From Planctomycetia bacterium (GTDB taxonomy: Bacteria; Planctomycetota; Planctomycetia; Planctomycetales; Planctomycetaceae): DNA of 64,000 nt. Below are positions 1-64,000 of the stretch, piece by piece. The position numbers were made by a program, and so were the translations under genes. The stretch lies in NCBI GenBank assembly GCA_016200145.1, contig JACQFH010000043.1, positions 1 to 64,000 of the forward strand, read 5' to 3'. A model generated the notes under the pieces. That model saw only the letters and a program-made list of their open reading frames with translations. It was not told the origin of the DNA and made no database searches. The stretch's first letter is position 1, and each line of letters begins with the position of its first letter.

Positions 1-1
1 T

Positions 2-94
2 TCCGACGACGGCGGGGGCGATGCAGGATTCATGGCCACACGTTTTAGCGCATCGTCGGCGGAATGCAATCCGAGTTCGCCAAGCTTCGGTTGA
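2..94 (+). CDS. Possible C-terminal end of an upstream gene (cut by window edge)
   Basis: An open frame runs in from the left edge and stops with TGA at 92-94, overlapping the first bases of the serpin gene in a different frame. It encodes about 30 residues rich in Gly, Ser and Ala and matches nothing I recognise. If real, the next gene starts inside it, as expected for translational coupling. Too little is visible to name a function, and the frame may be fortuitous. Confidence 0.25.
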   Translation, partial: SDDGGGDAGFMATRFSASSAECNPSSPSFG

Positions 95-2667
95 GAATTC
101 GAAAAATTCACAGCCTGTCCGCGTGGGGAGTCGCGTGGCTGGTCATGAGCGCGACGGTTTTGCTGGCACTCTTTCTGAGAGGGGCTCCGCGGCAGGACAA
201 GCCCGATCTTTCGCCTGCAATGTCCGAGATGCCGGCCGGACCTGCCGCGCCGATCGTCACGGCTGCCGAGCAGCGAGAATCAGCGATCCACCGCGCGCTG
301 GGCGAAACGATTTCCGTGGATGTCAACGACGTGCCGCTCGACGAGGCGGTCCGCGACTTGGCGCAACGGGCAGCCGTCCCGATCGAGTTTGACCGCGAGG
401 CGATCAGCGACGACGGGATCTCGCTCGGCAAGCTGGTCACTCTCAAAGTTCCGCGGATCACGCCGCGCTCTGCGTTGAGGCTTCTGCTCGACCCGGACCA
501 ACTTACATTCGTCGTCGCCAACGAGGTATTGCTGATAACACCCACGTCAAGAGCAGCGGATCTGCTTGAAGTTCGAGTCTATGACGTCACGGATCTGGTC
601 TTGGTCGCCGACTCGAAGGCGCCGGGGCGAGCCGATTTCATTTCTCTGATGAACATGATTTCGTGTTCCGTCCAGCCCGACTCCTGGGAAGATCTCAGCG
701 GACCTGGATCGATGTCGCGCCTCTCGCTTGGGACGCGCCGCGTTTTGTCGATTCGTCAGACACAAAGGGCTCATGCCGAAGTCGACCGGCTGTTAACCGA
801 CCTGCGCTACGGTCGAAAGGTACGAGGATCTCCCGGACCGCACCCGATCGTCGTGACGTCCGATCGGACTGCCGCAGCGTTGCGGGAAGAGGCGATCCGC
901 AAGGCGCTGGATCGCAACGTAACCGTCGAGGCCGAGCATCAGCCGCTGGATGAAGTCCTTACGAAAATCGCCGCGCAGGCCGGCGTTCCGTTCGTCATCG
1001 ACCGCACTCGGCTCATTGAAGACGGTGTAGACATCAGGAAACGCGTGTCCATGCATTACGCGCAGATCTCGGGTCGATCGGCGCTGGCCCTGCTCCTGAA
1101 GCCAGTGCAACTGGCGTGGATCGTTCAGCACGAAGTTTTGCAGATCACAACCATGGCCCACGCCGCCGATGCCATAACTCATCAGATCTACGACATCAGC
1201 GACATCGCGGGCAAATTTCGTGCTCAGAATGGCAAGGTCAATTTCGACGTTACGTCGCTGTCGAATGCGGTCACGACATTGGTTCAGCCCGATGGATGGG
1301 AGGAAGGAAACCATTACCCGGGAGTATTCCGTTTCCACGACGGCGTTTTCCTTGTGTACCGGCAGACGCAATCCACACATGAAGAAATCGCCGCGTTCCT
1401 GTTCGAACTTCGAAAAGTGCGGCTCGCGGACCCGGCAGGATCCCAGCCGCAGATATTCGAGTCAACGTACGGTGGAATGGCCCGCAGTCCGTGGCGTGCC
1501 GCTGATCCTGCGCGCGATGCACTTGTTCGCGGAAACAACCAGTTCGCTTTGGAACTCTATTCGAAACTGGCCCGCGACACGTCCGGCAATCTGCTGGTTT
1601 CTCCGTATTGCATTTCGGGCGCGGTAGCCCTGGCCTACGCCGGCGCGCGCGGACACACGGCCGCAGAGATTGCAGCCACCATGCACTATGTCGTCAGGCA
1701 GGAGGACGTGCCCGCGGCGTTTCGCTCGTTGCAGCCCGGGATGTTCCTGTGGGGGCCCGACGCCCGGTTGCAACTCACCCGCCAGTTCTGGGGCCGCCAG
1801 GGGATTGAATACCAGGCGGCATTCCAGAAGGTTCTGGGCGACTATTACCAGTCGGCCATTTTGCCGCTCGATTTTGCCGATCCGGGGGCCGCAGCCCAGG
1901 CCATCAACGGCTGGACCGTGGCGCGCACAGGCGGCTCAATCCTGCGGCTGGCGAATCCCGGGGACTTCACGCCGACCACAGGATTCGCCGTGGCCAGTGC
2001 CGTGCATTTCGACGGAAAATGGTCGAGTCCATTCGATCCGGCGGCGACGCGTCTGACCGGATTCGCCAGCCCGAACGGGCAAGTCGACGTCGCATTGATG
2101 CACCTGCCAGCCGACAGGTGCCGGTATGCGGTCGTCGACGGTGTTCAGATCCTCGAAAAGACTTACGGCAAACAGGACGTCTCGATGGTCGTCCTGTTGG
2201 CTCCCGAGTCACCGTCGGGGCTGACTGTCCTGGAAGCCGCTCTCAACGAGAACAGCCTGGCCAGATGGTTGGCCGCCCAGGACTCGCAAGAGGCCGAGAT
2301 CTTCCTTCCGCGATTCAAATTGGAATCGGCGTTCAATCTTCGCCGGGAGCTGGAGGAACTGGGAATGCGATCAGCCTTCGACTCGGAGGCCGCCGATTTC
2401 AGCGGCATTTCCGAGTCGCAGCGGTTGGCGCTCTCCGGCGTGGTCCACAAAGTCTTCGCGCAGTTCGATGAACAGGGACCGCGCCTGGCTCCGGGAATGG
2501 GCGAACATCGCGCGCCCGGCCCGAACGCCAATCCCCAAGTCCCTGTCTTTCGCGCGAATCGCCCATTCCTGTTTCTGATTCGCGACACACAATCCGGCAG
2601 CATCGTGCTCATCGGACGCGTCGTCCGTCCTGAAGCCGTGGACCGACCGGCGATTCCGACCGATTGA
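64..2667 (+). CDS. Membrane-anchored protein: two STN-like modules fused to a C-terminal serpin domain
   Basis: The 867-residue protein has a signal anchor at about residues 18-36. Two copies of a module of about 170 residues follow (about 78-255 and 265-445). Each carries a PLDE motif in an STN-like fold (VPLDEAVRDLA and QPLDEVLTKIA), a VLLIT/VLQIT strand, and an S..VQPD(S/G)WE motif. From about 480 to the end lies a serpin domain, shown by NLLVSPYCISGAVALAYAGA, the HKVFAQFDEQG hinge start, the RPFLFLI motif and a GRVVRP end. Serpins usually inhibit serine proteases by a mobile reactive loop. Here the hinge after the Glu-Gln-Gly is PRLAPG, not the small-residue run of inhibitory serpins, so inhibition is doubtful. 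The protein probably faces the periplasm. SGNH hydrolase follows 12 bases after the stop. Confidence 0.85.
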   Translation: MQSEFAKLRLRIRKIHSLSAWGVAWLVMSATVLLALFLRGAPRQDKPDLSPAMSEMPAGPAAPIVTAAEQRESAIHRALGETISVDVNDVPLDEAVRDLAQRAAVPIEFDREAISDDGISLGKLVTLKVPRITPRSALRLLLDPDQLTFVVANEVLLITPTSRAADLLEVRVYDVTDLVLVADSKAPGRADFISLMNMISCSVQPDSWEDLSGPGSMSRLSLGTRRVLSIRQTQRAHAEVDRLLTDLRYGRKVRGSPGPHPIVVTSDRTAAALREEAIRKALDRNVTVEAEHQPLDEVLTKIAAQAGVPFVIDRTRLIEDGVDIRKRVSMHYAQISGRSALALLLKPVQLAWIVQHEVLQITTMAHAADAITHQIYDISDIAGKFRAQNGKVNFDVTSLSNAVTTLVQPDGWEEGNHYPGVFRFHDGVFLVYRQTQSTHEEIAAFLFELRKVRLADPAGSQPQIFESTYGGMARSPWRAADPARDALVRGNNQFALELYSKLARDTSGNLLVSPYCISGAVALAYAGARGHTAAEIAATMHYVVRQEDVPAAFRSLQPGMFLWGPDARLQLTRQFWGRQGIEYQAAFQKVLGDYYQSAILPLDFADPGAAAQAINGWTVARTGGSILRLANPGDFTPTTGFAVASAVHFDGKWSSPFDPAATRLTGFASPNGQVDVALMHLPADRCRYAVVDGVQILEKTYGKQDVSMVVLLAPESPSGLTVLEAALNENSLARWLAAQDSQEAEIFLPRFKLESAFNLRRELEELGMRSAFDSEAADFSGISESQRLALSGVVHKVFAQFDEQGPRLAPGMGEHRAPGPNANPQVPVFRANRPFLFLIRDTQSGSIVLIGRVVRPEAVDRPAIPTD

Positions 2668-2679
2668 AGGGAGTTTTTC

Positions 2680-3927
2680 ATGCCGCGTGCTATTCGGTGC
2701 TGTCTTTTGCTGACGGTGCTCTTGGGAGTTGCTGGCCTCGCCCGTGCCGGCGATTTTGCTTTGCACGACGGCGACACGGTTGTCTTTCTGGGGGACAGCA
2801 TCACCGCGGCGCGGGCGTATGGAAAGGTCATCGAGAACTATACGCTGCTGCGGTTTCCCGAGCGAAAGGTACGGTTCGTCAACGCCGGCCGCGGGGGAGA
2901 CACGGCGGCCGGCGGACTCGCACGGCTGGAACGCGATGTGCTTGCGCATGGCGCGACCGTGCTCACCGTGGCCTACGGCGTCAACGATATCGGTTGGGGA
3001 ACGAAGGCCGATGACGAGCACAAACAGGCCTATCTTGCCGGTATCAGAGGGATTGTTGAAAAATGTCGCGAGAAGAAAGTGCGCGTCTACATCTGCTCCG
3101 CGGCCGTAACGGGAGCCGATCCGGAGAAATCGGAGACTGATTTCTTACAGACGATGTGCGATGAAGGGTTGGCACTATCCAAAAAACTGGGGGGCGGTGC
3201 GATCGACGTGCAGCGCGCCATGCGCCAGATCCAAAAGCGGGTATGGATGGCAAACGAAGTGATCAAGGACCCGGCGAAAAAGAATTCGCTGCACGCCGCC
3301 GATGGCGTTCACCTGAACGACCTCGGACAGATCGCGATGGCTTTCGCCATCCTGAAGGGACTGGATGCTCCGGCCGATGTGTCGGCGGCAACGATCGACG
3401 CGGCAACTGCGCAAGCCGTAGTCGAGGCTGGCTGTCGCATCTCAAATATCAAGATGACTGACGCGACGCTCGAATTTGACCGGCACGACGAAGGACTGCC
3501 ACTCAATCAGGGACTGTTCTGGGCCCTCAATTACCGGTTTGTCCCGATCCACGACGAACTGAATCGGTATCTGCTGTCGGTTCAGAAATTGGTGCCCGGC
3601 CAGTATGAGCTGCTCGTTGAGGGACGAATGGTCGGCAAGTACTCTGCCGACCAATTGGCACGCGGGGTCAACATCGCTTCGGCAACCGCGGACCCCTGGC
3701 AACCAGGAGGACCGTGGGACGCGCAAGCGGCGGCGCTCAAGAATCTGACCGACGCGCGCCATGAATTGGCCCTGTCGCAGGTTTTGGCCAATGCGTACGA
3801 CGCCGACAATTCCGGTCGAACGGCACAAGCCGCGCGGGCGACGGCGATCAACACCCAGATCGAAAACCTGCAGCGAGACACCGCGCGTCCCCGACCGTAC
3901 CATTTTGTGATTCGATCGGCAAAATGA
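2680..3927 (+). CDS. Secreted SGNH/GDSL-family hydrolase
   Basis: This 415-residue protein has a signal peptide (residues 1 to about 23, ending ARAG). The SGNH blocks are in order: FLGDSIT with the nucleophile Ser, a Gly block in NAGRGGDT, YGVNDIG with the Asn, and DGVHLND with the Asp-x-x-His pair near residue 210. The fold hydrolyses esters, often acyl or acetyl groups on sugars; the substrate cannot be read here. The region after residue 260 is a separate beta-rich extension common in planctomycete members. A possible ribosome site (AAGGGAG) lies just before the ATG. It is convergent with the next gene, 18 bases away. Confidence 0.9.
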   Translation: MPRAIRCCLLLTVLLGVAGLARAGDFALHDGDTVVFLGDSITAARAYGKVIENYTLLRFPERKVRFVNAGRGGDTAAGGLARLERDVLAHGATVLTVAYGVNDIGWGTKADDEHKQAYLAGIRGIVEKCREKKVRVYICSAAVTGADPEKSETDFLQTMCDEGLALSKKLGGGAIDVQRAMRQIQKRVWMANEVIKDPAKKNSLHAADGVHLNDLGQIAMAFAILKGLDAPADVSAATIDAATAQAVVEAGCRISNIKMTDATLEFDRHDEGLPLNQGLFWALNYRFVPIHDELNRYLLSVQKLVPGQYELLVEGRMVGKYSADQLARGVNIASATADPWQPGGPWDAQAAALKNLTDARHELALSQVLANAYDADNSGRTAQAARATAINTQIENLQRDTARPRPYHFVIRSAK

Positions 3928-3945
3928 CCGGGAATTCGACGCGAT

Positions 3946-4953
3946 TCACGAACCCGGAATCAGTACGATCTTGCCGGCCAGTGTCCCTTTTTTGGAGAGC
4001 GTGTTGTCCTGCTGCAACTGGTGGGCGTAGGCTGCCTGCGAGAGTGGCAGCGTGACTCCCACGGCGGGATGCCAGCCGTTGCGAACGAACAGGTCGTTAA
4101 TGGCCGTCGCGCATTCCCGCTGCTCGATGGGGGACGCGTTGAACATGGCAAACCCCAGCAGCGACAGGTCTTTGGTGTAAAACGCGCCCAGTGGAAAATC
4201 AGGGCGCGCCTGTCGGCCGGCCATCAGGACGATCCGCCCGCGCGGGGCCATCAGGTCGATCGTGCGTTCCAGAGTCGGCTCTCGCTGCGTTTCGAACCAG
4301 ACGTTGATGCCGCCGGTTGGCGCCACGTAGTGGCGGATTTCTTCATCGAGGGTGGGCGAGCGATAATCGAGCACGATGTCGGCCCCCAGGCTCTGACAGT
4401 AAACCCCCTTCTCAGGACTGCCGACGGTCGTGATGACGCGAGCTCCGGCTGCTTTGGCTTGCTGAATGACGGCCGAGCCTACGCCACCCGCACCTCCGTT
4501 GACGAACACAAGTTCCGGGGCCTGCACATGCGCAAACCGAAACAACCCCAGATAAGCCGTGATTCCCACGAGTGCGCCGGCAGCAGCCTGTGCGTCGGTC
4601 TCGGTGGGAGGCGTCGGGTAGAGCCATTTCTCATCGACGCAGGCATATTCGGCGAAAGTCCCCTGCCGGCCGAACAATCCCTGGTTGCTCCCCCACACCC
4701 GGTCCCCAGGTTTCAACCGCCGGACCTTCAGGCCCACCGATTCGACCGTGCCCGCCAGGTCACAACCTGGAATGAACGGAAACCGGAGCGGCATCGCGAT
4801 AGCGCCGCTGCGGATGTAGGTATCGATCGGGTTGACTGCCACCGCCCCGACCTTGACGATGACTTCGCCGATCGAGGGTGTCGGCTTGGGAAGCTCGCCG
4901 TACTGAATGACCGAAGGGTCGCCCGTCTCCGTGATATACGCAGCTAACATCAT
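3946..4953 (-). CDS. Zinc-independent alcohol dehydrogenase / quinone oxidoreductase-like (MDR superfamily)
   Basis: The 335-residue protein is a medium-chain reductase. The N-terminal GroES-like fold has the NPIDTYIRSG motif and GCDLAGTV, and the Rossmann fold has NGGAGGVGSA near residues 152-161. Length and motifs fit the NADPH:quinone reductase (QOR) group. The catalytic zinc cysteines of classical alcohol dehydrogenases are not seen. The likely reaction is NADPH-dependent reduction of quinones or activated alkenes; the substrate is unknown. Two adjacent ATG codons (4953 and 4950) could start it; no strong ribosome site decides between them. Confidence 0.85.
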   Translation of the reverse strand: MMLAAYITETGDPSVIQYGELPKPTPSIGEVIVKVGAVAVNPIDTYIRSGAIAMPLRFPFIPGCDLAGTVESVGLKVRRLKPGDRVWGSNQGLFGRQGTFAEYACVDEKWLYPTPPTETDAQAAAGALVGITAYLGLFRFAHVQAPELVFVNGGAGGVGSAVIQQAKAAGARVITTVGSPEKGVYCQSLGADIVLDYRSPTLDEEIRHYVAPTGGINVWFETQREPTLERTIDLMAPRGRIVLMAGRQARPDFPLGAFYTKDLSLLGFAMFNASPIEQRECATAINDLFVRNGWHPAVGVTLPLSQAAYAHQLQQDNTLSKKGTLAGKIVLIPGS

Positions 4954-5132
4954 TGATCCAGGAGGCCTCGACTGGGTTATGACTGATGATGCATGACGTG
5001 ACGGACGTGACTTTTCTTACGAATTCGTCAGCTTCCACTGCGTACCAGAGATCGATCCGAACGATTCATCGCGAATTCCGTCAGATGCCGCTCCCGAACC
5101 CGATTTGTGAGACGGAGCTAACACACGAACTG

Positions 5133-7274
5133 TCAGGACATTCTGAAGAGTCGCGGGAGCGCCGCCGGATACCAGAAACGAACGTGCGCGAGGGCCAGCA
5201 GGATCAGGATTGAAGACAGGCTAATCCCAATACCCCAGTATAGGGACACGGACTGGTAGGTCCAGATTAACACATGATTTCCCGGAGATATTTCGACCCC
5301 CCGGTACATGCCCTCGACGACCTCCGAACCGACCGGATTGCCGTCCAGGCTCGCCCGCCAGCCGGGATAGGCCAGGTCGGTGAGAATCAGGGTGCGGGGT
5401 TCGGGCGTATCGGCAGCGATCACGACGCGATCGGGGGCGTATTCGGTGATGGTCGCGGAATTCCCGGCGGCAGCACGACTTTTCCAGGCGACACGGCCGC
5501 GCCCCCCTTGGAGTTCGTACAGAAAGAACTTCGAGTTGCCGGGGCGACCCAGGGCCTGATTCAAAAACCCGTCGTGCCCGACCCAGGCCAACCTGGCCGA
5601 CCAGGCGTTCTCGTCGCTGGGCTCGAAGCCGAGGTAATGCGTCACCCCTGCGCGATGAAACCAGTCGAGTTGCTCGCGACTTGGCGCGTCGGTCGGCCCC
5701 GGCTGCGGTAACACCAGCTTTGGATCGAAATACTGCGCCGGTCCCAGTCCCAGGTACGTGGGAACCGTCGCCGTTCCCAGAAGTGACGGCAGGTTCTTGC
5801 CCTGGCTGAAGATTCGCGACGGCTGCGGCAATCGGGCGAAATACTCACGCAGCGGACTTTCGGCCAGATGAGCCGCCGGGGGATCAGCAACCAGAATTGT
5901 GTAGGTCACTTTCCGGCTGACGTCATACAAGTCGGCCGCCGACCATAAGAATGCGGCCAGCGCAAACAATCCGCGGAGTGCGTTTTCGGCCGAGATCGTG
6001 CCACGGCGGGCGGCATTTGGCGCCATGGTCGCCAGCAGCGACCGCGCCGCAGAAGGAAGCAGGCGGTCGATCCGATCGAAGCCAACCCCGGCCAGAAGTC
6101 CCGCGGCCAGAGTCGCTACGACGCCGTACCGTCCGGGACCTTCAAAGAAGCTGAAGCCTGGAATCTGCCTTGTGACCGGCAACAGGCAACCCGTTGCGTA
6201 GATCGTGGCGGCCAGCCCAAACAGCAGCCACAAGATGAGCTTGCGGTCGCGAGAGTGGATCGCGCAGCAGGCTCCGAAAACGGCCAGCAGCAGTGGTGCG
6301 AACCCGAAGTATAGATGCGCTTCAACCCGGTTTGTCCGCGGACCTCCCGGCGTCATCGCCGAATAAATTGAATTCTCGTCGGCATACCACGTCTTCCAGG
6401 GGTCGACGATCTGCGTGAGGTAGCGGGGAGGAATGTACCCATAGCCGTGGTCGTGTTCGTCGGTCACGGCGCGGCGCTGGCTGTGTTGCTTCAACTCCCA
6501 AGTCGGGACCAATTGAGCGGCGGCGACAAAAAACGATGCCAGAATGGCCGCCGTCGCGCCCGCGGCGAGACCGCGTCGGATTCTTCCCGTCTCGGTTGGC
6601 AGATCGTTCGCCGCGAACCACAGGCGCGCCGGCACATAGAGCAGCACCGACAGTTGCGTCACGAACGCCAGAACGAAATGCCCGGCCAGCATCTGCGCGG
6701 CCAGAACGGCCGTCAAGAAAAAGGCATATCGCCACAGGCGAAACTGCACGTACGACTCGGCGCACCAGAGCGCCAGAGGGAGCCAGGCCCCGGTGGTAAT
6801 CGACCATTCCAGACAGATTCGTGGCGGAAACCAGCCGTAAGTGAAAACCAGCGCCGCCATTCCCGCGCCCGGCGGAGTGAGGCCAAGGCGCCGTGCGTAC
6901 ATCGCGGCGAATACAAACGCCAGCACATAGTGCATGAGCATGCTCGCCGAGTACGCCGTATTGAGCGAAAGCCACGGGTAGACGACCCAGTGCAGAGGAT
7001 AGAACACACCGGTCTGGCTCTCGGCAATTTGCGGATAGCCGTGGCCGACCAGGTTATTCCAGACGGGAAGCGTCCCTGCACGCAGGCAGTCGGCGAAATA
7101 GGCTTTCTGCGGCAGGAAATAAGCGTAGATGTCGCTGCCGACGAGCCCGCCTCCCAGCCACAGGGGACGCCAGAAGATGAGCGTCAGAATGACCGCAGCC
7201 AGCGCCAGCGAGACGTCGGCCGCCGCGAAGCGACGAGACCGTTGGACGTCAGGGGCAGTCGCCGGCGCCGACAC
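5133..7274 (-). CDS. YfhO-like polytopic membrane protein
   Basis: This 713-residue protein has about a dozen hydrophobic helices and a soluble C-terminal domain of roughly 220 residues followed by a last helix. The first loop has SDIYAYFLPQKAYF and GTLPVWNNLVGHGYPQ, typical of the YfhO group, which resembles GT-C glycosyltransferases and acts on lipid-linked sugars for cell-envelope glycosylation. The exact substrate is unknown. It begins with GTG at 7274, which overlaps the TAG stop of rpsR by one base, so the two genes are probably translationally coupled, an unusual pairing for S18. Confidence 0.82.
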   Translation of the reverse strand: MSAPATAPDVQRSRRFAAADVSLALAAVILTLIFWRPLWLGGGLVGSDIYAYFLPQKAYFADCLRAGTLPVWNNLVGHGYPQIAESQTGVFYPLHWVVYPWLSLNTAYSASMLMHYVLAFVFAAMYARRLGLTPPGAGMAALVFTYGWFPPRICLEWSITTGAWLPLALWCAESYVQFRLWRYAFFLTAVLAAQMLAGHFVLAFVTQLSVLLYVPARLWFAANDLPTETGRIRRGLAAGATAAILASFFVAAAQLVPTWELKQHSQRRAVTDEHDHGYGYIPPRYLTQIVDPWKTWYADENSIYSAMTPGGPRTNRVEAHLYFGFAPLLLAVFGACCAIHSRDRKLILWLLFGLAATIYATGCLLPVTRQIPGFSFFEGPGRYGVVATLAAGLLAGVGFDRIDRLLPSAARSLLATMAPNAARRGTISAENALRGLFALAAFLWSAADLYDVSRKVTYTILVADPPAAHLAESPLREYFARLPQPSRIFSQGKNLPSLLGTATVPTYLGLGPAQYFDPKLVLPQPGPTDAPSREQLDWFHRAGVTHYLGFEPSDENAWSARLAWVGHDGFLNQALGRPGNSKFFLYELQGGRGRVAWKSRAAAGNSATITEYAPDRVVIAADTPEPRTLILTDLAYPGWRASLDGNPVGSEVVEGMYRGVEISPGNHVLIWTYQSVSLYWGIGISLSSILILLALAHVRFWYPAALPRLFRMS

Positions 7275-7585
7275 TAATCATCCCGCATCACGTAGGGCAA
7301 CAGACCCATATAACGGGCGCGGAGAATGGCGCGGCGAACGGCCCGCTGAAACTTGGCGCAGTTGCCGGTCCGGCGGCGCGCCAGCACGTGGCCGTCGCGC
7401 GTGATCATGACTTTCAGCGTTCTCAGGTCTTTGTAATCGACGTAGACCGGGCGGGGGCACCCTTCCTTCGTGCAGAATCGGCACTTGAGGTTTCGCTTGG
7501 CCTTGGCGGCCTTGCGCTTGTTGGGGCCTTTCGCCCCCGCTTTCCCGAATTTCGGTTTGCCGAACGGACGCTTCATGAATGCCAT
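7274..7585 (-). CDS. rpsR: 30S ribosomal protein S18
   Basis: The 103-residue protein matches S18 along its length: the [10 protein letters not shown] segment, the [18 protein letters not shown] segment and the [11 protein letters not shown] end. S18 binds S6 and 16S rRNA in the small-subunit platform. A basic N-terminal tail precedes a Cys cluster (C35, C38, C43) that could bind zinc, as in the Cys-containing S18 type. An ATG at 7585 was chosen rather than a TTG six bases upstream because AAGG (7596-7599) lies at normal ribosome-site distance from it. There is no rpsF or rplI next to it. It leads the coupled YfhO-like gene. Confidence 0.95.
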
Positions 7586-8120
7586 AAGCAACGCACCTTT
7601 TCCTCTAGAGTGTGAATTCTGGTCAAATGCCCCGTGCCATATTTCGGGCCAGGGAAGTCACAGCGCGCCGGAACGTTTCCGAGCCGGCTGGTCGCACAAT
7701 CAACCGGGGATGGAGCGCATCCACTGGAAGACCATCGACCGCGCGCTTTACGTCGCCCCGTGGCCGAGTGGAAATTGCAACGAATTCCACCCAGGCAGAA
7801 CGAGCCGACGATTCTCGCGGGGAGATCGTTCCTTAGACTATCAGCGGAAAATGCGAATGTACAGGCCCAAAGAATGAAAAAATCCCTTCGCATGCCGGCG
7901 AATTTGCCAGGCACGATGCCAGAATCGTGCCCGGAAATTCGACGGCCGCGAAGGGTTTCGTCCCCCCCGTCGCCTGCGCCGGATCGCTGATCGGCAGTTG
8001 TTAAGACTGCCAGGTCAGCTTCTGCCGCAGGCGAACGAAGTTAACGATGTGGACTCGGGTGAGCGGACGCCGCACGGCCTCGCCCGGTCCGAATAGTTGA
8101 GTGAATCCCGGTTTCCCGAG
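7586..8120. other. Intergenic stretch between rpsR and the small lipoprotein gene
   Basis: It holds the rpsR leader (ribosome site near 7596) and the nested-hairpin terminator at 7877-7955. Short open frames on both strands have no recognisable product, no ribosome site and no coherent composition, so no gene is called. Confidence 0.5.
7877..7955 (-). terminator. Long nested-hairpin terminator, minus strand
   Basis: On the minus strand an outer stem (CCCTTCGC at 7948-7955 with GCGAAGGG at 7884-7891) encloses a long inner stem (7924-7941 with 7899-7917, loop of about 6). It is followed directly by a six-T run (7877-7882). This is the classic Rho-independent layout, with a larger two-storey stem than usual. 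It lies about 165 bases beyond the small lipoprotein gene and would shield rpsR from read-through. Confidence 0.6.
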
Positions 8121-8354
8121 TTACTCGGTCTGCACGCCCTGTTGACGCAGCTTGTACTCTTCCATCGCCTGAACCTGACGGCTCAATTTGAATTCAGGTC
8201 CAGGGGGGAAGTAGCTCAAGTCATCCCGCAGGTAATTCGGGGAAGGCAAAGTCTGGCCCCCCACGGTCGTTTGGCAGCCGGCCGACGTGGAGCAGACCAT
8301 CGCGCATCCCAAAACCAGCAGCCAGGCGCGTGGAGAATGAAGGTTAAGTTTCAT
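8121..8354 (-). CDS. Small planctomycete-type lipoprotein
   Basis: This 77-residue protein has a signal peptide with lipobox SAGC, so Cys27 would be lipidated. The mature part carries GGQTLPSPNYLRDD, a motif recurring in short planctomycete secreted proteins. The end is charged (MEEYKLRQQG). No enzymatic residues are visible and its role is unknown. GAGAAG lies five bases before the ATG. A perfect 8-bp hairpin (8370-8393) sits in its leader. The stop overlaps a small CCGAG/CTCGG stem. Confidence 0.75.
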   Translation of the reverse strand: MKLNLHSPRAWLLVLGCAMVCSTSAGCQTTVGGQTLPSPNYLRDDLSYFPPGPEFKLSRQVQAMEEYKLRQQGVQTE

Positions 8355-8369
8355 TGCGCTTCTCGCAGG

Positions 8370-8393
8370 GACTTTCGACCGCAGCCGAAAGTC
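8370..8393. other. Hairpin in the leader of the small lipoprotein gene
   Basis: GACTTTCG and CGAAAGTC pair perfectly around an 8-base loop, 16 bases upstream of the ATG on the minus strand. No T-run follows on either strand, so it is more likely an mRNA leader structure than a terminator. Confidence 0.4.
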
Positions 8394-8758
8394 TGTTGAA
8401 GAAACCGGTAAATGATCCAGACGATCGACGGACCGCCTGCAAGCCGGCAGCCGTCAACAACATCTAATATCGGCCGTTACAACCGGAATCTTCGGCAGAT
8501 CTTGCCAATTCCGCAGAATCGAACCGACCCGGAGTCTGCCGCAGGGGGTCAGACAGAACTTCTGAATATCCATAGAGTGAATAATGACCCACGAAATGAC
8601 AATTCAGTCCACGTGGCGATCCGCTCCGCAACTGACGAGCACATAGCGACTTGCGACGAACTGGCAGTCTTGCGCGCAATTCAACACTTTCGTCCTCGAT
8701 CCGGGAACTGTAGGATCGGACTTCCTGACAGATTGACCTGCCCTGGGGAGACGAACAC
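8394..8758. other. Divergent intergenic region, no gene seen
   Basis: This lies between the minus-strand lipoprotein gene and the plus-strand FAH gene and should hold promoters for both. An open frame through it (8412-8762, plus) has no recognisable motifs. I could not fix a promoter with confidence. Confidence 0.4.
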
Positions 8759-9616
8759 GTGAAACTGGCGACCATTTCGACATCTGGCGGAAACCGCGTC
8801 GTGGCGGTCCGCGACGACAAGTTCATTGACCTGTGCGCCGCCGATCCCGGATTGCCCCCGTCGCTCAAAGAGCTGCTGGCCCTGGATACCGGGTTTGTCC
8901 GGTCGCGGAGCGCTGCCGAGAAGGGCTTTACCGCCGGCAAGTTCATCTCCGGAAAGCTGCTGGCGCCGGTCCAGCGGCCCGACAAGGTGATCTGCATCGG
9001 CCTCAATTATCGCGACCACGCGGCCGAAAGCGGCATGGAGCCGCCCCCCGAGCCGGTTGTTTTCAGCAAGTTCTCGCAGACAGTCATCGGGCCGGAAGAT
9101 TCCATTCGATTGCCCCCCGTCTGCCATCAGGTGGACTACGAAGCCGAGCTGGTCGTGGTGATCGGCCGGCGCGGCAAGCGAATCCCGCGGACAGAAGCGG
9201 CAAACTATGTCGCCGGCTACATGAACGGCAACGACGTTTCCGCCCGCGACTGGCAGCTCCAGAAGCCGGGCAAGCAGTGGCTGCTGGGGAAGACTCCGGA
9301 CACCTTCGCCCCGACCGGGCCCTGGCTCGTCACGGCCGACGAAGTTCCCAACTCGGGCAATCTGTCGGTGAAGCTGCGGTTGAACGGCGAAACGATGCAG
9401 AATTCGACGACGCGCGAGCTCATTTTCGCGGTCGATGAGCTGATCGCGTACGTCTCGCAGATCGTCACGCTCGAGCCGGGGGATCTGATCTTTACCGGAA
9501 CTCCTCCTGGCGTCGGCATGGCCCGCAAGCCGCCCGTGTTCCTGAAAGCCGGCGACGTGTGTGAAGTCGAGATCGCCGGCCTGGGTGTGCTCAAGAACCC
9601 GGTCGTCGTCGACTGA
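8759..9616 (+). CDS. Fumarylacetoacetate hydrolase (FAH) family protein
   Basis: This 285-residue protein has an N-terminal cap domain of about 75 residues and the FAH core. Core motifs are CIGLNYRDHAAE, the metal-binding DYEAELVVVIG (acidic ligands near 130), NDVSARDWQ with the third acidic ligand, and FTGTPPGVG near residue 245. Members hydrolyse or decarboxylate beta-diketo acids in aromatic or ureide breakdown using Mg or Mn. The specific substrate is not readable. The start is GTG at 8759, preceded by GGGGAG at normal distance. It faces the glycosyltransferase gene convergently. Confidence 0.88.
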   Translation: MKLATISTSGGNRVVAVRDDKFIDLCAADPGLPPSLKELLALDTGFVRSRSAAEKGFTAGKFISGKLLAPVQRPDKVICIGLNYRDHAAESGMEPPPEPVVFSKFSQTVIGPEDSIRLPPVCHQVDYEAELVVVIGRRGKRIPRTEAANYVAGYMNGNDVSARDWQLQKPGKQWLLGKTPDTFAPTGPWLVTADEVPNSGNLSVKLRLNGETMQNSTTRELIFAVDELIAYVSQIVTLEPGDLIFTGTPPGVGMARKPPVFLKAGDVCEVEIAGLGVLKNPVVVD

Positions 9617-9654
9617 CGCCGAACTCCAGCGCGCCAAGCCTGCGCACCGGGACG

Positions 9655-11034
9655 TCATTCACATAATTGCAACTGTTGTTGGACGCGTTCTTGGCGCTCG
9701 ACGGCTGCAATTGTGTGACCGGCCCGCAGCGCGCGCACGCTGAAGCCTGATCGCCAGCGGTTCGATTCCCGGAACGGCACGAAGAGAATTCGCAAGACGA
9801 GCACCGGGACGAGCGGCATCAGGTATTTTTCCCAGTGCAGGTACGACCAGGGCATCACGGCCAGGAACGCCAGTACGACGAGGTCGAGGAAAATCTGGAA
9901 ATCGAGTCGCGCAGTTCGCCAGCGGGCGATCGCGTCGAGAACGAGTTCCCCGATCAGCACCAGGCCACCGGCGAAACCGGCGAAGAACACGCACTGTGCC
10001 ACGAAATCATTCCCGGTGACGAAGTCCAGGGCCTGATGTAACATGCCGACGTGCCGAGTGTTCGCTTCAATGGCCGATCGTGAAGCCGTCACGGGAAACA
10101 GCCAGTACAGCCAGGCCGAGGCCGCCGCAAACACAATCGTCTTCCTGCGGAAGAAAAACTCCCGCCGCCGCAGCCACAACAGTGGTGCGAGATACAGGGC
10201 CGCCAGGCTGACGTACAGCACCAGCGACGAAGGATGGAATGTAGCGTGCGCATCCGGATAAACGTGGCGCAGCGCGCCGTCCGGGCAAAGCCCGCCCCAC
10301 AGACAGCACAGGGCTCCGAGGGGGATCGTTGACGCGACCACAGCCAGCAAATGGATTTTTTCGCGGCCCTGACGGCTGTAAATCCATCGCGCCAGCCAAT
10401 AACCGCCGGCCGCCGCCGTGGCGAAGACAAGGTACTGTCGATTGAGTGCGCCGCCGCATAACGCGGCAGCCAGCAGGAGCGGCCGCTCCCGGCGGACGGC
10501 CGCCAGAGCCCCGACGAGGCACAGGATGGCCAGCATGTCGGTGTAGATGAACAGGCTCAAATACAGCATGTAGGGGTGCAGCGCGACGAACGCCGTGCCC
10601 AGCGCCGGCAGCCGCCCGTTTCCCGATTCAGAGTGCAGGAACCAGTACCAGAGCGTGTACGTGACGACCGCCACCACAATCGAAAACAGGCGCAACGCCT
10701 GGGGTTCAAATCCGAACACCCGGCCCCAGGCGCCGTAGAGCAGAAACGGAACCGGCCCCGACATGGCGTCGTAATGGGCCAACAAGTCGAGGTTCAGCGG
10801 GCTCGTGCCGAACGCGACAATCACTCTGACGAAATGCGGTTCATCCGCACGGAGCGGCCGATCGAGGCCGACGAAATACGCGAGCAGCAGCTCACCGGCG
10901 GCGGCGAAGGCGGCAACGGCCAGCAGCCGGCGCCAGCCGACGCGGTGGAACCCGTGTTCGGTCCCGCTGGTGAGACCATAATCAATCCGAAAATCAAGAT
11001 TTGACAAAGCATTAATTCCGTCGCACGGGTTCAT
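9655..11034 (-). CDS. GT-C type membrane glycosyltransferase (GT39/ALG10-like)
   Basis: With the ATG at 11034 the protein has 459 residues and about ten hydrophobic helices. The first extracytoplasmic loop has the acidic RADEPHFVRV motif expected of GT-C enzymes that use polyprenyl-linked sugars; HPYMLYLSLFIYTD follows. The donor and acceptor are unknown. A longer upstream reading exists, but its Arg-rich sequence is the shadow of the TPR gene, so the ATG inside the last 23 bases of that gene is preferred. The overlap suggests coupled translation with the TPR lipoprotein. Confidence 0.72.
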   Translation of the reverse strand: MNPCDGINALSNLDFRIDYGLTSGTEHGFHRVGWRRLLAVAAFAAAGELLLAYFVGLDRPLRADEPHFVRVIVAFGTSPLNLDLLAHYDAMSGPVPFLLYGAWGRVFGFEPQALRLFSIVVAVVTYTLWYWFLHSESGNGRLPALGTAFVALHPYMLYLSLFIYTDMLAILCLVGALAAVRRERPLLLAAALCGGALNRQYLVFATAAAGGYWLARWIYSRQGREKIHLLAVVASTIPLGALCCLWGGLCPDGALRHVYPDAHATFHPSSLVLYVSLAALYLAPLLWLRRREFFFRRKTIVFAAASAWLYWLFPVTASRSAIEANTRHVGMLHQALDFVTGNDFVAQCVFFAGFAGGLVLIGELVLDAIARWRTARLDFQIFLDLVVLAFLAVMPWSYLHWEKYLMPLVPVLVLRILFVPFRESNRWRSGFSVRALRAGHTIAAVERQERVQQQLQLCE

Positions 11035-11989
11035 CGGCGTCTGACTCGTCTTCCAAATGCGATGCACGGGCGATCGCCGGCGCCTGCGGCGCAGCGGCTG
11101 CCGTCGCATCTGCGACCAGCGCGGCGCGCAGCGCAATGGCCTGCGAATTCCGCGGCGAGAGCGCCAGGGCATTCTCGACGGCCGCCTCGGCACCACGCGA
11201 ATCCCCCGCGCGGCGGCAGGCGTCTGCCAGCAGACACCAGTCTCGTGAATTGCCCTGGCGGCTGGAAATCCCCGCGGTGAGGGCCGCGGCCGCCTCGGAC
11301 CAGCGGCCGTCCTGCGAGTAACACCTCCCCAACAGCCATTGTGCCCGCGAGCGCGCTTCGGCATTCAGACTCGGGTCGTCCATCAGCGCTCGGAGCTCGG
11401 AAGCAGCCAGGCGCGAGTCGCCTCGCTGCACATGCAACCGGGCCACGAACATGCGGGCTTCGACATGCTCCCCTTCGGAATCGAGCACCTGGTACAGATC
11501 GTCGAGAGCCCGATCGAGGTTGCCCCGCGACTGTTCAATTTTCGCCCGCAGCAGCAGGCCCCGCGCGTCTCGCGGATCGAGGTCGAGCGCCTGGGCCAGC
11601 AGACCGTCGGCTTCGTTCAGGTTGTGCTGCAAATACCGGACTTCGGCCAGCCCGACATAGACGCGCGGGTCGTCCGGATTCTGGTCCTGCAGCAGTTGCA
11701 GATGTCCCGCGGCTGCTTCGGCCTGGCGGGCCGCGAGCAGCATCTCGGAAAGCTCCAGACGCGTCTCATAATCGTTGGGATTTCGCTCGACGGCGGCCGT
11801 CAGCAGCGTCCGGGCCGACTGCAGGTCGCCCCGTTCGCGGGCCTGCCGCGCCTCGACCGACAGCTTTTCGGCCGTTTCCGAGCGGGACGTCAACGTTGCC
11901 TGCTGGCGCGCGCATCCCGCCAGCGCCAGGCACGCGATTACGAGCGCCGCACGCACAAATCGAGGACAAATTCCGGACGACGTGATCAT
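11012..11989 (-). CDS. TPR-repeat lipoprotein
   Basis: This 325-residue protein has a lipoprotein signal (lipobox LAGC, Cys26). Tandem TPR units follow from about residue 45 (ARERGDLQSARTLLTAAVERNP, then DLDPRDARGLLLRAKIEQSR and others) up to about 295. TPR arrays are protein-binding scaffolds; the partner is unknown. It would be tethered to a membrane facing the periplasm. It overlaps the downstream glycosyltransferase gene by 23 bases, so the two probably act together in envelope polysaccharide or glycoprotein work (inference). Confidence 0.85.
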   Translation of the reverse strand: MITSSGICPRFVRAALVIACLALAGCARQQATLTSRSETAEKLSVEARQARERGDLQSARTLLTAAVERNPNDYETRLELSEMLLAARQAEAAAGHLQLLQDQNPDDPRVYVGLAEVRYLQHNLNEADGLLAQALDLDPRDARGLLLRAKIEQSRGNLDRALDDLYQVLDSEGEHVEARMFVARLHVQRGDSRLAASELRALMDDPSLNAEARSRAQWLLGRCYSQDGRWSEAAAALTAGISSRQGNSRDWCLLADACRRAGDSRGAEAAVENALALSPRNSQAIALRAALVADATAAAAPQAPAIARASHLEDESDADEPVRRN

Positions 11990-12480
11990 GCAGGTTCCGC
12001 ACGGCGCGCGGCGGCGCTGGCCGCCAAATGACCGGAAAAACTGGCAGGGGAAACGGGGGCGAATCCTACCCGAACTGCCATATTGCGGAAAGCCGAGAAT
12101 TACCGGGCCGCCGGCATTTCGGCTGCGGACCGGTGGCTCGATGTCCTGGATGACGACCCGGCGTCGATATCGCAGAGACCAAAGCCCCGCCAGTACGCGG
12201 AATCAAAACTGATGCGGTCCACGAAACACACGAAAACGACGAAAAGATGATTCAAGTTGTGTCCGACTCCCCTGCCCGCTTCGTCCCGGGATCGTGTTTT
12301 AGGAGCTCGGAGTTAAGGAATGCAGGATGGCATGAAGGCAGGAAGAAAGTCAGCGACGTTGCCGCCCAACATCTGCGTGCAATCACTTTGTCGAGTCGTC
12401 TGGATGATGTGTTGGGGCAGACTCTTGCGGCGCAAACCGCCGTTCACGGACTTCGTACGCTGTTAACTCTCTTTGCAAAG
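11990..12480. other. Intergenic stretch, no convincing gene
   Basis: It contains the upstream region of the TPR lipoprotein. Near 12220-12246 there is a purine-rich stretch with repeated ACGAAA units, resembling a common dispersed-repeat remnant. An open frame of 86 codons (12247-12507) has no ribosome site, no recognised motif, and overlaps the opposing hypothetical gene. Confidence 0.35.
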
Positions 12481-12876
12481 TCACCCACTGGCCCGTGGAC
12501 GCAGTAATGACGAAATGCTGAGGGGGTCGGCGACGCCGAGGACCCGGGCGAAACTCACAGCAATCGGAATGACCCAGAACGGTGAGTCGTCGTCAAACTG
12601 ATATGGAAACTCCGTAGTGCCTTTGATGTGTCCCGATATGTTGTACAGCGTCTTTGCACAGATTTCCTCAAAGCCATATTGATATTGGAGCAGTTGATCC
12701 TTGGCCTCGTTAGCGCGAATTGTTTTGTCCCGGATCTTACTGAACAAAGCATGGGCAAACTGCCATTTCCTTTCTTCCGATGCCATTTCGTCCAGCTCGA
12801 GGAGCGTGGATTGATCGTTGCAAAGCGGTAGGAAAAACCGAACCATCTCCTGAATCGCGTTCGCCGTCGGCTCCAT
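12481..12876 (-). CDS. Hypothetical protein
   Basis: The 131-residue product is not recognised. It looks like a soluble, mostly helical protein with balanced charge (MASEERKWQFAHALFSKIRDK, NEAKDQLLQYQYGFEEICAKT) and a hydrophobic segment near residues 100-118. AGG lies about ten bases before the ATG. The composition is protein-like, unlike the Arg/Pro-rich shadows around it, which is the main reason for calling it. It stands alone between the TPR gene and the M20 peptidase. Confidence 0.55.
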   Translation of the reverse strand: MEPTANAIQEMVRFFLPLCNDQSTLLELDEMASEERKWQFAHALFSKIRDKTIRANEAKDQLLQYQYGFEEICAKTLYNISGHIKGTTEFPYQFDDDSPFWVIPIAVSFARVLGVADPLSISSLLRPRASG

Positions 12877-13039
12877 GTCGTAAACCTGCCTTCAGACACG
12901 TGGGCAGCGATTTTTTGTAACTTGAATCATGCTCGCTTGAGCGATGCGTACGACGCTGATTCCCGCGGGAGTGGCTTGGCGGTTCAGATCCGTTTCGTGC
13001 GCTCGACACGCGCATCCCGACGGGATTGCGGTTAAACGA

Positions 13040-14218
13040 TTACACGCCGGGTTCGGCACAGAAGCGATAGTAGATCTCGCTGGCGCGGCGGAGCTCGCCG
13101 ACGTCGATCCATTCGTCGACGGTGTGGGCCTGATTGATCGAGCCCGGGCCGAACACGATGGCCGGCACGCCGCTGGGGGCGAATCGCGACGCGTTGGTGC
13201 CGTACCAGGCGCCCAGCTTGCGGTGCGGGCCCGCAACCGGCGTAATCTGCTTCATCAGGCGATCGGCCCAGGCGCCGTTGTTGTGGTCCGAGAGGGTCGC
13301 GCCGTCGAGCCACGGAGGCAGCATCTCGAAATCGACGTCGAGCCGGTTGCGCAGATACGTGGTCACCTGGGGAATGACGGTTTCCGGATCTTCCCCCGGA
13401 ACCACACGGCGGTCGATTTCGATGAAGCATTCGTCGGGGACCGTGTTGACGCTGATCCCGCCGGAAATCCGCCCCACCGACAGGGTCGGCGAGCCGCACA
13501 GCGGATGCGGCGGGATCATCCGGCCGACTTCTTCGGCGTAGCGCTCCAGGCACACCAAAACCTGCGACATCTTGTAGATCGCATTGACACCTTCCTGCGG
13601 CCGCGAGCTGTGACAGGCCCGCCCCCGCGTCTGCAGCTTCCACCGCACGGCCCCGCGGTGCGCGACGATGATGTTGAGATCGGTCGGTTCGGCAACGACG
13701 GCCACGCTCGGCGGCGCGGTGAAGAGCGACGGCGAATTCCCGGGATCGACCCACATCCGTGCCAGGGCCCGGGCCCCCTGGGCCGTCGATTCTTCGTCGC
13801 AGGTGCATGACATGACGACGTTGGCCCGCTTGTCTGGCTGTTCGGCGACCAGCCGGGCAAACGCGCTCAGCATCGCCGCCATTCCCCCTTTGACGTCGCA
13901 GGCGCCACGGCCGTACAAGTGCCCTTCCCGGACCACCGGGTCGAACGGCGCAATCGTCATGCCGTCGGTGGGCACGGTATCCTGATGCGCGTCGAGCAGA
14001 ATGGTGGTTGCGGTGCCGGGGCGATCGAACCGGGCGACGACGTTAGCCCTTCCCGGCAGGACCTCGACTCGCTGGAAATCGACCCCCAGCTTGCGGAAGA
14101 ACCCTTCCAGGTGATCGCTCAACCGGCTTTCGAGGAACTCAGGCCCAGATACGTCCCGGCCCATTGGGTTGACGCTGGGAATCGCCACCAGATCTTTCAG
14201 GATTTCAACGGGATCCAT
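13040..14218 (-). CDS. M20-family metallopeptidase (ArgE/DapE/CPG2-like)
   Basis: With the ATG at 14218 the protein has 392 residues, the usual size. Metal and catalytic motifs are in order: LLDAHQDTVP (first His), GRGACDVKGG (bridging Asp), CTCDEES (general-base Glu and metal Glu), an acidic ligand in VVAEPTD, and the late His in NQAHTVDEW. A dimerisation (lid) domain sits in the middle. Such enzymes use two zinc ions to cut acyl-amino acids or peptides; acetylornithine deacetylase or succinyl-diaminopimelate desuccinylase is possible but cannot be separated from general M20 peptidases here. A 66-codon upward extension is open but low-complexity and contains a dispersed repeat. Confidence 0.87.
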   Translation of the reverse strand: MDPVEILKDLVAIPSVNPMGRDVSGPEFLESRLSDHLEGFFRKLGVDFQRVEVLPGRANVVARFDRPGTATTILLDAHQDTVPTDGMTIAPFDPVVREGHLYGRGACDVKGGMAAMLSAFARLVAEQPDKRANVVMSCTCDEESTAQGARALARMWVDPGNSPSLFTAPPSVAVVAEPTDLNIIVAHRGAVRWKLQTRGRACHSSRPQEGVNAIYKMSQVLVCLERYAEEVGRMIPPHPLCGSPTLSVGRISGGISVNTVPDECFIEIDRRVVPGEDPETVIPQVTTYLRNRLDVDFEMLPPWLDGATLSDHNNGAWADRLMKQITPVAGPHRKLGAWYGTNASRFAPSGVPAIVFGPGSINQAHTVDEWIDVGELRRASEIYYRFCAEPGV

Positions 14219-14310
14219 GGGTGCGCCCGCGGGTGCGTGGGGTATGTGGAGTTCGGTGTGGGATTCGTCGTGAGCTTTGGGAATGTAGACAAGGAGAGGG
14301 CAGAAACGCC

Positions 14311-14335
14311 CGAATTCTGGCGAATTCGGCGACGG
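14311..14335. repeat. GAATTC-type direct repeat, copy 1
   Basis: The unit reads CGAATTCTGGCGAATTCGG followed by CGACGG. A pyrimidine-rich tract (14341-14359, CTCC units) follows. A near-identical unit in the same orientation lies at 14880-14904, also followed by a CT-rich tract, so unit and tract are repeated together. Confidence 0.7.
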
Positions 14336-14553
14336 TTTGTTCTCCTTGTCTCCCCCTCTGGGTCTCTGACCCTGTCTCTTCGTATCGGCGCCTTCGGCGG
14401 CGCAGAAAACGAACACCTATTATCCCCGGCGCGCGGGTAATTTCGCAAGACAAAGTATGCCGTGGCAGGAAAGGAAATAGGGGGATATGCGAGAGAGCGC
14501 AAGAGGCACGAAGATGCAGGTCTTCTTTCCGCAGGCGCGACACTTCGTCTAAA

Positions 14554-14727
14554 ATGTCGGGCATGGTCGATCTGCTTTCAGGTGTCGCCGTGCTTTTCGG
14601 GGTCGTGTTGCTCTTCGTCGACACCGTGCCCGGAGCCTTTTGGATCGAGCCGAGCATCATCGGGCTGGGAATCATCGCGCTGGGCGCGTGGCGGCTCGCG
14701 CGCAAGTGCGGGACGCTTAAACGATAA
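14554..14727 (+). CDS. Small two-helix membrane protein
   Basis: The ATG at 14554 opens a 57-residue protein with two hydrophobic segments (about 8-22 and 31-46), separated by a short polar turn with DTVPGAFW, and a basic tail (ARKCGTLKR). An ATG at 14563 is an alternative. The function is unknown. It sits alone between two copies of a GAATTC direct repeat. The good hydrophobic pattern and short basic C-terminus support a real small membrane protein, but there is no strong ribosome site. Confidence 0.55.
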   Translation: MSGMVDLLSGVAVLFGVVLLFVDTVPGAFWIEPSIIGLGIIALGAWRLARKCGTLKR

Positions 14728-15119
14728 CGGTCCTCCTCGCCGCCTTGGCCGTCGCCTTCGCCGATCACATTTATTCTCCAATGCATACGGCCTTCGCGCA
14801 TGGGCCTGACCGGGCGAGGCGATGGATGGATGCCTATCTGTTGTGGTGGCAGAAATAGCTGTCGAACTCGGCCCCCACCAGAATTCTGGCGAATTCGGCT
14901 ACGGGCGCGAAATCTCCTTATCTCCCCTCTCCTGTCTCCCCCTCTTCGCTCCCCGGCGCTTCGCTCCCCGGCGCCTGGCTCTCCCGGCGGCATCGGCGAG
15001 GTCCAAGGGGGGGGTTCTGGCCTCAAGCCTCAGGCCTCTCATATTGACGGTTTACCGGCAATGGGATATCAACCGCCCCGGTGGGTCAGGTTCACTTCGG
15101 TCCGTCGGGGAGTGGCGCC
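14728..15119. other. Intergenic stretch with a direct repeat and CT-rich tract
   Basis: It holds the second GAATTC repeat (14880-14904), a CT-rich tract to about 14948 and a short repeated GCTCCCCGGCGC segment around 14948-14972. No gene is seen apart from the ribosome site (GGGGAG) of the next gene near 15107. Confidence 0.45.
14880..14904. repeat. GAATTC-type direct repeat, copy 2
   Basis: AGAATTCTGGCGAATTCGG plus CTACGG, two internal differences from the copy at 14311-14335 and in the same orientation about 570 bases away. A CT-rich tract follows at 14913-14948, as in copy 1. Confidence 0.7.
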
Positions 15120-15899
15120 ATGGATGTCGCCGATTACGTTCAGAACATCACGTTTCGTCTCCTGCAACCATCGACCCCGCGCCCGTCCGGGTTTCGCGCG
15201 CTCAACAACGTGGCCCGGAAAGCCGGCATCCACCTCGAAATGTGGATGACGCGCCTGCCCGAAGACCAGGAAGACATGCAGCGCCGCCTGACCAGGGCCT
15301 GCAAGATCCCCAGAATGTCGACGTTCGCCATCGGCGCGATCATCAACCGTGCCGTGGCCCTGATGCCCGACAACCGGGCCTATCTCAACGTCGGCGTCTG
15401 GAATGGATTCACGTTTCTGGCCGGGATGGCGTCGAACCCGCACAAGCTGTGCATCGGCGTCGACAACTTCTCGCACAACAACTCGCCCCGGACGTCCTTC
15501 CTCAAAAGGTTCAACCGGGCGCGCAGTCCCAAACACGTGTTTCGCGAAGGAGACTTCCGGGAGTACTTCGCTGCGCAACACAAAGAAACGCTGGGGCTGT
15601 ACCTCTTCGACGGGCCGCACACCTATGACGACCAGCTCGACGGCCTGACGCTGGCCGAGCCATTTTTCGGGCGCGGGTGCCTGGTGCTGGTGGACGACAC
15701 GAACTGGCCGCAGGTGCGGCAGGCCAACCTCGATTTCATCGCGCGGAGCCCGTTCGAATACCGCATGCTGCTCGACGTGCAGACCCCGCGCACCGGGCAT
15801 CCCACGTATTGGAACGGATTGATGCTGTTCGAGCGCGGCAAACGCAAGGCGGGGGCAGGAGCGCTGCACGCCGAGTGCAACGGGCGAACTGCTGCGTGA
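15120..15899 (+). CDS. Class I SAM-dependent methyltransferase (Methyltransf_24-like)
   Basis: The ATG at 15120 has GGGGAG about ten bases upstream and gives 259 residues. The SAM-binding glycine motif is YLNVGVWNGFTFLAGM, the acidic end of strand two is IGVDNFS, and the late motifs are LYLFDGPHTYDDQL and GCLVLVDDTNW. These fit the family of small O-methyltransferases often found with sugar or polyketide modification. The acceptor substrate is unknown. It lies alone upstream of the tRNA gene. Confidence 0.78.
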   Translation: MDVADYVQNITFRLLQPSTPRPSGFRALNNVARKAGIHLEMWMTRLPEDQEDMQRRLTRACKIPRMSTFAIGAIINRAVALMPDNRAYLNVGVWNGFTFLAGMASNPHKLCIGVDNFSHNNSPRTSFLKRFNRARSPKHVFREGDFREYFAAQHKETLGLYLFDGPHTYDDQLDGLTLAEPFFGRGCLVLVDDTNWPQVRQANLDFIARSPFEYRMLLDVQTPRTGHPTYWNGLMLFERGKRKAGAGALHAECNGRTAA

Positions 15900-16022
15900 A
15901 GAATGTCTCGCATTTGCCGTCGGTGCGTCGACTCCAGCGGCGCGCCGCCTGCCATCAATTGATCCAGAGGAGAATTGACGACCGGTTGGGTATCGCCCCG
16001 CTGATTCAGCAAGGTGTGAGAC

Positions 16023-16050
16023 TTGAAAGCCTCATTCCGCCCCCTATAAT
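16023..16050 (+). promoter_or_regulatory. Sigma-70-type promoter of the tRNA-Gly gene
   Basis: TTGAAA (16023-16028) and a perfect TATAAT (16045-16050) are separated by 16 bases. The tRNA starts 26 bases after the -10 box, so transcription would begin about 16057 with a short leader. The match and position make this one of the clearest promoters in the window. Confidence 0.75.
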
Positions 16051-16075
16051 CGACCGTTTGGCGGAAAAACGCCAT

Positions 16076-16147
16076 GCGGGTGTAACTCAGTGGTAGAGTA
16101 CCACGTTGCCAACGTGGTTGTCGTGGGTTCGAACCCCATCACCCGCT
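16076..16147 (+). tRNA. tRNA-Gly (anticodon GCC)
   Basis: The cloverleaf is complete: acceptor GCGGGTG with CACCCGC, D-arm ACTC/GAGT, anticodon stem CCACG/CGTGG with loop TTGCCAA (anticodon GCC), and T-arm GTGGG-TTCGAAC-CCCAT. The discriminator base is T and no CCA is encoded. It reads glycine codons GGC and GGT. It precedes trigger factor by about 90 bases. Confidence 0.97.
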
Positions 16148-16235
16148 CTCTGGAATCAGAATACGGTCCCGATCGCCGCAGCGAAGTCATACGATTCCCG
16201 GCGATTTCCAGCCTGCGACAGAACAGCCAATCATC

Positions 16236-17732
16236 ATGAGCGACCAAGACAGCGAATCCACCCCAACCGACGAGACGGCAGCGACTTCCGGCACCATCGT
16301 GGCGGGCGAAGAAGGCGAAGAAGCTCCCTACAAGATGTCGCTCGTCGTCGATATCCAGACTGCCGGGCCCTGCAAAAAGCACGTCAAAGTGCAGATCCCC
16401 CGTTCCGACCTCGAGCACTTTTACGAGGATTCGGTCAAGGAGCTCGTGACGAGCGCCGCCGTTCCCGGTTTTCGCACCGGGCACGTCCCCCGCAAGCTGG
16501 TCGAAAAGCGGTTCCGCAAGGAAGTCGGCAACCAGGTGCGGCAGCGCGTGCTGATGCAGAGCCTGCAGCAACTCGGCGAAGACCACAAGCTCGACGCGAT
16601 CAACGAGCCGGACCTGGATATCGAGGCGCTGGTGCTGCCCGACGAGGGAGATTTTACCTATGAATTCGACGTCGAAGTCCGGCCTGAATTCGACCTGCCC
16701 AACTACGCGGGACTGACGATCAAGCGCCCCATGCGGGCCATCACTGATGCCGAAGTCCAGTCGTATCTCGAAAACTATCTGGCCCAGTTCGGCCAGCTCG
16801 TGCCGCACGACGGCGCCGCCGAACCCGGCGACTTTGTGCTGGCCAACCTCTCTTTCGAGAGCAACGGCAAAGAATTGTCGCGCGCCTCGGATCAGAAGAT
16901 CCGCATCCGCCCGATGCTGCGGTTTTCGGACGCCGAAATCGCCGGCTTCGACAAACTGATGCAGGGTGTCCGCCCCGGGGACCACCGCGACGCAAACAGC
17001 AAGATTTCCGTCGAGGCCTCGAATATCGAGCAGCGCGGCGAGCCGGTGACGGTGCATTTCGAGATCACCGACGTGCAGCGGCTGCGGCTGCCGGAGCTCA
17101 ATCAGGAGTTCCTCAGTCAGCTCGAAGTCGAGTCGGAAGCCGCGCTGCGGCAGGAACTGCGGCAGGTTCTGGAACGGCAGTTGACGTACGAGCAGCGGCA
17201 GGCCACGCGCGTGCAGGTGCTTGCGCAGATCACCGCGTCGGCCGACTGGGACCTTCCCGAATCGATGGTTAAGCGACAGGTCGAGAATGCCCTGCATCGT
17301 GAGATTCTCGAAATGCAGCAGGCCGGCTTCACCGACGAACAGATCCGGGCGCGGCAGAATGAACTGCTGCAGAGCCAGATCTCGACGACCCGCCAGGCCC
17401 TGAAAGAGCACTTCGTGCTCGACAAGATCGCCACGCAGGAAAAGCTGGAAGTCACCCCGCAGGACAAGGACGTGGAAATTGCGTTCATGGCGATGCAGCG
17501 CGGCGAGAGCCCGCGCCGCGTTCGCGCGCGGCTCGAGAAATCAGGCCTGATGGAAAACCTCGACGCCCAGATCCTCGAGCGCAAAGCCGTCGACGTGGTT
17601 CTGCAGAAGGCGGTGTTCGTCGACGTGCCGGGCGAGGCCGCGAAGAAAGGCGACGTCGAAGCGGTGGAGTTGTCGGTTTGTGGACAGGAAGTCGCCCCGG
17701 CGCCCAAGCCCGCCGAAGCTGGCGCCAAATAG
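16236..17732 (+). CDS. tig: Trigger factor, ribosome-bound chaperone
   Basis: The 498-residue protein has an acidic N-terminal tail of about 30 residues, then the ribosome-binding domain with the signature VPGFRTGHVP (G78-F79-R80), a central FKBP-like domain (about 190-280; EPGDFVLANLSFE to VHFEITDVQR) and a long helical C-terminal chaperone domain. It binds ribosomal protein L23 at the exit tunnel and shields nascent chains. It is about 65 residues longer than the E. coli protein, mostly at the ends. The Clp protease genes downstream make a folding and degradation cluster, as in many bacteria. Confidence 0.95.
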   Translation: MSDQDSESTPTDETAATSGTIVAGEEGEEAPYKMSLVVDIQTAGPCKKHVKVQIPRSDLEHFYEDSVKELVTSAAVPGFRTGHVPRKLVEKRFRKEVGNQVRQRVLMQSLQQLGEDHKLDAINEPDLDIEALVLPDEGDFTYEFDVEVRPEFDLPNYAGLTIKRPMRAITDAEVQSYLENYLAQFGQLVPHDGAAEPGDFVLANLSFESNGKELSRASDQKIRIRPMLRFSDAEIAGFDKLMQGVRPGDHRDANSKISVEASNIEQRGEPVTVHFEITDVQRLRLPELNQEFLSQLEVESEAALRQELRQVLERQLTYEQRQATRVQVLAQITASADWDLPESMVKRQVENALHREILEMQQAGFTDEQIRARQNELLQSQISTTRQALKEHFVLDKIATQEKLEVTPQDKDVEIAFMAMQRGESPRRVRARLEKSGLMENLDAQILERKAVDVVLQKAVFVDVPGEAAKKGDVEAVELSVCGQEVAPAPKPAEAGAK

Positions 17733-17836
17733 GCTGGATCATCGAATGAATTCATGGAGGAATACCGGATCGGCTCGGCCCGCCCCGCTTGGCGACGCGG
17801 CCATCCGGCCCTTTTATCATCTCCTGAGGGATCATC

Positions 17837-18460
17837 ATGTTTGACACGTATTCGGGGCTCGTCGCGCCGCAGAATCAGCGGCCCCGCGACTACATGCGTC
17901 AGCGGCAGATGACGATTGGCGACCTGCTGCTCGAGAACCGCATCGTGTTTCTCGACGGGCCGATTCACGACGTCAGCGCGAACCTGATCGTGATGAAGCT
18001 TCTGTTTCTGCAGTCCGAGAACCGGCACCAGGACATCCACCTGTATATCAATTCGCCGGGCGGCTCGGTGAGTGCCACGATGGCCATCTACGACACGATG
18101 CAGTTCCTCGATTGCCCCATCGCGACGTATTGCGTGGGCCTGTCGGCCAGCGGCGGGGCCATCGTGCTGGCGGGGGGCACGAAAGGCAAGCGCTTCGCTT
18201 TGCCGCATTCGAAAATCATGATCCACCAGCCGTACGGCCAGGTCGGAGGCCAGGTCTCGGACATCGAGATTCAGGCCAAGGAAATCCTCGAGACGCGGGA
18301 AACCCTGAACGAGATTCTGGCGCAGCACACGGGCCAGCCGCTCGAGCGCATCGCGCGCGACACCGAGCGCGACCGCTACCTCAGCGCCATCCAGGCCAAG
18401 GAATACGGGATCGTCGACGAAGTTCTGACGAAGGCCCCGAAGAAAGACGACAAGAAGTAG
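17837..18460 (+). CDS. clpP1: ATP-dependent Clp protease proteolytic subunit, first copy
   Basis: The 207-residue serine protease subunit carries [17 protein letters not shown] with the nucleophile Ser105, KIMIHQP with His130, and TERDRYL with Asp179, so the triad is intact. Two differences from typical ClpP are seen in the nucleophile elbow: Leu-Ser for Gln-Ala and Gly for the Met after the Ser. GAGGG lies seven bases before the ATG. ClpP forms a barrel of two rings of seven that degrades proteins fed by ClpX, ClpA or ClpC; no Clp ATPase gene is adjacent. Confidence 0.95.
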
Positions 18461-18506
18461 AACCACGTCGCGAAACCGCCAGCGCTGCCTATTGAAAGAT
18501 CATCTC

Positions 18507-19121
18507 ATGTCGATCGTGCCCTACGTCATTGAAAAGAGCGGCCGCGAAGAGCGGGCGATGGATATCTATTCGCGGCTCTTGAAAGATCGCATTATCTTTC
18601 TGGGGACGCAGGTCAATGACGTCGTCGCCAACGCCATTGTCGCGCAACTGCTGTTCCTGCAGTTCGAAGACGACAAGGCCGACATCCACATGTACATCAA
18701 TTCGCCGGGGGGCTCGATCACCGCCGGCATGGCCATTTACGACACGATGCAGTTCGTCCGCCCCGATGTGTCGACCTACTGCATCGGTCAGGCGTCGAGC
18801 ATGGGGGCCATCCTGCTGACAGCGGGGGCGGCAGGCAAACGCAACGCTCTGCCCCACGCCCGCATCATGATCCACCAGCCCCTGGCAGGGATGGAAGGCA
18901 CCGCCACCGAGCTCGAGATCCACGCCAAGGAAGTTTTGCGCGTCAAGCAGATGATGAATGAGGTGTTGCTCAAGCACACCGGACAGTCGCTCACCAAGAT
19001 CGAACAGGACACCGACCGCGACAACTTCATGTCGCCTGAAGAAGCCAAGTCGTACGGCCTGATCGACAATATCCTCGAACGTCTCCCCGCCAACGTCGTT
19101 CCGCCCGTGTCCGCGCCGTAG
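18507..19121 (+). CDS. clpP2: ATP-dependent Clp protease proteolytic subunit, second copy
   Basis: With the ATG at 18507 this has 204 residues and canonical motifs: IGQASSMGA (Ser98), ARIMIHQP (His123), and DTDRDNFMS (Asp172). A TTG start 15 bases upstream is also open but adds an atypical MKDHL. It lies 46 bases after clpP1, probably in one transcript. The two copies differ mainly in the nucleophile elbow and terminus, so they may form mixed or distinct barrels (inference from other bacteria with two ClpPs). Confidence 0.95.
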
Positions 19122-19162
19122 CGTTTTGCCCGCAGGGGGGCACTTCGTTTCAGGCCGTTCGT

Positions 19163-20098
19163 ATGCTGTCATTTTACCGTATGTCGTTCCTGCGATCGGC
19201 CGGAACGGCTCTCGTCTGCGCCTTCGCCCTCGCAGGGTGCTCGGCCCGGGGCGAAATGGACCAGCTCGAGGCCGACCTGCGCAACAAAGAGCAGGCCCAG
19301 GAAGAGCTCACCCGCCAGCTCGCCCATGCCGAGGAAGACCTGAAGGTCGCTCGCAGCGATGCCGTCGCTTTGCGAAAACAGTTGAACCGGAACCGGCAGG
19401 TTTCCCTCACCGAAGAGCAGGCCGATGTGCTCTATCGAGCCGAGGCCGTCAAGTTCAACTCGCTGCTCACCAGCGGGCAGAACCGCGACGGACAACCCGG
19501 AGACGAAGGCCTGTCGGTCATGCTGATCCCCGTCGACGTGCACGGCGACCTCGTCAAGCTGGCCGGCGCCGTCGAGCTCGAATTGTTCGACATGTCGCTG
19601 GAAGGGGAACAGCAGCGTCTGGGCCAGTGGACGTTTACGACCGACGAAGTCCGCGAGCACTGGCATCGCGGTTTCATCAGCACGGGCTATCTGTTCCAGC
19701 TCGACTGGCAGAGGATTCCGTCCGCTTCTGAGCTGACTCTGCATGCGAAGCTCAGCATCCACGACGGCCGCAAGTTCGACGCCACGACGCAGGTGAAAGT
19801 CGATCCCCCGCTGCCGAGATCGGCCACGGCCGACGGCGGCCCGGGCGTGCGGCCCGCGGTCGAATCGGCGCGCCGGCGGAAAGCGGCCCCCGCGGGCAAG
19901 CCGGCGATCGTCCCCGCGTCATCCACCATGAAGGCCCGTCGGCCCGCCGGCCTGGACGCCGCTGCACATCCTGGCGAGATGCCCCCCGTGCGCAAGCCCC
20001 GGCCCGATCTGCGCGAGCGTCCGGCGCGAGAGCCCGCCGACGACCCGACCCGCACCAGCGACCGCTGGACCGACGAGACGATCCCGACGTTGCGCTAG
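19163..20098 (+). CDS. Coiled-coil lipoprotein of unknown function
   Basis: This 311-residue protein has a lipobox LAGC (Cys26). A coiled coil covers about residues 30-77 (heptads in QLEADLRNKEQAQEELTRQL). A globular beta-rich domain follows (about 95-215, with VMLIPVDVHGDLVKLAG and an FDMS strand), then a Pro/Arg-rich, probably disordered tail. The function is unknown. An ATG at 19181 is an alternative start with the same signal. It follows clpP2 by 41 bases. Confidence 0.75.
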   Translation: MLSFYRMSFLRSAGTALVCAFALAGCSARGEMDQLEADLRNKEQAQEELTRQLAHAEEDLKVARSDAVALRKQLNRNRQVSLTEEQADVLYRAEAVKFNSLLTSGQNRDGQPGDEGLSVMLIPVDVHGDLVKLAGAVELELFDMSLEGEQQRLGQWTFTTDEVREHWHRGFISTGYLFQLDWQRIPSASELTLHAKLSIHDGRKFDATTQVKVDPPLPRSATADGGPGVRPAVESARRRKAAPAGKPAIVPASSTMKARRPAGLDAAAHPGEMPPVRKPRPDLRERPAREPADDPTRTSDRWTDETIPTLR

Positions 20099-20175
20099 AC
20101 GACTTTTGGGACTGGGGCCGGGAATCGGCGCTGCAGGAGCGTCCATGCCACCAGTTTAGGCGAAACGAAACCCAG

Positions 20176-20307
20176 TTATCGTGTGAATCGCGTCAGAACC
20201 CACACGAACACCACGACGGGGATCGACAATCGGCCGATTTCGCCTGGTGTCGCCATCAAGCCATACGCAATCAGACGATCGCAAACATGAGAGATCCAAA
20301 TCGGCAT
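20176..20307 (-). CDS. 43-residue membrane peptide
   Basis: The ATG at 20307 has a perfect GGAGG (20314-20318) six bases upstream, which decides the start. A longer GTG reading (20403) adds 32 residues but has no ribosome site. The product has one hydrophobic segment at about residues 27-39 (LSIPVVVFVWVL) and a short basic end (TRFTR). Its N-terminus is amphipathic. The size and plan resemble toxin-like or regulatory small membrane proteins, but nothing further supports a role. Confidence 0.5.
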   Translation of the reverse strand: MPIWISHVCDRLIAYGLMATPGEIGRLSIPVVVFVWVLTRFTR

Positions 20308-20519
20308 AACGCACCTCCAAATCAGCCCGCAAAGCTGATTCAACTCTAGCACAAAACTGTCCACGCGCCGGTTCAATGCGACTTCGCGATTGATCTGAAC
20401 CACCTGGTTGCCGCGACGCGCGTGTCAAATCCGATAAATCCGGCACTCGGAACAGCTCTGGCACACGGCTTCTGTCAGGGAGTGAACAAAGGCTGCGGGC
20501 CATTCCGCTCGTGGCGAGA

Positions 20520-21800
20520 TTACTTTCCTTTTACGGGAAGCAAGGGCAGCTTCGTCTCTTCGCTGTCTCCGCCTTTGGGGCCCGGAACTGAGAGGACCGG
20601 GCGATCGTCCGCGGCGATCTGGAACGTCCAATCCGCGTCCAGACGGATCACCCAGCCGGACTTTCGATCGGCCACAATTTTTCCTGTCCAGACGGGCGTA
20701 TCGGCCTTGAAAGGTTTCTTGTCGGCCGGGTCGAAAATCTCGGCTTCGAAGGTTGTGCCGTCCGCAGCAAGTCGTTTGAAATTCAAGATCAGGGTGCGTC
20801 GCGTCTTCTCTGATTCCGAGAGCCTGAAGACGTAGCATGCTCCCGGCGCGGCGGCTTCGGCGAGAATCCGCTTCTGGCGCTGGGGATCGATCGGCAACAG
20901 GCTGAGCGCCTGCATCGCCTCGCCCAGGGCTTCACCGGCGGCCGTGAATTCACGATCGAACTTGAGGTAGTCTTTGCGCCAGCCGGCCGGGTCCGGATTG
21001 GGGGCGGGATTTTTCAATTCCGCCTGGCGGCCTACCATCGTCCCCTGGTCTGACCAGATCGAACAGGTGACGGTCATCGTGTTCGTAAAATCGAGGCGCC
21101 GGCGGTTCCAGCGGAAGTGCGGCACAAGGCGCACGGCCTCGGCGACTTCCAGTTTCGGCAAGTAGACGTAGTGCGCGGCCTTTTCGCCCCATTCATTCCT
21201 GGCGACCAGCTCGATCACGGCGTGAGTCAGGTCCTGCCCCGAAACGTTCTCGACTTTGAAGTTGTTGAGCTTCTGGAACTTGTCGCTCGACGAGCGGACG
21301 TTCCAGACCCCTTCGACTTCGACAACGGGCTTTGCTGCGGCAGGCCCGCCGCAGCGCATCGCGAGCGTCAACAGCACGTTCTGCCAGAATTCGGCCATGC
21401 GATCGATCTGGGCCATGTCGGCATAAGCCAGGAGCCCGCTCACCACGGCGCGTTGTTCCACGTCGGCTTTCATGCCAACCACGCCCCCCAGGAACTCTTG
21501 CAGCTTCTGGCGGCTGGCTTCGGTCATCGGTGCGTCAACGACGCGCACATTGTATTGCGGATACTGCTTCTGCAGTTCCTCTTCGAGTTGCGCGCGGTCG
21601 ATCTCGCGCTGAAAAACGTATCTGCCCGCTGGCAGGAAGACTTTTTGCTGAAACTCGTGCATCGACGAGGCGGGCGTGTTGCCAAATTGCTCGTCGGCCA
21701 ACGCGAGCTGGCAACGGGCCCGGCACAGAGTCTGCGCCCGCTCGGCCGCGCGTCTCAGATAGGGATGACCTGACTCGGCGAGATGGTCGTAATGACTCAA
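20520..21800 (-). CDS. Hypothetical protein, probably the C-terminal part of a split gene
   Basis: The 426-residue frame (TTG at 21800) is not recognised. It has a helical N-terminus, a central beta-rich region (about 165-270, VEVEGVWNVRSS to WSDQGTMVGRQ) and a C-terminal segment with strands (ILNFKRLAADGTTFEAEIFD, WTGKIVADRKSG). It lacks a signal peptide and a ribosome site, and the same frame stays open and protein-like upstream of the TTG (GKNLDLIKDLLSHYDHL). That region overlaps the end of the preceding frame, so the two frames may be one gene broken by a single-base shift near 21845. Confidence 0.6.
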   Translation of the reverse strand: MSHYDHLAESGHPYLRRAAERAQTLCRARCQLALADEQFGNTPASSMHEFQQKVFLPAGRYVFQREIDRAQLEEELQKQYPQYNVRVVDAPMTEASRQKLQEFLGGVVGMKADVEQRAVVSGLLAYADMAQIDRMAEFWQNVLLTLAMRCGGPAAAKPVVEVEGVWNVRSSSDKFQKLNNFKVENVSGQDLTHAVIELVARNEWGEKAAHYVYLPKLEVAEAVRLVPHFRWNRRRLDFTNTMTVTCSIWSDQGTMVGRQAELKNPAPNPDPAGWRKDYLKFDREFTAAGEALGEAMQALSLLPIDPQRQKRILAEAAAPGACYVFRLSESEKTRRTLILNFKRLAADGTTFEAEIFDPADKKPFKADTPVWTGKIVADRKSGWVIRLDADWTFQIAADDRPVLSVPGPKGGDSEETKLPLLPVKGK

Positions 21801-21811
21801 CAGGTCTTTAA

Positions 21812-23248
21812 TCAGGTCGAGGTTCTTTCCCGCGCCCGTTGACTGCTGCGATACGGAATGTAGAGCCGCTCGCCCCAGAACGGACCGGAGTTATCGCTGT
21901 GGTAACAGGGAAATGAGGAAAGTGCTGCGATCTCGCGCCAGACGGCGTTGGCGTCGGCCACATCAACCTTGTCGGCGGCCGAGGCGGAAGCCGCGCCGTC
22001 TCCCTTCCGGTTGCCGATACCGGCTTTCGCGAGATAATAAGCAATCCGCTTGCGAACCACCTCCTCTTCGGTGCGTGACAGCGCCCCGGTCGTTTTGACC
22101 TTGCCCAGGCTTTCGTTCAGGACCAGTTTCCGTTTCTGGAGCTTCATCGTTGCCGGAGTTCCCTTCGCGGCAAGCTTCCCCGACGTCGCGTCGACTTGGA
22201 CGGCGCTGAACGATAGCCCGTTCCCCTTGAGCTCGACACGCTGACCATGGTAGACGCCATAGATGGTGACGCCATCCCAGTCAATTCCGTCCACCTGCCA
22301 GTCGCCCGTGTTCGGATCGACGTCAATGATCCAGTACTCGTGCCGAGGAACCGTGTTCGACGGAACCTCGCGGGACCAGATCCCGGCCAGGTCTGCGTGT
22401 TGAAGCAGCGCCTGCTGTCCGAGCAGTGGCTTGAGCCGGACCGGGTCCTTGACGCCGGCCGTTTCGTAGGCCGCCACGGATTTGTCGACGGCTTCGCGAT
22501 AGGTTTCGGTCGCGCCTTCTTTCGCTTTGTGGTATTCATCAACGGCCTCCTGCATGGCAGGATGCGTGGGAACCGCCCCGGTCATGCCGAACAGCTTTTG
22601 CTGTGCACTGAACTCGCGCAGACTCGGATTTTTTTGCTCTTCAGGCGACACCGGCAGCAGCCCCTGCGGCCAGCTCTTCGTGGTGCGCTGGTTCTGAGGA
22701 CTTTTGGGCATGTTTCCGCCGGCGGCTTTGCGGCTCGCCTCTTGAGCACGACTTCCGGGCATGCCGGGAGGCGTCACCTGACGTGCACCTTTTTCATTTT
22801 TCTGGCCCGGTCGCGCCCCGCGTTGTGCCCCAGCGGTCGCGGTTTTGTCCCCCTTGCCTTTGGCTGCCTTGGGCTTTTCCTGTTTCGGATCTTCGTCGGT
22901 CGCGTCGGACGGTTTGTCCTCCGGCTTCTCGGCTGCCAGGTCGGTGAATTCCCCGTTGCGGACCTTCTCGCGCTGTTTGGGAAACGCGGCAGCCAACTCG
23001 TCGCGGGCTTTTTTCAAAGCTGCGTCGTAGGCCGCGCGGGCCGCCTTGAATTCCTGCGCGATGGGATCGCCGGCGGCAGCAGGCGTTGGCTTGACGGGGG
23101 GCAACTCGTTCTCGTCAATCGCTGACGGATTCAACGCACGAGGCGGCGCCGCCCGGGCCAGGCGCCCGGAGTCTGCCCATCCGACCGCAAAACCTCCGCA
23201 GATCAGTGCCATTCCCGTGAGCACTTGGCGAAATTGGCGGCTCGTCAC
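21812..23248 (-). CDS. Secreted hypothetical protein, probably the N-terminal part of the same split gene
   Basis: The 478-residue frame starts with a signal-like segment (LTGMALICGGFAVGWA). A charged low-complexity region rich in Lys, Glu, Ala and Pro follows (about 100-190), then a folded region with EYWIIDVDPNTGDWQVDGID and VKTTGALSRTEEEVV. After RLYIPYR the frame turns into a short Arg-rich end (RSSQRARERTST), typical of reading past a frameshift. The neighbouring frame 20520-21800 continues protein-like sequence across that point. No family is recognised. Confidence 0.6.
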   Translation of the reverse strand: MTSRQFRQVLTGMALICGGFAVGWADSGRLARAAPPRALNPSAIDENELPPVKPTPAAAGDPIAQEFKAARAAYDAALKKARDELAAAFPKQREKVRNGEFTDLAAEKPEDKPSDATDEDPKQEKPKAAKGKGDKTATAGAQRGARPGQKNEKGARQVTPPGMPGSRAQEASRKAAGGNMPKSPQNQRTTKSWPQGLLPVSPEEQKNPSLREFSAQQKLFGMTGAVPTHPAMQEAVDEYHKAKEGATETYREAVDKSVAAYETAGVKDPVRLKPLLGQQALLQHADLAGIWSREVPSNTVPRHEYWIIDVDPNTGDWQVDGIDWDGVTIYGVYHGQRVELKGNGLSFSAVQVDATSGKLAAKGTPATMKLQKRKLVLNESLGKVKTTGALSRTEEEVVRKRIAYYLAKAGIGNRKGDGAASASAADKVDVADANAVWREIAALSSFPCYHSDNSGPFWGERLYIPYRSSQRARERTST

Positions 23249-23613
23249 GGCAGTCTCCTGTCGCGGGTGTTATTGGCGAGTTGGCATTCATGGCCCGGGA
23301 TGATGAGCGTCGAATCCTCAAGCGGCGATCGAATCCGCTCGCTTGCCTGTCGCCAATCCGGGAGTCACGGCGCAAGACTACCAGATGCTACCCGCGCCGT
23401 GTGCCCGAGTAAATTGTGCGTACCCGATCACGCCTCGGTCGGGCTCTGTTGCAGCTCGGCCGCAAAGGCGGCGGCCGTGACGCCTGCCCAACAAACCAGG
23501 ACACCACCTCCCGCTCCGGCATCTGGAACTTCTCTGCCCAGATCGCTATATTTCCATGCTGAGCATGAGGCGGAATATCCTGGGGGCAGGCGCAACGACA
23601 GGGACGGAATCCG
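23249..23613. other. Divergent intergenic region, no gene seen
   Basis: This lies between the split secreted gene (minus) and the phosphorylase gene (plus), so it should hold both promoters. I see no clear promoter boxes, RNA gene or repeat. Confidence 0.4.
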
Positions 23614-25761
23614 ATGGCAAAGCAAAAGACGGTCCACGACAAGCTGCGGGAGCTGGGGAAAAATCTGTGGTGGAGCTGGCAGCCGGAAGTCACCCAGATC
23701 TTCCGCGAGATTGACCCGAACCTGTGGACCGACGTGGGGCATAATCCGGTGCTGCTGCTCGAGCAGTACCCCCCCGACGTGCTGGAAAAGCGGGCCTCAG
23801 AGGCTGTCCTGCACACCCGCATCAATTGGGCCTACCGCCGCTGGCAGGAGTATATGGAAGCCACCGACACGTGGGGCGCAACCCACGCCGGCGTGCTCGG
23901 CCATCGTCCGACGGCTTATTTTTCGGCGGAATTCGGCGTGCACGAATCGCTGCCGATCTATTCCGGGGGCCTGGGGGTGCTCGCGGGCGACCACCTGAAA
24001 AGCGCTTCGGACCTGGGCATTCCGCTGGTGGCCGTGGGCCTCTTTTACGGCCAGGGGTATTTTCAGCAGTACCTCGACGAGAACGGCTGGCAGCAGGAAA
24101 CGTACACCGATCTCAAGATCTCGAAGCTGCCGATCGAACCGGCCCTGTCGCGCGACGGCAAGCCGGTGATGATCAGCGTCGACACGCGCGGCGGCAAGAT
24201 TCATGCCCGCACCTGGCGGATCAACGTGGGAAGAATTCCGCTGTATTTGCTCGATACCGATGTTCCCGAAAATCGCGATGAAGACCGGCACCTCACCAGC
24301 CGGCTGTATGGCGGCGACCAGCGGACGCGCATCCGGCAGGAGATCATCCTGGGAATCGGAGGCGTGCGGGCCCTGGCGGCGCTGGGCATCATTCCCGGCG
24401 TGATCCACATGAACGAGGGGCACTCGGCCTTCGCGGGGCTGGAAGTCATCCGCCAGCGCATGAAAGAAGACGAGCTCTCGTTCGACGAAGCGCTGCGCGA
24501 AACGGCCGCGATGAGCGCCTTCACCACGCACACTCCCGTTCCGGCCGGGCACGATCGCTTCAATGCCGAGCTGATCGAAGAGCACCTGGGCCCGCAGCGC
24601 GACGAGCTGGGATTGCGGCACGATTCGCTGATGAGCCTGGGGCGCGTCGAGCCGCAGAACCAGCAGGAATCGTTCTGCATGACGGTGCTGGCCTTCAAGC
24701 TGTGCCGGCGCGCCAACGCCGTGTCGGGCCTGCACGGCGTCGTCAGCCGCAGGATGTGGGCCAATCTCTGGCCGTGGCGCAGCGAAGAGGAAATTCCGAT
24801 CGGTCACATCACGAACGGCATCCACGTGCCGACCTGGCTGGCGGCCCAGATTCGCACCCTGTACGACCGCGTGCTGCCCCTCAACTGGTACGTGCGGACC
24901 GGCGAACCCGAAGTCTGGGCCCCGGTCGAGCACCTTTCGCCCGGCGAACTGTGGGAGACTCACCAGACTCTCAAGAGCCGGCTGATCACCTACGCCCGCA
25001 ACCGGCTCATCAAGCAGGCCCGCCGCCGCGATGTGCCCGAAACCGTGCTGGCCCAGCTCTCGACGGCACTCGATCCGCGGGTGCTGACGATCGGCTTTGC
25101 GCGGCGATTCGCCCCCTACAAACGCGCCGATCTGATTTTCCGCGACGTCGATCTGATCGGGAAACTGATGACCAATCCGGACCGCCCGATTCAGTTCGTG
25201 TTCGCCGGAAAATCGCATCCGGCCGACGAGCCAGGCAAGTCGATCCTGCAGAAAATCTACAAGCTGTCACAACAGGAGCCGTTCCGCGGCAAGCTGGTGT
25301 TTCTGGAAGACTACGACATCAACCTGGCGCGACACCTGGTGCAGGGAGTCGACGACTGGCTCAACAACCCGCGCAGGCCTCTGGAAGCCTCGGGAACGAG
25401 CGGCCAGAAGGTCGTGCTCAACGGTGTTCTCAACTGCTCGATTCTTGACGGCTGGTGGGCCGAAGCCTACGACGGGTCGAACGGCTTTGCGATCGGGACG
25501 GGGCACACCCACGTCAATCAGGACATCCAGGACGAGCGCGACGCCAAAAGCCTCGCCGCGGTGCTCGAAAACGAAGTGATCCCGCTGTTCTACGAGCGCG
25601 ATCAGGACGACCTGCCCCAGGCCTGGATCAAGCGGATGAAGCGCGCCGTGCGGACTCTGGGCTGGCGGTTCAACGCCGACCGCATGGTGATGGACTACGT
25701 TTCGAAAACGTACGTGCCGGCCGCGGGCGGCTTAAGCTGCTCGATGGACGACGTCGTGTAA
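23614..25761 (+). CDS. glgP: Alpha-glucan (glycogen/maltodextrin) phosphorylase, short type
   Basis: The 715-residue enzyme begins with the DUF3417-like lead segment ([14 protein letters not shown]). It carries [54 protein letters not shown] and [10 protein letters not shown]. The cofactor site is [12 protein letters not shown], with the pyridoxal-phosphate Lys at about residue 599. It frees glucose-1-phosphate from alpha-1,4-glucans. The length and motifs fit the TIGR02094-type alpha-glucan phosphorylases, not the long E. coli glycogen phosphorylase. It stands alone, convergent with the next gene. Confidence 0.93.
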
Positions 25762-25853
25762 CGGAATTCGTGAGATTTCCGCCGCACGGCCCCGCAGCAC
25801 AAGCACTTGTCATTGGCCCGCAACCCGTCACTTCCTGCGTTGGCCCAGCGCCG

Positions 25854-25871
25854 TCAGGCTAGAAAGCCTGA
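25854..25871 (+). terminator. Short hairpin between convergent genes
   Basis: TCAGGCT and AGCCTGA form a perfect 7-bp stem with an AGAA loop, one base from the stop of the opposing gene. Only a weak pyrimidine stretch follows on the plus strand. It may end the phosphorylase transcript. Confidence 0.3.
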
Positions 25872-25872
25872 T

Positions 25873-28338
25873 CTACTCTTCATCGTAGTTGACGTGCCGG
25901 GCGCGATACTTGGGCAGGTCTTTCATGCGAATCGCGTATTTGTCTTTCACGCGTTCGTCGTGCTGCTGCATCGTGTATCGCAATTCATGCTGCAGGATCG
26001 AGGCGTATGCCGACGACCTGTCGAACAACCTGGCCGTCTTGAATTCTTCGCGGTCGGCGGGACGGCGTGAGAGCACCTTGACGACGTAGTAGATCGAGGC
26101 GTCGTCGTTCGGGGCGATGCCGACTTCCCCTTCAGAAAGCTGCTCGAACGCCACTTGCATGAATTGCCTGCCGGGATTGACAACCCCGCTCGGGTTGCCG
26201 AGCTGAACTTGTGTTTGCCGCGTCATCGCCATCGGATTGGGCACCATCGATTCCTGCCAGAACGAGAACTCCCCGGAGATGAATGCCGTCAGCGCCGGCC
26301 CGACGGAAGTCCCCGTGACCGTTTCGTCGGCGAGCGCTGCGCTGAATTCTTTATCGCTCTGGCGCACCTGCTGCGCGAGCATTTCCGCCCGTTCGCGCGC
26401 CAGCGGCGCGGCCTTGAGCTTTTTCCAGGCAGCCACGACTTGCTCGCGAATCCCGGCCTCCTTGAGATCCGGAACGTGAGTCTCCACGTCGCGAACCTTC
26501 CACGACAGGTACCGCGCGATGCCGAACGTTTCCGATTCGAAGACCTGGCACAGGCGATCCATGCGCAACGCCTGTTCCATGATCGTCGTCATCTCTCCGC
26601 GCATCGACATCTGGCTGTTGGGGTCGTACGCCCGCCCGATGCCCGGGGTTTCGCTCAGCTCGCCGGCGGTCACGAGCGGCGTTTCGCCGTACTTCATGCC
26701 GAACCGGTCGGCAATTTTCCGCATTTCCGCCGCGGCGCGCGTTTCCAGCTCGGCCGCCTGCTTTGCATCGGGATCGACCAGTTTCACGCCAGTCGTCGCA
26801 AACGATTCGGAAACGAGATTGATCGCCTCGCGGATGTTTGCGGCGGTCGCCTTCATCGATTCCGCGACCCGATCGGCCAGGATCGTCCGGCGAATTCGAT
26901 CTTGGAGGTCGTCGTCCAGCGGCTTGAATTTGACCTCGGGAGCGGGAGGCTTCGTTTTCGCGTCAGCGTCTTTGCCGTCCGCATCTTTCTCTGCCGGCGC
27001 GTCGGTTCCCGGATCGCCCTTTTCTGTTGCGGTTTCCTCACCCGGTTGAGGTTTCGGATCGTCCGCCGCCAATTCACCTTTCTTCGCCGGCTTTTCCTGC
27101 GACTGGTCCGACTTGTCTTTCTCGCCGTCCTGTGAATCTTTGTCGTCGCTGCCCGGCGTGCATTCCGGCTGCGCGTCTTTCTCATTGACATCTGGCTCTT
27201 TGACATCCGGCTTTTTGTCCTCAGACTTGGCGCCGTCTTCCGACTGCGGTTTCGCGGGCCCGTCGTCAGGTTTCGCGTCTTTGTCTCCCTTTTGCGATTG
27301 ATCGAGCTTCGGTCCCTCAGACGGTCCGTGTTCGGGCGTCGCTTCACCATCATCTTCCGGCGCGATCTCGGGATCGATCGGCGTTTTGTCGTCAAGCGGG
27401 GGCGCCGGGCGCTCCTGCATCCAGAAGGTGGTCGCCTTGTTCGATTCGTAGTAGTCTTCGATGTCTTTGTCGGTAATGGGGCTCTCGGATTTCACCTTCT
27501 CTTCGGCCTGGTCGTAACCGACTTCGATGTACTGCAACTTCACTCTCTGCGGCTGCCGAAACCCGGGCCTGAACTCGCTGTTGAACGCGGCCTCGCCTTC
27601 ATAGCGGTGCTTCTCGAACAGGGAGGCGATTTCGGCGTCGGTCGGCTCGCCGGTTTTGTCGATGAAACTGTTGACCGGGACGGCCGCCACCGCGATTTTT
27701 TCGCGAGTGTTGAGCTGCTCGAAATACTGCCAGTATTTTTCAGGCGAAGGCGCCAGCGCCGGATACGTGAGCCGGTAAGCCGTGACGACTTCCAGCTCGT
27801 CTCGCAGCAGATCATAAATCTGCTTCTGGCTCAATTGCATTTCGCTGACAACCTGCTGAAACTGCTTCGGCGTCAGCTTCTTGCCGTTCCCCGCGCCGAG
27901 GAATTCGGCGAGGCCGTTCACAGTACAGTTGTTGATGTATTCCTGAATCTGGCTGTTGGAGACCGTAATGCCCATTCGGTCGGCCTCGTGGCGAAAGAGC
28001 CACCGATAAAGCATGTCCGTTTCGGAAACCCCGCCGAACCCGAATTGGCGCACAACCATATTCGCAAACTGCGGGCTGCCGAGCCTGGGATTGGCGGTGG
28101 AATAGGCCGACGCAATGAACCGATGGACCGCCCTGCGTTCGCTCGCCATCTGATGAATCGTAAAATCGGTCAGGTTGCCGATGTTCGTCTCGAAGATCAC
28201 CTGGCCCTCCCGCGTGCCGCGGTTGGGGTTGCCCATCTGCCGCAAGACGTCGCCCAGCCCGAAGGCAATCATGGCCATCAGCGTGACCGCGGCCAACAGG
28301 AGCTTCTGATGCTTTCGGAATGCCTTAAATGGATGCAT
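25873..28338 (-). CDS. SurA/PpiD-like membrane-anchored periplasmic chaperone
   Basis: This 821-residue protein has an N-terminal membrane anchor (about 12-32). A SurA-N-like helical region follows, with SNSQIQEYINN and EMQLSQKQIYDLLRDELEV. After about residue 320 comes a Lys/Asp/Glu/Pro-rich disordered insert of about 150 residues. The C-terminal half has a parvulin-like ending (QVAFEQLSEGEVGIAPND...IYYVVKVL). The architecture resembles PpiD, which assists outer-membrane and secreted proteins, but I cannot confirm a complete rotamase site. AAAGG lies about ten bases before the ATG. Divergent from topA. Confidence 0.68.
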   Translation of the reverse strand: MHPFKAFRKHQKLLLAAVTLMAMIAFGLGDVLRQMGNPNRGTREGQVIFETNIGNLTDFTIHQMASERRAVHRFIASAYSTANPRLGSPQFANMVVRQFGFGGVSETDMLYRWLFRHEADRMGITVSNSQIQEYINNCTVNGLAEFLGAGNGKKLTPKQFQQVVSEMQLSQKQIYDLLRDELEVVTAYRLTYPALAPSPEKYWQYFEQLNTREKIAVAAVPVNSFIDKTGEPTDAEIASLFEKHRYEGEAAFNSEFRPGFRQPQRVKLQYIEVGYDQAEEKVKSESPITDKDIEDYYESNKATTFWMQERPAPPLDDKTPIDPEIAPEDDGEATPEHGPSEGPKLDQSQKGDKDAKPDDGPAKPQSEDGAKSEDKKPDVKEPDVNEKDAQPECTPGSDDKDSQDGEKDKSDQSQEKPAKKGELAADDPKPQPGEETATEKGDPGTDAPAEKDADGKDADAKTKPPAPEVKFKPLDDDLQDRIRRTILADRVAESMKATAANIREAINLVSESFATTGVKLVDPDAKQAAELETRAAAEMRKIADRFGMKYGETPLVTAGELSETPGIGRAYDPNSQMSMRGEMTTIMEQALRMDRLCQVFESETFGIARYLSWKVRDVETHVPDLKEAGIREQVVAAWKKLKAAPLARERAEMLAQQVRQSDKEFSAALADETVTGTSVGPALTAFISGEFSFWQESMVPNPMAMTRQTQVQLGNPSGVVNPGRQFMQVAFEQLSEGEVGIAPNDDASIYYVVKVLSRRPADREEFKTARLFDRSSAYASILQHELRYTMQQHDERVKDKYAIRMKDLPKYRARHVNYDEE

Positions 28339-28378
28339 GCGATGCAGACCTTTCGTCTCGCTTTTTCAATAACAAAAC

Positions 28379-28412
28379 GCGGGAGCCCCGCGACCAGACG
28401 ATGGCTCCCCGC
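28379..28412 (-). other. Hairpin in the leader between the SurA-like gene and topA
   Basis: GCGGGAGCC (28379-28387) pairs with GGCTCCCCGC (28403-28412), with one bulge. On the minus strand it is followed by a GTTTTGTT stretch, giving a terminator-like look about 40 bases upstream of the SurA-like start. No minus-strand gene lies before it, so it may be an attenuator or simply a leader structure. Confidence 0.3.
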
Positions 28413-28622
28413 GAGCCGCGCTTCCCGCTCCGGCAGCCGGCCGGCGAGTCGGCACGGGGCAGGTCCCCGGCCGCACGCATCGTGCGAGCGCCCTTGACAG
28501 AGTGCGCAGTGATGAATTATGGATTTTCGACGGGTGGCACCATTTGCGACCCGGCCCAACGGCGATTTTAGCCGCGTTCGCGAGTGTGACAAGGCCAACC
28601 CCTCCTGCGGAGCAAGCGCTCA

Positions 28623-31328
28623 GTGGCTAAAAAAAACAAGCTGAAAGGGTTGGTGATCGTCGAATCGCCGGCAAAGGCGAAGAAGATCAACAGCTTCCTG
28701 GGGCGCGACTTCAAGGTGCTGGCCAGCATGGGGCACGTCCGCGACCTGCCAAACGGGGCGGCCGAGATACCACTCGAAGTCAAAAAGGAACCCTGGGCCA
28801 CCCTGGGCGTGAACGTCGCGGCCGACTTCGACCCTCTCTACATCATTCCCCCGAAGAAGAAAAAGGTCATCAGCGAGCTCCGGGCCGCTCTCAAAGACGC
28901 CGATGAGCTGATCCTGGCGACCGACGAAGACCGCGAAGGCGAGAGCATCGGCTGGCACCTCACCGAGGTCCTCAAGCCCAAGGTTCCCGTCAAGCGCATG
29001 GTCTTTTCCGAGATCACCAAAGAGGCCATCCTCGAAGCGATCCGCTCGCCCAGGCAGCTCGACCAGAATCTCGTCGCTGCGCAGGAAGCCCGCCGCGTGC
29101 TCGACCGGCTGTACGGCTACCGCCTGAGTCCCCTGCTCTGGAAGAAAATCGCCCCCAAGACGTCGGCCGGGCGCGTGCAGTCGGTTGCCGTGCGGCTGAT
29201 CGTCATCCGCGAGTTGCAGCGCCGGGCGTTCCGAAAGGGAACTTACTGGGACCTGAAGGCGACGCTTGCCACGCTCCCCACGGATGGCGCGGCGGCGGGG
29301 CAACTCGAAGCGCAGCTCTACACGCTGAACGGCAAGCGGATCGCCACGGGCAAGGACTTCGACGAAAGCACCGGACGGATCAAGGCCGACTCCGACGTCC
29401 TGCTGGTCGATGGGCAGACGGCCCAGGACCTGCGCGACCGCCTTCGCACGACCGGCTGGAAGGTGACGAACCTCGAAGAGCGGCAGCAGGTGCGCAAGCC
29501 CTATCCCCCCTTCACCACCAGTACCCTGCAGCAGGAAGCCAACCGCAAGCTGGGGATGTCGGCCCGCGAGACGATGCAGGTCGCACAGCGGCTGTATGAA
29601 GACGGCAACATCACCTACATGCGGACCGACTCGGTATCGCTTTCCGGGGAAGCGATCCGCGCGGCGCGCAGTTGCATCGAGAACCGTTACGTCGTCGAAT
29701 ACCTCTCGGACGGCGTCCGCACATTTGAAACCAAATCCAAAGGCGCCCAGGAGGCCCACGAGGCCATCCGCCCCGCCGGTACGGCCATGCAGACCGGCGA
29801 AGAGCTGGGCCTGGCGGGCCGTGAGCTCGCGCTGTATTCGCTGATCTGGAAACGAACCGTCGCCACGCAGATGGCCGAGGCCCGCTTGCGGTTTCAGACG
29901 GCGACGATTACCGCCGGCGAGGCCGAGTTTCGCGCCACGGGCCGCCACGTCGAATTCGCCGGATTCTTCCGCGCCTACGTGGAAGGGGTCGACGACCCCG
30001 AAGCGGCACTCGACGACCAGGAGGCGGCGCTGCCGCCGCTGGCTCCCGGAAACGACCTGGCTTGCCGCGAGCTCGAGGCCATCTCGCACGACACGCAGCC
30101 TCCCGCCCGGTACACCGAAGCCACGCTGATCCGCGCTCTGGAAGCCGACGGCATCGGCAGGCCCAGCACCTATGCGTCGATCATCGGCACCATTCAGGAC
30201 CGGGGTTATGTCGTCAAAGTCGGGAATCAGTTGCCGCCCACCTTCACGGCGATGGCGGTGACCCGGTTGCTCGAAAAAAACTTCCCGCAGCTTGTTGACG
30301 AGCAATTCACGGCCGGCATGGAACAGACGCTCGACGATATCGCCGCCGGTCAGACGAAATCGACGCCGTACCTGAAGAAGTTCTACCTCGGCCACGACGG
30401 ACTCGATGAGCAGGTCAAGTCGCACGAGGCGAACATCGACCCGCGCGAGGCGTGTACCGTCGAGCTCGAAGGACTCTCTTCGAAGATCCGCATCGGCAAG
30501 TTTGGTCCTTACCTCATCAAGGAACAGAACGGCGAAAACCTGACGGCATCTCTGCCCGACGGCATTATGCCGGCCGACATCACCGACGAAATTGCCGAGG
30601 CGCTGCTGGCCCTCAAGAAACAGGGGCCGAAGGCGCTGGGCATGGACCCCGAACAGGGGCTGCCCGTGTATTCCATGATCGGCCCGTTCGGGCCCTACGT
30701 GCAACTGGGTGACGTTGCGGAAGATGGAACAAAGCCCAAGCGGATGACGGTCCCCAAGAACATCGATCCCCAGCAGATCACGCTCGAGCAGGCCCTCGAT
30801 CTGCTCAGCCTGCCGCGCACGCTCGGGGCGCATCCCGAGACCGGCAGGCCCGTCAAAGCCAGCATCGGTCGGTTCGGGCCGTATGTCGTGCACGAAGGGC
30901 CGGCCAAAGTCTATAAGTCAGTTCCCAAAGACAAAGACGTGCTCAAGATCGACCTGCCGGCGGCCCTGGAGCTGCTGGCGCAGGCCCGCACCCGCCGCGG
31001 CGCAACACCGATCAGGGAGCTTGGCCCGCATCCCGCGGACAACCAGCCGGTGCAGGTGTTCGAGGGCAAGTACGGGCCGTACGTCAAGCACGGCAAGGTG
31101 AACGCGACGCTCCCTAAAGAGACGACCATCGAACAGGTGACGCTCGAACAGGCCCTGGCGCTGATCGAAGCCCGCGCCGCCCGCGACGGCGGCACCCCGA
31201 AGCGCGCTGCGCGCCGCAAGGCGCCGAAGAAAGCGCCGCCTAAGAAAGATGCGCCGAAAAAGCCGCCCCTCAAAGGCGGCGCGAAGAAGAAACAGCCCCC
31301 GAAGAAAAAACCGCCCGAAGAAGAATGA
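28623..31328 (+). CDS. topA: DNA topoisomerase I
   Basis: The 901-residue type IA topoisomerase starts with GTG at 28623. It has the Toprim motif [12 protein letters not shown] and the acidic [11 protein letters not shown], then [10 protein letters not shown] with the catalytic Tyr332. The C-terminus carries tandem Toprim-C repeats, each with a [15 protein letters not shown] core (about 600-840), and ends with a Lys/Pro-rich tail of about 60 residues. Zinc-finger cysteines of E. coli type are not seen. It relaxes negative supercoils behind RNA polymerase. The gene is convergent with ubiX, 21 bases away. Confidence 0.96.
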
Positions 31329-31349
31329 TCGCGTGCGCTCGCGCGCAAT

Positions 31350-32030
31350 TCACTCATCCCCCCAGCGCTTGAACAGCTTGTGTTCGATCCCTAAGTGATC
31401 GCAGATTCGTCCGACGACGAAATCGACCAGGTCCTGGATCGAGCGCGGGGTGTGATAAAATCCCGGCATCGCCGGCATCACCGTCACGCCGGCGTCCGCC
31501 AGCCGTTTCATATTCTCGAGCTGGATGCTCGACAGGGGAGTCTCGCGAGGCACGACGATCAGCTTGCGCCGCTCTTTCAGATGGACGTCGGCGGCGCGAT
31601 GAATCAGGTTCTCAGAATGCCCGCCAGCGATGCTCGCCAGCGTCCCCATCGAGCACGGGCAGATCACCATCCCCGACGTCAGAAACGAACCGCTGGCAAT
31701 CCCTGCGGTGAAATCCTTGTAGTGATGGTAGATGACCCCCTCCTCCTTGGGATCGCCGAACACCGAGCTGATGTCGGCAAACGACGAGCGATCCGGAATA
31801 AACGCCGCGAGCGCGCTCTCTGAGGTCAGATCCGAATCCTCTGGCAGCAGTTGCCCGATCTTGAAATTCTTGAGGTCGACGTGAATCCCCAGTTCGCGAC
31901 TGAGGACCAGCGCCGCCGATTCGCTGATTGTCAGGTGCACCCGGTACCCCGCGGCCAGCAGTACTTCGAGCAGCCGAATGGCATAAATCGAACCGCTGGC
32001 CCCGGTTATGGCAACAACGAGATCATGCAT
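31350..32030 (-). CDS. ubiX: Flavin prenyltransferase
   Basis: This 226-residue enzyme has VVAITGASGSIYAIRLLE at its start, CSMGTLASIAGG in the middle and the VVPRETPLS motif with the ENMKRLADAG segment. It attaches a dimethylallyl group to FMN, making the prenyl-FMN cofactor used by UbiD decarboxylases; ubiD lies upstream in the same direction. An insert with LPEDSDLTSESALAAFIPD lengthens it somewhat. No Shine-Dalgarno is visible before the ATG; instead one arm of a palindromic repeat ends seven bases upstream. Confidence 0.95.
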   Translation of the reverse strand: MHDLVVAITGASGSIYAIRLLEVLLAAGYRVHLTISESAALVLSRELGIHVDLKNFKIGQLLPEDSDLTSESALAAFIPDRSSFADISSVFGDPKEEGVIYHHYKDFTAGIASGSFLTSGMVICPCSMGTLASIAGGHSENLIHRAADVHLKERRKLIVVPRETPLSSIQLENMKRLADAGVTVMPAMPGFYHTPRSIQDLVDFVVGRICDHLGIEHKLFKRWGDE

Positions 32031-32037
32031 AAATGTT

Positions 32038-32059
32038 ATTTCGGATGTGGGATTTCGGA
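32038..32059. repeat. ATTTCGGA inverted-repeat arm, ubiX side
   Basis: This 22-base arm (ATTTCGGA...GGATTTCGGA) is the perfect reverse complement of the arm at 32524-32545. It ends seven bases before the ubiX start. Each arm itself has two TTTCGGA units flanking TGTGGG. The two arms enclose the four-helix-bundle gene. Confidence 0.9.
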
Positions 32060-32123
32060 ATTAATGGAAAATCAGCATTGAATGTCGAGGAACTCATTCC
32101 TACAGGGAAGATTCAGCTCATTT

Positions 32124-32495
32124 TCATGTTTCGCTTGCCTTCTTTGAACCATTGCGCGTTGTTTTGATGGCGGCGGCGAAGATGCGAGTGAGTTCGTTAG
32201 CCTCTTGCAATAAGGCACCGACGCGGCGCGGCTTGACGAGACCGGAATCGACGATGTGTTCGAGCCAGTATGTGCTTTCGTCAGCCTCTTCCTCGACAAC
32301 CCCCAGTCGCGACAGAAACTCCCTCCTTGAACGCGCACGGCAGGCGGCCCTGTAGTTTGCACCAATCGCCGTCCCGCTGCGGATGAGCTGATTCGCAATC
32401 GCACGCCCAGAAGCCGACTTGGGAAGCGCGTCAACCAGCTTCATCACTCGTAACCCAAACTGCTTCGTCCGCAATTTCAATTCCTCTTTCGTCAT
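32124..32495 (-). CDS. Four-helix-bundle protein (S23/23S rRNA intervening-sequence type)
   Basis: The ATG at 32495 gives 123 residues, the family length. Family features are ELKLRTKQFGLRVMKLVDALP, the ANQLIRSGTAIGANYRAAC motif, and the SRLGVVEEEADESTYWLE helix. Proteins of this type are encoded in intervening sequences of 23S rRNA in Leptospira and Coxiella and in dispersed bacterial loci; their role is unclear, with nucleic-acid binding suspected. Here it lies between ubiE and ubiX, enclosed by the 22-base inverted repeat, so it looks inserted into the operon. A longer frame to 32564 only reads through the repeat. Confidence 0.85.
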   Translation of the reverse strand: MTKEELKLRTKQFGLRVMKLVDALPKSASGRAIANQLIRSGTAIGANYRAACRARSRREFLSRLGVVEEEADESTYWLEHIVDSGLVKPRRVGALLQEANELTRIFAAAIKTTRNGSKKASET

Positions 32496-32523
32496 GACGC
32501 TTGGCCCCCACTGCACCGTCAAA

Positions 32524-32545
32524 TCCGAAATCCCACATCCGAAAT
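32524..32545. repeat. ATTTCGGA inverted-repeat arm, ubiE side
   Basis: The perfect partner of 32038-32059. Read on the minus strand it starts exactly five bases (AGGAC) after the ubiE stop codon. The same placement occurs after ubiD and murA. Confidence 0.9.
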
Positions 32546-32550
32546 GTCCT

Positions 32551-33279
32551 TTACTTCTGGCCAATATACAGCGTGGCGATACCGAACGTGAGCGGCTGAT
32601 AGTTCACGGTCGCGAGGCCGCAGTCTTTCATCAGCGCCGCCAGCCGCTCGCCGTAGGGGAACTCGGAGACGGAATCGGGAAGGTAATTGTACGCCTGGTG
32701 GCTGTTTCGCGAGAGAAGCTGGCCGAGTCGCGGGAGGATGTTGCGGAAGTACCAGGTGTAAAGCGCCCGCAGCAGCCGGTTGCCGGGCAGCGAGAATTCC
32801 AGCACAACCACCCGTCCGCCGGGCTGGCAGACGCGGATCATTTCCCTTAAGCCTCGGGCCGTGTCGGTCACGTTCCGCAATCCGAAAGCCACGCTCACGA
32901 TCTGAAACTGCCCGTCGGGAAATGGGAGCTGCTGGGTGTCGGCCTGCACGAATCCCAGCGTGACGCCGCTGGCTCTGCCTGCGGCCTGCGGCTTCGCCGC
33001 TTTCTGCGCGGCGATCACCAGCATCTCGCCGGTGAAATCGGCCCCGACGACGGTGGCCTTCCCCCGCGCCTTTTTCCAATACGCGAGCGCCAAATCTCCC
33101 GTCCCGGTGCACACATCCAGCATCGGCGCGTCGCCGCGCGGGGCCGCCGCGCGCACCGTGCGCCAGCGCCAGTACCAGTCGGTCCCACCCGACAGGAAAT
33201 GGTTGAGAAAGTCGTAGCGGGGCGAGATCTCGCCGCACATCCGGCGGATCCGCTGCTCAGATTTGTCGACGGTCTGCAT
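32551..33279 (-). CDS. ubiE: Demethylmenaquinone/quinone C-methyltransferase
   Basis: The 242-residue protein has IRRMCGEISPRYDFLNHFLSGG, the UbiE signature in which RYDFLN is conserved, and the SAM motif MLDVCTGTGDLAL. Further motifs are GADFTGEML, VSVAFGLRNV and GGRVVVLEFSLP. It methylates the ring of (demethyl)menaquinone or ubiquinone precursors. The ATG at 33279 was chosen because the frame above it only reads through hairpin repeats. The leader lacks a clear ribosome site and holds two AGA-loop hairpins. In a planctomycete the product is likely menaquinone (inference). Confidence 0.94.
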   Translation of the reverse strand: MQTVDKSEQRIRRMCGEISPRYDFLNHFLSGGTDWYWRWRTVRAAAPRGDAPMLDVCTGTGDLALAYWKKARGKATVVGADFTGEMLVIAAQKAAKPQAAGRASGVTLGFVQADTQQLPFPDGQFQIVSVAFGLRNVTDTARGLREMIRVCQPGGRVVVLEFSLPGNRLLRALYTWYFRNILPRLGQLLSRNSHQAYNYLPDSVSEFPYGERLAALMKDCGLATVNYQPLTFGIATLYIGQK

Positions 33280-33293
33280 AGCGTGCTCGGACT

Positions 33294-33308
33294 CGACGCA
33301 GAGCGTCG
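33294..33308. repeat. AGA-loop hairpin, short version
   Basis: CGACGC and GCGTCG pair around AGA, 15 bases upstream of the ubiE start. It stands next to a longer hairpin with the same loop at 33315-33341. Confidence 0.55.
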
Positions 33309-33314
33309 GTACGG

Positions 33315-33341
33315 GCGTTCCCACGCAGAGCGTGGGAACGC
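33315..33341. repeat. AGA-loop hairpin, GCGTTCCCACGC type
   Basis: A perfect 12-bp stem (GCGTTCCCACGC with GCGTGGGAACGC) closes an AGA loop. It lies in the ubiD-ubiE gap. Hairpins with the same AGA loop occur at 33294-33308 and 63537-63553, suggesting a dispersed palindrome family. Confidence 0.7.
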
Positions 33342-33346
33342 GAGAC

Positions 33347-33375
33347 TCCGAAATCCGACATCCCACCTCCGAAAT
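33347..33375. repeat. ATTTCGGA repeat, copy after ubiD
   Basis: Read on the minus strand the copy starts ATTTCGGAGGTGGGAT and ends GTCGGATTTCGGA, a variant of the unit that flanks the S23 gene. It begins five bases (GGGGG) after the ubiD stop codon. No inverted partner follows; AGA-loop hairpins come next. Confidence 0.8.
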
Positions 33376-33380
33376 CCCCC

Positions 33381-34859
33381 TTACCATGTCTCAGGCAGCA
33401 CAGACCCCAGCCCGTACTGCGCCCAGCGGCCTGTCACCAGATCCTTCACGTCTTTCGACATGACCATTTCGTCGGGCCAGGGCCGCGGGTGGCCTTCTTC
33501 GGGGAACTTGCGGGTCGCGTCGATCCCCATCTTGTGACCCACGCCGCACACCGGCGCCGCATGGTCGAGAATGTCGGTCGGGCCTGCGTTGAAAACCACG
33601 TCGCGCCCCGGGTGGACGTTGGCGCCGACGTGGAACCACACCTTTTCTTCGTCCTGCACGTCGACGTGCGCGTCCACCACCACGACGATTTTTGAGAACA
33701 TCATCTGTCCCATGCTCCAGATCGCGTTCATCACCTTCCGCGCCTGCTGCGGATAGGTCTTGCGGATGCTCACGAAGCACAGGTTGTGAAATGCCCCGGC
33801 GCGCGGCAGGTTGTAGTCGACGAGCTCGGGAACGAACATCTTGATGAGAGGCAGAAAGATCCGCTCGGTCGCCTTGCCCATCCAGAAGTCTTCCATCGGC
33901 GGCTTGCCGACGATCGTGGTGGGGTAGATCGGGTTGGCGCGGTGCGTGATGGCCGTCACGTGATACAGTGGGAACTGGTCGGACAGGCTGTAGAACCCGG
34001 TGTGGTCGCCGAACGGCCCTTCGGTCTGCCACGGCTCGGTCGTATCGACGTAGCCTTCGATCACGATCTCGGCGCTCGCGGGAGCCTCGATGTCGATCGT
34101 GCGGCATTTGACAAGGTCGACCGGCGCCCCACGCAAGAATCCCCCCAGCAGGCATTCGTCGGTGTGGGGAGGAAGCGGGGCCGTCGCCATGTAGGGAAAG
34201 ACAGGGTCGCCCCCCAGTGACACGGCAATCGGCATCTGTGTGCCGAGCTTTTTGTATTCCATGAAATTGTGGCACCCGTCGTGGTGCAGGTGCCAGTGCA
34301 TGAAGCAGGTGTTCTTGTCTTTGACCTGCAGGCGATACATGCCGACGTTGCGCTCGCCGCTGGCCGGGTCTTTCGTGAAGACCTGCCCGAAGGTGATGAA
34401 CCGCCCGGCGTCCTGGGGCCAGCACTGCAAGACCGGCAGCTCGGTGAGATCGACGTCGCGACCCAGCTTGATCACCTGCTGGCACGCCCCGGTGCGTACA
34501 ATGCGCGGGGGCAGTTTGGCAAGCTGCGCGAGCTGCGGCACCAGTTTCAGCTTTTCGATCCAGCCTTCCGGCACTTGCGGCTTGATCAGCCCGGCGATCC
34601 GATCGGCGACCTCTTCGAACGATTTGACCCCCAGCGCCCGGCACATTCTCTTGTACGACCCGAGCAGGTTGATCACGACGGGCATCGCACTGCCCTTGAC
34701 GTTCTCGAAGAACAGGGCCGGCCCGCCGTCGGTCGATTTGCTCACCCGATCGGTGATTTCGGTGATTTCCAGGACCGGATCGACCTCGGCCGTAATGCGG
34801 ACGAGTTCGCCGTCGTCCTGCAGCTCGTTGAGAAAATCCGAAAGATTGTCGTAGGCCAT
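33381..34859 (-). CDS. ubiD: UbiD-family prenyl-FMN-dependent decarboxylase
   Basis: The 492-residue enzyme carries FFENVKGSAMPVVINLLGSYKRM, the QCWPQDAGRFITFG region, the metal and prFMN site with NVGMYRLQVKDKNTCFMHWH, and EGPFGDHTGFYS near residue 283. It removes a carboxyl group from an aromatic quinone precursor with the prenyl-FMN cofactor made by UbiX. It leads the operon ubiD-ubiE-S23-ubiX. In menaquinone makers using the futalosine route a UbiD/UbiX pair acts late, which fits this context, but the substrate is inferred. Confidence 0.93.
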   Translation of the reverse strand: MAYDNLSDFLNELQDDGELVRITAEVDPVLEITEITDRVSKSTDGGPALFFENVKGSAMPVVINLLGSYKRMCRALGVKSFEEVADRIAGLIKPQVPEGWIEKLKLVPQLAQLAKLPPRIVRTGACQQVIKLGRDVDLTELPVLQCWPQDAGRFITFGQVFTKDPASGERNVGMYRLQVKDKNTCFMHWHLHHDGCHNFMEYKKLGTQMPIAVSLGGDPVFPYMATAPLPPHTDECLLGGFLRGAPVDLVKCRTIDIEAPASAEIVIEGYVDTTEPWQTEGPFGDHTGFYSLSDQFPLYHVTAITHRANPIYPTTIVGKPPMEDFWMGKATERIFLPLIKMFVPELVDYNLPRAGAFHNLCFVSIRKTYPQQARKVMNAIWSMGQMMFSKIVVVVDAHVDVQDEEKVWFHVGANVHPGRDVVFNAGPTDILDHAAPVCGVGHKMGIDATRKFPEEGHPRPWPDEMVMSKDVKDLVTGRWAQYGLGSVLPETW

Positions 34860-34989
34860 TGCGCAGAACGTATGCCGGCGGGATGGAGATTTTCGGGCAT
34901 TATAAGGGCTGGCGGGTCGCGGTTAAACGCACCGGCGGAAATCCGGTACATCGCCCGGTGGAACCGAAAAGGCGGGGCGGCGTTAACCG

Positions 34990-35202
34990 CTATTCGCGCT
35001 CGGCCCAGGCCCGGATGTCGTGTCCGTCGTGGATCTCGACATGAATCACATTCGGCGCGCAGCACACGGGGCAGTCTTCGACGTATTCCTGCGACTGGCC
35101 CTGCAGCGGATCGACCGGGATCACGATCTCTTCGCCGCACGCATCACAGATGTACGACGCCTCTGCGGCGATCGCGCGAGTGCGTCTGCGCCTGGGTTTC
35201 AT
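34990..35202 (-). CDS. CPXCG-type cysteine-rich small protein
   Basis: The 70-residue protein has two Cys pairs, CDACGEE and CPVC, of the CPXCG family, which probably bind a zinc ion. A basic N-terminus (MKPRRRRTR) precedes them. AGGA lies about eight bases before the ATG. The role of the family is unknown; size and motif suggest a small zinc-ribbon protein. It lies just upstream of ubiD in the same direction. Confidence 0.82.
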   Translation of the reverse strand: MKPRRRRTRAIAAEASYICDACGEEIVIPVDPLQGQSQEYVEDCPVCCAPNVIHVEIHDGHDIRAWAERE

Positions 35203-35277
35203 GCCGTGATTCCTGGAACTTTGCGCCTGGAGTCCAGTCTAATAAGCTGGCCGTCAGACAGGGAAGCCTCGGACCGT

Positions 35278-35730
35278 ATGATGCGACAAGCCGTTATGAC
35301 TGGTTGGACGCTGCGCCGATTAAGTTTCGCGCTTTGCACTTTGTCCGTCGCCTGCTGCGGATGCAACAGCACGCCGTGTCATCCACTCCAGACTGTAGCT
35401 TTCCGACGATCGGGTGGAGCTTTACAGTTGCGGTCAATTCCAGCGACATCGGGATCCTGAGGATCGATCTGGCAAAGCACCGTCGGCCTGGAACCGGTCC
35501 CGAGCCGCAAGCGCCGGCCTTTGGCGACTATTCAATGACCTGCGAAAACGCCGATGACATTTCGGCTGATACTCTCGAACAACTGGTCAACTACGAATCG
35601 TACGCAGATGAATCGACCGAGCTCTTTGATGCGGATAAAATCCCACAAAATGGGCGACGGCGATCATGACGCGCCGGTCGACACGATGCCGGCCGAATCC
35701 GGCAATTGGGACGAAGAATGGGAATGGTAA
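35278..35730 (+). pseudogene. Probable frameshifted lipoprotein gene
   Basis: The first frame (ATG 35278) starts with a lipoprotein signal and Cys cluster (SFALCTLSVACCGCNS) but stops at 35458-35460. A second frame continues protein-like acidic sequence (FGDYSMTCENADDISADTLEQ, YESYADESTELFDAD) until 35669. The first frame then resumes (GDGDHDAPVDTMPAE...NWDEEWEW) to a TAA at 35728. Together they span 151 codons. The pattern fits a lipoprotein gene broken by two compensating frameshifts, by mutation or sequence error. The exact shift points are not clear. Confidence 0.35.
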
Positions 35731-35773
35731 TAGGCTGGCTCGCTGACGCCTTAGTCAGCGGGGGGCCAAGCGT

Positions 35774-36787
35774 CTACCGCGTTCTCTTCTTCTCAGGCTT
35801 TTTGGCCGGCCCGGGGACTTCTTCGAGCCAGGCGAGCAGGACACGGGCGACTTTGGCCAGGCTCGCGCCCGAACAGGCGGCGGGCACGTCGCGCGTCGTG
35901 TGCCAGTGGTCGTAGTTGAAGTCGATGATGTCGCACGCCGGGATGCCGGCGATCTCGTTGAGCGCCAGGTGATCATCGCGGACGTCGTGCTTTGGGCGGT
36001 CGATGAACTCGCGGACTCCGAGGCGCTTTGCCGTTTTCCAGATGCTTTTTGTGAGCTCCGGCGCAAACTGCATGCTGCGCTGCTCCAGATAGAGCTGCAG
36101 GTCTTTGTCGCCGATCATGTCGACCACCACGCCGGCCACGTACTTGTATTCGGGCGGATTGTCGCGGTAGTCCTTCGCGAAATGGATGGAACCCAGAAAG
36201 TACGGATCGAGCGCGTCATTGTAGATCAGCTCTTCGCCGTCGAAGAACACAAAATCGACGCCGTACGTCGGCCTGATCTTGTGCAGATGGTTTCCCATCT
36301 CCATCAGCAGGGCCACGCCGCTGGCGCCGTCGTTGGCCCCCAGGAACACTCCCCGCACGGCAAGCTGCGGGTTCACGTCGCGGTCGGCGCGCGGGCGGGT
36401 GTCGTAGTGGCACGCCACGAGGACGCGTTCCTTCGCCGCGCGGTCCCAAGACACGATCACGTTGTTCATCCGCACGGGGTTGCGCGTCTGCGGGTGGGCC
36501 GCGTCGAATGATTGAAACCGCACCTGCGCCTTGAGCTTCGAAAAGTGATCGGCGATGAGCTGCTGCTGCCGCTCCATCCCCTGCGAACCGCTGATGCGCG
36601 GTCCGATGTCGCAGATTTTCGTGAGATAACCGAACGCGCGGTCGCCATCGACTTCGGGCACAGTTTTCTCACCCGCGGCGCGGGCCGGCGGATCGTCGGC
36701 CCGCGCGGCCGTGGCAGCGATCAGTGCATTCGTGCCGCAGATCAGCGCCATCATGACTCCCGGCACGAGCCGTCGCATTGCGTCCAT
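35774..36787 (-). CDS. Secreted M28-family metallopeptidase, glutaminyl-cyclase-like
   Basis: The ATG at 36787 gives 337 residues with a signal peptide. Zinc ligands appear in VACHYDTRP, GANDGASGVALLMEM, VFFDGEELI and the late RDDHLALNE. The order HYDTR, GANDGASG, DGEE, DMIGD, DDH matches glutaminyl-peptide cyclotransferases as well as M28 aminopeptidases. The reaction is either removal of N-terminal residues or cyclisation of N-terminal Gln to pyroglutamate. A longer upstream reading to 36964 overlaps the groES-like leader and is unlikely. Confidence 0.85.
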   Translation of the reverse strand: MDAMRRLVPGVMMALICGTNALIAATAARADDPPARAAGEKTVPEVDGDRAFGYLTKICDIGPRISGSQGMERQQQLIADHFSKLKAQVRFQSFDAAHPQTRNPVRMNNVIVSWDRAAKERVLVACHYDTRPRADRDVNPQLAVRGVFLGANDGASGVALLMEMGNHLHKIRPTYGVDFVFFDGEELIYNDALDPYFLGSIHFAKDYRDNPPEYKYVAGVVVDMIGDKDLQLYLEQRSMQFAPELTKSIWKTAKRLGVREFIDRPKHDVRDDHLALNEIAGIPACDIIDFNYDHWHTTRDVPAACSGASLAKVARVLLAWLEEVPGPAKKPEKKRTR

Positions 36788-36942
36788 GCCCGTAAGGTAT
36801 GAAACGGCCCGATTTCGATCAATGCGAGTGCCGCCGGCGAACCGCCATTTCCAAAGGTCGCAGGGCTGCGTAGAATTGAATGGACTGAACAGCGGTGCGG
36901 CAGATCGCCGCGCCGGCGAGCTTTTTTTTTGACGAGGGCCGC

Positions 36943-37335
36943 GTGAACGAATCGGTTGAACCACTCGGGCGAAGAATTTTGATCCGCAAGGATGAAAGCC
37001 GCCAGAAAACCCGAGGCGGGATCGTGTTGCCCGACAAGGCCGAGATTCCCACGATTACGGGTCGGATCGTGGAGGTCAGCGCCCAGATCGAGCGCGACGT
37101 CGACTTCCCGGTGCGGAAGTACGACAAGGTTCTGTTCCACCCGAAGAATGCGATTCCCGTCGACTTCGAGCCCGACAACGTGCTGTTCGTCGTGCCGATC
37201 GAAGACGTAGTCGCCGTGTTCCGCAAAGTGGGCAAGCCGCGGCGGCCGAAGGTCACCGCCGAAAACGACGCGGATGCCAACGACGCCGACGAACCCGACG
37301 ACGCGCCGAGCCTGGACGAAGACGCGGATGAGTGA
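36943..37335 (+). CDS. GroES-like co-chaperonin (Cpn10 family)
   Basis: With GTG at 36943 and GAGGG five bases upstream, the protein has 130 residues. It matches Cpn10: VEPLGRRILIRKDE, TRGGIVLPDKAE, GRIVEVS, and VRKYDKVLFHPKNAI. The loop after RKDESRQKTRGG would dock onto GroEL. It then has an acidic tail of about 35 residues (Asp/Glu/Ala) that normal GroES lacks. There is no groEL gene next to it. A run of nine T residues (36921-36929) lies in its leader. Probably a secondary GroES. Confidence 0.85.
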   Translation: MNESVEPLGRRILIRKDESRQKTRGGIVLPDKAEIPTITGRIVEVSAQIERDVDFPVRKYDKVLFHPKNAIPVDFEPDNVLFVVPIEDVVAVFRKVGKPRRPKVTAENDADANDADEPDDAPSLDEDADE

Positions 37336-37347
37336 GGCCCAAGAGCC

Positions 37348-40113
37348 TCAGTTTCGCTCCACGACTTGCCGGCCTTTCTGCGCCTGAATCTCTTTCCACT
37401 TCGACCAGCCGTCGTCAAGGAACCGGGCGAAGAGCGACTGATCCGGGTCGTATCCTTCAAATTGAGAGAGGATCTTCGACGGGTCAGTCAGCACGGCTCG
37501 ATCCGGCGGTATCACCGCGTAGTACGGCAGTGAAATGGCGCCAAACCAGCGCTTCTGCAGTTTCTTGTTGAACTCGGTCAATCGTTCAGCTTCTGCCCTG
37601 TCGCGAAGCGGAAGGGTATCTGTAAAGAGCTGGATGCGAACGAACTTACCAAGGCGCTGTTCAATTTCCGGCTGGCTCATCGGACCACCCTCCATCTTGC
37701 GGCAATTCGCACAGTTGACGCCGGTGAAATCCAGGAAGAGCGGCTTGTTCTCCTTGATCGCAAGATTTAGCGCCCGCTCGAAGTCCAGAGCGTACTTCAA
37801 GTCACCGTGCTTGCTGTAAGGGCCGGTTGGATCGGTCCCCACGTCGAATGTTGAATTGGCGAGCGCCTCGACATTCTTCCAGATTGCGCCCTGCGGCTTC
37901 TGGGCCCCGAACATGCCGACCCCCAAGTACAGCGAATATCCCAGAAAGCTCATCGCCGCGACAAACCGCAGAACGCCGATGTTTTCCGTCGGAACATCGT
38001 GCGGGAGGCGAAAGACACCAAACAGGTACAACGCGGCGCCGATCGAAATCACGGCCCAGATGGCAATCGTGAGATGAAAATCGATGATTGCCGGTTGACC
38101 GTTCCAACGCTGATCGGCATTTCCCAGAAACTTGACGGCCGCGCCGAGCTCGACCAACCCCATCAGAACCTTAGCGACATTCATCCAGCCCCCGCTCCTG
38201 GGCAACTTCTTGAGCATGCTGGGAAACAATGCCAGGAAAAAGAATGGCAGCGAAAAGGCGGTCGAGAACGCCAGGAGGCCAAGAATCGGACGCAATCGGT
38301 CGCCGGATTCGGCCATCACCAGCAACCCCCCCGCGAAGGCAAACGTGCACGTGAACGAGGTCAACGTAAAGGTCAGCGCCATGAACAGAACGCCGATGAA
38401 CCCGCCCTTGCTCTCCTGGCCGGCGGTATAGGTCAATAGCCAGCTCGGCATGCGAATCTCGAACATGCCGAGCAAGTTGAATCCGAAGAAGATCAGAAGT
38501 CCCGCCAGCATCAGATTGAAAAACACCGTGTTCGCAAATTCGGGAAGCGATGTCGCTCCAAACAGAATGCTCATCAGCATTCCCAAACCGGTAAACGCAC
38601 CGATGATCCCCAGGCAGTACACTGACGCCATCGCCGCCGGACGATGATGCTCCTTCTCGGCCTGCTTCTGGAAAAAGCTGACCGTGATCGGGATCATCGG
38701 AAAGACGCAGGGCGTTGCCAGCGCGGCGAATCCAGCGAGAACAGCCAGCCCGAGAAACACATGCAAGGGCATGGCATTCAATTTCCCGCCCGCGGCACCC
38801 GCCTGGGCGACAGGGTCCTCGCCTTCAATCACCACTGACGGCGATTTACGAACGTCGTCGTTCTTTTTCCGGGTGGAGGCGGCCTCGACGGTGGTCGTCG
38901 TGGATTCCTCGGTTTGAACGAGCGTTGCGCCTCCTGCGAAATTGGAACGGTGCAGTTCTTCTATCGCTTCGCTCGCCTCAGCATTCGACAGCGTCTTTCC
39001 AACCGTCAACACCAGCAAGTCGGAATTCGCAACTTCTTTCGTCGTCAGGCGGCCGCTGAATTCGAACCCGGTCGCGAGCAGACACTTCCTCATCGTGCAC
39101 ATCTGCCAGGCGATCTTTCCCGAAAGATTGATGTTGCCAGAACCGGAGTCGGCGGGAACTTTGAATTTCCGCGCCCAGACCAGCCGCCCTTCGTGAAAGC
39201 GGTCGATCTTGCCGCTGTCGTCGGTCGCAGCCTTGGCGATTACGCGCGGCCCGACAATTGTGGTATCAGCGGGAATCAATCCGCCGAGTTCCGTCAGCCC
39301 GATCACGGTCGGCAGCGAATCGCCGTCCTCTGAAAGCGGCAGATCGAGCGGGTAGACGTGCCAACCGGGCTGCAAATCCGCCTGCACAGAAATCGTGATC
39401 ACGCTGCCAGGCTTGACGTGTCGAGGAGAGACCAGGACCTTCCAGGTGCTTCCGACATTGTGATCCTCAGCCTTTCCGATCAGTTGATCGAAGCGCGTAT
39501 GAGAATCTTCCGACTCTGTCGCGACGGAGTTCGGCACCTCTTCGACCGAATCCTGGCCTGCGGCGCGTGAGTCTGCGAGCTTCACATGGAACGCATACTT
39601 CTGGTCCGGCCGGCAGTTCATCGCGTCGCAGATCTGATAGACCACTTCCCCTGCGATCAAGACGCTGAATGCATCGACGCCGGGCTTGAGCCGGAAGTGT
39701 CGCGTCCAGGCGACGGCGTCGTAGTATTTTTCGACGATCTTGTTGAGGTCCGGATCGTCGTAGGGTTCCGCCTCATGATCGGCGACGAAGTCCTTTTCGA
39801 CGGGCTCGAGGCCGGTTGCCTTTTCGATTTTGAATTTCATCAGCGCCCCTTTGTCGTACGTCGTCGGGTAGACGTAGTGCTCAGGGGCCAGCTTGACTGA
39901 GATTCGCAGCAGCACTTCATCGGCCTTGCCGGTGCGTTCGAGGGTCGCCGTCCAATCGGCGCCGAAGCCTCTGGCACGATCCTGGCCGCGCAGGCCGAAC
40001 GGATCGGAAAACCCGGGCCGACCGGGCTGGGCGCACAGGGGCACGGCCGCCAGAACGGCTAAGCCAAGGGCCAACAATGATTTGCGCACTGTCGAAGAGC
40101 GCGTGCCGGGCAT
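37348..40113 (-). CDS. dsbD: Thiol:disulfide interchange protein DsbD
   Basis: With the ATG at 40113 (GGGAGA seven bases upstream) the protein has 921 residues and a signal peptide. Two tandem N-terminal DsbD-alpha-like domains follow, each with a Cys pair (CDAMNC, CTMRKC). A transmembrane domain has the paired cysteines in ATPCVFPMIP and TFTCTFAFAGG, and the C-terminal thioredoxin domain has CANC in TGVNCANCRKM. It carries electrons from cytoplasmic thioredoxin to periplasmic proteins. The second alpha domain and the length, about 350 residues over E. coli DsbD, are notable. Confidence 0.92.
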   Translation of the reverse strand: MPGTRSSTVRKSLLALGLAVLAAVPLCAQPGRPGFSDPFGLRGQDRARGFGADWTATLERTGKADEVLLRISVKLAPEHYVYPTTYDKGALMKFKIEKATGLEPVEKDFVADHEAEPYDDPDLNKIVEKYYDAVAWTRHFRLKPGVDAFSVLIAGEVVYQICDAMNCRPDQKYAFHVKLADSRAAGQDSVEEVPNSVATESEDSHTRFDQLIGKAEDHNVGSTWKVLVSPRHVKPGSVITISVQADLQPGWHVYPLDLPLSEDGDSLPTVIGLTELGGLIPADTTIVGPRVIAKAATDDSGKIDRFHEGRLVWARKFKVPADSGSGNINLSGKIAWQMCTMRKCLLATGFEFSGRLTTKEVANSDLLVLTVGKTLSNAEASEAIEELHRSNFAGGATLVQTEESTTTTVEAASTRKKNDDVRKSPSVVIEGEDPVAQAGAAGGKLNAMPLHVFLGLAVLAGFAALATPCVFPMIPITVSFFQKQAEKEHHRPAAMASVYCLGIIGAFTGLGMLMSILFGATSLPEFANTVFFNLMLAGLLIFFGFNLLGMFEIRMPSWLLTYTAGQESKGGFIGVLFMALTFTLTSFTCTFAFAGGLLVMAESGDRLRPILGLLAFSTAFSLPFFFLALFPSMLKKLPRSGGWMNVAKVLMGLVELGAAVKFLGNADQRWNGQPAIIDFHLTIAIWAVISIGAALYLFGVFRLPHDVPTENIGVLRFVAAMSFLGYSLYLGVGMFGAQKPQGAIWKNVEALANSTFDVGTDPTGPYSKHGDLKYALDFERALNLAIKENKPLFLDFTGVNCANCRKMEGGPMSQPEIEQRLGKFVRIQLFTDTLPLRDRAEAERLTEFNKKLQKRWFGAISLPYYAVIPPDRAVLTDPSKILSQFEGYDPDQSLFARFLDDGWSKWKEIQAQKGRQVVERN

Positions 40114-40449
40114 CGGAGAATCTCCCGCGGTCAATTTTGGCAGATCAGGGACGTCCATTCCAGCCAAGCCGATTCCTCTTCATATCGGCTTGGATATTAG
40201 CTGATTTCGCCCGGTTACCACAATCTGAACCCGCCGCGGGCGGAAGAAACCAGCCGCCGGCGTTTTTTCTTCGCCAAACGGGCCAAACTTCCTATACGTC
40301 GAACTCTCCAGAAACATCAAAAGATACCGATCAACGACCGATAGATAACAGACAAGGGAGCGTTGCCAATACCGGCATTGCACCGGGTTTTCGTTTCAGA
40401 GATCATCGGCCCCCCTTTTTGTGATTCGCTCGATGCGGAGGGTCCAGGG
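40114..40449. other. Divergent region upstream of dsbD and murA
   Basis: It contains a stem CCAAGCCGAT/ATCGGCTTGG around 40163-40195, close to the dsbD start, and a hairpin plus T6 run at 40232-40268 reading towards murA. Promoters for both genes should lie here, but I could not fix the boxes. No gene is seen. Confidence 0.45.
40232..40268 (+). terminator. Hairpin plus T-run before murA
   Basis: CGCCGCGGGCGG pairs imperfectly with CCGCCGGCG around a ten-base loop and is followed directly by TTTTTTC. No plus-strand gene lies upstream, so it could be an attenuator in a long murA leader or the end of a short RNA. Confidence 0.35.
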
Positions 40450-42027
40450 ATGGACATGTTTGTCGTTCACGGCGGGCGGCGACTGCGCGGCCGCGTCCGG
40501 GTGAGCGGAGCAAAAAACGCCGCTCTGCCGATTATGGCGGCGGTCCTCGCCTCCGACGGCCCCACCGTCCTGCATGACGTCCCCGATCTGGTCGACGTCT
40601 CGACGCTGTGCCAATTGCTCACGGCCCTGGGAGTTGAAGCCATCCGAGTGGGCGCAGAAACCGCGCCCGAATCCGTCGAGCCCGATCGCAACGGCGACGC
40701 CCCGGCCATCCAGGACGCGACGCCTGCGCTCGATCAGGAAACTCTCGGAACGTCCGACGAACCGCTTCCTGAGCACCACGTCTGCTTTCCGTTCGGAGTG
40801 GCCGAGGGGGACGCCTCGCAGCCGCAGGTCGTTGCGCCGTTGCGTCTGGAAGTCGTAAACTCCGGGCCGTGCCTGGCGGATTACGAGCTCGTCCGCCGGA
40901 TGCGCGCCGGAATCTGCGTGCTCGGTCCCCTGCTGGCGCGGCGCGGACGCGCCTGCGTGTCATTGCCGGGGGGCTGCAACATCGGCGACCGCCCGGTCGA
41001 TCTGCACCTCAAGGGACTCGCGGCGCTGGGGGCCGAGCTGCGCGTTGAACGTGGTTACATTTTCGCCCGGGCCCGGCGGCTCCGCGGCGCAAGAATCTAC
41101 CTGGGCGGACCGTTCGGCAGCACCGTCACCGGAACGTGCAACGTGATGACTGCGGCGGCCCTGGCACAGGGAGTCACGACGATCGAAGCGGCGGCCTGCG
41201 AACCCGAAGTCGTCGACCTGGGGAACTACCTGAATCGGATGGGGGCTAAGATCACCGGGCTGGGGACGCCGTTTCTGCACATCGAGGGGGTCGAACGGCT
41301 CACCGGATGCGAACACAAGATCATCCCCGACCGGATCGAAGCCGCCACCCTGATGATCGCCTCTGCCATGACCCAGGGAGACGTGGTCGTCGAGAACATC
41401 GAAGCCGAGCACATGACGGCCGTCATCGAGAAGCTGCGTGAGATCGGCGTGTCGATCGAAACAGTCGGCAACGCGGCCCGCATCACGGTCCGCCGCGATC
41501 TGGCCGCCGCCGACTGCATCATGCTCCCCTACCCCGGCCTGCCGACCGACGTGCAGGCCCAGTTGATGGCCCTGCTGACGACGGTCCCCGGCATCAGCAT
41601 CGTCACCGACAAAATCTTTCCGGACCGGTTCATGCACGTCGCCGAGCTGGGACGCATGGGCGCCTCGATCCGGCGGGAAGGCGCGAGCGGCATCATCAGC
41701 GGCGTGCCGATGCTCAGCGGCGCGGGGGTCATGGCCTCTGACCTGCGGGCTTCGGCGGCGCTGGTGCTGGCGGCGCTGGCGGCTCACGGAGACTCGGTCG
41801 TCCGCCGAATCTATCATCTCGATCGCGGGTACGATCGGCTGGAGCACAAACTGAACGACCTGGGGGCGGGCATCGTCCGCGTCCAGGACGCGCCTCAGAA
41901 CATGCCCGAGAGCCTGTCGGTCAATCCGGCCGAAATGCTGCCGTCAGACGACATCGAGCACGGCCTCCGCGGGCCGAAATGGCTCCGTCGCGAGAGCCTG
42001 CGGATCCACGCTCCGGAAGTCGAGTGA
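40450..42027 (+). CDS. murA: UDP-N-acetylglucosamine 1-carboxyvinyltransferase
   Basis: With the ATG at 40450 (GGAGG nine bases upstream) the enzyme has 525 residues. It transfers enolpyruvyl from PEP to UDP-GlcNAc, the first step of peptidoglycan synthesis. Motifs are [10 protein letters not shown] with Lys22, [16 protein letters not shown] with the fosfomycin-target Cys176, and [14 protein letters not shown]. Compared with about 419 residues in E. coli it has an extra acidic segment of about 60 residues (about 70-130) before RLEVVNSG, and a C-terminal extension of about 40. Together with murJ it argues for a peptidoglycan wall. Confidence 0.95.
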
Positions 42028-42032
42028 AGGGC

Positions 42033-42107
42033 ATTTCGGAGGTGGGATTTCGGATCTGGGATTTGATTTCCGGGAGCCTCAAATCCGAAATCCCAGATCC
42101 GAAATAC
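42033..42107. repeat. ATTTCGGA palindromic element, copy after murA
   Basis: The element starts ATTTCGGAGGTGGGAT five bases (AGGGC) after the murA TGA. Two arms, about 42033-42066 and 42080-42107, pair around a 13-base spacer. The arms are offset by one unit, so the structure is a long hairpin with a tail. It is the compact, gene-less form of the element enclosing the S23 gene. Confidence 0.85.
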
Positions 42108-42200
42108 TCTTGTCTTTTCGCGCCGCGACGAAGCGATCCGGAGACGATAGAATCGTCGCTCAACGTTGAGCGAGCAGATTTTTCACTTGTCTTCGATGCC

Positions 42201-44021
42201 ATGGCCGGTATTCCAGCAACAGCACGCCGCGGCGTGGGCAAGGTTTACACGCCAGCTGCGATTGCGCGCCGCATGGTTTGCGCGTGTCTCGACAGTTGGC
42301 AGGCCACGGCCACGTCTGAACCTGGCGCCGACGCGCAGCCTGCCTGTCGCGTGCTTGATCCGGCGTGCGGCGACGGCGCGTTTCTGCTGGCGGCGTTCGA
42401 AGAGCTGCTGCGCCGGCATTTTGCTTCAAACCGCTCGCCGGAAGAGCGGCTGGGGATCGTCCGTGAGCACCTGTTTGGCGCCGACATCGACAAACTGGCA
42501 GTCGAGTCGCTGCGATCCCAGTTATTCGACCGCATCGACCCGCCTGGAAGCCTGACTGCACAGGTCGGAGATGTCCTGGCGCAGAACTTTCGTTGCGGGA
42601 ATTCGCTGACCGGCGCAGATTTCTCCGTCCCCGGTCAGCGGCTGCTGAACTTGGATCTGAGCGAATCACACGACCCTCCCGATGCCGTTTCATGGGCCGT
42701 TGACTTTCCTGCTGCCGCGAGCGTCGGGGGCTTCGACATGATCATCGGCAATCCGCCGTACGTGCGCGAGCGAAGCGCCAAGGCGCTGTTCGACGGCCTG
42801 GCAACCGGCGAGCTGGGCCGGCGGTGGCGCGAAGCGCGGATGGATCTCTGGTACTACTTTCTGCACCGCAGCCTCGACTTGCTCCGTCCGGGAGGCGTGT
42901 TGTCGTTCATCGTGAGCAGCTACTGGCTGTCTTCGCGCGGAGCCGGCCGCCTGATCGACCGTCTACGTCGCGAGACGCAATTCGAAGAGATCGAGCTGCT
43001 CGACGATGCGCCGGTGTTCAAATCGGTCGCCGGCCGGCACATGATTTTTCGACTCCGCAAACGCGCGCCAGAATCCGACCGCCAGAGCGACAGCCCGCCA
43101 ATTTCGAATGGCGGCCTGTGCCGCGTTTCCACAGCAACCGAGCCTCGTCCGTTCACGCTGTTGCACGACGACCTGTTCCAGAACGGCCGCCTCGTGGTCG
43201 CGAAGCTCGATTCGGAGCCGAACCTGCTGCGCGGCGGGGAATTGCTCGGGACTTCATTCGTCACGCGGCAGGGAATCGCTGAGAACCCCCCGTGCATCAC
43301 GCGCCGGCTGCATCAGGAATTCGTGGGCCGTTATCGTCTGGGGGCCGGTGTGTTCGTGCTGACGGCGGACGAATTGGCGGTGCTTAATCTCAGCCCTCTC
43401 GAACAGACGCTTCTGCGGCCGTATTACGACACGCGCGCGGTCAGGCGATTCCACATGCCGGAATGGCACACGCATCAGATTCTCTATGTCACGCGGCAGA
43501 CAGCGCCATCACTTGATGAATTCCCGTCCGTCCGGGCCCACCTCGAACAGTATCGCCCGATCCTCGAAAGGCGACGCGAGGTCTCGCTCGGCCGCTGCGC
43601 CTGGTGGCACCTGCACTGGCCGCGCGATGAACAAATCTTTCTGCAGCCAAAGATCTTCAGTGTGCAGATGGGCCAGCGGCCGCAATTTGTGTTCTGCGGG
43701 CGGCCGGCTTTCGTCGGGTTTTCGATCAACGCGATCTTGCCGGGCGAGCAGCCGGCCTGTTCACTCGAAGCACTCACGGGAATCCTGAATTCCGAACTGG
43801 CGCTGGCGTGGTTCTCGCGGCACGCCAAGCGGCGCGGCGTGAATCTCGAAATCAACGCGCACCTGTTGCGGGAATTCCCCCTGCCGGAGCGCAATCCGCA
43901 GATCGAAGAGCAGATCGGTGGCCTCGTGGTCAGACGCCAGGCCGGTGCAGGCGACTGCTGCGCCGCGGACCTCGAGCAAGAGATTGAAGTGCTCGTCAGG
44001 CAGATTTACGAGCGCGGGTGA
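42201..44021 (+). CDS. Eco57I-type adenine-specific DNA methyltransferase, solitary
   Basis: The ATG at 42201 gives 606 residues. Motif I is DPACGDGAFLL (from residue 53) and motif IV is NPPY (from 184), the N6-adenine catalytic tetrapeptide. A YTPAAIARRMV segment near the start is typical of type II gamma enzymes. From about 370 the protein resembles a TaqI-like specificity domain (NGRLVVAKLDSEPN, REFPLPE). No nuclease domain is visible. Neighbours are housekeeping genes, with no restriction gene within reach, so it may be an orphan methylase or a relic. Palindromic repeats lie on both sides. Confidence 0.8.
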   Translation: MAGIPATARRGVGKVYTPAAIARRMVCACLDSWQATATSEPGADAQPACRVLDPACGDGAFLLAAFEELLRRHFASNRSPEERLGIVREHLFGADIDKLAVESLRSQLFDRIDPPGSLTAQVGDVLAQNFRCGNSLTGADFSVPGQRLLNLDLSESHDPPDAVSWAVDFPAAASVGGFDMIIGNPPYVRERSAKALFDGLATGELGRRWREARMDLWYYFLHRSLDLLRPGGVLSFIVSSYWLSSRGAGRLIDRLRRETQFEEIELLDDAPVFKSVAGRHMIFRLRKRAPESDRQSDSPPISNGGLCRVSTATEPRPFTLLHDDLFQNGRLVVAKLDSEPNLLRGGELLGTSFVTRQGIAENPPCITRRLHQEFVGRYRLGAGVFVLTADELAVLNLSPLEQTLLRPYYDTRAVRRFHMPEWHTHQILYVTRQTAPSLDEFPSVRAHLEQYRPILERRREVSLGRCAWWHLHWPRDEQIFLQPKIFSVQMGQRPQFVFCGRPAFVGFSINAILPGEQPACSLEALTGILNSELALAWFSRHAKRRGVNLEINAHLLREFPLPERNPQIEEQIGGLVVRRQAGAGDCCAADLEQEIEVLVRQIYERG

Positions 44022-44045
44022 GTCGCTGCCGTTGGGGGAAACGAG

Positions 44046-44110
44046 GATGGAGGATCGAAGATGGAGGATGGCGACGGGAAATTCAATCCCGCCATCTTCG
44101 ATCCTCCATC
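44046..44110. repeat. GATGGAGG palindrome between convergent genes
   Basis: A 19-base arm (44046-44064, GATGGAGGATCGAAGATGG) is perfectly repeated inverted at 44092-44110. The spacer of 27 bases contains GGGAAATTCAATCCC. It lies between the methylase stop and the SDR stop and could act as a bidirectional terminator or be a dispersed palindromic repeat. Confidence 0.8.
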
Positions 44111-44183
44111 TTCCATCCTCCTCGTACTCTGCCCGTCACGCCTTTGGCGGATGCTCGCGGGGATGTCGTGACGCACCGTCGCG

Positions 44184-44975
44184 CTATTTTTTCGGCCGGA
44201 AGTACTTCATCGATTCCTTGACGACTGTCGCCCGAGTGGCCAGGCGCACCAGCAGCGACAGAATGTAATTCTTCCAGCCCGAGACGACGTATTGCCGCCG
44301 TTTTTCGAACGCCTTGAGCGCCGCGCGAACGACGGGCTTGACGTCCTGCGCCGAATGCTTGTCGAGGAACGCAGGCACCCCCGAAATCCGGAAGAAATCG
44401 GTGCGGGTCGAACCGGGACACACGGCTGTGACCGTCACGCCCCGATCGCGAACTTCGCCCCACAGCGCCTCGCTGAAATGCAGAACATACGACTTGCTGG
44501 CTGAATACGGCCCCATGTAGCCCACGGGCTGAAACGCCGCGATCGACGAGACATTGATGATCCCGCCGTGCCCCCGCTCGACCATTTTCGGCAGCACGCG
44601 CAGAGTGAGGTCGGTCAGGGCCGAGACGTTCAGCCGGATCATGTTCTGCACGTGCTCGACGTCAATCGTTTCCAGCGGGCTGACATAGCCAAAGCCGGCG
44701 TTATTTACCAGCAGCTCGATCGTGATCCCGCGGTTCTCGATTTCCTGCAGCAGGCACGGCGGTTCCACCGGGACCGACAGGTCAGCGACGAGAATTTCCG
44801 TTTTCGTCCCGTGGGCCTGGTGCAGCTCCGCCGCGAGTTGCGTCAGCAACTGTTCGCGCCGCGCCGTAAGAACCAGGTGCATGCCCCGGGCCGCAAGCTG
44901 CCGGGCGAATTCCGCTCCGATCCCCGACGACGCTCCGGTGATGAGCGCCCATTGATCGGCATAAGCCTTGAGCAC
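44184..44975 (-). CDS. Short-chain dehydrogenase/reductase
   Basis: The GTG at 44975 has GGAG at good distance and gives 263 residues. The Rossmann motif is TGASSGIG, followed by NNAG in ELLVNNAGFG, and the active site is NVSSIAAF with the Ser and YSASK with Tyr and Lys. A basic, weakly hydrophobic end (SLLVRLATRATVVKESMKYF) could be membrane-associated. The SDR group with PYSASKSYVLHFSEAL is often called DltE-like. The substrate is unknown. Divergent from nnrE. Confidence 0.85.
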   Translation of the reverse strand: MLKAYADQWALITGASSGIGAEFARQLAARGMHLVLTARREQLLTQLAAELHQAHGTKTEILVADLSVPVEPPCLLQEIENRGITIELLVNNAGFGYVSPLETIDVEHVQNMIRLNVSALTDLTLRVLPKMVERGHGGIINVSSIAAFQPVGYMGPYSASKSYVLHFSEALWGEVRDRGVTVTAVCPGSTRTDFFRISGVPAFLDKHSAQDVKPVVRAALKAFEKRRQYVVSGWKNYILSLLVRLATRATVVKESMKYFRPKK

Positions 44976-45091
44976 GTTGTGCACTCTCCAGGGTGGCGAA
45001 CTCGTTGCATTCTGCGAAAATAGACTCCAATAAAATGCGGATACTAGCAGAACCCGCCTCGAAAGACGACCAACGAAAGACGACGGAACCG

Positions 45092-45769
45092 ATGCCGCCA
45101 CCGCTGACCCGCGACCAGGTTCGATCCGTCGACTCCCGCGCGATCGCCGACTACGGACTGCCCGGCATCGTGCTGATGGAAAACGCCGGCCGCGGCGCCG
45201 CGGAACTGCTCGTCTCGCTCGGCGCCAGGGGCCCCGTCGTGATCTGCGCCGGCAAGGGCAATAACGGCGGAGACGGGTTCGTGATCGCCCGGCACCTCGA
45301 ACTGCATGGCCTTGTTCCCACGGTATTGCTTTTCTGCGACCCGGCCGCGCTGACGGGCGATGCGCAGATCAACTATCGCATCGCCACCGCTGCAGGCCTG
45401 CCGGTGCTCGTGCACGGCGCAGCGCCTGATCCGGGCGAGCTCGACCGCCAGCTCGCGCGCGGCGACTGGATCGTTGATGCTCTCCTCGGCACGGGAACGA
45501 CAGGCACGATCCGCGAGCCCTTCCTCACGGCAATCGCAGCGATCAACCGATCCGGAATTAAAGTGCTGGCCGTCGATCTGCCGTCCGGAATGGATTGCGA
45601 CACGGGGCAGCCGCTGGGCGCCTGTGTGCGCGCCGACCACACGGCGACGTTCGTGGCCCGCAAGAAGGGATTCGATGCACCCGGGGCGCCTGCGCTGACA
45701 GGCAACGTGCACGTCATCGACATCGGCGTTCCCCGCAGGCTGCTTGCGGAAATCGCGGAAAACCGCTGA
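45092..45769 (+). CDS. nnrE: NAD(P)H-hydrate epimerase
   Basis: The ATG at 45092 gives 225 residues, covering the YjeF_N domain alone. Motifs are LTRDQVRSVDSRAIADYGLPG, LMENAGRGAAE, ICAGKGNNGGDGFVIARHL and the VDLPSGMDCDTG motif. It epimerises damaged (R)-NAD(P)H hydrate so that the dehydratase NnrD can repair it. The dehydratase domain fused to it in E. coli is absent here. An ATG at 45035 is an alternative start with a long, poorly conserved lead. Divergent from the SDR gene. Confidence 0.9.
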   Translation: MPPPLTRDQVRSVDSRAIADYGLPGIVLMENAGRGAAELLVSLGARGPVVICAGKGNNGGDGFVIARHLELHGLVPTVLLFCDPAALTGDAQINYRIATAAGLPVLVHGAAPDPGELDRQLARGDWIVDALLGTGTTGTIREPFLTAIAAINRSGIKVLAVDLPSGMDCDTGQPLGACVRADHTATFVARKKGFDAPGAPALTGNVHVIDIGVPRRLLAEIAENR

Positions 45770-45953
45770 AATTTCATTTCAATCTTGCCGATTCTTCGCC
45801 AGCAAGTTACGATTCCGATAGAGTCTGTCTCGCGTCAGCCGCCCGCCGTCGTCGAGCGAATCAGTTGCCGGCGATTGTGGATGCTTCGTGATGAACCGTT
45901 GCGAAGGGACACCAGGTTTGGATCGGCACGTTTTGCCAGGGAGGGTACAAACA

Positions 45954-46394
45954 GTGCAAGTGCTCAGCCTTTACGAAGAAGGTCTGCGGGAAGCCGAACG
46001 GCACAAATGGATCGAAAGCCAGAAGCGGGGCATCGATCTGGGGGACTGGGCCCTCACCGACTGGTATCGCCGGTACTGGCCGCTGTTCTGCCGGCTGAAA
46101 TGCCTCGAGCATCTTTCCGGCAGCCGAAGCTGGTCTGAATTCGCCCCCGAAGATTTCGGGCTGGTGGGCAAATTGATTCGCAATGAAGACCTGTTGCTCG
46201 AGATGATTCTCGACCGCGCTCACGCCGGTATGGAAAATCTCGGAATCCTCGTCTGGGCGCACGAATGGGGCTTGCCGCTCAAGCGCGTGATCTACATCCT
46301 CGAGCAGCTCAATCTGAACCGCGCGCAGCTCTCTCCGATCGACCCGCCGCGTTACGCCCGGCCCGGAACGATTCAGGACGAGTCGCAAGACTGA
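45954..46394 (+). CDS. Hypothetical soluble protein
   Basis: The GTG at 45954 has GGGAGGG eight bases upstream, and gives 146 residues (an ATG at 45888 lacks a ribosome site). The protein is mostly helical with many Trp and Tyr (WALTDWYRRYWPLFCRLKCLEHL) and IRNEDLLLEMILDRAHAG in the middle. I do not recognise a family, but it reads as a globular protein. It ends ten bases before murJ and may be cotranscribed with it. Confidence 0.65.
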   Translation: MQVLSLYEEGLREAERHKWIESQKRGIDLGDWALTDWYRRYWPLFCRLKCLEHLSGSRSWSEFAPEDFGLVGKLIRNEDLLLEMILDRAHAGMENLGILVWAHEWGLPLKRVIYILEQLNLNRAQLSPIDPPRYARPGTIQDESQD

Positions 46395-46404
46395 CGGTTC
46401 CGCG

Positions 46405-48117
46405 ATGGATTCGAGTCCAGGGTCCGTGAAGCAGGCGCTCTCGCCGGATGCGCCACGCGCGGTTCAGTCACTGCGTCAGGTCGGGGGCATGAAAGTTTTT
46501 TCCGCACTGCGCGTCGTGGCGACGTCGACGCTCGCCAGCCGGCTGCTGGGAATGTTCCGCGAGATCGCGTCGGCGCGCCTGTTCGGGCTGGGGTCGGTCT
46601 GGGACGCGTTCTCGTTTGCGTTTCTGATTCCCAACCTGTCGCGGCGCCTGTTCGGGGAAGGCGCCCTCTCGGCCGCGTTCCTGCCGGTCTTTGCGAAACA
46701 ATTGGAAAGCGACCGCGACGGAAGCGGCGAATCCGCCTGGCAGCTTGCCAGCGCCGTGTTTTCGCTGCTGGCGGTCGTCCTCACGGGGCTTGTGCTCGCC
46801 GGCGAGCTGGCGCTGTTGGGCCTGTCTTACGCTTTCGCAGGGCAGACCGAGACGCAGCTCATGCTGGGGCTGACGGCTGTGATGCTGCCGTACGCTCTGC
46901 TCATCTGCCTGGCGGCGCAAGTCACCGCCGTGCTGCACGCACTCGGGCACTTCACGTGGCCGGCGCTGGTGCCGGTGGTGCTCAACGTCTGCTGGATCGC
47001 CAGCATCTGGCTGGTCGATCCGCTGTTCGATCCGGATCGTGTGGCGCAAATTTACGCCCTGGCTGTCTGCATTGTGATCGCCGGCGTTCTGCAACTGGCC
47101 CTGCAATGGCCGACGCTGCGGAAGTTCGGCTACCGGTTCGACAGGCGCTGGCAAGAGGTGCGGCCGGCCGTACACGAGATTATGCGATCGATGCTTCCGG
47201 TAACGCTGGGCCTCTCGATCACCCAGATCAACACGGTTCTCGATCGGCTGATCGCCTGGACGCTGACGGCCCCTCTCGCAGGAGAGGCTCAGGCCCGTCT
47301 CCTCGGGGGCCTGGCGCATCCGCTCTCGCCAGGCGCCGTTTCGGCGTTGTATTTTGGCGAGCGCGTCTACCAGTTTCCGCTGGGAGTGTTCGGTGTCGCG
47401 CTGGGGACGGTTTTGTTTCCGCTGCTGTCGCGCCACGCCGCCCGCGGAGAATTTTCGCGTGTGCGAGACGACCTCTCGCTGGGCCTGCGGCTGGTGATCG
47501 CCATCGGGTTGCCCGCGAGCGCGGGGCTGGTGCTGGTCGCCGAGCCGCTGACCCGGCTGCTGTTTCAGCACGGCGATTTCACCGCCTCCGACACGGCCCG
47601 CGTCACCCCGATCGTCATCGCCTATGCGGCGGGAGTCTGGGCTTACTGCGCGATTCCCGTGCTGTACCGGGGCTGCTATGCCGTCGCCGAGCGGAAATTG
47701 CCGGTCACCGTGGGCATCATTGCCGTGTTGCTCGATTTGACGCTCAACCTGAGCCTGGTCTGGCCGTTCGGCGAGCGCGGCCTGGCCGCAAGCACGGCGA
47801 TTTCCGCTTCCGTTCAGGTCGCCCTTTTGTCGTGGCTGATCCAGCGCCGGATCGGCCAACTCGACTGGCGCCACCTGTCCGCCACCGCCGGCAAAGCCCT
47901 CACAGCCACCGCGACCATGGCCGCCGTCTACTACGCGACCGGCCTGCTGGCCCGCGCTATTCTCGGCCATGTCCACGAAGCACTCGTCCTCGGCCTCTCG
48001 ATCCTCCTCGCCGCCGCCGCGTACTTTCTGGTTGCCCGCTCGCTGGGAATCGCCGAACTCGCTCTTCTGTTTCGCGGCGAGCTACCGGCCGACGATCGCG
48101 ACAATTCGTCCGGTTAA
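46405..48117 (+). CDS. murJ: Lipid II flippase MurJ (MviN family)
   Basis: The 570-residue protein has about 14 hydrophobic helices. Family motifs are ASRLLGMFREIASARLFG, DAFSFAFLIPNLSRRLFGEGALSAAF, and YFGERVYQFPLGVFGVALGT around residue 317. MurJ flips lipid II across the inner membrane for peptidoglycan synthesis. The N-terminus is about 30 residues longer than usual; an internal ATG (MKVFSALRVV) would give normal length. With murA 4 kb away it supports a peptidoglycan wall. Confidence 0.93.
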   Translation: MDSSPGSVKQALSPDAPRAVQSLRQVGGMKVFSALRVVATSTLASRLLGMFREIASARLFGLGSVWDAFSFAFLIPNLSRRLFGEGALSAAFLPVFAKQLESDRDGSGESAWQLASAVFSLLAVVLTGLVLAGELALLGLSYAFAGQTETQLMLGLTAVMLPYALLICLAAQVTAVLHALGHFTWPALVPVVLNVCWIASIWLVDPLFDPDRVAQIYALAVCIVIAGVLQLALQWPTLRKFGYRFDRRWQEVRPAVHEIMRSMLPVTLGLSITQINTVLDRLIAWTLTAPLAGEAQARLLGGLAHPLSPGAVSALYFGERVYQFPLGVFGVALGTVLFPLLSRHAARGEFSRVRDDLSLGLRLVIAIGLPASAGLVLVAEPLTRLLFQHGDFTASDTARVTPIVIAYAAGVWAYCAIPVLYRGCYAVAERKLPVTVGIIAVLLDLTLNLSLVWPFGERGLAASTAISASVQVALLSWLIQRRIGQLDWRHLSATAGKALTATATMAAVYYATGLLARAILGHVHEALVLGLSILLAAAAYFLVARSLGIAELALLFRGELPADDRDNSSG

Positions 48118-48159
48118 TTGAAGCGCAGCCGGGACACGCGAGACTGATTTCCAATCTGA

Positions 48160-48282
48160 AGAATCACAACCATTCTTTTCTTTGGCCAGTTCAATGACAA
48201 AGCCACCTTTGAAGCCGGAGTCGGTCTGGTTTCATTGGGCGACGAGGAGGACGGAATGGTCAACCGCGTCATACCGATTTAA
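48160..48282 (+). pseudogene. Possible gene remnant downstream of murJ
   Basis: A 40-codon stretch after a TGA has no start codon but reads like protein (TTILFFGQFNDKATFEAG, GLVSLGDEEDGMVNRVIPI) up to a TAA. It overlaps the end of the opposing hypothetical gene by a few bases. It may be the last piece of a decayed gene. It is too short to identify. Confidence 0.22.
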
Positions 48283-48494
48283 TTCGACCTTCCAGGCTTT
48301 AGCCGGTATGGAAGTCCCGTAATTCCCTGATAGGTCAATCCACCGTCTTTTGAATGCGCCAGCAAATCGTACGGCTCGCCGTCTTCGTCCCAGTCGATTG
48401 CAATACGTTTCTTCGTTACGACAGCGTCCTTCACTCCAAAGTCGTATTCATTGAGGTCGACGTCGTAGAATAAGCAGCCCGTCAATTTGGCCAT
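48279..48494 (-). CDS. Hypothetical small protein
   Basis: The ATG at 48494 has GAGGAG nine bases upstream and gives 71 residues. The product is acidic with a YDVDLNEYDFG region, AIDWDEDGEPYDLLAH and a basic end. No family is recognised. It is a plausible soluble small protein and might be an accessory or immunity-type gene, though nothing shows this. It lies upstream of no other minus-strand gene within 150 bases. Confidence 0.55.
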   Translation of the reverse strand: MAKLTGCLFYDVDLNEYDFGVKDAVVTKKRIAIDWDEDGEPYDLLAHSKDGGLTYQGITGLPYRLKPGRSN

Positions 48495-48651
48495 TCGGAG
48501 CACTCCTCGAAACCCGGTGGATACTTGGCTGGTGACCGAATTCAATATCCATGCTCTATCAGCAATCCGTCGATGTTTGCCTCCCCGATTCGACGTCGGG
48601 GTGCAGCTTGACGAGCTCAGTCCAGGGCTTCAGTGAATGAACGGACAAAAG

Positions 48652-49053
48652 TCACCCCTTCGCTACGAATACGGCTGTGGCCGCGATTTCCTGGGCGATG
48701 ATCTTTTGAGCCGGTTTGTCGGCGGGCCAGCCGGTTACATCAGCATGATTCGGATTATTGCTGGTCGGCTTCGCTTGGACGAGAAGCTGCTGCCCTGTGC
48801 AAACGGTGACCCGGATGTCGCCCCGTCCGTACAGTGTTTTGCCGCTTGCATCGGCGACGTCCTCGCCCACAGACCAAAGCTCCTCCTCGATCGCGAGAAG
48901 GTGCCGAGTCACGGAAAGATCTCGATAGGGATGCGGAATGAACGTATCGGGCTTCAATGTCTGGTTGCTTCGGCGGATATGGCTGCTATGCACGACGTAT
49001 CGCGCCAGCGTCTCTTCCGCTCCCACGTCCGGCACATTGGCTTGGTCGATCAT
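48652..49053 (-). CDS. Hypothetical protein, third gene of an overlapping cassette
   Basis: The ATG at 49053 overlaps the stop of the preceding gene by four bases (ATGA). The 133-residue product is not recognised. It contains DTFIPHPYRDLSVTRHLLAIEEELWSVG, and CTGQQLLVQAKPTSNN. It is last of three minus-strand genes with ATGA overlaps. Tight coupling suggests the proteins act together. Confidence 0.65.
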   Translation of the reverse strand: MIDQANVPDVGAEETLARYVVHSSHIRRSNQTLKPDTFIPHPYRDLSVTRHLLAIEEELWSVGEDVADASGKTLYGRGDIRVTVCTGQQLLVQAKPTSNNPNHADVTGWPADKPAQKIIAQEIAATAVFVAKG

Positions 49054-49508
49054 GCCGGCTGAACCCGCCGAATCAGGTCCAGAATCCCGTCTGGAACGTC
49101 GCCAAAAAACACCTCGGTCCCATAGTATCGGCTCGAGCCGAAGAGCGCTGCAAAATGAAGGTCGCCTGTGGGGCTGACACTGATGGAGAGCGTCCGCCGC
49201 GGCGATCGGTGCCACTCCAGCGTAAGATCACCGTCAGGTTCCGCTCCGACAGACGGGGAAGGAATTCCAGGAGGCAGAGCTTCGAGGAACTGGTATGCGT
49301 TCCGCAGCGTTTCGGCGCTGACAGGGAGCGCGCCAAATCCATCCCAGTTCGGAGTCTGGCATTGTCCCCAGACGGTGGCCAGTTCGTCGCGCAGCGCGCT
49401 GTCGAGACCGAAGGTGTTGGACTCCTGAAGCTGCTGGCGGCTTGATGAAGTAACTCTTTCGACGAAATGGGCCGCGGTGCTGAATCCAGGAGTGAACGAT
49501 TGCGTCAT
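49050..49508 (-). CDS. Hypothetical protein with an NWDGFGA motif, second gene of the cassette
   Basis: The 152-residue product has an N-terminal variable part, a motif NWDGFGALPVS near residue 54 and TLEWHRSPRRTLSISVSPTGD, ending in a short tail with GILDLIRRVQPA. Proteins with an NWDG motif of this kind are scattered among bacteria, of unknown role and often beside TIGR04255-type genes (from memory, not checked here). It starts inside the stop of the upstream gene by a four-base ATGA overlap. Confidence 0.7.
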   Translation of the reverse strand: MTQSFTPGFSTAAHFVERVTSSSRQQLQESNTFGLDSALRDELATVWGQCQTPNWDGFGALPVSAETLRNAYQFLEALPPGIPSPSVGAEPDGDLTLEWHRSPRRTLSISVSPTGDLHFAALFGSSRYYGTEVFFGDVPDGILDLIRRVQPA

Positions 49509-50293
49509 TTTTCGCCCTTCTCAAAGCGCGAGATGGCCGTCTTCGATATTAAACTAAAAAACGCCTTGTTTTTCAGCCAGTGCATTTTTTTCAGGTAGTC
49601 GTCCAGCACGTCGTCGGCGAGCGAAAGCGGTTGCGTCGTAGAAACGTCGATGTCCACAATGAGCCCGCATCCACCGGCGCTGGCGATTGCCGGCGGCTCG
49701 ATCGCCTGGATGACATTGATTTGGAGCGGCTCCCACGGCACTTCGTGCATGCTCTGAAAAAGGAAACCCTTGAGCGGCATCCCGAACCGGTCGAGAGACT
49801 TCGGCGGAGCCGAGAGGTACCTCCGCGCGCTTGAAAGTGTGACATCAATTCTGTTAATGAACCGCACGCCCAGCCGCTCGACTTCACGCGGCTCGGCCAA
49901 CTCGACGAAAATCTTCCACAGCCGCCCAGCCTCGGCCGAAAAGATCTCCCAGTTCTCGTACGGCTGAAGGCGGCTCACAATGAGCCCGTCGCGCTGGAAT
50001 TGCGCAATGTATCGCTGGTCCGACGACGTCAGTCGAAATCCAAGCCACGCGTCATTTTGAACATGCGCCGAAGGCCCGTCCGGCCCGATTTTCGCTTCAA
50101 ATTGAAGCTTCTGCTGGGGTTGGCTCTCTGGGTAGTCGCGCAGTCGGTCGGCAAGTTGCTGTTGGAGCTCGTCACGGGCAAGCGGCTTCCCAGCCCTGGC
50201 GACCCACTGGATGACCGCCTCAGCGATCGGCGCAGCCGACAGGTGCCGAAAGGTCTCATTGAAGTCCAATTCGAATGCACTCAGAGATTTCAT
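49505..50293 (-). CDS. TIGR04255-like family protein, first gene of the cassette
   Basis: The ATG at 50293 gives 262 residues (GTG at 50296 is possible). The N-terminal segment HLSAAPIAEAVIQWVA matches the start of the sporadically distributed TIGR04255 family, and GLIVSRLQPYENWEIF and RLGVRFINRIDVT fit it too. The family is of unknown biochemistry; scattered distribution suggests gain and loss. It leads a three-gene cassette with ATGA overlaps, so the three products are probably made in step. Confidence 0.72.
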   Translation of the reverse strand: MKSLSAFELDFNETFRHLSAAPIAEAVIQWVARAGKPLARDELQQQLADRLRDYPESQPQQKLQFEAKIGPDGPSAHVQNDAWLGFRLTSSDQRYIAQFQRDGLIVSRLQPYENWEIFSAEAGRLWKIFVELAEPREVERLGVRFINRIDVTLSSARRYLSAPPKSLDRFGMPLKGFLFQSMHEVPWEPLQINVIQAIEPPAIASAGGCGLIVDIDVSTTQPLSLADDVLDDYLKKMHWLKNKAFFSLISKTAISRFEKGEK

Positions 50294-50462
50294 CACAAAG
50301 GTTCGTTGCTCACGAATTCCTTTCCGTGCCCCGCGCTGCGGACGGTGCCGCCTCTGCCCAAGCGAGTTTGGTGAGCACGCAGTCTAACAAATTGCGAGTC
50401 GAATCGACACGATACGGTCAAGAGGCGATGCGCGAATGGATGTTGCTATCCGGGCAGTGGAT

Positions 50463-51407
50463 TCACTCCACCGAAATTGAATACAAGTCATGCCGGCCGC
50501 CTTGTTCGCTGACGATCACGAGCCGCTTGCCGTCGGGGTACCAGGCGGGGTAGTCGTCGCGGTCGGGGGAGGTCGTGAGGCGGCGGGGGGACGAGCCGTC
50601 GGACTGCATCACGTACACTTCAGCGTTGCCGTCGCGGTGGGTCGTGAAGGCGATCTGCTTCCCGTCGGGGGAAAAGCGCGGGCGGATGTCCTGGCCCGGG
50701 CTGAACGTGAGGCGCTGTGCGTCGCCGCCGGAGGCGGGCATGCGGTAGATTTCGAAGTCGCCGTCGCGGCTGGAGCCGAACACGACCTCGGCGCCGTCGG
50801 GTGAATAGGCGGGCCAGTTGTTGATGCCGCGCGAGGTTGTCAGCGCACGCCTGGCCTTGCCCGTTATGTCCACCTCGAATAACTGCTGATGCCCGCCGTC
50901 GTGAAACGAATACACGACGTGTTTTCGATCGGGGGCGATCGCCGGACTGCGCATGCCTGAGAATCCGTCGGCCGGCGGTACGTCTCCCAGGGTCGCACCG
51001 CCGACTTCCTGAATGATCAGGTTGACCCGCAGGACTCCCGACGTTTTGAGGTACGCATAGATTTTTCCGTCGGCGGAAAAAGCGGGTTCGAATTCCGACG
51101 TTCTGGCATCGGGATGCAGCGGTTTCGTCGAGCCGTCGGCGAGGTTGAGGCGCGTCAGCCGATAAATTGTCGGATCGGCCAGCTCGACATAGACTATCTC
51201 GCGCCCATCGTGGCTGACAACGGGGCTGAATTTCAGCCGGCCGTCCCGCGTGAGCTGCACGGGTTCGGTTGCGGAGACCGGCGCGGCGAGCGCCGTCAGC
51301 AGCGCGGCGAGCGCAACCAGCGTTGCGCAAAAACTGCCGGGCGACCTGGAAAGCCACCCTACGGAAATGGGGACGATCTCGATGGTGGCAGGGTTACAGC
51401 AGGGCAT
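50463..51407 (-). CDS. Secreted PD40/TolB-like beta-propeller protein
   Basis: The 314-residue protein has a signal-like hydrophobic stretch (about 28-47) and then PD40/WD40-like repeats with the core FSPDGKQIAF and AYSPDGAEVVFGSSRDG in several copies. TolB-type propellers bind other proteins or surface lipids. It overlaps the DUF1501 gene upstream by 14 bases and is probably the last gene of the sugar dehydrogenase operon. Its role is unknown. Confidence 0.78.
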   Translation of the reverse strand: MPCCNPATIEIVPISVGWLSRSPGSFCATLVALAALLTALAAPVSATEPVQLTRDGRLKFSPVVSHDGREIVYVELADPTIYRLTRLNLADGSTKPLHPDARTSEFEPAFSADGKIYAYLKTSGVLRVNLIIQEVGGATLGDVPPADGFSGMRSPAIAPDRKHVVYSFHDGGHQQLFEVDITGKARRALTTSRGINNWPAYSPDGAEVVFGSSRDGDFEIYRMPASGGDAQRLTFSPGQDIRPRFSPDGKQIAFTTHRDGNAEVYVMQSDGSSPRRLTTSPDRDDYPAWYPDGKRLVIVSEQGGRHDLYSISVE

Positions 51408-52731
51408 CGATGACCCTGCCGCCGGCCAGCACGTTCATTTCGGCCCGCGCCTGCGTGTCGAGCCCGCACAATTCGGCGATTGTCGTCCCCACCATCAGCG
51501 GCGAGATCGATTCGCCAACCGGATGCTCGCCCAGCCGGTCGCTCGTTCCAATGACGCGCCCCGGTTTCACGCCGCCGCCGGCCCAGATCGAGAAGTAGCA
51601 CGGCGGCCAATGATCGCGCGCGGCGTGCGAGCTGATGCGGGGAGTGCGGCCGAATTCCCCCATCATGACGACCAGCGTCTGGTCGATCAGCCCGCGTTCG
51701 TGAAGATCGTCGAAGAGCGCGGCGTACGCCCGGTCGAGAATCGGGCAATGCTGGTCCTGGAGCAGCTCGAAGTTGTAGAGGTGCGTGTCCCATCCGAATT
51801 CGAAGCCCGTGTTGATCGCTTCGGGATGGCGACTGTAGTTGAGCTGGATGTACGGCACGCCGGCCTCGACGAGTCGGCGTGCGAGCAGGCTGCTCTGGCC
51901 GAACATCGTGTAGCCGTAGCGGGCGCGGGTGGCGTCGGACTCGCGCGTCAGGTCGAAGGCCTGCCGGGCGGCGGGATTGAGCAGCAGGTCGTACGCCGAC
52001 TGAAAATTGCGGTCCCACGTGTCGAAGCCCGCGCGCTCGAGCGCGCGGGGCACGGCGTCGAGCTGGCTGACGAGGCCGACCCGATCGCGAATCCGCAAAG
52101 GATTGAGCCCATCGAGCAGGCGCAGCGCGGGAATTTCGACGTCACCCTCGGCCGAACAACCGACCAGCAGCGGATCGTAAGCAGAAGACAAGGTGCCGCC
52201 GCCGTAACCTTCGATGCGGCGGCCGCTGTCCATGACGACACCGCGGGCCAGCGAGACGAATGGGGGGAGAGTCGCGCGTCCGCCGCGATGCCGGGCGATG
52301 ATCGAACCGAAATTGGGCTGGACCGGCGCGGGGATTTCTTTGAACCCGGTGAGCGCCATCGTCCCGGCGTCGGGATGGCCCGGCTCGGTCGTCGAGTGCG
52401 AACGAATGATCGAGTACCGGTCGCTGCGATCGGCCAGGCGCGGAACCAGCTCGGTGAAATGCATTCCCGGGCTGCGCGTCGCAATCGCGCTGAACGGCCC
52501 GCGGTATTCCACCGGTGCGTCGGGCTTGGGATCGCAGGTATCGAGATGGCTGGGCCCACCCCACAGAAAGACAAAGATCACCGATTTTGCGCGAGGCGTC
52601 TTCGTTTCGGCGGCTGAAACGCGCGACAACGGCAGGCCCCAGGCCAGGCCCAGCGAGCCCGCCAGGCGCAGGAACGACCGGCGGCCGTGTGTGCCGCACG
52701 TACGCGTTCGGAAACTGCCGACGTCGAACAT
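51394..52731 (-). CDS. DUF1501 protein, Tat-exported (first copy)
   Basis: The 445-residue protein begins with a Tat-like signal (GRRSFLRLAGSLGLAWGLPL). The DUF1501 core has FVFLWGGPSHLDTCDPKPDAP, RVPYIQLNYSRHPEA-like PYIQLN, VVMMGEFGRTPRI and DHWPPC. It resembles the sulfatase/alkaline-phosphatase fold and is expanded in planctomycetes, usually beside c-type cytochrome (DUF1549/1553) proteins. The reaction is unknown. It lies 20 bases after the sugar dehydrogenase gene, in the same operon. Confidence 0.85.
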   Translation of the reverse strand: MFDVGSFRTRTCGTHGRRSFLRLAGSLGLAWGLPLSRVSAAETKTPRAKSVIFVFLWGGPSHLDTCDPKPDAPVEYRGPFSAIATRSPGMHFTELVPRLADRSDRYSIIRSHSTTEPGHPDAGTMALTGFKEIPAPVQPNFGSIIARHRGGRATLPPFVSLARGVVMDSGRRIEGYGGGTLSSAYDPLLVGCSAEGDVEIPALRLLDGLNPLRIRDRVGLVSQLDAVPRALERAGFDTWDRNFQSAYDLLLNPAARQAFDLTRESDATRARYGYTMFGQSSLLARRLVEAGVPYIQLNYSRHPEAINTGFEFGWDTHLYNFELLQDQHCPILDRAYAALFDDLHERGLIDQTLVVMMGEFGRTPRISSHAARDHWPPCYFSIWAGGGVKPGRVIGTSDRLGEHPVGESISPLMVGTTIAELCGLDTQARAEMNVLAGGRVIDALL

Positions 52732-52751
52732 TCTTACGATGTTACAACGCC

Positions 52752-55013
52752 TCAGGGCAGCCGTTCAATCCATTCCCGCAACAGGCGGTTTCCGGCTTCG
52801 TCGACGAGCGACGAGGCCAGCGGGGGCATCTGCCCGCGGCCGCGAATCGACATCCGGTGCAGCAGCACCGATCGTTCGGGAGCGCCGGGCGCGACAAGCA
52901 GGGGGTCTGTGATGCCGAACCGGTCGTGCAGCGGCGGGACTCCGACCAGCTTCGTTTTTTCTCGCGCGGTCAGGATGCCCAGCTCCATCGCCGCGTTCCC
53001 TCCACCGGCCGCCACGTGACACTGGGCGCAGTTGGCGTGCAGGTACGAGCGGACCCGGTCTTCCAGGCCCGCCGAAGTGTCACCGGGATCGGCCAGTGCC
53101 GGATATTGCTCGACCGGCTTGGGGAAGTGCCACGGCTTCGCGCGCCCTGCGGCGGCTTCGGCCGGGGGGACGTCCTTATTGAGAAAGACACCCAGGTGTT
53201 CCAGAGTCCTCAACTGGTGGGCTCGCCGGCCGCCGTAGTCGTGGATCCGGTTCATCTGGCGCGTATTGAGGCCCAGTACGTACACCGCGGCCCGGCTGTG
53301 GCAAACCATGCACTCGGCGCGGCTCGGGTAATGCCACACCTGCTCGCGCGGTCCCTGCGGCTCGCGAATCGTAAATGTTTTGTCGGCGCCGCCCGCGTCG
53401 ACCAGTACGGCGTCGGTCTGCTCGTCATTCCAGAGATAGGTGTATCCCACCCATTCATTCTGCTGGAACACGAGCAGGCGCGTCTCGATGCGCTTTCGCG
53501 AGGCGGCGCGGCCCGGTTCGAGGTCGAGCGAGAAGGTCTTCACGAGCACCGTCGCTTCGGGGAATTTCCAGGCTTCATCCTCGGAAAATTCGATCTGCGA
53601 CATCCCCGGAAGGGCGATGAACCGCTCTTTGTGCGCGTGATCCGACCACAAGGGCGAATTCACCGAATAGGGGATCAGTGCCGGTTCGACGACGTGACCG
53701 GCCACTGATTTGAAAAGGCCGGTCTCGCTCAATCGGGTCGGAAACGGGGGGAGGGGCTTTTCATCCGACCGACGCTCGAGAGTGTAGAGAGGCCCCGCAT
53801 AATCGACGAAGTACAACTCGCCGGTGGCATCGATGCCGAACCCCAGGATCTGGTATGGCGTGTCGGCGATTTCCTTCACCGACGCGACCTTCTTGCCGTC
53901 GTACCGCGCCGCCCAGATTTTTCCCGTGCCGTAGTCGCCATAGATGTAGGCGCCGGCGAACTCGGGGAATTTCTTGCCCAGATACGTCACGCCGCCAGTG
54001 ATCGACCGCGCCTCGCTGTGCGGATGCACGATGGCCGGGGTCACAATCGGGTGCGGCCCGCGCTGCCGCTCGAGGTAGAAGGGATGTCCCCCCTCCATCA
54101 CGCTCCAGCCGTAGTTGTCGCCCCGGCGGACGATTTCGACCATCTCCCACTGATCCTGTCCGATGTCGCCGCACCATAGATTCCCCTGCGGATCGAAGTG
54201 AATCCGCCACGGGTTGCGGAAACCGTAAGCCCACAGCTCGGGGCGCGCGTCGGCCAGATCGAGGAACGGGTTGTCTTTCGGGACTGAATACTCTTTGCCG
54301 GGCGCGGGATGGTCGACGTCGATCCGCAGCATGCCAGAAACCAGGTCGCTGATTTTCTGGCCGGTAATGTTCGTATCGGAATCGGAGGTGCCGTCGCCGG
54401 CCGAAGCGTACAGCATCCCGTCGGGCCCGAACGCCAGGTCGCCGCCATTGTGGCCGTTCGATTCCCATTCGATGATGATCTTCTCGCTGGCCAGGTCGCA
54501 GGCCCGCGGGGGCTCGCGCGACACGGTAAACCGCGAGATGCGGTTCAGCTTGTCTTTTTCCTTCGAATTCGTACCATTGCTGAACACATAGACGTGCCGG
54601 TTCTCGGCGTAGCCGGGATGAAACGTCATGCCGTAGGTGTCGCGATCGGAAAGCGCCAGGAACACGTCGGTCTTGTTGACGGCCGGGTCGTTCGGGAACG
54701 CGAGAATCTTTCCCTTCTGCTCGACGACGAACAGGCGCTGGGCCGCCGCCTGCGATCGACTCAGGTCGGTCCCAGGGCGTGGGGCCGGCTCACCGATGAT
54801 GTACAGCGGATGATCGAACGACAGTTGGGGAAATGCGCGTACGGCCCGCAGCGGCAGAGGCGGATCGGGCGAACCGACGACGCGCGAGGTCGTCCAGGGG
54901 ATGCGCTGGTCGATGCCGGTCGCGGCCAGAGGAGCCTGCGATTGCTGTGCGCACGCGACGACCGGAAGGAATTGACCCAGGGCCAGCGCTGCAATGACCG
55001 TTCCGCCCCGCAT
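52752..55013 (-). CDS. PQQ-dependent sugar dehydrogenase-like propeller with cytochrome c-type C-terminus
   Basis: The ATG at 55013 gives 753 residues and a signal peptide. The propeller half matches soluble glucose dehydrogenases: NGHNGGDLAFGPDGMLYAS, ELWAYGFRNPWRI, CGDIGQDQWEMVEIV, and GAYIYGDYGTGKIW. The C-terminal half has two heme-type motifs, CMVCH and CAQCH, so electrons could pass from the quinone cofactor to c-type heme within one chain. It oxidises a sugar in the periplasm, though the sugar cannot be told. It leads an operon with DUF1501 and a PD40 propeller. The longer frame to 55145 is unlikely. Confidence 0.85.
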   Translation of the reverse strand: MRGGTVIAALALGQFLPVVACAQQSQAPLAATGIDQRIPWTTSRVVGSPDPPLPLRAVRAFPQLSFDHPLYIIGEPAPRPGTDLSRSQAAAQRLFVVEQKGKILAFPNDPAVNKTDVFLALSDRDTYGMTFHPGYAENRHVYVFSNGTNSKEKDKLNRISRFTVSREPPRACDLASEKIIIEWESNGHNGGDLAFGPDGMLYASAGDGTSDSDTNITGQKISDLVSGMLRIDVDHPAPGKEYSVPKDNPFLDLADARPELWAYGFRNPWRIHFDPQGNLWCGDIGQDQWEMVEIVRRGDNYGWSVMEGGHPFYLERQRGPHPIVTPAIVHPHSEARSITGGVTYLGKKFPEFAGAYIYGDYGTGKIWAARYDGKKVASVKEIADTPYQILGFGIDATGELYFVDYAGPLYTLERRSDEKPLPPFPTRLSETGLFKSVAGHVVEPALIPYSVNSPLWSDHAHKERFIALPGMSQIEFSEDEAWKFPEATVLVKTFSLDLEPGRAASRKRIETRLLVFQQNEWVGYTYLWNDEQTDAVLVDAGGADKTFTIREPQGPREQVWHYPSRAECMVCHSRAAVYVLGLNTRQMNRIHDYGGRRAHQLRTLEHLGVFLNKDVPPAEAAAGRAKPWHFPKPVEQYPALADPGDTSAGLEDRVRSYLHANCAQCHVAAGGGNAAMELGILTAREKTKLVGVPPLHDRFGITDPLLVAPGAPERSVLLHRMSIRGRGQMPPLASSLVDEAGNRLLREWIERLP

Positions 55014-55597
55014 TGTTTGTTCACCCGGCAGAGGAGAATTCTGGAACGATCCAGAATACGGCAATGGCCGACGAAGTTCGAGGGTGTCGGGTGCGGCGGG
55101 ATCCTCAAGCGCCTCAACCCGGCCGTCCCTCCGCGGCGGGGGCATAAAAAATCAACTGCGGCGTATTCCTTTGCAGGAATAGCCGCAGTTGCTGGGTCGA
55201 ACGAATGCCGGATTGCGACGGTGGAGTTCGCTTCGAGAGAGGCGAGAATCCGGCCGTGTGATCACGGTCCGTAAGCTGATTCGGGCCTTCGACTTATGTT
55301 TTGGCACCTCCGACGGAATGGCAGGCGGGTCGTTCGACGTCTGACGCGATTCGCGTATATGACGTTATCCGCTGGCTGATCCTGGCGGTTCCGGTAGTCC
55401 CGGTCGGCAGGGGCCAGCGGTCTGGCACCAGTATTCATCGGCACCACGGCGCTGAAAGTCCGCAGAATTCCGAGACACGGGCTGGCGCATTCCGCCGTGC
55501 GGCGGGCCTATGATTCGGTCGCATTGCGGGCTTGAATCCTGGGTACGGGGATGGAAGAATCAATCACCCCTGATTGATCTTCAACATCGGAGACGAC
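55014..55597. other. Divergent intergenic region with an isolated minus-strand terminator
   Basis: It contains a strong terminator-type hairpin at 55146-55191 (minus strand) but no minus-strand gene before it, and the leader of the next plus-strand gene at its end. The 380 bases between the hairpin and that gene have no coding frame I trust. No motifs of RNase P RNA, SRP RNA or tmRNA were found. Confidence 0.4.
55146..55191 (-). terminator. Strong intrinsic terminator without an obvious gene
   Basis: On the minus strand CAACTGCGGC-TATTCC pairs with GGAATA-(bulge)-GCCGCAGTTG, a 16-bp stem with one bulged base and a six-base loop, followed by a T6 run. The transcript it ends would come from 55192-55590, where no minus-strand coding frame is convincing. 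Confidence 0.6.
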
Positions 55598-56209
55598 ATG
55601 ATGCCCCAGTTTTTTCGCCATTTTTCGGCCTGTGTCCTGCTGGGAGCACTTCTCTCCGCCGCTGTCACCGCGGGCGAACCGCCAAACAAAGCTGAGCAGG
55701 CCAGACCTGAGAAAAATGCCGCGCAACCGAACGGTGCCGGCCAGGACGCCCCCCTCGACCAGGCGGCCCTCGACAAGAAATTCGCCGAAGACATGTCGGG
55801 GGTCATCTTCTCCGGAAATTACAGCGTCACCAAGGACGGAAAAGAAACGCCGGCCGCAATGGAAAAATACACGATTACGCGCGTCACCAAATCGAAGGAC
55901 GACACCTGGATTTTCGTGGCCCGCATTCAATATGGCAAGCGCGACGTCACGGTGCCCATGGCGCTCACGGTCAAATGGGCCGGCGATACGCCGGTCATCA
56001 CCCTGACCAACCTGACGATCCCAGGCCTGGGGACCTTTACCTCGCGAGTCCTCATTTACGGCGACCGGTACGCCGGAACCTGGCAGCACGGCGAAGTCGG
56101 CGGACATCTCTGGGGACGCATCGAGAAAACCGAGAAGCCCGCCGACGGCGAAAAGGCCGGCGACAAAGCCAAAGCGGGCGATAAGGCCGAGAAAAAAGAG
56201 GACCAATAG
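55598..56209 (+). CDS. Secreted hypothetical protein
   Basis: With the ATG at 55598 (GGAGA six bases upstream) the protein has 203 residues and a signal peptide (ACVLLGALLSAAVTAG). The middle is a beta-rich domain with FSGNYSVTKDGKETPAAMEK, YTITRVTKSKDDTW and VPMALTVKWAGDTPVITL; the end is Lys/Ala/Glu-rich and disordered. Similar secreted families are common in planctomycetes but of unknown function. It lies 112 bases upstream of the isoaspartyl peptidase gene. Confidence 0.7.
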   Translation: MMPQFFRHFSACVLLGALLSAAVTAGEPPNKAEQARPEKNAAQPNGAGQDAPLDQAALDKKFAEDMSGVIFSGNYSVTKDGKETPAAMEKYTITRVTKSKDDTWIFVARIQYGKRDVTVPMALTVKWAGDTPVITLTNLTIPGLGTFTSRVLIYGDRYAGTWQHGEVGGHLWGRIEKTEKPADGEKAGDKAKAGDKAEKKEDQ

Positions 56210-56321
56210 AGTCGTCGGAGCGCGCCGGTTGAATGGCGGCGGGTTGGCCCGCTTGAGCGTCGCTGGCGACTCGGCCACCGCCGCCTCAAATCACCGCACT
56301 GAAACAGTCGGGAATCATACC

Positions 56322-57353
56322 GTGAAACGATCCTTGCTCGGGTGCCTGTTGATGCTGACTGCCGCCGCTTCCGTCACGGCTCAAGAGACCGCCGTGCCGA
56401 ACGTTGTTCTGGGGATTCACGGCGGCGCCGGGCTCCCGAAAAAAGAGATGACGCCGGAGCTCGAAAAGCACCTGCGGGTGGGGCTCGAGCGGGCCCTGAA
56501 GGAAGGCTACGCGGCGCTCCAGAAGCCAAATGCGACGAGCCTCGACGGAGTCGAGACTGCCATTCGCATTCTCGAGGACGATCCCTGGTTTAACGCGGGG
56601 CGCGGGGCCGTGTTCACACACGATGGCCGCAACGAGCTCGACGCGTCGATCATGGAAGGCCGGTTGAAGAAGGCCGGCGCCGTGGCGGGAGTCACAACGA
56701 TCAAGAACCCGATCACGGCCGCCCGTGCCGTGATGGAGCGCACGAAGCACGTGATGCTGATCAGCCGGGGGGCCGAAGTGTTCGCCAAGGACGCCGGGCT
56801 CGAAATCGTCGATCCGGCCTATTTCCGCACCGAGCAGCGGTGGAAGCAGTTGCAGGACCAGTTGCGCGAAGAACGCGAGGCTTACGACAAGAAAAAACGC
56901 GAAGGGGCCGCGCTCGCCCCGCTCGCACGCCCCTATGAGCTCAGCACCGTCGGCGCCGTGGCCGTCGACGGCGCGGGCAATTTAGCAGCCGGCACGTCGA
57001 CGGGCGGCATGTCGAATAAGCAGTACGGCCGCATCGGCGATTCTCCCGTCATCGGCGCGGGGACATATGCCGACAACAAGTCGTGCGCTGTCTCGTGCAC
57101 CGGCCACGGCGAGTTCTTCATCCGCTATGCCGTGTCGCACGACATCGCCGTGCTCATGGAATACAAGGGGCTTTCTGTGCAGCAGGCGGCCGATGAAGTC
57201 ATCCGCAAGAAGCTGAAGGCAGCCGGCGGCGAAGGGGCCGCCATCGCCCTCGATCCCAAAGGCAATTTCGCCATGTCGCACAACACCGAAGGCCTGTACC
57301 GCGGCTTCGTCACGGTCGACGGCAAAATGACGGTGATGCTGTACGAGAAGTAG
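56322..57353 (+). CDS. Isoaspartyl peptidase/L-asparaginase (Ntn-hydrolase)
   Basis: The GTG at 56322 gives 343 residues and a signal peptide. The family core is GIHGGAGLPKK near the start, NAGRGAVFTHDGRNELDASIM, and the cleavage site YELSTVGAVAVD with the nucleophile Thr209, exposed by self-cleavage; TSTGGMSNKQYGRIGDSP follows. It removes isoaspartyl residues or asparagine from peptides. The secretory signal places it in the periplasm. An earlier ATG at 56229 lacks a ribosome site. It ends four bases before the hemB stop, convergent. Confidence 0.92.
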   Translation: MKRSLLGCLLMLTAAASVTAQETAVPNVVLGIHGGAGLPKKEMTPELEKHLRVGLERALKEGYAALQKPNATSLDGVETAIRILEDDPWFNAGRGAVFTHDGRNELDASIMEGRLKKAGAVAGVTTIKNPITAARAVMERTKHVMLISRGAEVFAKDAGLEIVDPAYFRTEQRWKQLQDQLREEREAYDKKKREGAALAPLARPYELSTVGAVAVDGAGNLAAGTSTGGMSNKQYGRIGDSPVIGAGTYADNKSCAVSCTGHGEFFIRYAVSHDIAVLMEYKGLSVQQAADEVIRKKLKAAGGEGAAIALDPKGNFAMSHNTEGLYRGFVTVDGKMTVMLYEK

Positions 57354-57357
57354 CGGG

Positions 57358-58368
57358 CTACGCGAGCCACTGGGCGACGTCTTTGGCGGAATAGGTGATG
57401 ATCATGTCGGCACCGGCCCGCTTGATTGACGTCAGGACTTCCAGCGTCGTGCGGCGTTCGTCAAGCCAGCCGTTGGCCGCGGCGGCTTTGACCATCGAGT
57501 ACTCGCCGCTCACGTTGTACGCACACAACGGCACTTCGGGATGCGCCTGCTTCACCCGGCAGATGACGTCGAGGTACGACAGGGCGGGTTTCACCATGAT
57601 CAGGTCGGCCCCTTCGGCCAGGTCGAGCGCCACTTCGCGCAGCGCTTCGCGGGCGTTGGCCGGGTCCATCTGGTAGCTCGCGCGGTCGCCGAACTGCGGC
57701 GCGCTTTCGGCCGCCTCACGGAACGGTCCGTAAAACGCCGAGGCGTATTTGGCCGCGTAGCTCAAGATCGGTGTGTGGTCGAAGCGGGCCGCGTCGAGCG
57801 CGCGGCGGATCGCCGCAACCATTCCGTCCATCATGCCGCTGGGGGCGATGACGTCGGCCCCGGCTTTCGCGTGGCTGACCGCCTGCTGGGCGAGCAACTC
57901 GAGCGTGGCGTCGTTGTCGACGTCGCTGCGCCCGCCGCGGTCGATCAGCACGCCGCAATGCCCGTGATCGGTGTACTCGCAATAACAGAGGTCTGTGACG
58001 ACGAGCAGGTCGGGCGCTGCCGATTTGATCTTGCGAATTGCCTGCTGGACGACGCCGTCGTCGCGCAACGCCGCCGAGCCTGTCAGGTCTTTCCACGCCG
58101 GGATGCCAAACAGGATGACGGCCGGAATCCCCAGTTCGACGATCGCCTTGGCCTCGTCGGTCAAAAGGTCGGCCGAGAGCTGGTCGTGACCGGGCATCGA
58201 CGCAATCGGCTGCCGGGCGTTCGACCCGGGGCGAACGAACAAGGGCAAAATCAAATCGCGCACCGAAATCTCGGTTTCGCGCACGAGCTCCCGCAGGGCG
58301 GCATGCTGTCGCAGCCGGCGCATGCGCAGTTGCGGGAATTTCGGGCCGAAATCGGACGCCTGAGTCAT
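57358..58368 (-). CDS. hemB: Porphobilinogen synthase (delta-aminolevulinic acid dehydratase)
   Basis: The ATG at 58368 gives 336 residues. It joins two 5-aminolevulinate molecules into porphobilinogen in heme synthesis. The active-site Zn cysteines sit in [14 protein letters not shown] (C128, C130, C138), and the two substrate lysines are Lys207 in [10 protein letters not shown] and Lys260 in [13 protein letters not shown]. This is the zinc-dependent type. A longer frame to 58455 reads through an inverted repeat and is rejected. A GGAAG lies about nine bases before the ATG. Convergent with the isoaspartyl peptidase. Confidence 0.96.
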
Positions 58369-58385
58369 TGAATGCGCTTCCAGCG

Positions 58386-58438
58386 GGGTGGGCTGTGTCC
58401 ACCAAAACATTTGGCGGATTGGTGGGCACAGCCCACCC
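58386..58438. repeat. GGGTGGGC inverted repeat upstream of hemB
   Basis: Arm 58386-58405 (GGGTGGGCTGTGTCCACCAA) pairs with 58419-58438 (reverse-complementary apart from one G-T wobble) around a 13-base loop. It sits 17 bases upstream of the hemB start, in the leader. It could affect hemB translation or be a dispersed palindrome. Confidence 0.8.
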
Positions 58439-58605
58439 TCCATCATCTCTCGCACAGCGACTGCACTCTAGGCCAGATTCGACAGATCAGTCAAGCGGGC
58501 GTGCCATGGGTTTCGTGCCGTATCTTGTCTTGCGTCCGAATCGTGTATTCGGGTCCGGTGCCGCGAGAAGTGGCAGAATTCGTCATCGACAACGAGAGAA
58601 CGAAC

Positions 58606-58633
58606 AACCCCGCAGGTTTTAACCTGCGGGGTT
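58606..58633 (-). terminator. Terminator of the DUF1549-DUF1501 operon
   Basis: AACCCCGCAGGTT and AACCTGCGGGGTT form a perfect 13-bp stem with a TT loop. On the minus strand a T-rich tail (TTGTTCGTTCTC) follows. It stands 28 bases after the DUF1501 stop at 58662. Confidence 0.75.
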
Positions 58634-58661
58634 GCGTGAGATTCAGCATAGCTCGAACCAA

Positions 58662-59993
58662 TCAGCCGATCAGTTCTTTGATGGCCGTGCCGCCGTTGGC
58701 AATCTTCATCGGCCGGCCGTTCTTCGAAGTGTGCACGGTGTCGAGCGGAATTCCGAGCGCGTGCGTGACGGTCGCCCAGATGTCGCCGGGCAGGTAGGCC
58801 TGGCTGACGCAGCTCGTGCCGTCTTTATCGGTCTCGCCGACGGCCACGCCGCCGCGCAATCCGCCGCCGCCCACCATCACCGACCAGCTCGTGGCCCAGT
58901 GATCGCGGCCCGTGTCCTGGTTGATCCGCGGCGTGCGGGTGAACTCACCCATCCACACGATCGTCGTGTCCTTGAGCATGCCGCGCTGCTCGAGGTCGGT
59001 CGTTAGGCCGGCAATCGCCTGGTCAAGAACCGGCAGGCGCTGGTTCTTGAGCGTGTTGAAGACCTGTGCGTGCAGGTCCCATCCGCCCAGATCGACTTCG
59101 ACGAACGGCACGCCCGCTTCGACCAGCCGGCGGGCCATCAGGCACCCCATGCCGAACGGGTTGCGGGCCCCCATGCCCATGCGGCCGCCGCCGGCATTCG
59201 CGCCGGTGCCACAGTACATCTGGATCGTCTCGGGCTTCTCTTCGTTCACTTTGAAGGCCTGCATCTGCTTCGAGGTGAACAGGCTCATGGCCTTCTTGTA
59301 GACGTCCTGATGGTCCTTGGGCAACTGGCCGCGATCGGACCGGATGAAATCGGTCTCGATGGCGTCGAGCATTGCCGTCCGCTGGCCGAACCGCGCTTCG
59401 CTCAGGTCCTTCATTGCCGCGTTGCGAATGTCGCCATTGCTGTCAACCTGGAACGGGGAGTGCATCATCCCCATGAAACCGGGCCCCATGCTGGGGCCGC
59501 CGATCGACACGAACGAGGGGATTTCGAGTTCCTTCCGCTTCGCTCCCAGCTCGTAGCTGACGACCGAGCCGAACGTGGGATGCACGACGGTGGGATTCGG
59601 AATGTAGGAGGTGTGCATGTAGTACCGCCCGCGGTTATGGTCGGCCTCGCGGGTGCTCATCGAGCGCACGACCGACAGGTTGTTCATCACCTTGGCCGTC
59701 TGGGGCATGTGCTCCGAAATCTGCAGGTCGCCCGCCGTGCTGATCGGCTTGAACTCGCCGCCGTTCTTGGAGTCGGGCTTCAGGTCCCAGATGTCGATCG
59801 TGGGGGGACCGCCGCTCATCCACAGCAGGATGCACGCCTTCTGGTTCCTGCGGACCTCGGCGGCATTGGCCTGCAGGTGATTCAGGAACTGCAGCCCTGG
59901 AATGGCCATCGTGGAGGCCGCCAGGTGTTGCATGAAATGGCGCCGCGACATGCCGGATGGAACGGAAAGGGACGAATTCAACATTTTGGGCAC
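58662..59993 (-). CDS. DUF1501 protein, Tat-exported (second copy)
   Basis: This 443-residue protein has a Tat-like signal ([22 protein letters not shown]) and the DUF1501 core [60 protein letters not shown]. It follows the DUF1549/DUF1553 gene by 56 bases and shares its terminator, so the pair forms one operon. Similar pairs are typical of planctomycetes and of unknown chemistry, perhaps periplasmic redox or hydrolysis of organic polymers. Confidence 0.88.
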
Positions 59994-60049
59994 CTTGCAG
60001 GGAATGGAGTCGGCAAACAGGTTGGTTTCGGGAACGAATCGATACGAAA

Positions 60050-61852
60050 TCAGTGGTTCATGATGAACTCGTTCGAGTTCAACAGGGCCCAGTACAGGTC
60101 CTGGTAGGCCTCGAGCGGGCTGGACGCAGATTGCAGGATCTTATTGGCCGTCTGAATCTCACGGGCCGAAGGCGCCCGCGACAGCGTGGCCTGGTACAGG
60201 GACTTCACCTTTTCAACGGGCTTGCTCTTTCCATTGAGGACGTCGTACAGCAGCGTCCCCTTGGCGTCGCTGAGGGCATTGGTGATCAGTTCGCCGTTCA
60301 TCATCATCAGCGCCTGCGGAATCGTACCGTCGAACGACGTCGATTCGTCGTTCTCGTCGGTCCCGAACGCCTGCACGAACTGCTGCATCCAGCGCTGGCG
60401 GGTGCTTTCAGCCTTTTCCCAGCTTCCGCTCCCCGATTTGTGGGCGCCGGTGGCGATGATCAGCGAATCGTACAGTTGCTCGGCCGACATCGACTTCAGG
60501 TACATGTGGCTGAAGATGGCGACGTCGCCGCTGGCGGGGTTATCCTGCTTGGCCTTGGGATTTCGCGTGTTGACCCGGCTGGTCAGATTGTAGGCTTCCG
60601 AATTGCAGATCCAGCGAATCAACTGCCGCACGTCGTATTTGGCTGTCACGAACTCGCGAGACAGCCGTTCGAGTAGCACCGGGTTCGAAGGCGCGTTGTG
60701 CGGGCCCATATCGTCGATCGGCTTGGTAAAGCCATAACCGAAGAACTGACCCCACATGCGGTTGACCATCGCGTCGGCAAGCTGCGTCCGTTCGCCCGTG
60801 GTGATCAGGGCGGCCAATTCCTTCCGGCGGTTGGTGCTGGCTTCGGGATTCACCTCGCTCCCCATGTACTTGGGGTAGGCGACTTCCATCAGGCCATTGC
60901 GCCGCTCGAAATAAATCGGCCCGCCGAATTCCTGGTGCCGAAGCTCGGCCGACACCACGTCCATCCGCCCGGTCTTCTCGTTGTATTCGCGAATCGGCGT
61001 CGCGCGGTCCTGCTTGAAGAAGCTGTTGAACTCCCAGAAGGCGTTCTGTTTCCATTCGTTAAACGGGTGGTTGTGGCACTGCGTGCACTGCACCTGCAGG
61101 CCCAAAAACAGCTTCGAGCTGATCGCCGTGGCGGGGACCGCCCCGTCGTTCATGTGCGACAGCAGAAAATTCGCGGCCCCGTTCTGCTGGTTGTTGCCTT
61201 CCGCCGTGAGCAGGTCGGTGACGATCTCGTTCCAGCCGCGGTTCTTGCCGAACGATTCGCGCAGGAACTTCTGCAGCGTGCCGCGAATGATGCCCGTGTT
61301 GTTCTGCGGAGGCCGACGGCCGATGAGGTTGTTCGTCCAGATCGTCGTGAAGTTGCGGACATACCCCGCATCTTCGTCGAGCAGCTTGTCGATCAGCTTC
61401 GAGCGCTTGGCCTTGTCTTTGTCGGCGATGAACTTCTGGACCGTGTCGAGGTCCGGGATGTGCCCCACGATATCGAGGTGCACACGACGCACCCATTCGG
61501 CGTCGTCGGCCGGATCGGACGGACGAATCTCGTTGTCGGTCCAACCCTGGCGAATCTGCGTATTGATGAATTTGATCAGATCGACGTACGAGCCGTTGTA
61601 TCCGGTCGAGTAGACCTGTTCCGGAAGCTTGAACGTCGAAGCCGGGGCCGTGCCTTCCTTTTCCTTCGACTCTCCCTCGTCCGCCTTCGCGTCGTCCGAC
61701 TTGGCATCGGACTTCGCGGCCTTCGAAGAACCGGCCTTGGGACTGGCCTTACTTTTCTGGGCGCCTTGCAAGCCCAAGGGGGCAAACGCCACAAACCCCG
61801 CCACGGCCAGAATCGGCAAACCCCATGCAACGCGCTTCAGCAGTCTGGTCAT
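60050..61852 (-). CDS. DUF1549/DUF1553 protein with a CxxCH heme-type motif
   Basis: The ATG at 61852 has GAGGG six bases upstream and gives 600 residues. A signal or anchor (residues 10-30) and a Lys/Ser-rich linker come first, then the DUF1549 region with [19 protein letters not shown], and [12 protein letters not shown] (C256 to H260), a candidate c-type heme site. The DUF1553 region with [30 protein letters not shown] follows, with [15 protein letters not shown] after it. It is the partner of the DUF1501 protein below. Substrate is unknown. Confidence 0.9.
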
Positions 61853-61971
61853 CAGGATCCCTCGATGTGCTTTCACGCCAGTTGTTCCGGGTCAAATGGC
61901 CTTGTGATTGATCCAGGTTTCGCGTCCGGCAATCCGCTTGATTCGACGAAAAACCCGATAATCTCTATGAA

Positions 61972-62000
61972 ATTGTACGAAAATGAAACAGGTGTTGCAA
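61972..62000 (-). promoter_or_regulatory. Sigma-70-type promoter of the DUF1549-DUF1501 operon
   Basis: On the minus strand TTGCAA (61995-62000) and TACAAT (61972-61977) are separated by exactly 17 bases. The region is locally AT-rich. Transcription would start near 61965, about 110 bases before the ATG. Confidence 0.7.
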
Positions 62001-62088
62001 TTTGCACTGTCTGACTTTGCAATTCACTGTCTTTTTGGTTCGCAGGCAACCAATTAGGCAAACCTCATGCCAGAACCAAGCCGAGTTC

Positions 62089-62502
62089 CTACTTTATTTT
62101 TGAGCCGTCCGCGATGGCCTTGTCGGGTTGCAGCAGGACGACCGACTGGCCGTCGGACGCAGCCAGTAACATGCCATTGCTCTCTTCACCCCGGATCAGG
62201 GCCGGGGCCAGGTTATTAACAATGACGATCGACCGGCCGGCCAGAGAGGCCGGTTCATAATGCCCGCGAATCCCGGCGACGATCTGCTTTTCGATGTCGC
62301 CGACTTTGATCTTGAGGAGCAGCAGTTTATTGGCATTCGGATGCTCGCGCGCTTCCAGCACCTGGGCCACGCGCAAGTCGAGCTGGGCAAAATGGTCGTA
62401 GGTAATGACCGCCGGCTTGGCCGCCGCGGGTGCCGGAACCGGACTCGCCGCAACAGGGCTTGCCGGAGTAGAGCTCGATTCCGAACCGCTGTCTGAAGTC
62501 AC
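62089..62502 (-). CDS. Stand-alone MetRS beta-chain/Trbp111-type tRNA-binding protein
   Basis: The 137-residue protein has an Ala/Pro-rich N-terminal tail (about 30 residues) and an OB-fold tRNA-binding domain with FAQLDLRVAQVLEAREHPNANKLL, EKQIVAGIRGHY, and IVIVNNLAPALIRGEESNGMLLAA. This matches the C-terminal domain of methionyl-tRNA synthetase and free-standing Trbp111. It would bind tRNA outer corners as a dimer and may assist a MetRS that lacks the domain. No metG lies within the window. Confidence 0.88.
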   Translation of the reverse strand: MTSDSGSESSSTPASPVAASPVPAPAAAKPAVITYDHFAQLDLRVAQVLEAREHPNANKLLLLKIKVGDIEKQIVAGIRGHYEPASLAGRSIVIVNNLAPALIRGEESNGMLLAASDGQSVVLLQPDKAIADGSKIK

Positions 62503-62882
62503 GAGATGGTTCCTCGAATGCAGGGATTACACGCTGGAAAGCCGCCCGCTTCTATCATACCCAGACGATCATGCCGGAACAAAGCCCACTGGCAGGATGC
62601 CTGTGCGTGACGATCAGCGGTTAATTCGCGGCCTTGCTTTGCAAATCCAGCGCATCCAGAATCGGACGAGCAGGGGCACCGATCGTCCTCATCAGTCATC
62701 CAGATCATCGCCGCGGAGCCCGGGACACGCCTGACGGCAAGCACCGCCCGAACTGCGGCAAGGACATCGGCTACTGGCCGTTCCTGATCGCGATGACCGC
62801 GAAACGGATCTGATGCCCGCATTGCCTGGTCCGTCTGCAAACCACAGGGATTCGCTGGACTCTGTGGCTCTTCCATGTTCTG
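62503..62882. other. Intergenic stretch, no gene seen
   Basis: It lies between the MetRS-type gene (minus) and the membrane protein (plus). A transmembrane-like reading runs in the frame of the next gene from about 62815 but has no start codon. No repeats or promoter boxes are clear. Confidence 0.35.
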
Positions 62883-63641
62883 GTGGTTGCCTCGGCTGGG
62901 GTTGCGGCCTGGTGGTCCGGCATGCCCGCCCTCGTTGCGGCGCTGCGGGCGAATTATCGCGACCTCAGCGACGATGACGTCTTCGCGCATTTGTTCGCCT
63001 TTCTGTGCCTCTGGCTGGCTTTCGTGGTATCGCTGGCAATCGGCCTGACGCGGGTTCGACGAACCCATGCCGAGCTAGCGCGGGTGTCCATCATGCCTGG
63101 CCGCTGGAAGGTCAACTCGCATCGTCTCATGTACCGCGCTCCCCGAACATTGCGGTGGTTTGTCGTCGGAATGTTCGGCGTTTGGCTGTACGGAATCACA
63201 CAAGCCAGTCTGCCGCTCTGTCGGCACCGGACGCTGGTCTGGAGCATCGAGCGTGAGGGGGCCGAGGTTCACTCACGTGCACCGCGATTCAACGTGCCTC
63301 TGGGAACGTTCGACCGATGGCTTGGATTTTCGCATTCCTCGTCAAGCGCGGAATCATTCGCGATCGTCACGTGCTCGGGAACGCAGGTCAACGATGCCAG
63401 CCTGGGTGTCATTGCGGACAACATGTGCCGACTGGGTTGTCAGACAGAACTGCGGCTCAATCAACCGCAAATTACCGATTCCGGCTTCCGGCTGAAAGCC
63501 GCGCTGGGTTTCATCCGTGGCTTTCCTCGAACGACGGCAGGCGAGACGCCTGCACCACAAGGAACGCGCCGCCCGCAAGGGCGGCTGGAGGGGATGGGAA
63601 CGCGAGGCTACGATAACCTAAATAAGCGTCCGTGTTCGTGA
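62883..63641 (+). CDS. Membrane protein with LRR-like end, running into repeats
   Basis: The frame gives 252 residues from GTG at 62883, although the first helix seems to begin upstream (WTLWLFHVLVVASAGVAAWW) where no start codon lies, so the start is uncertain. Helices are around residues 1-20, 39-58 and 90-110. A leucine-rich-repeat-like part follows (TQVNDASLGVIADNMCRLGCQTELRLNQPQITDSGF). The last 40 residues are encoded by hairpin repeats (63537-63585) and look like read-through. The gene may be truncated at its 3' end. Confidence 0.45.
   Translation: MVASAGVAAWWSGMPALVAALRANYRDLSDDDVFAHLFAFLCLWLAFVVSLAIGLTRVRRTHAELARVSIMPGRWKVNSHRLMYRAPRTLRWFVVGMFGVWLYGITQASLPLCRHRTLVWSIEREGAEVHSRAPRFNVPLGTFDRWLGFSHSSSSAESFAIVTCSGTQVNDASLGVIADNMCRLGCQTELRLNQPQITDSGFRLKAALGFIRGFPRTTAGETPAPQGTRRPQGRLEGMGTRGYDNLNKRPCS
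63537..63553. repeat. AGA-loop hairpin, GCAGGCG type
   Basis: GCAGGCG and CGCCTGC pair around AGA. It has the same loop as the two hairpins upstream of ubiE. It lies within the reading frame of the membrane/LRR-like protein. Confidence 0.6.
63568..63585. repeat. GCCGCCC-GCAA hairpin
   Basis: GCCGCCC and GGGCGGC form a perfect 7-bp stem with a GCAA tetraloop, 14 bases after the AGA-loop hairpin. Together they make a composite repeat. Confidence 0.6.
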
Positions 63642-63669
63642 GTGATCGTGACCTGTTGAACCGTGCGCC

Positions 63670-64000
63670 ATGCCTCCGACAACTCATCCGCAAGCAGCCG
63701 CACCGGTTGACGGCCTGCCGGGGCGCGTGAGGCGCATGAAGCTGCTGGCGGCGCTGATCGCCCTGGCGCTGGCCGTGGCGGGATTCTTCCTTGTACGCAG
63801 CGGGTCGCAGAAAGCGTACCGCCTGCGCATGACGGCGGGCGACTCGCTCGGACATCGCCATGCGCTGGCGACGATTCTGGCCGGCGAGGCCAAGGTGCGA
63901 CGATTGACGCTGGAAATCACTCCCACGTCGGGCTCCAGCGAGGCACTCTCGCAGGTCGCCTCGGGGCGGCTCGATGTGGCACTCGTCCAGGGTGGGCTCG
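63670..64000 (+). CDS. TAXI-type solute-binding protein, start only (cut by window edge)
   Basis: An ATG at 63670 opens a frame with no stop before the window ends (110 codons seen). After a basic segment and a signal anchor (MKLLAALIALALAVAGFFLV) it has YRLRMTAGDSLGHRHALATILAG, LTLEITPTSGSSEALSQVASGR, and LDVALVQGG. These match the TAXI family of TRAP-transporter or related solute receptors, which bind small acids outside the membrane. The rest, and its neighbours, lie beyond the edge. Confidence 0.75.
   Translation, partial: MPPTTHPQAAAPVDGLPGRVRRMKLLAALIALALAVAGFFLVRSGSQKAYRLRMTAGDSLGHRHALATILAGEAKVRRLTLEITPTSGSSEALSQVASGRLDVALVQGGL

Follow-up and report, generated by a model that had tools for sequence, protein, structure and literature searches.

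A gene joining two repeated modules to a complete serpin

The window, by which we mean the whole 64,000-nucleotide stretch of planctomycete DNA analysed here, carries near its start a forward-strand reading frame of 867 codons (Table 1). The reading frame is real: neither stop nor frameshift interrupts it, its codon use is host-like, and codon statistics favour the annotated frame in the modules, the serpin and the reactive loop alike. From a hydrophobic N-terminus, the protein continues through two tandem modules of ~190 amino acids to a complete serpin. Further along the window lies a tRNA gene (16076-16147, +), the sole Rfam match at gathering threshold within it.

The beginning of the gene requires some care, as the contig (C157 of 742) begins inside a dispersed repeat, nearly all 12 copies of which sit at contig ends, and the window start is itself a contig end. 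Within the repeat, the stretch holding the first 21 codons has a codon use that is not coding-like. Because the ATG at 64 and these 21 codons fall within the repeat, neither the native start of the protein nor its membrane anchor is certain. The original prediction described the protein as membrane-anchored; the hydrophobic stretch at residues 20-38 speaks for this, whilst the position of the start codon inside a repeat weakens it, and we regard anchoring as plausible. Export appears likely, considering both this segment and the N-termini of the sister fusion proteins described below, which are signal-peptide-like or hydrophobic as judged by eye and hydropathy.

Table 1. Features of the serpin fusion gene, in window coordinates
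Feature	Position	Strand	Evidence
Dispersed repeat, 12 genome copies; covers the first 21 codons, from the ATG at 64	1..127	+	92-99% identity to 11 other places
Whole ORF, N0N1-N0N1-serpin fusion, 867 aa, true start uncertain	64..2667	+	ORF call and codon statistics
Hydrophobic segment, residues 20-38; may be a membrane anchor or a signal that is not cleaved	121..177	+	Highest 19-residue hydropathy in the protein, 2.09; topology inferred
Module 1, N0-like (STN) part, residues 67-164	262..555	+	Pfam STN 28.0 bits vs cut-off 28.4; AlphaFold2 model, with fold matches in the PDB
Module 1, N1-like part, residues 169-252	568..819	+	Identity 60% with the N1-like part of the host's C305 protein; AlphaFold2 model
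Module 2, N0-like part, residues 270-369	871..1170	+	Module 2 vs module 1 identity 38%, E=2e-38; AlphaFold2 model
Module 2, N1-like part, residues 371-455	1174..1428	+	42% identity to C305; AlphaFold2 model
Junction DPARDALVRGNNQF, upstream of serpin, common to sister fusions	1504..1545	+	Four-fusion alignment: D, RDA, V, N, A invariant
Serpin domain, residues 490-856, complete	1531..2631	+	PF00079 E=2.9e-83; 203 solved serpin sequences matched
Reactive-loop region, P15 to strand beginning FRANRPF	2476..2547	+	Length equals L179; hinge aligned without gaps
Altered hinge P15-P8, GPRLAPGM	2476..2499	+	Unique among 167 serpins

The modules resemble the N0-N1 domains of secretins

Two repeated modules of STN type had been proposed from the sequence, and this holds: one module occurs twice, at residues 66-262 and 263-465, the copies align over 191 amino acids, and their model matches an N0-N1 fold. 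The Pfam STN family (PF07660) covers residues 119-160 at a score barely below its cut-off when the whole protein is searched, and module 2 alone reaches 12.1 bits. Closer to home, module 1 aligns to a secretin-like protein encoded on contig C305 of the same genome, in the same N0-then-N1 order and with 35% identity over the N0 part; this protein has STN and secretin-domain matches of its own, both under the Pfam cut-offs. Modelled with AlphaFold2 from 13 sequences, the two modules have a mean pLDDT of 78, and their best PDB matches are the periplasmic N0-N1 structures of secretins (EscC, XcpQ, InvG and PilQ; E=1.8e-4, probability 1.00). We relied on this module-only model, having discarded a full-length one from four aligned fusions in which pLDDT was 45 and the serpin part unfolded. 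Because of these structural matches and the ordered matches to the C305 protein, the STN-like modules are, by sequence and model, best described as secretin-type N0-N1 pairs.

In secretins, the N0-N1 region contacts partner proteins. The likeness to GspD/XcpQ, PilQ and EscC/InvG extends to the N0-N1 order and the predicted fold; however, the modules are here duplicated and followed by a serpin, and a search for the secretin barrel (PF00263) gave no match in the protein at E up to 1. N0-N1 modules are common in the host genome and its relatives, including in serpin-free tandem-module proteins; three further host loci (L015, L017 and L022) place them in proteins with VIT/vWA parts and after M56-peptidase-like parts, the M56 assignment being by eye. 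A 120-bp piece of the C305 secretin-like gene (L016:956-1075) also recurs, at 87% identity, in a different reading frame on contig C545 (L018:2631-2750).

The hinge of the reactive loop is replaced

A serpin is normally a protease trap. That the domain is complete, as first proposed, is borne out by a PF00079 match of 280.6 bits (cut-off 27) spanning profile positions 2-370 of 370. The consensus hinge of inhibitory prokaryotic serpins is ExGTEAAAA (PMC10090351), and insertion of P14 is a prerequisite for inhibition in the serpins studied (PMC3268027). At P17-P9, the window protein reads EQGPRLAPG, which fits neither this consensus nor the looser pattern of small residues at P12-P9 with Thr or Ser at P14. 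After the Glu-Gln-Gly come Pro (P14), Arg (P13), Leu (P12), Ala (P11), Pro (P10), Gly (P9) and Met (P8), where nearly every relative has GTEAAAAT across P15-P8. The original prediction of a Pro- and Arg-containing hinge, unlike the small-residue hinge of inhibitors, was thus correct, and alignments to solved, planctomycete and bacterial serpins all gave a non-inhibitory hinge at this place, none an inhibitory one.

How unusual is this hinge? The 166 other serpins have Thr at P14 in 159 cases and Ser in five, Glu at P13 in 156, and Ala at P12 in 163 and at P10 in 156; proline occurs in none of them at P14 or P10, and arginine at P13 in two. By a test that we set ourselves (Thr, Ser or Val at P14 and small residues at three or more of the positions P12-P9), 164 of the 167 aligned bacterial serpins carry an inhibitory-type hinge, the failures being the window protein, L034 (P14 Ile) and L061 (P14 Met). 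These counts should be read with the sampling in mind, as ~80 of the 167 came from a scan for a post-loop pattern and are biased towards typical C-termini, whilst the other ~90 came from Pfam searches, which have no such bias. The window copy probably does not inhibit proteases in the classical way, although the hinge rule predicts this loss rather than proving it.

Could the hinge simply be misread? A sequence or assembly artefact, for example through a compensated loop frameshift or chimerism at the contig end, might be suspected of a gene that begins at a contig end and inside a repeat, and one alternative frame across the loop does read GTAPGSG. Yet this frame scores worst on loop codon use (-0.48 against 0.19 for the annotated one), the unchanged loop length would demand two exactly compensating indels, and an error at the 5' end would leave the hinge unaffected. 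We rejected a compensated frameshift on the codon score and the equal loop length, and consider an artefact of any of these kinds highly improbable.

Most sister fusions retain inhibitory-type hinges

Scanning the named genomes with a single sequence returned nothing, and scanning them with an alignment returned two further fusions. In all, four other planctomycete genomes carry N0N1-serpin fusions, so that the search for the same architecture, suggested at the outset, was productive: JADLEL010000130.1 and JAJFUI010000357.1 encode intact proteins with two modules each, G150 has a fusion with one module, and that of G163 has two modules in a frameshifted gene. We describe the family by one or two N0-N1 modules, an RDA junction and a C-terminal serpin, with the serpin domains falling in one clade; the window protein shares this domain order and junction motif.

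The sisters differ from the window protein at the hinge, three of them having inhibitory-type hinges (L179, EEGTVAAAAT; L206, EFGTEAAAVT; L047/L070, EEGTKAAAAT) and the fourth, the G163 fusion (L061), a partly relaxed one (EIGMEVAVAT). In a tree of serpin domains from which the loop columns were excluded, the window protein forms a clade with L179 and L206 (support 97/89). Constraining L047 to lie beside these three gave a likelihood above that of the free search, and a single clade of all five fusions is not rejected (AU p=0.315), though neither is it demonstrated, and the long branches call for caution. Because the L179, L206 and L047 fusions carry inhibitory-type hinges, the simplest account is that the inhibitory hinge was lost in the window lineage, with the reservation that an unrooted tree leaves this direction unproven. 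For the same reason, we rejected the idea that fusion itself implies non-inhibition, and the earlier suggestion of binding or signalling is, in view of the hinges of L179, L206 and L047/L070, not supported for the fused architecture as such.

These sister hinges also raise the possibility that the window serpin is a working inhibitor of an unusual kind, whose atypical hinge inserts slowly or which blocks a protease without insertion. The fold, the breach and most shutter positions are kept, including the equivalents of S53, H334, E342 and G344 (alpha-1-antitrypsin numbering), and the changes in the shutter, S56 to Cys and N186 to Ser, fall at positions where some sisters vary too; we therefore dropped them as independent proof of non-inhibition. 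Nevertheless, such an inhibitor would have to work with prolines at P14 and P10 that no other serpin of the set has and an arginine at P13 that is almost as rare, when P14 insertion is needed for inhibition in the serpins studied (PMC3268027), and we find it improbable.

Within the family, 42 of 170 genomes have serpins, as do 116 of 392 genomes sampled across the phylum; the order-wide set consists of the same number of genomes, 170, all of that family. The altered hinge is known from one genome only. The other genome of the genus yielded no ortholog of the window protein; the serpin that it does have lies in two pieces at contig ends and follows an N-terminal extension read as FecR-like, an assignment that Pfam did not confirm.

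Is the window gene then in decay, its 5' end overrun by the repeat and its native start lost, with a drifted hinge and a serpin no longer used? This is the main rival explanation, and several observations suit it: the repeat covers the start codon, the inhibitory hinge is gone, otherwise conserved residues (the equivalents of S56, N116, N186 and F384) are altered, the other genome of the genus showed no ortholog, and the host retains a second serpin with an inhibitory-type hinge. Core conservation is also slightly under that of the sisters, the window protein agreeing with 0.79 of the columns conserved at ≥90%, the lowest of the five, against 0.81-0.93 for the four sister fusions. On the other hand, across strongly conserved columns its core agreement is 0.75-0.87 (0.73-0.97 for L047, L179 and L206), from which we infer that the fold remains under constraint, if perhaps a little weaker than in the sisters. 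Decay would also have to leave all 867 codons open and host-like in usage, and to cluster its changes in the hinge whilst leaving the loop length unaltered. Taken together, we regard it as possible but doubtful.

A proposed role: a serpin without a trap on a docking scaffold

The reading that we prefer, and to which we would give about even credence, is that of a probable envelope protein of a small planctomycete N0N1-serpin family, with a replaced hinge, whose serpin would no longer be a suicide inhibitor and would instead be cleaved, or bind a ligand, on a docking scaffold. The protein would probably be exported, may be tethered to the inner membrane through the hydrophobic segment near its N-terminus, and would present its two N0-N1 modules and C-terminal serpin in the periplasm, the N0-N1 scaffold placing the serpin in the envelope. 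Because the hinge is replaced at P14 (Pro), P13 (Arg), P12 (Leu) and P10 (Pro), the reactive loop should be unable to insert into sheet A, and a protease would cut it as a substrate rather than being trapped. The serpin might in that case serve for binding, as a decoy or as a sensor that is read by cleavage.

How does this compare with known serpins? The inhibitory prokaryotic serpins chloropin, miropin and thermopin (PF00079) likewise have a complete serpin fold by sequence, and chloropin (8gxv) is the second-best solved match; the window protein, however, lacks the ExGTEAAAA hinge and has its serpin fused behind four extra domains, whereas the characterised inhibitory prokaryotic serpins are, to our knowledge, single-domain. 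Among animal proteins, ovalbumin, HSP47 and the hormone-binding globulins also have, within a serpin fold, a hinge that departs from the inhibitory consensus, and several are sequence matches, but we see no sign of a common ligand or of common descent of the hinge loss, the nearest relatives of the window serpin being bacterial. The Streptomyces Group U serpins (PMC8233489) are bacterial and predicted to be non-inhibitory from sequence, as here; these deviate in the breach and shutter and many keep the hinge motif, whilst in the window protein it is the hinge itself that is replaced.

The window protein appears to combine known fold families in a way that is undescribed in the literature searched, whose scope excluded most subscription journals. 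Bacterial serpins are poorly understood, and here one is attached to secretin-type docking modules. A 2023 paper stated that it was unknown whether non-inhibitory functions exist among prokaryotic serpins (PMC10090351); fusions that share this architecture, some having the inhibitory hinge and one lacking it, offer a natural pair for a direct test.

Other serpin fusions in planctomycetes

The second serpin of the host (L012 / L001, contig C399) fuses FHA and GAF domains to a serpin over 720 codons and has the inhibitory-type hinge EKGTEAAAAT. Eight proteins of family f50 (L141, L150, L161, L163, L164, L165, L167 and L171) combine an ECF sigma factor, a hydrophobic segment and a serpin in single reading frames, the sigma regions being confirmed by Pfam in the two tested (L141 and L163) and assigned by eye from sequence similarity in the other six. 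Others (L054, L159, L172 and L052+L053) consist of a hydrophobic segment, a FecR-like part and a serpin; Pfam returned FecR only in L172, and there with 23.9 bits where the cut-off is 24. Judging from these sequences, planctomycete serpins are fused time and again to ECF sigma factors, FecR-like parts, FHA-GAF domains and N0-N1 modules. In a literature search that excluded most subscription journals, we found no relevant paper on planctomycete serpins, on serpins with sigma factors or on the other fusions described here.

Perhaps the planctomycete serpin is not only a free inhibitor but a recurrent envelope-signalling module, separately fused in each case, with cleavage of its loop by an envelope protease as the signal, and the window variant would read cleavage or a ligand without trapping. 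We offer this as a speculative and rather unlikely extension. The attachment of serpins to secretin-type docking modules and, among related bacteria, to sigma factors would make protease-sensing signalling testable. Some serpin proteins, finally, have SH3-like N-termini, assigned by eye.
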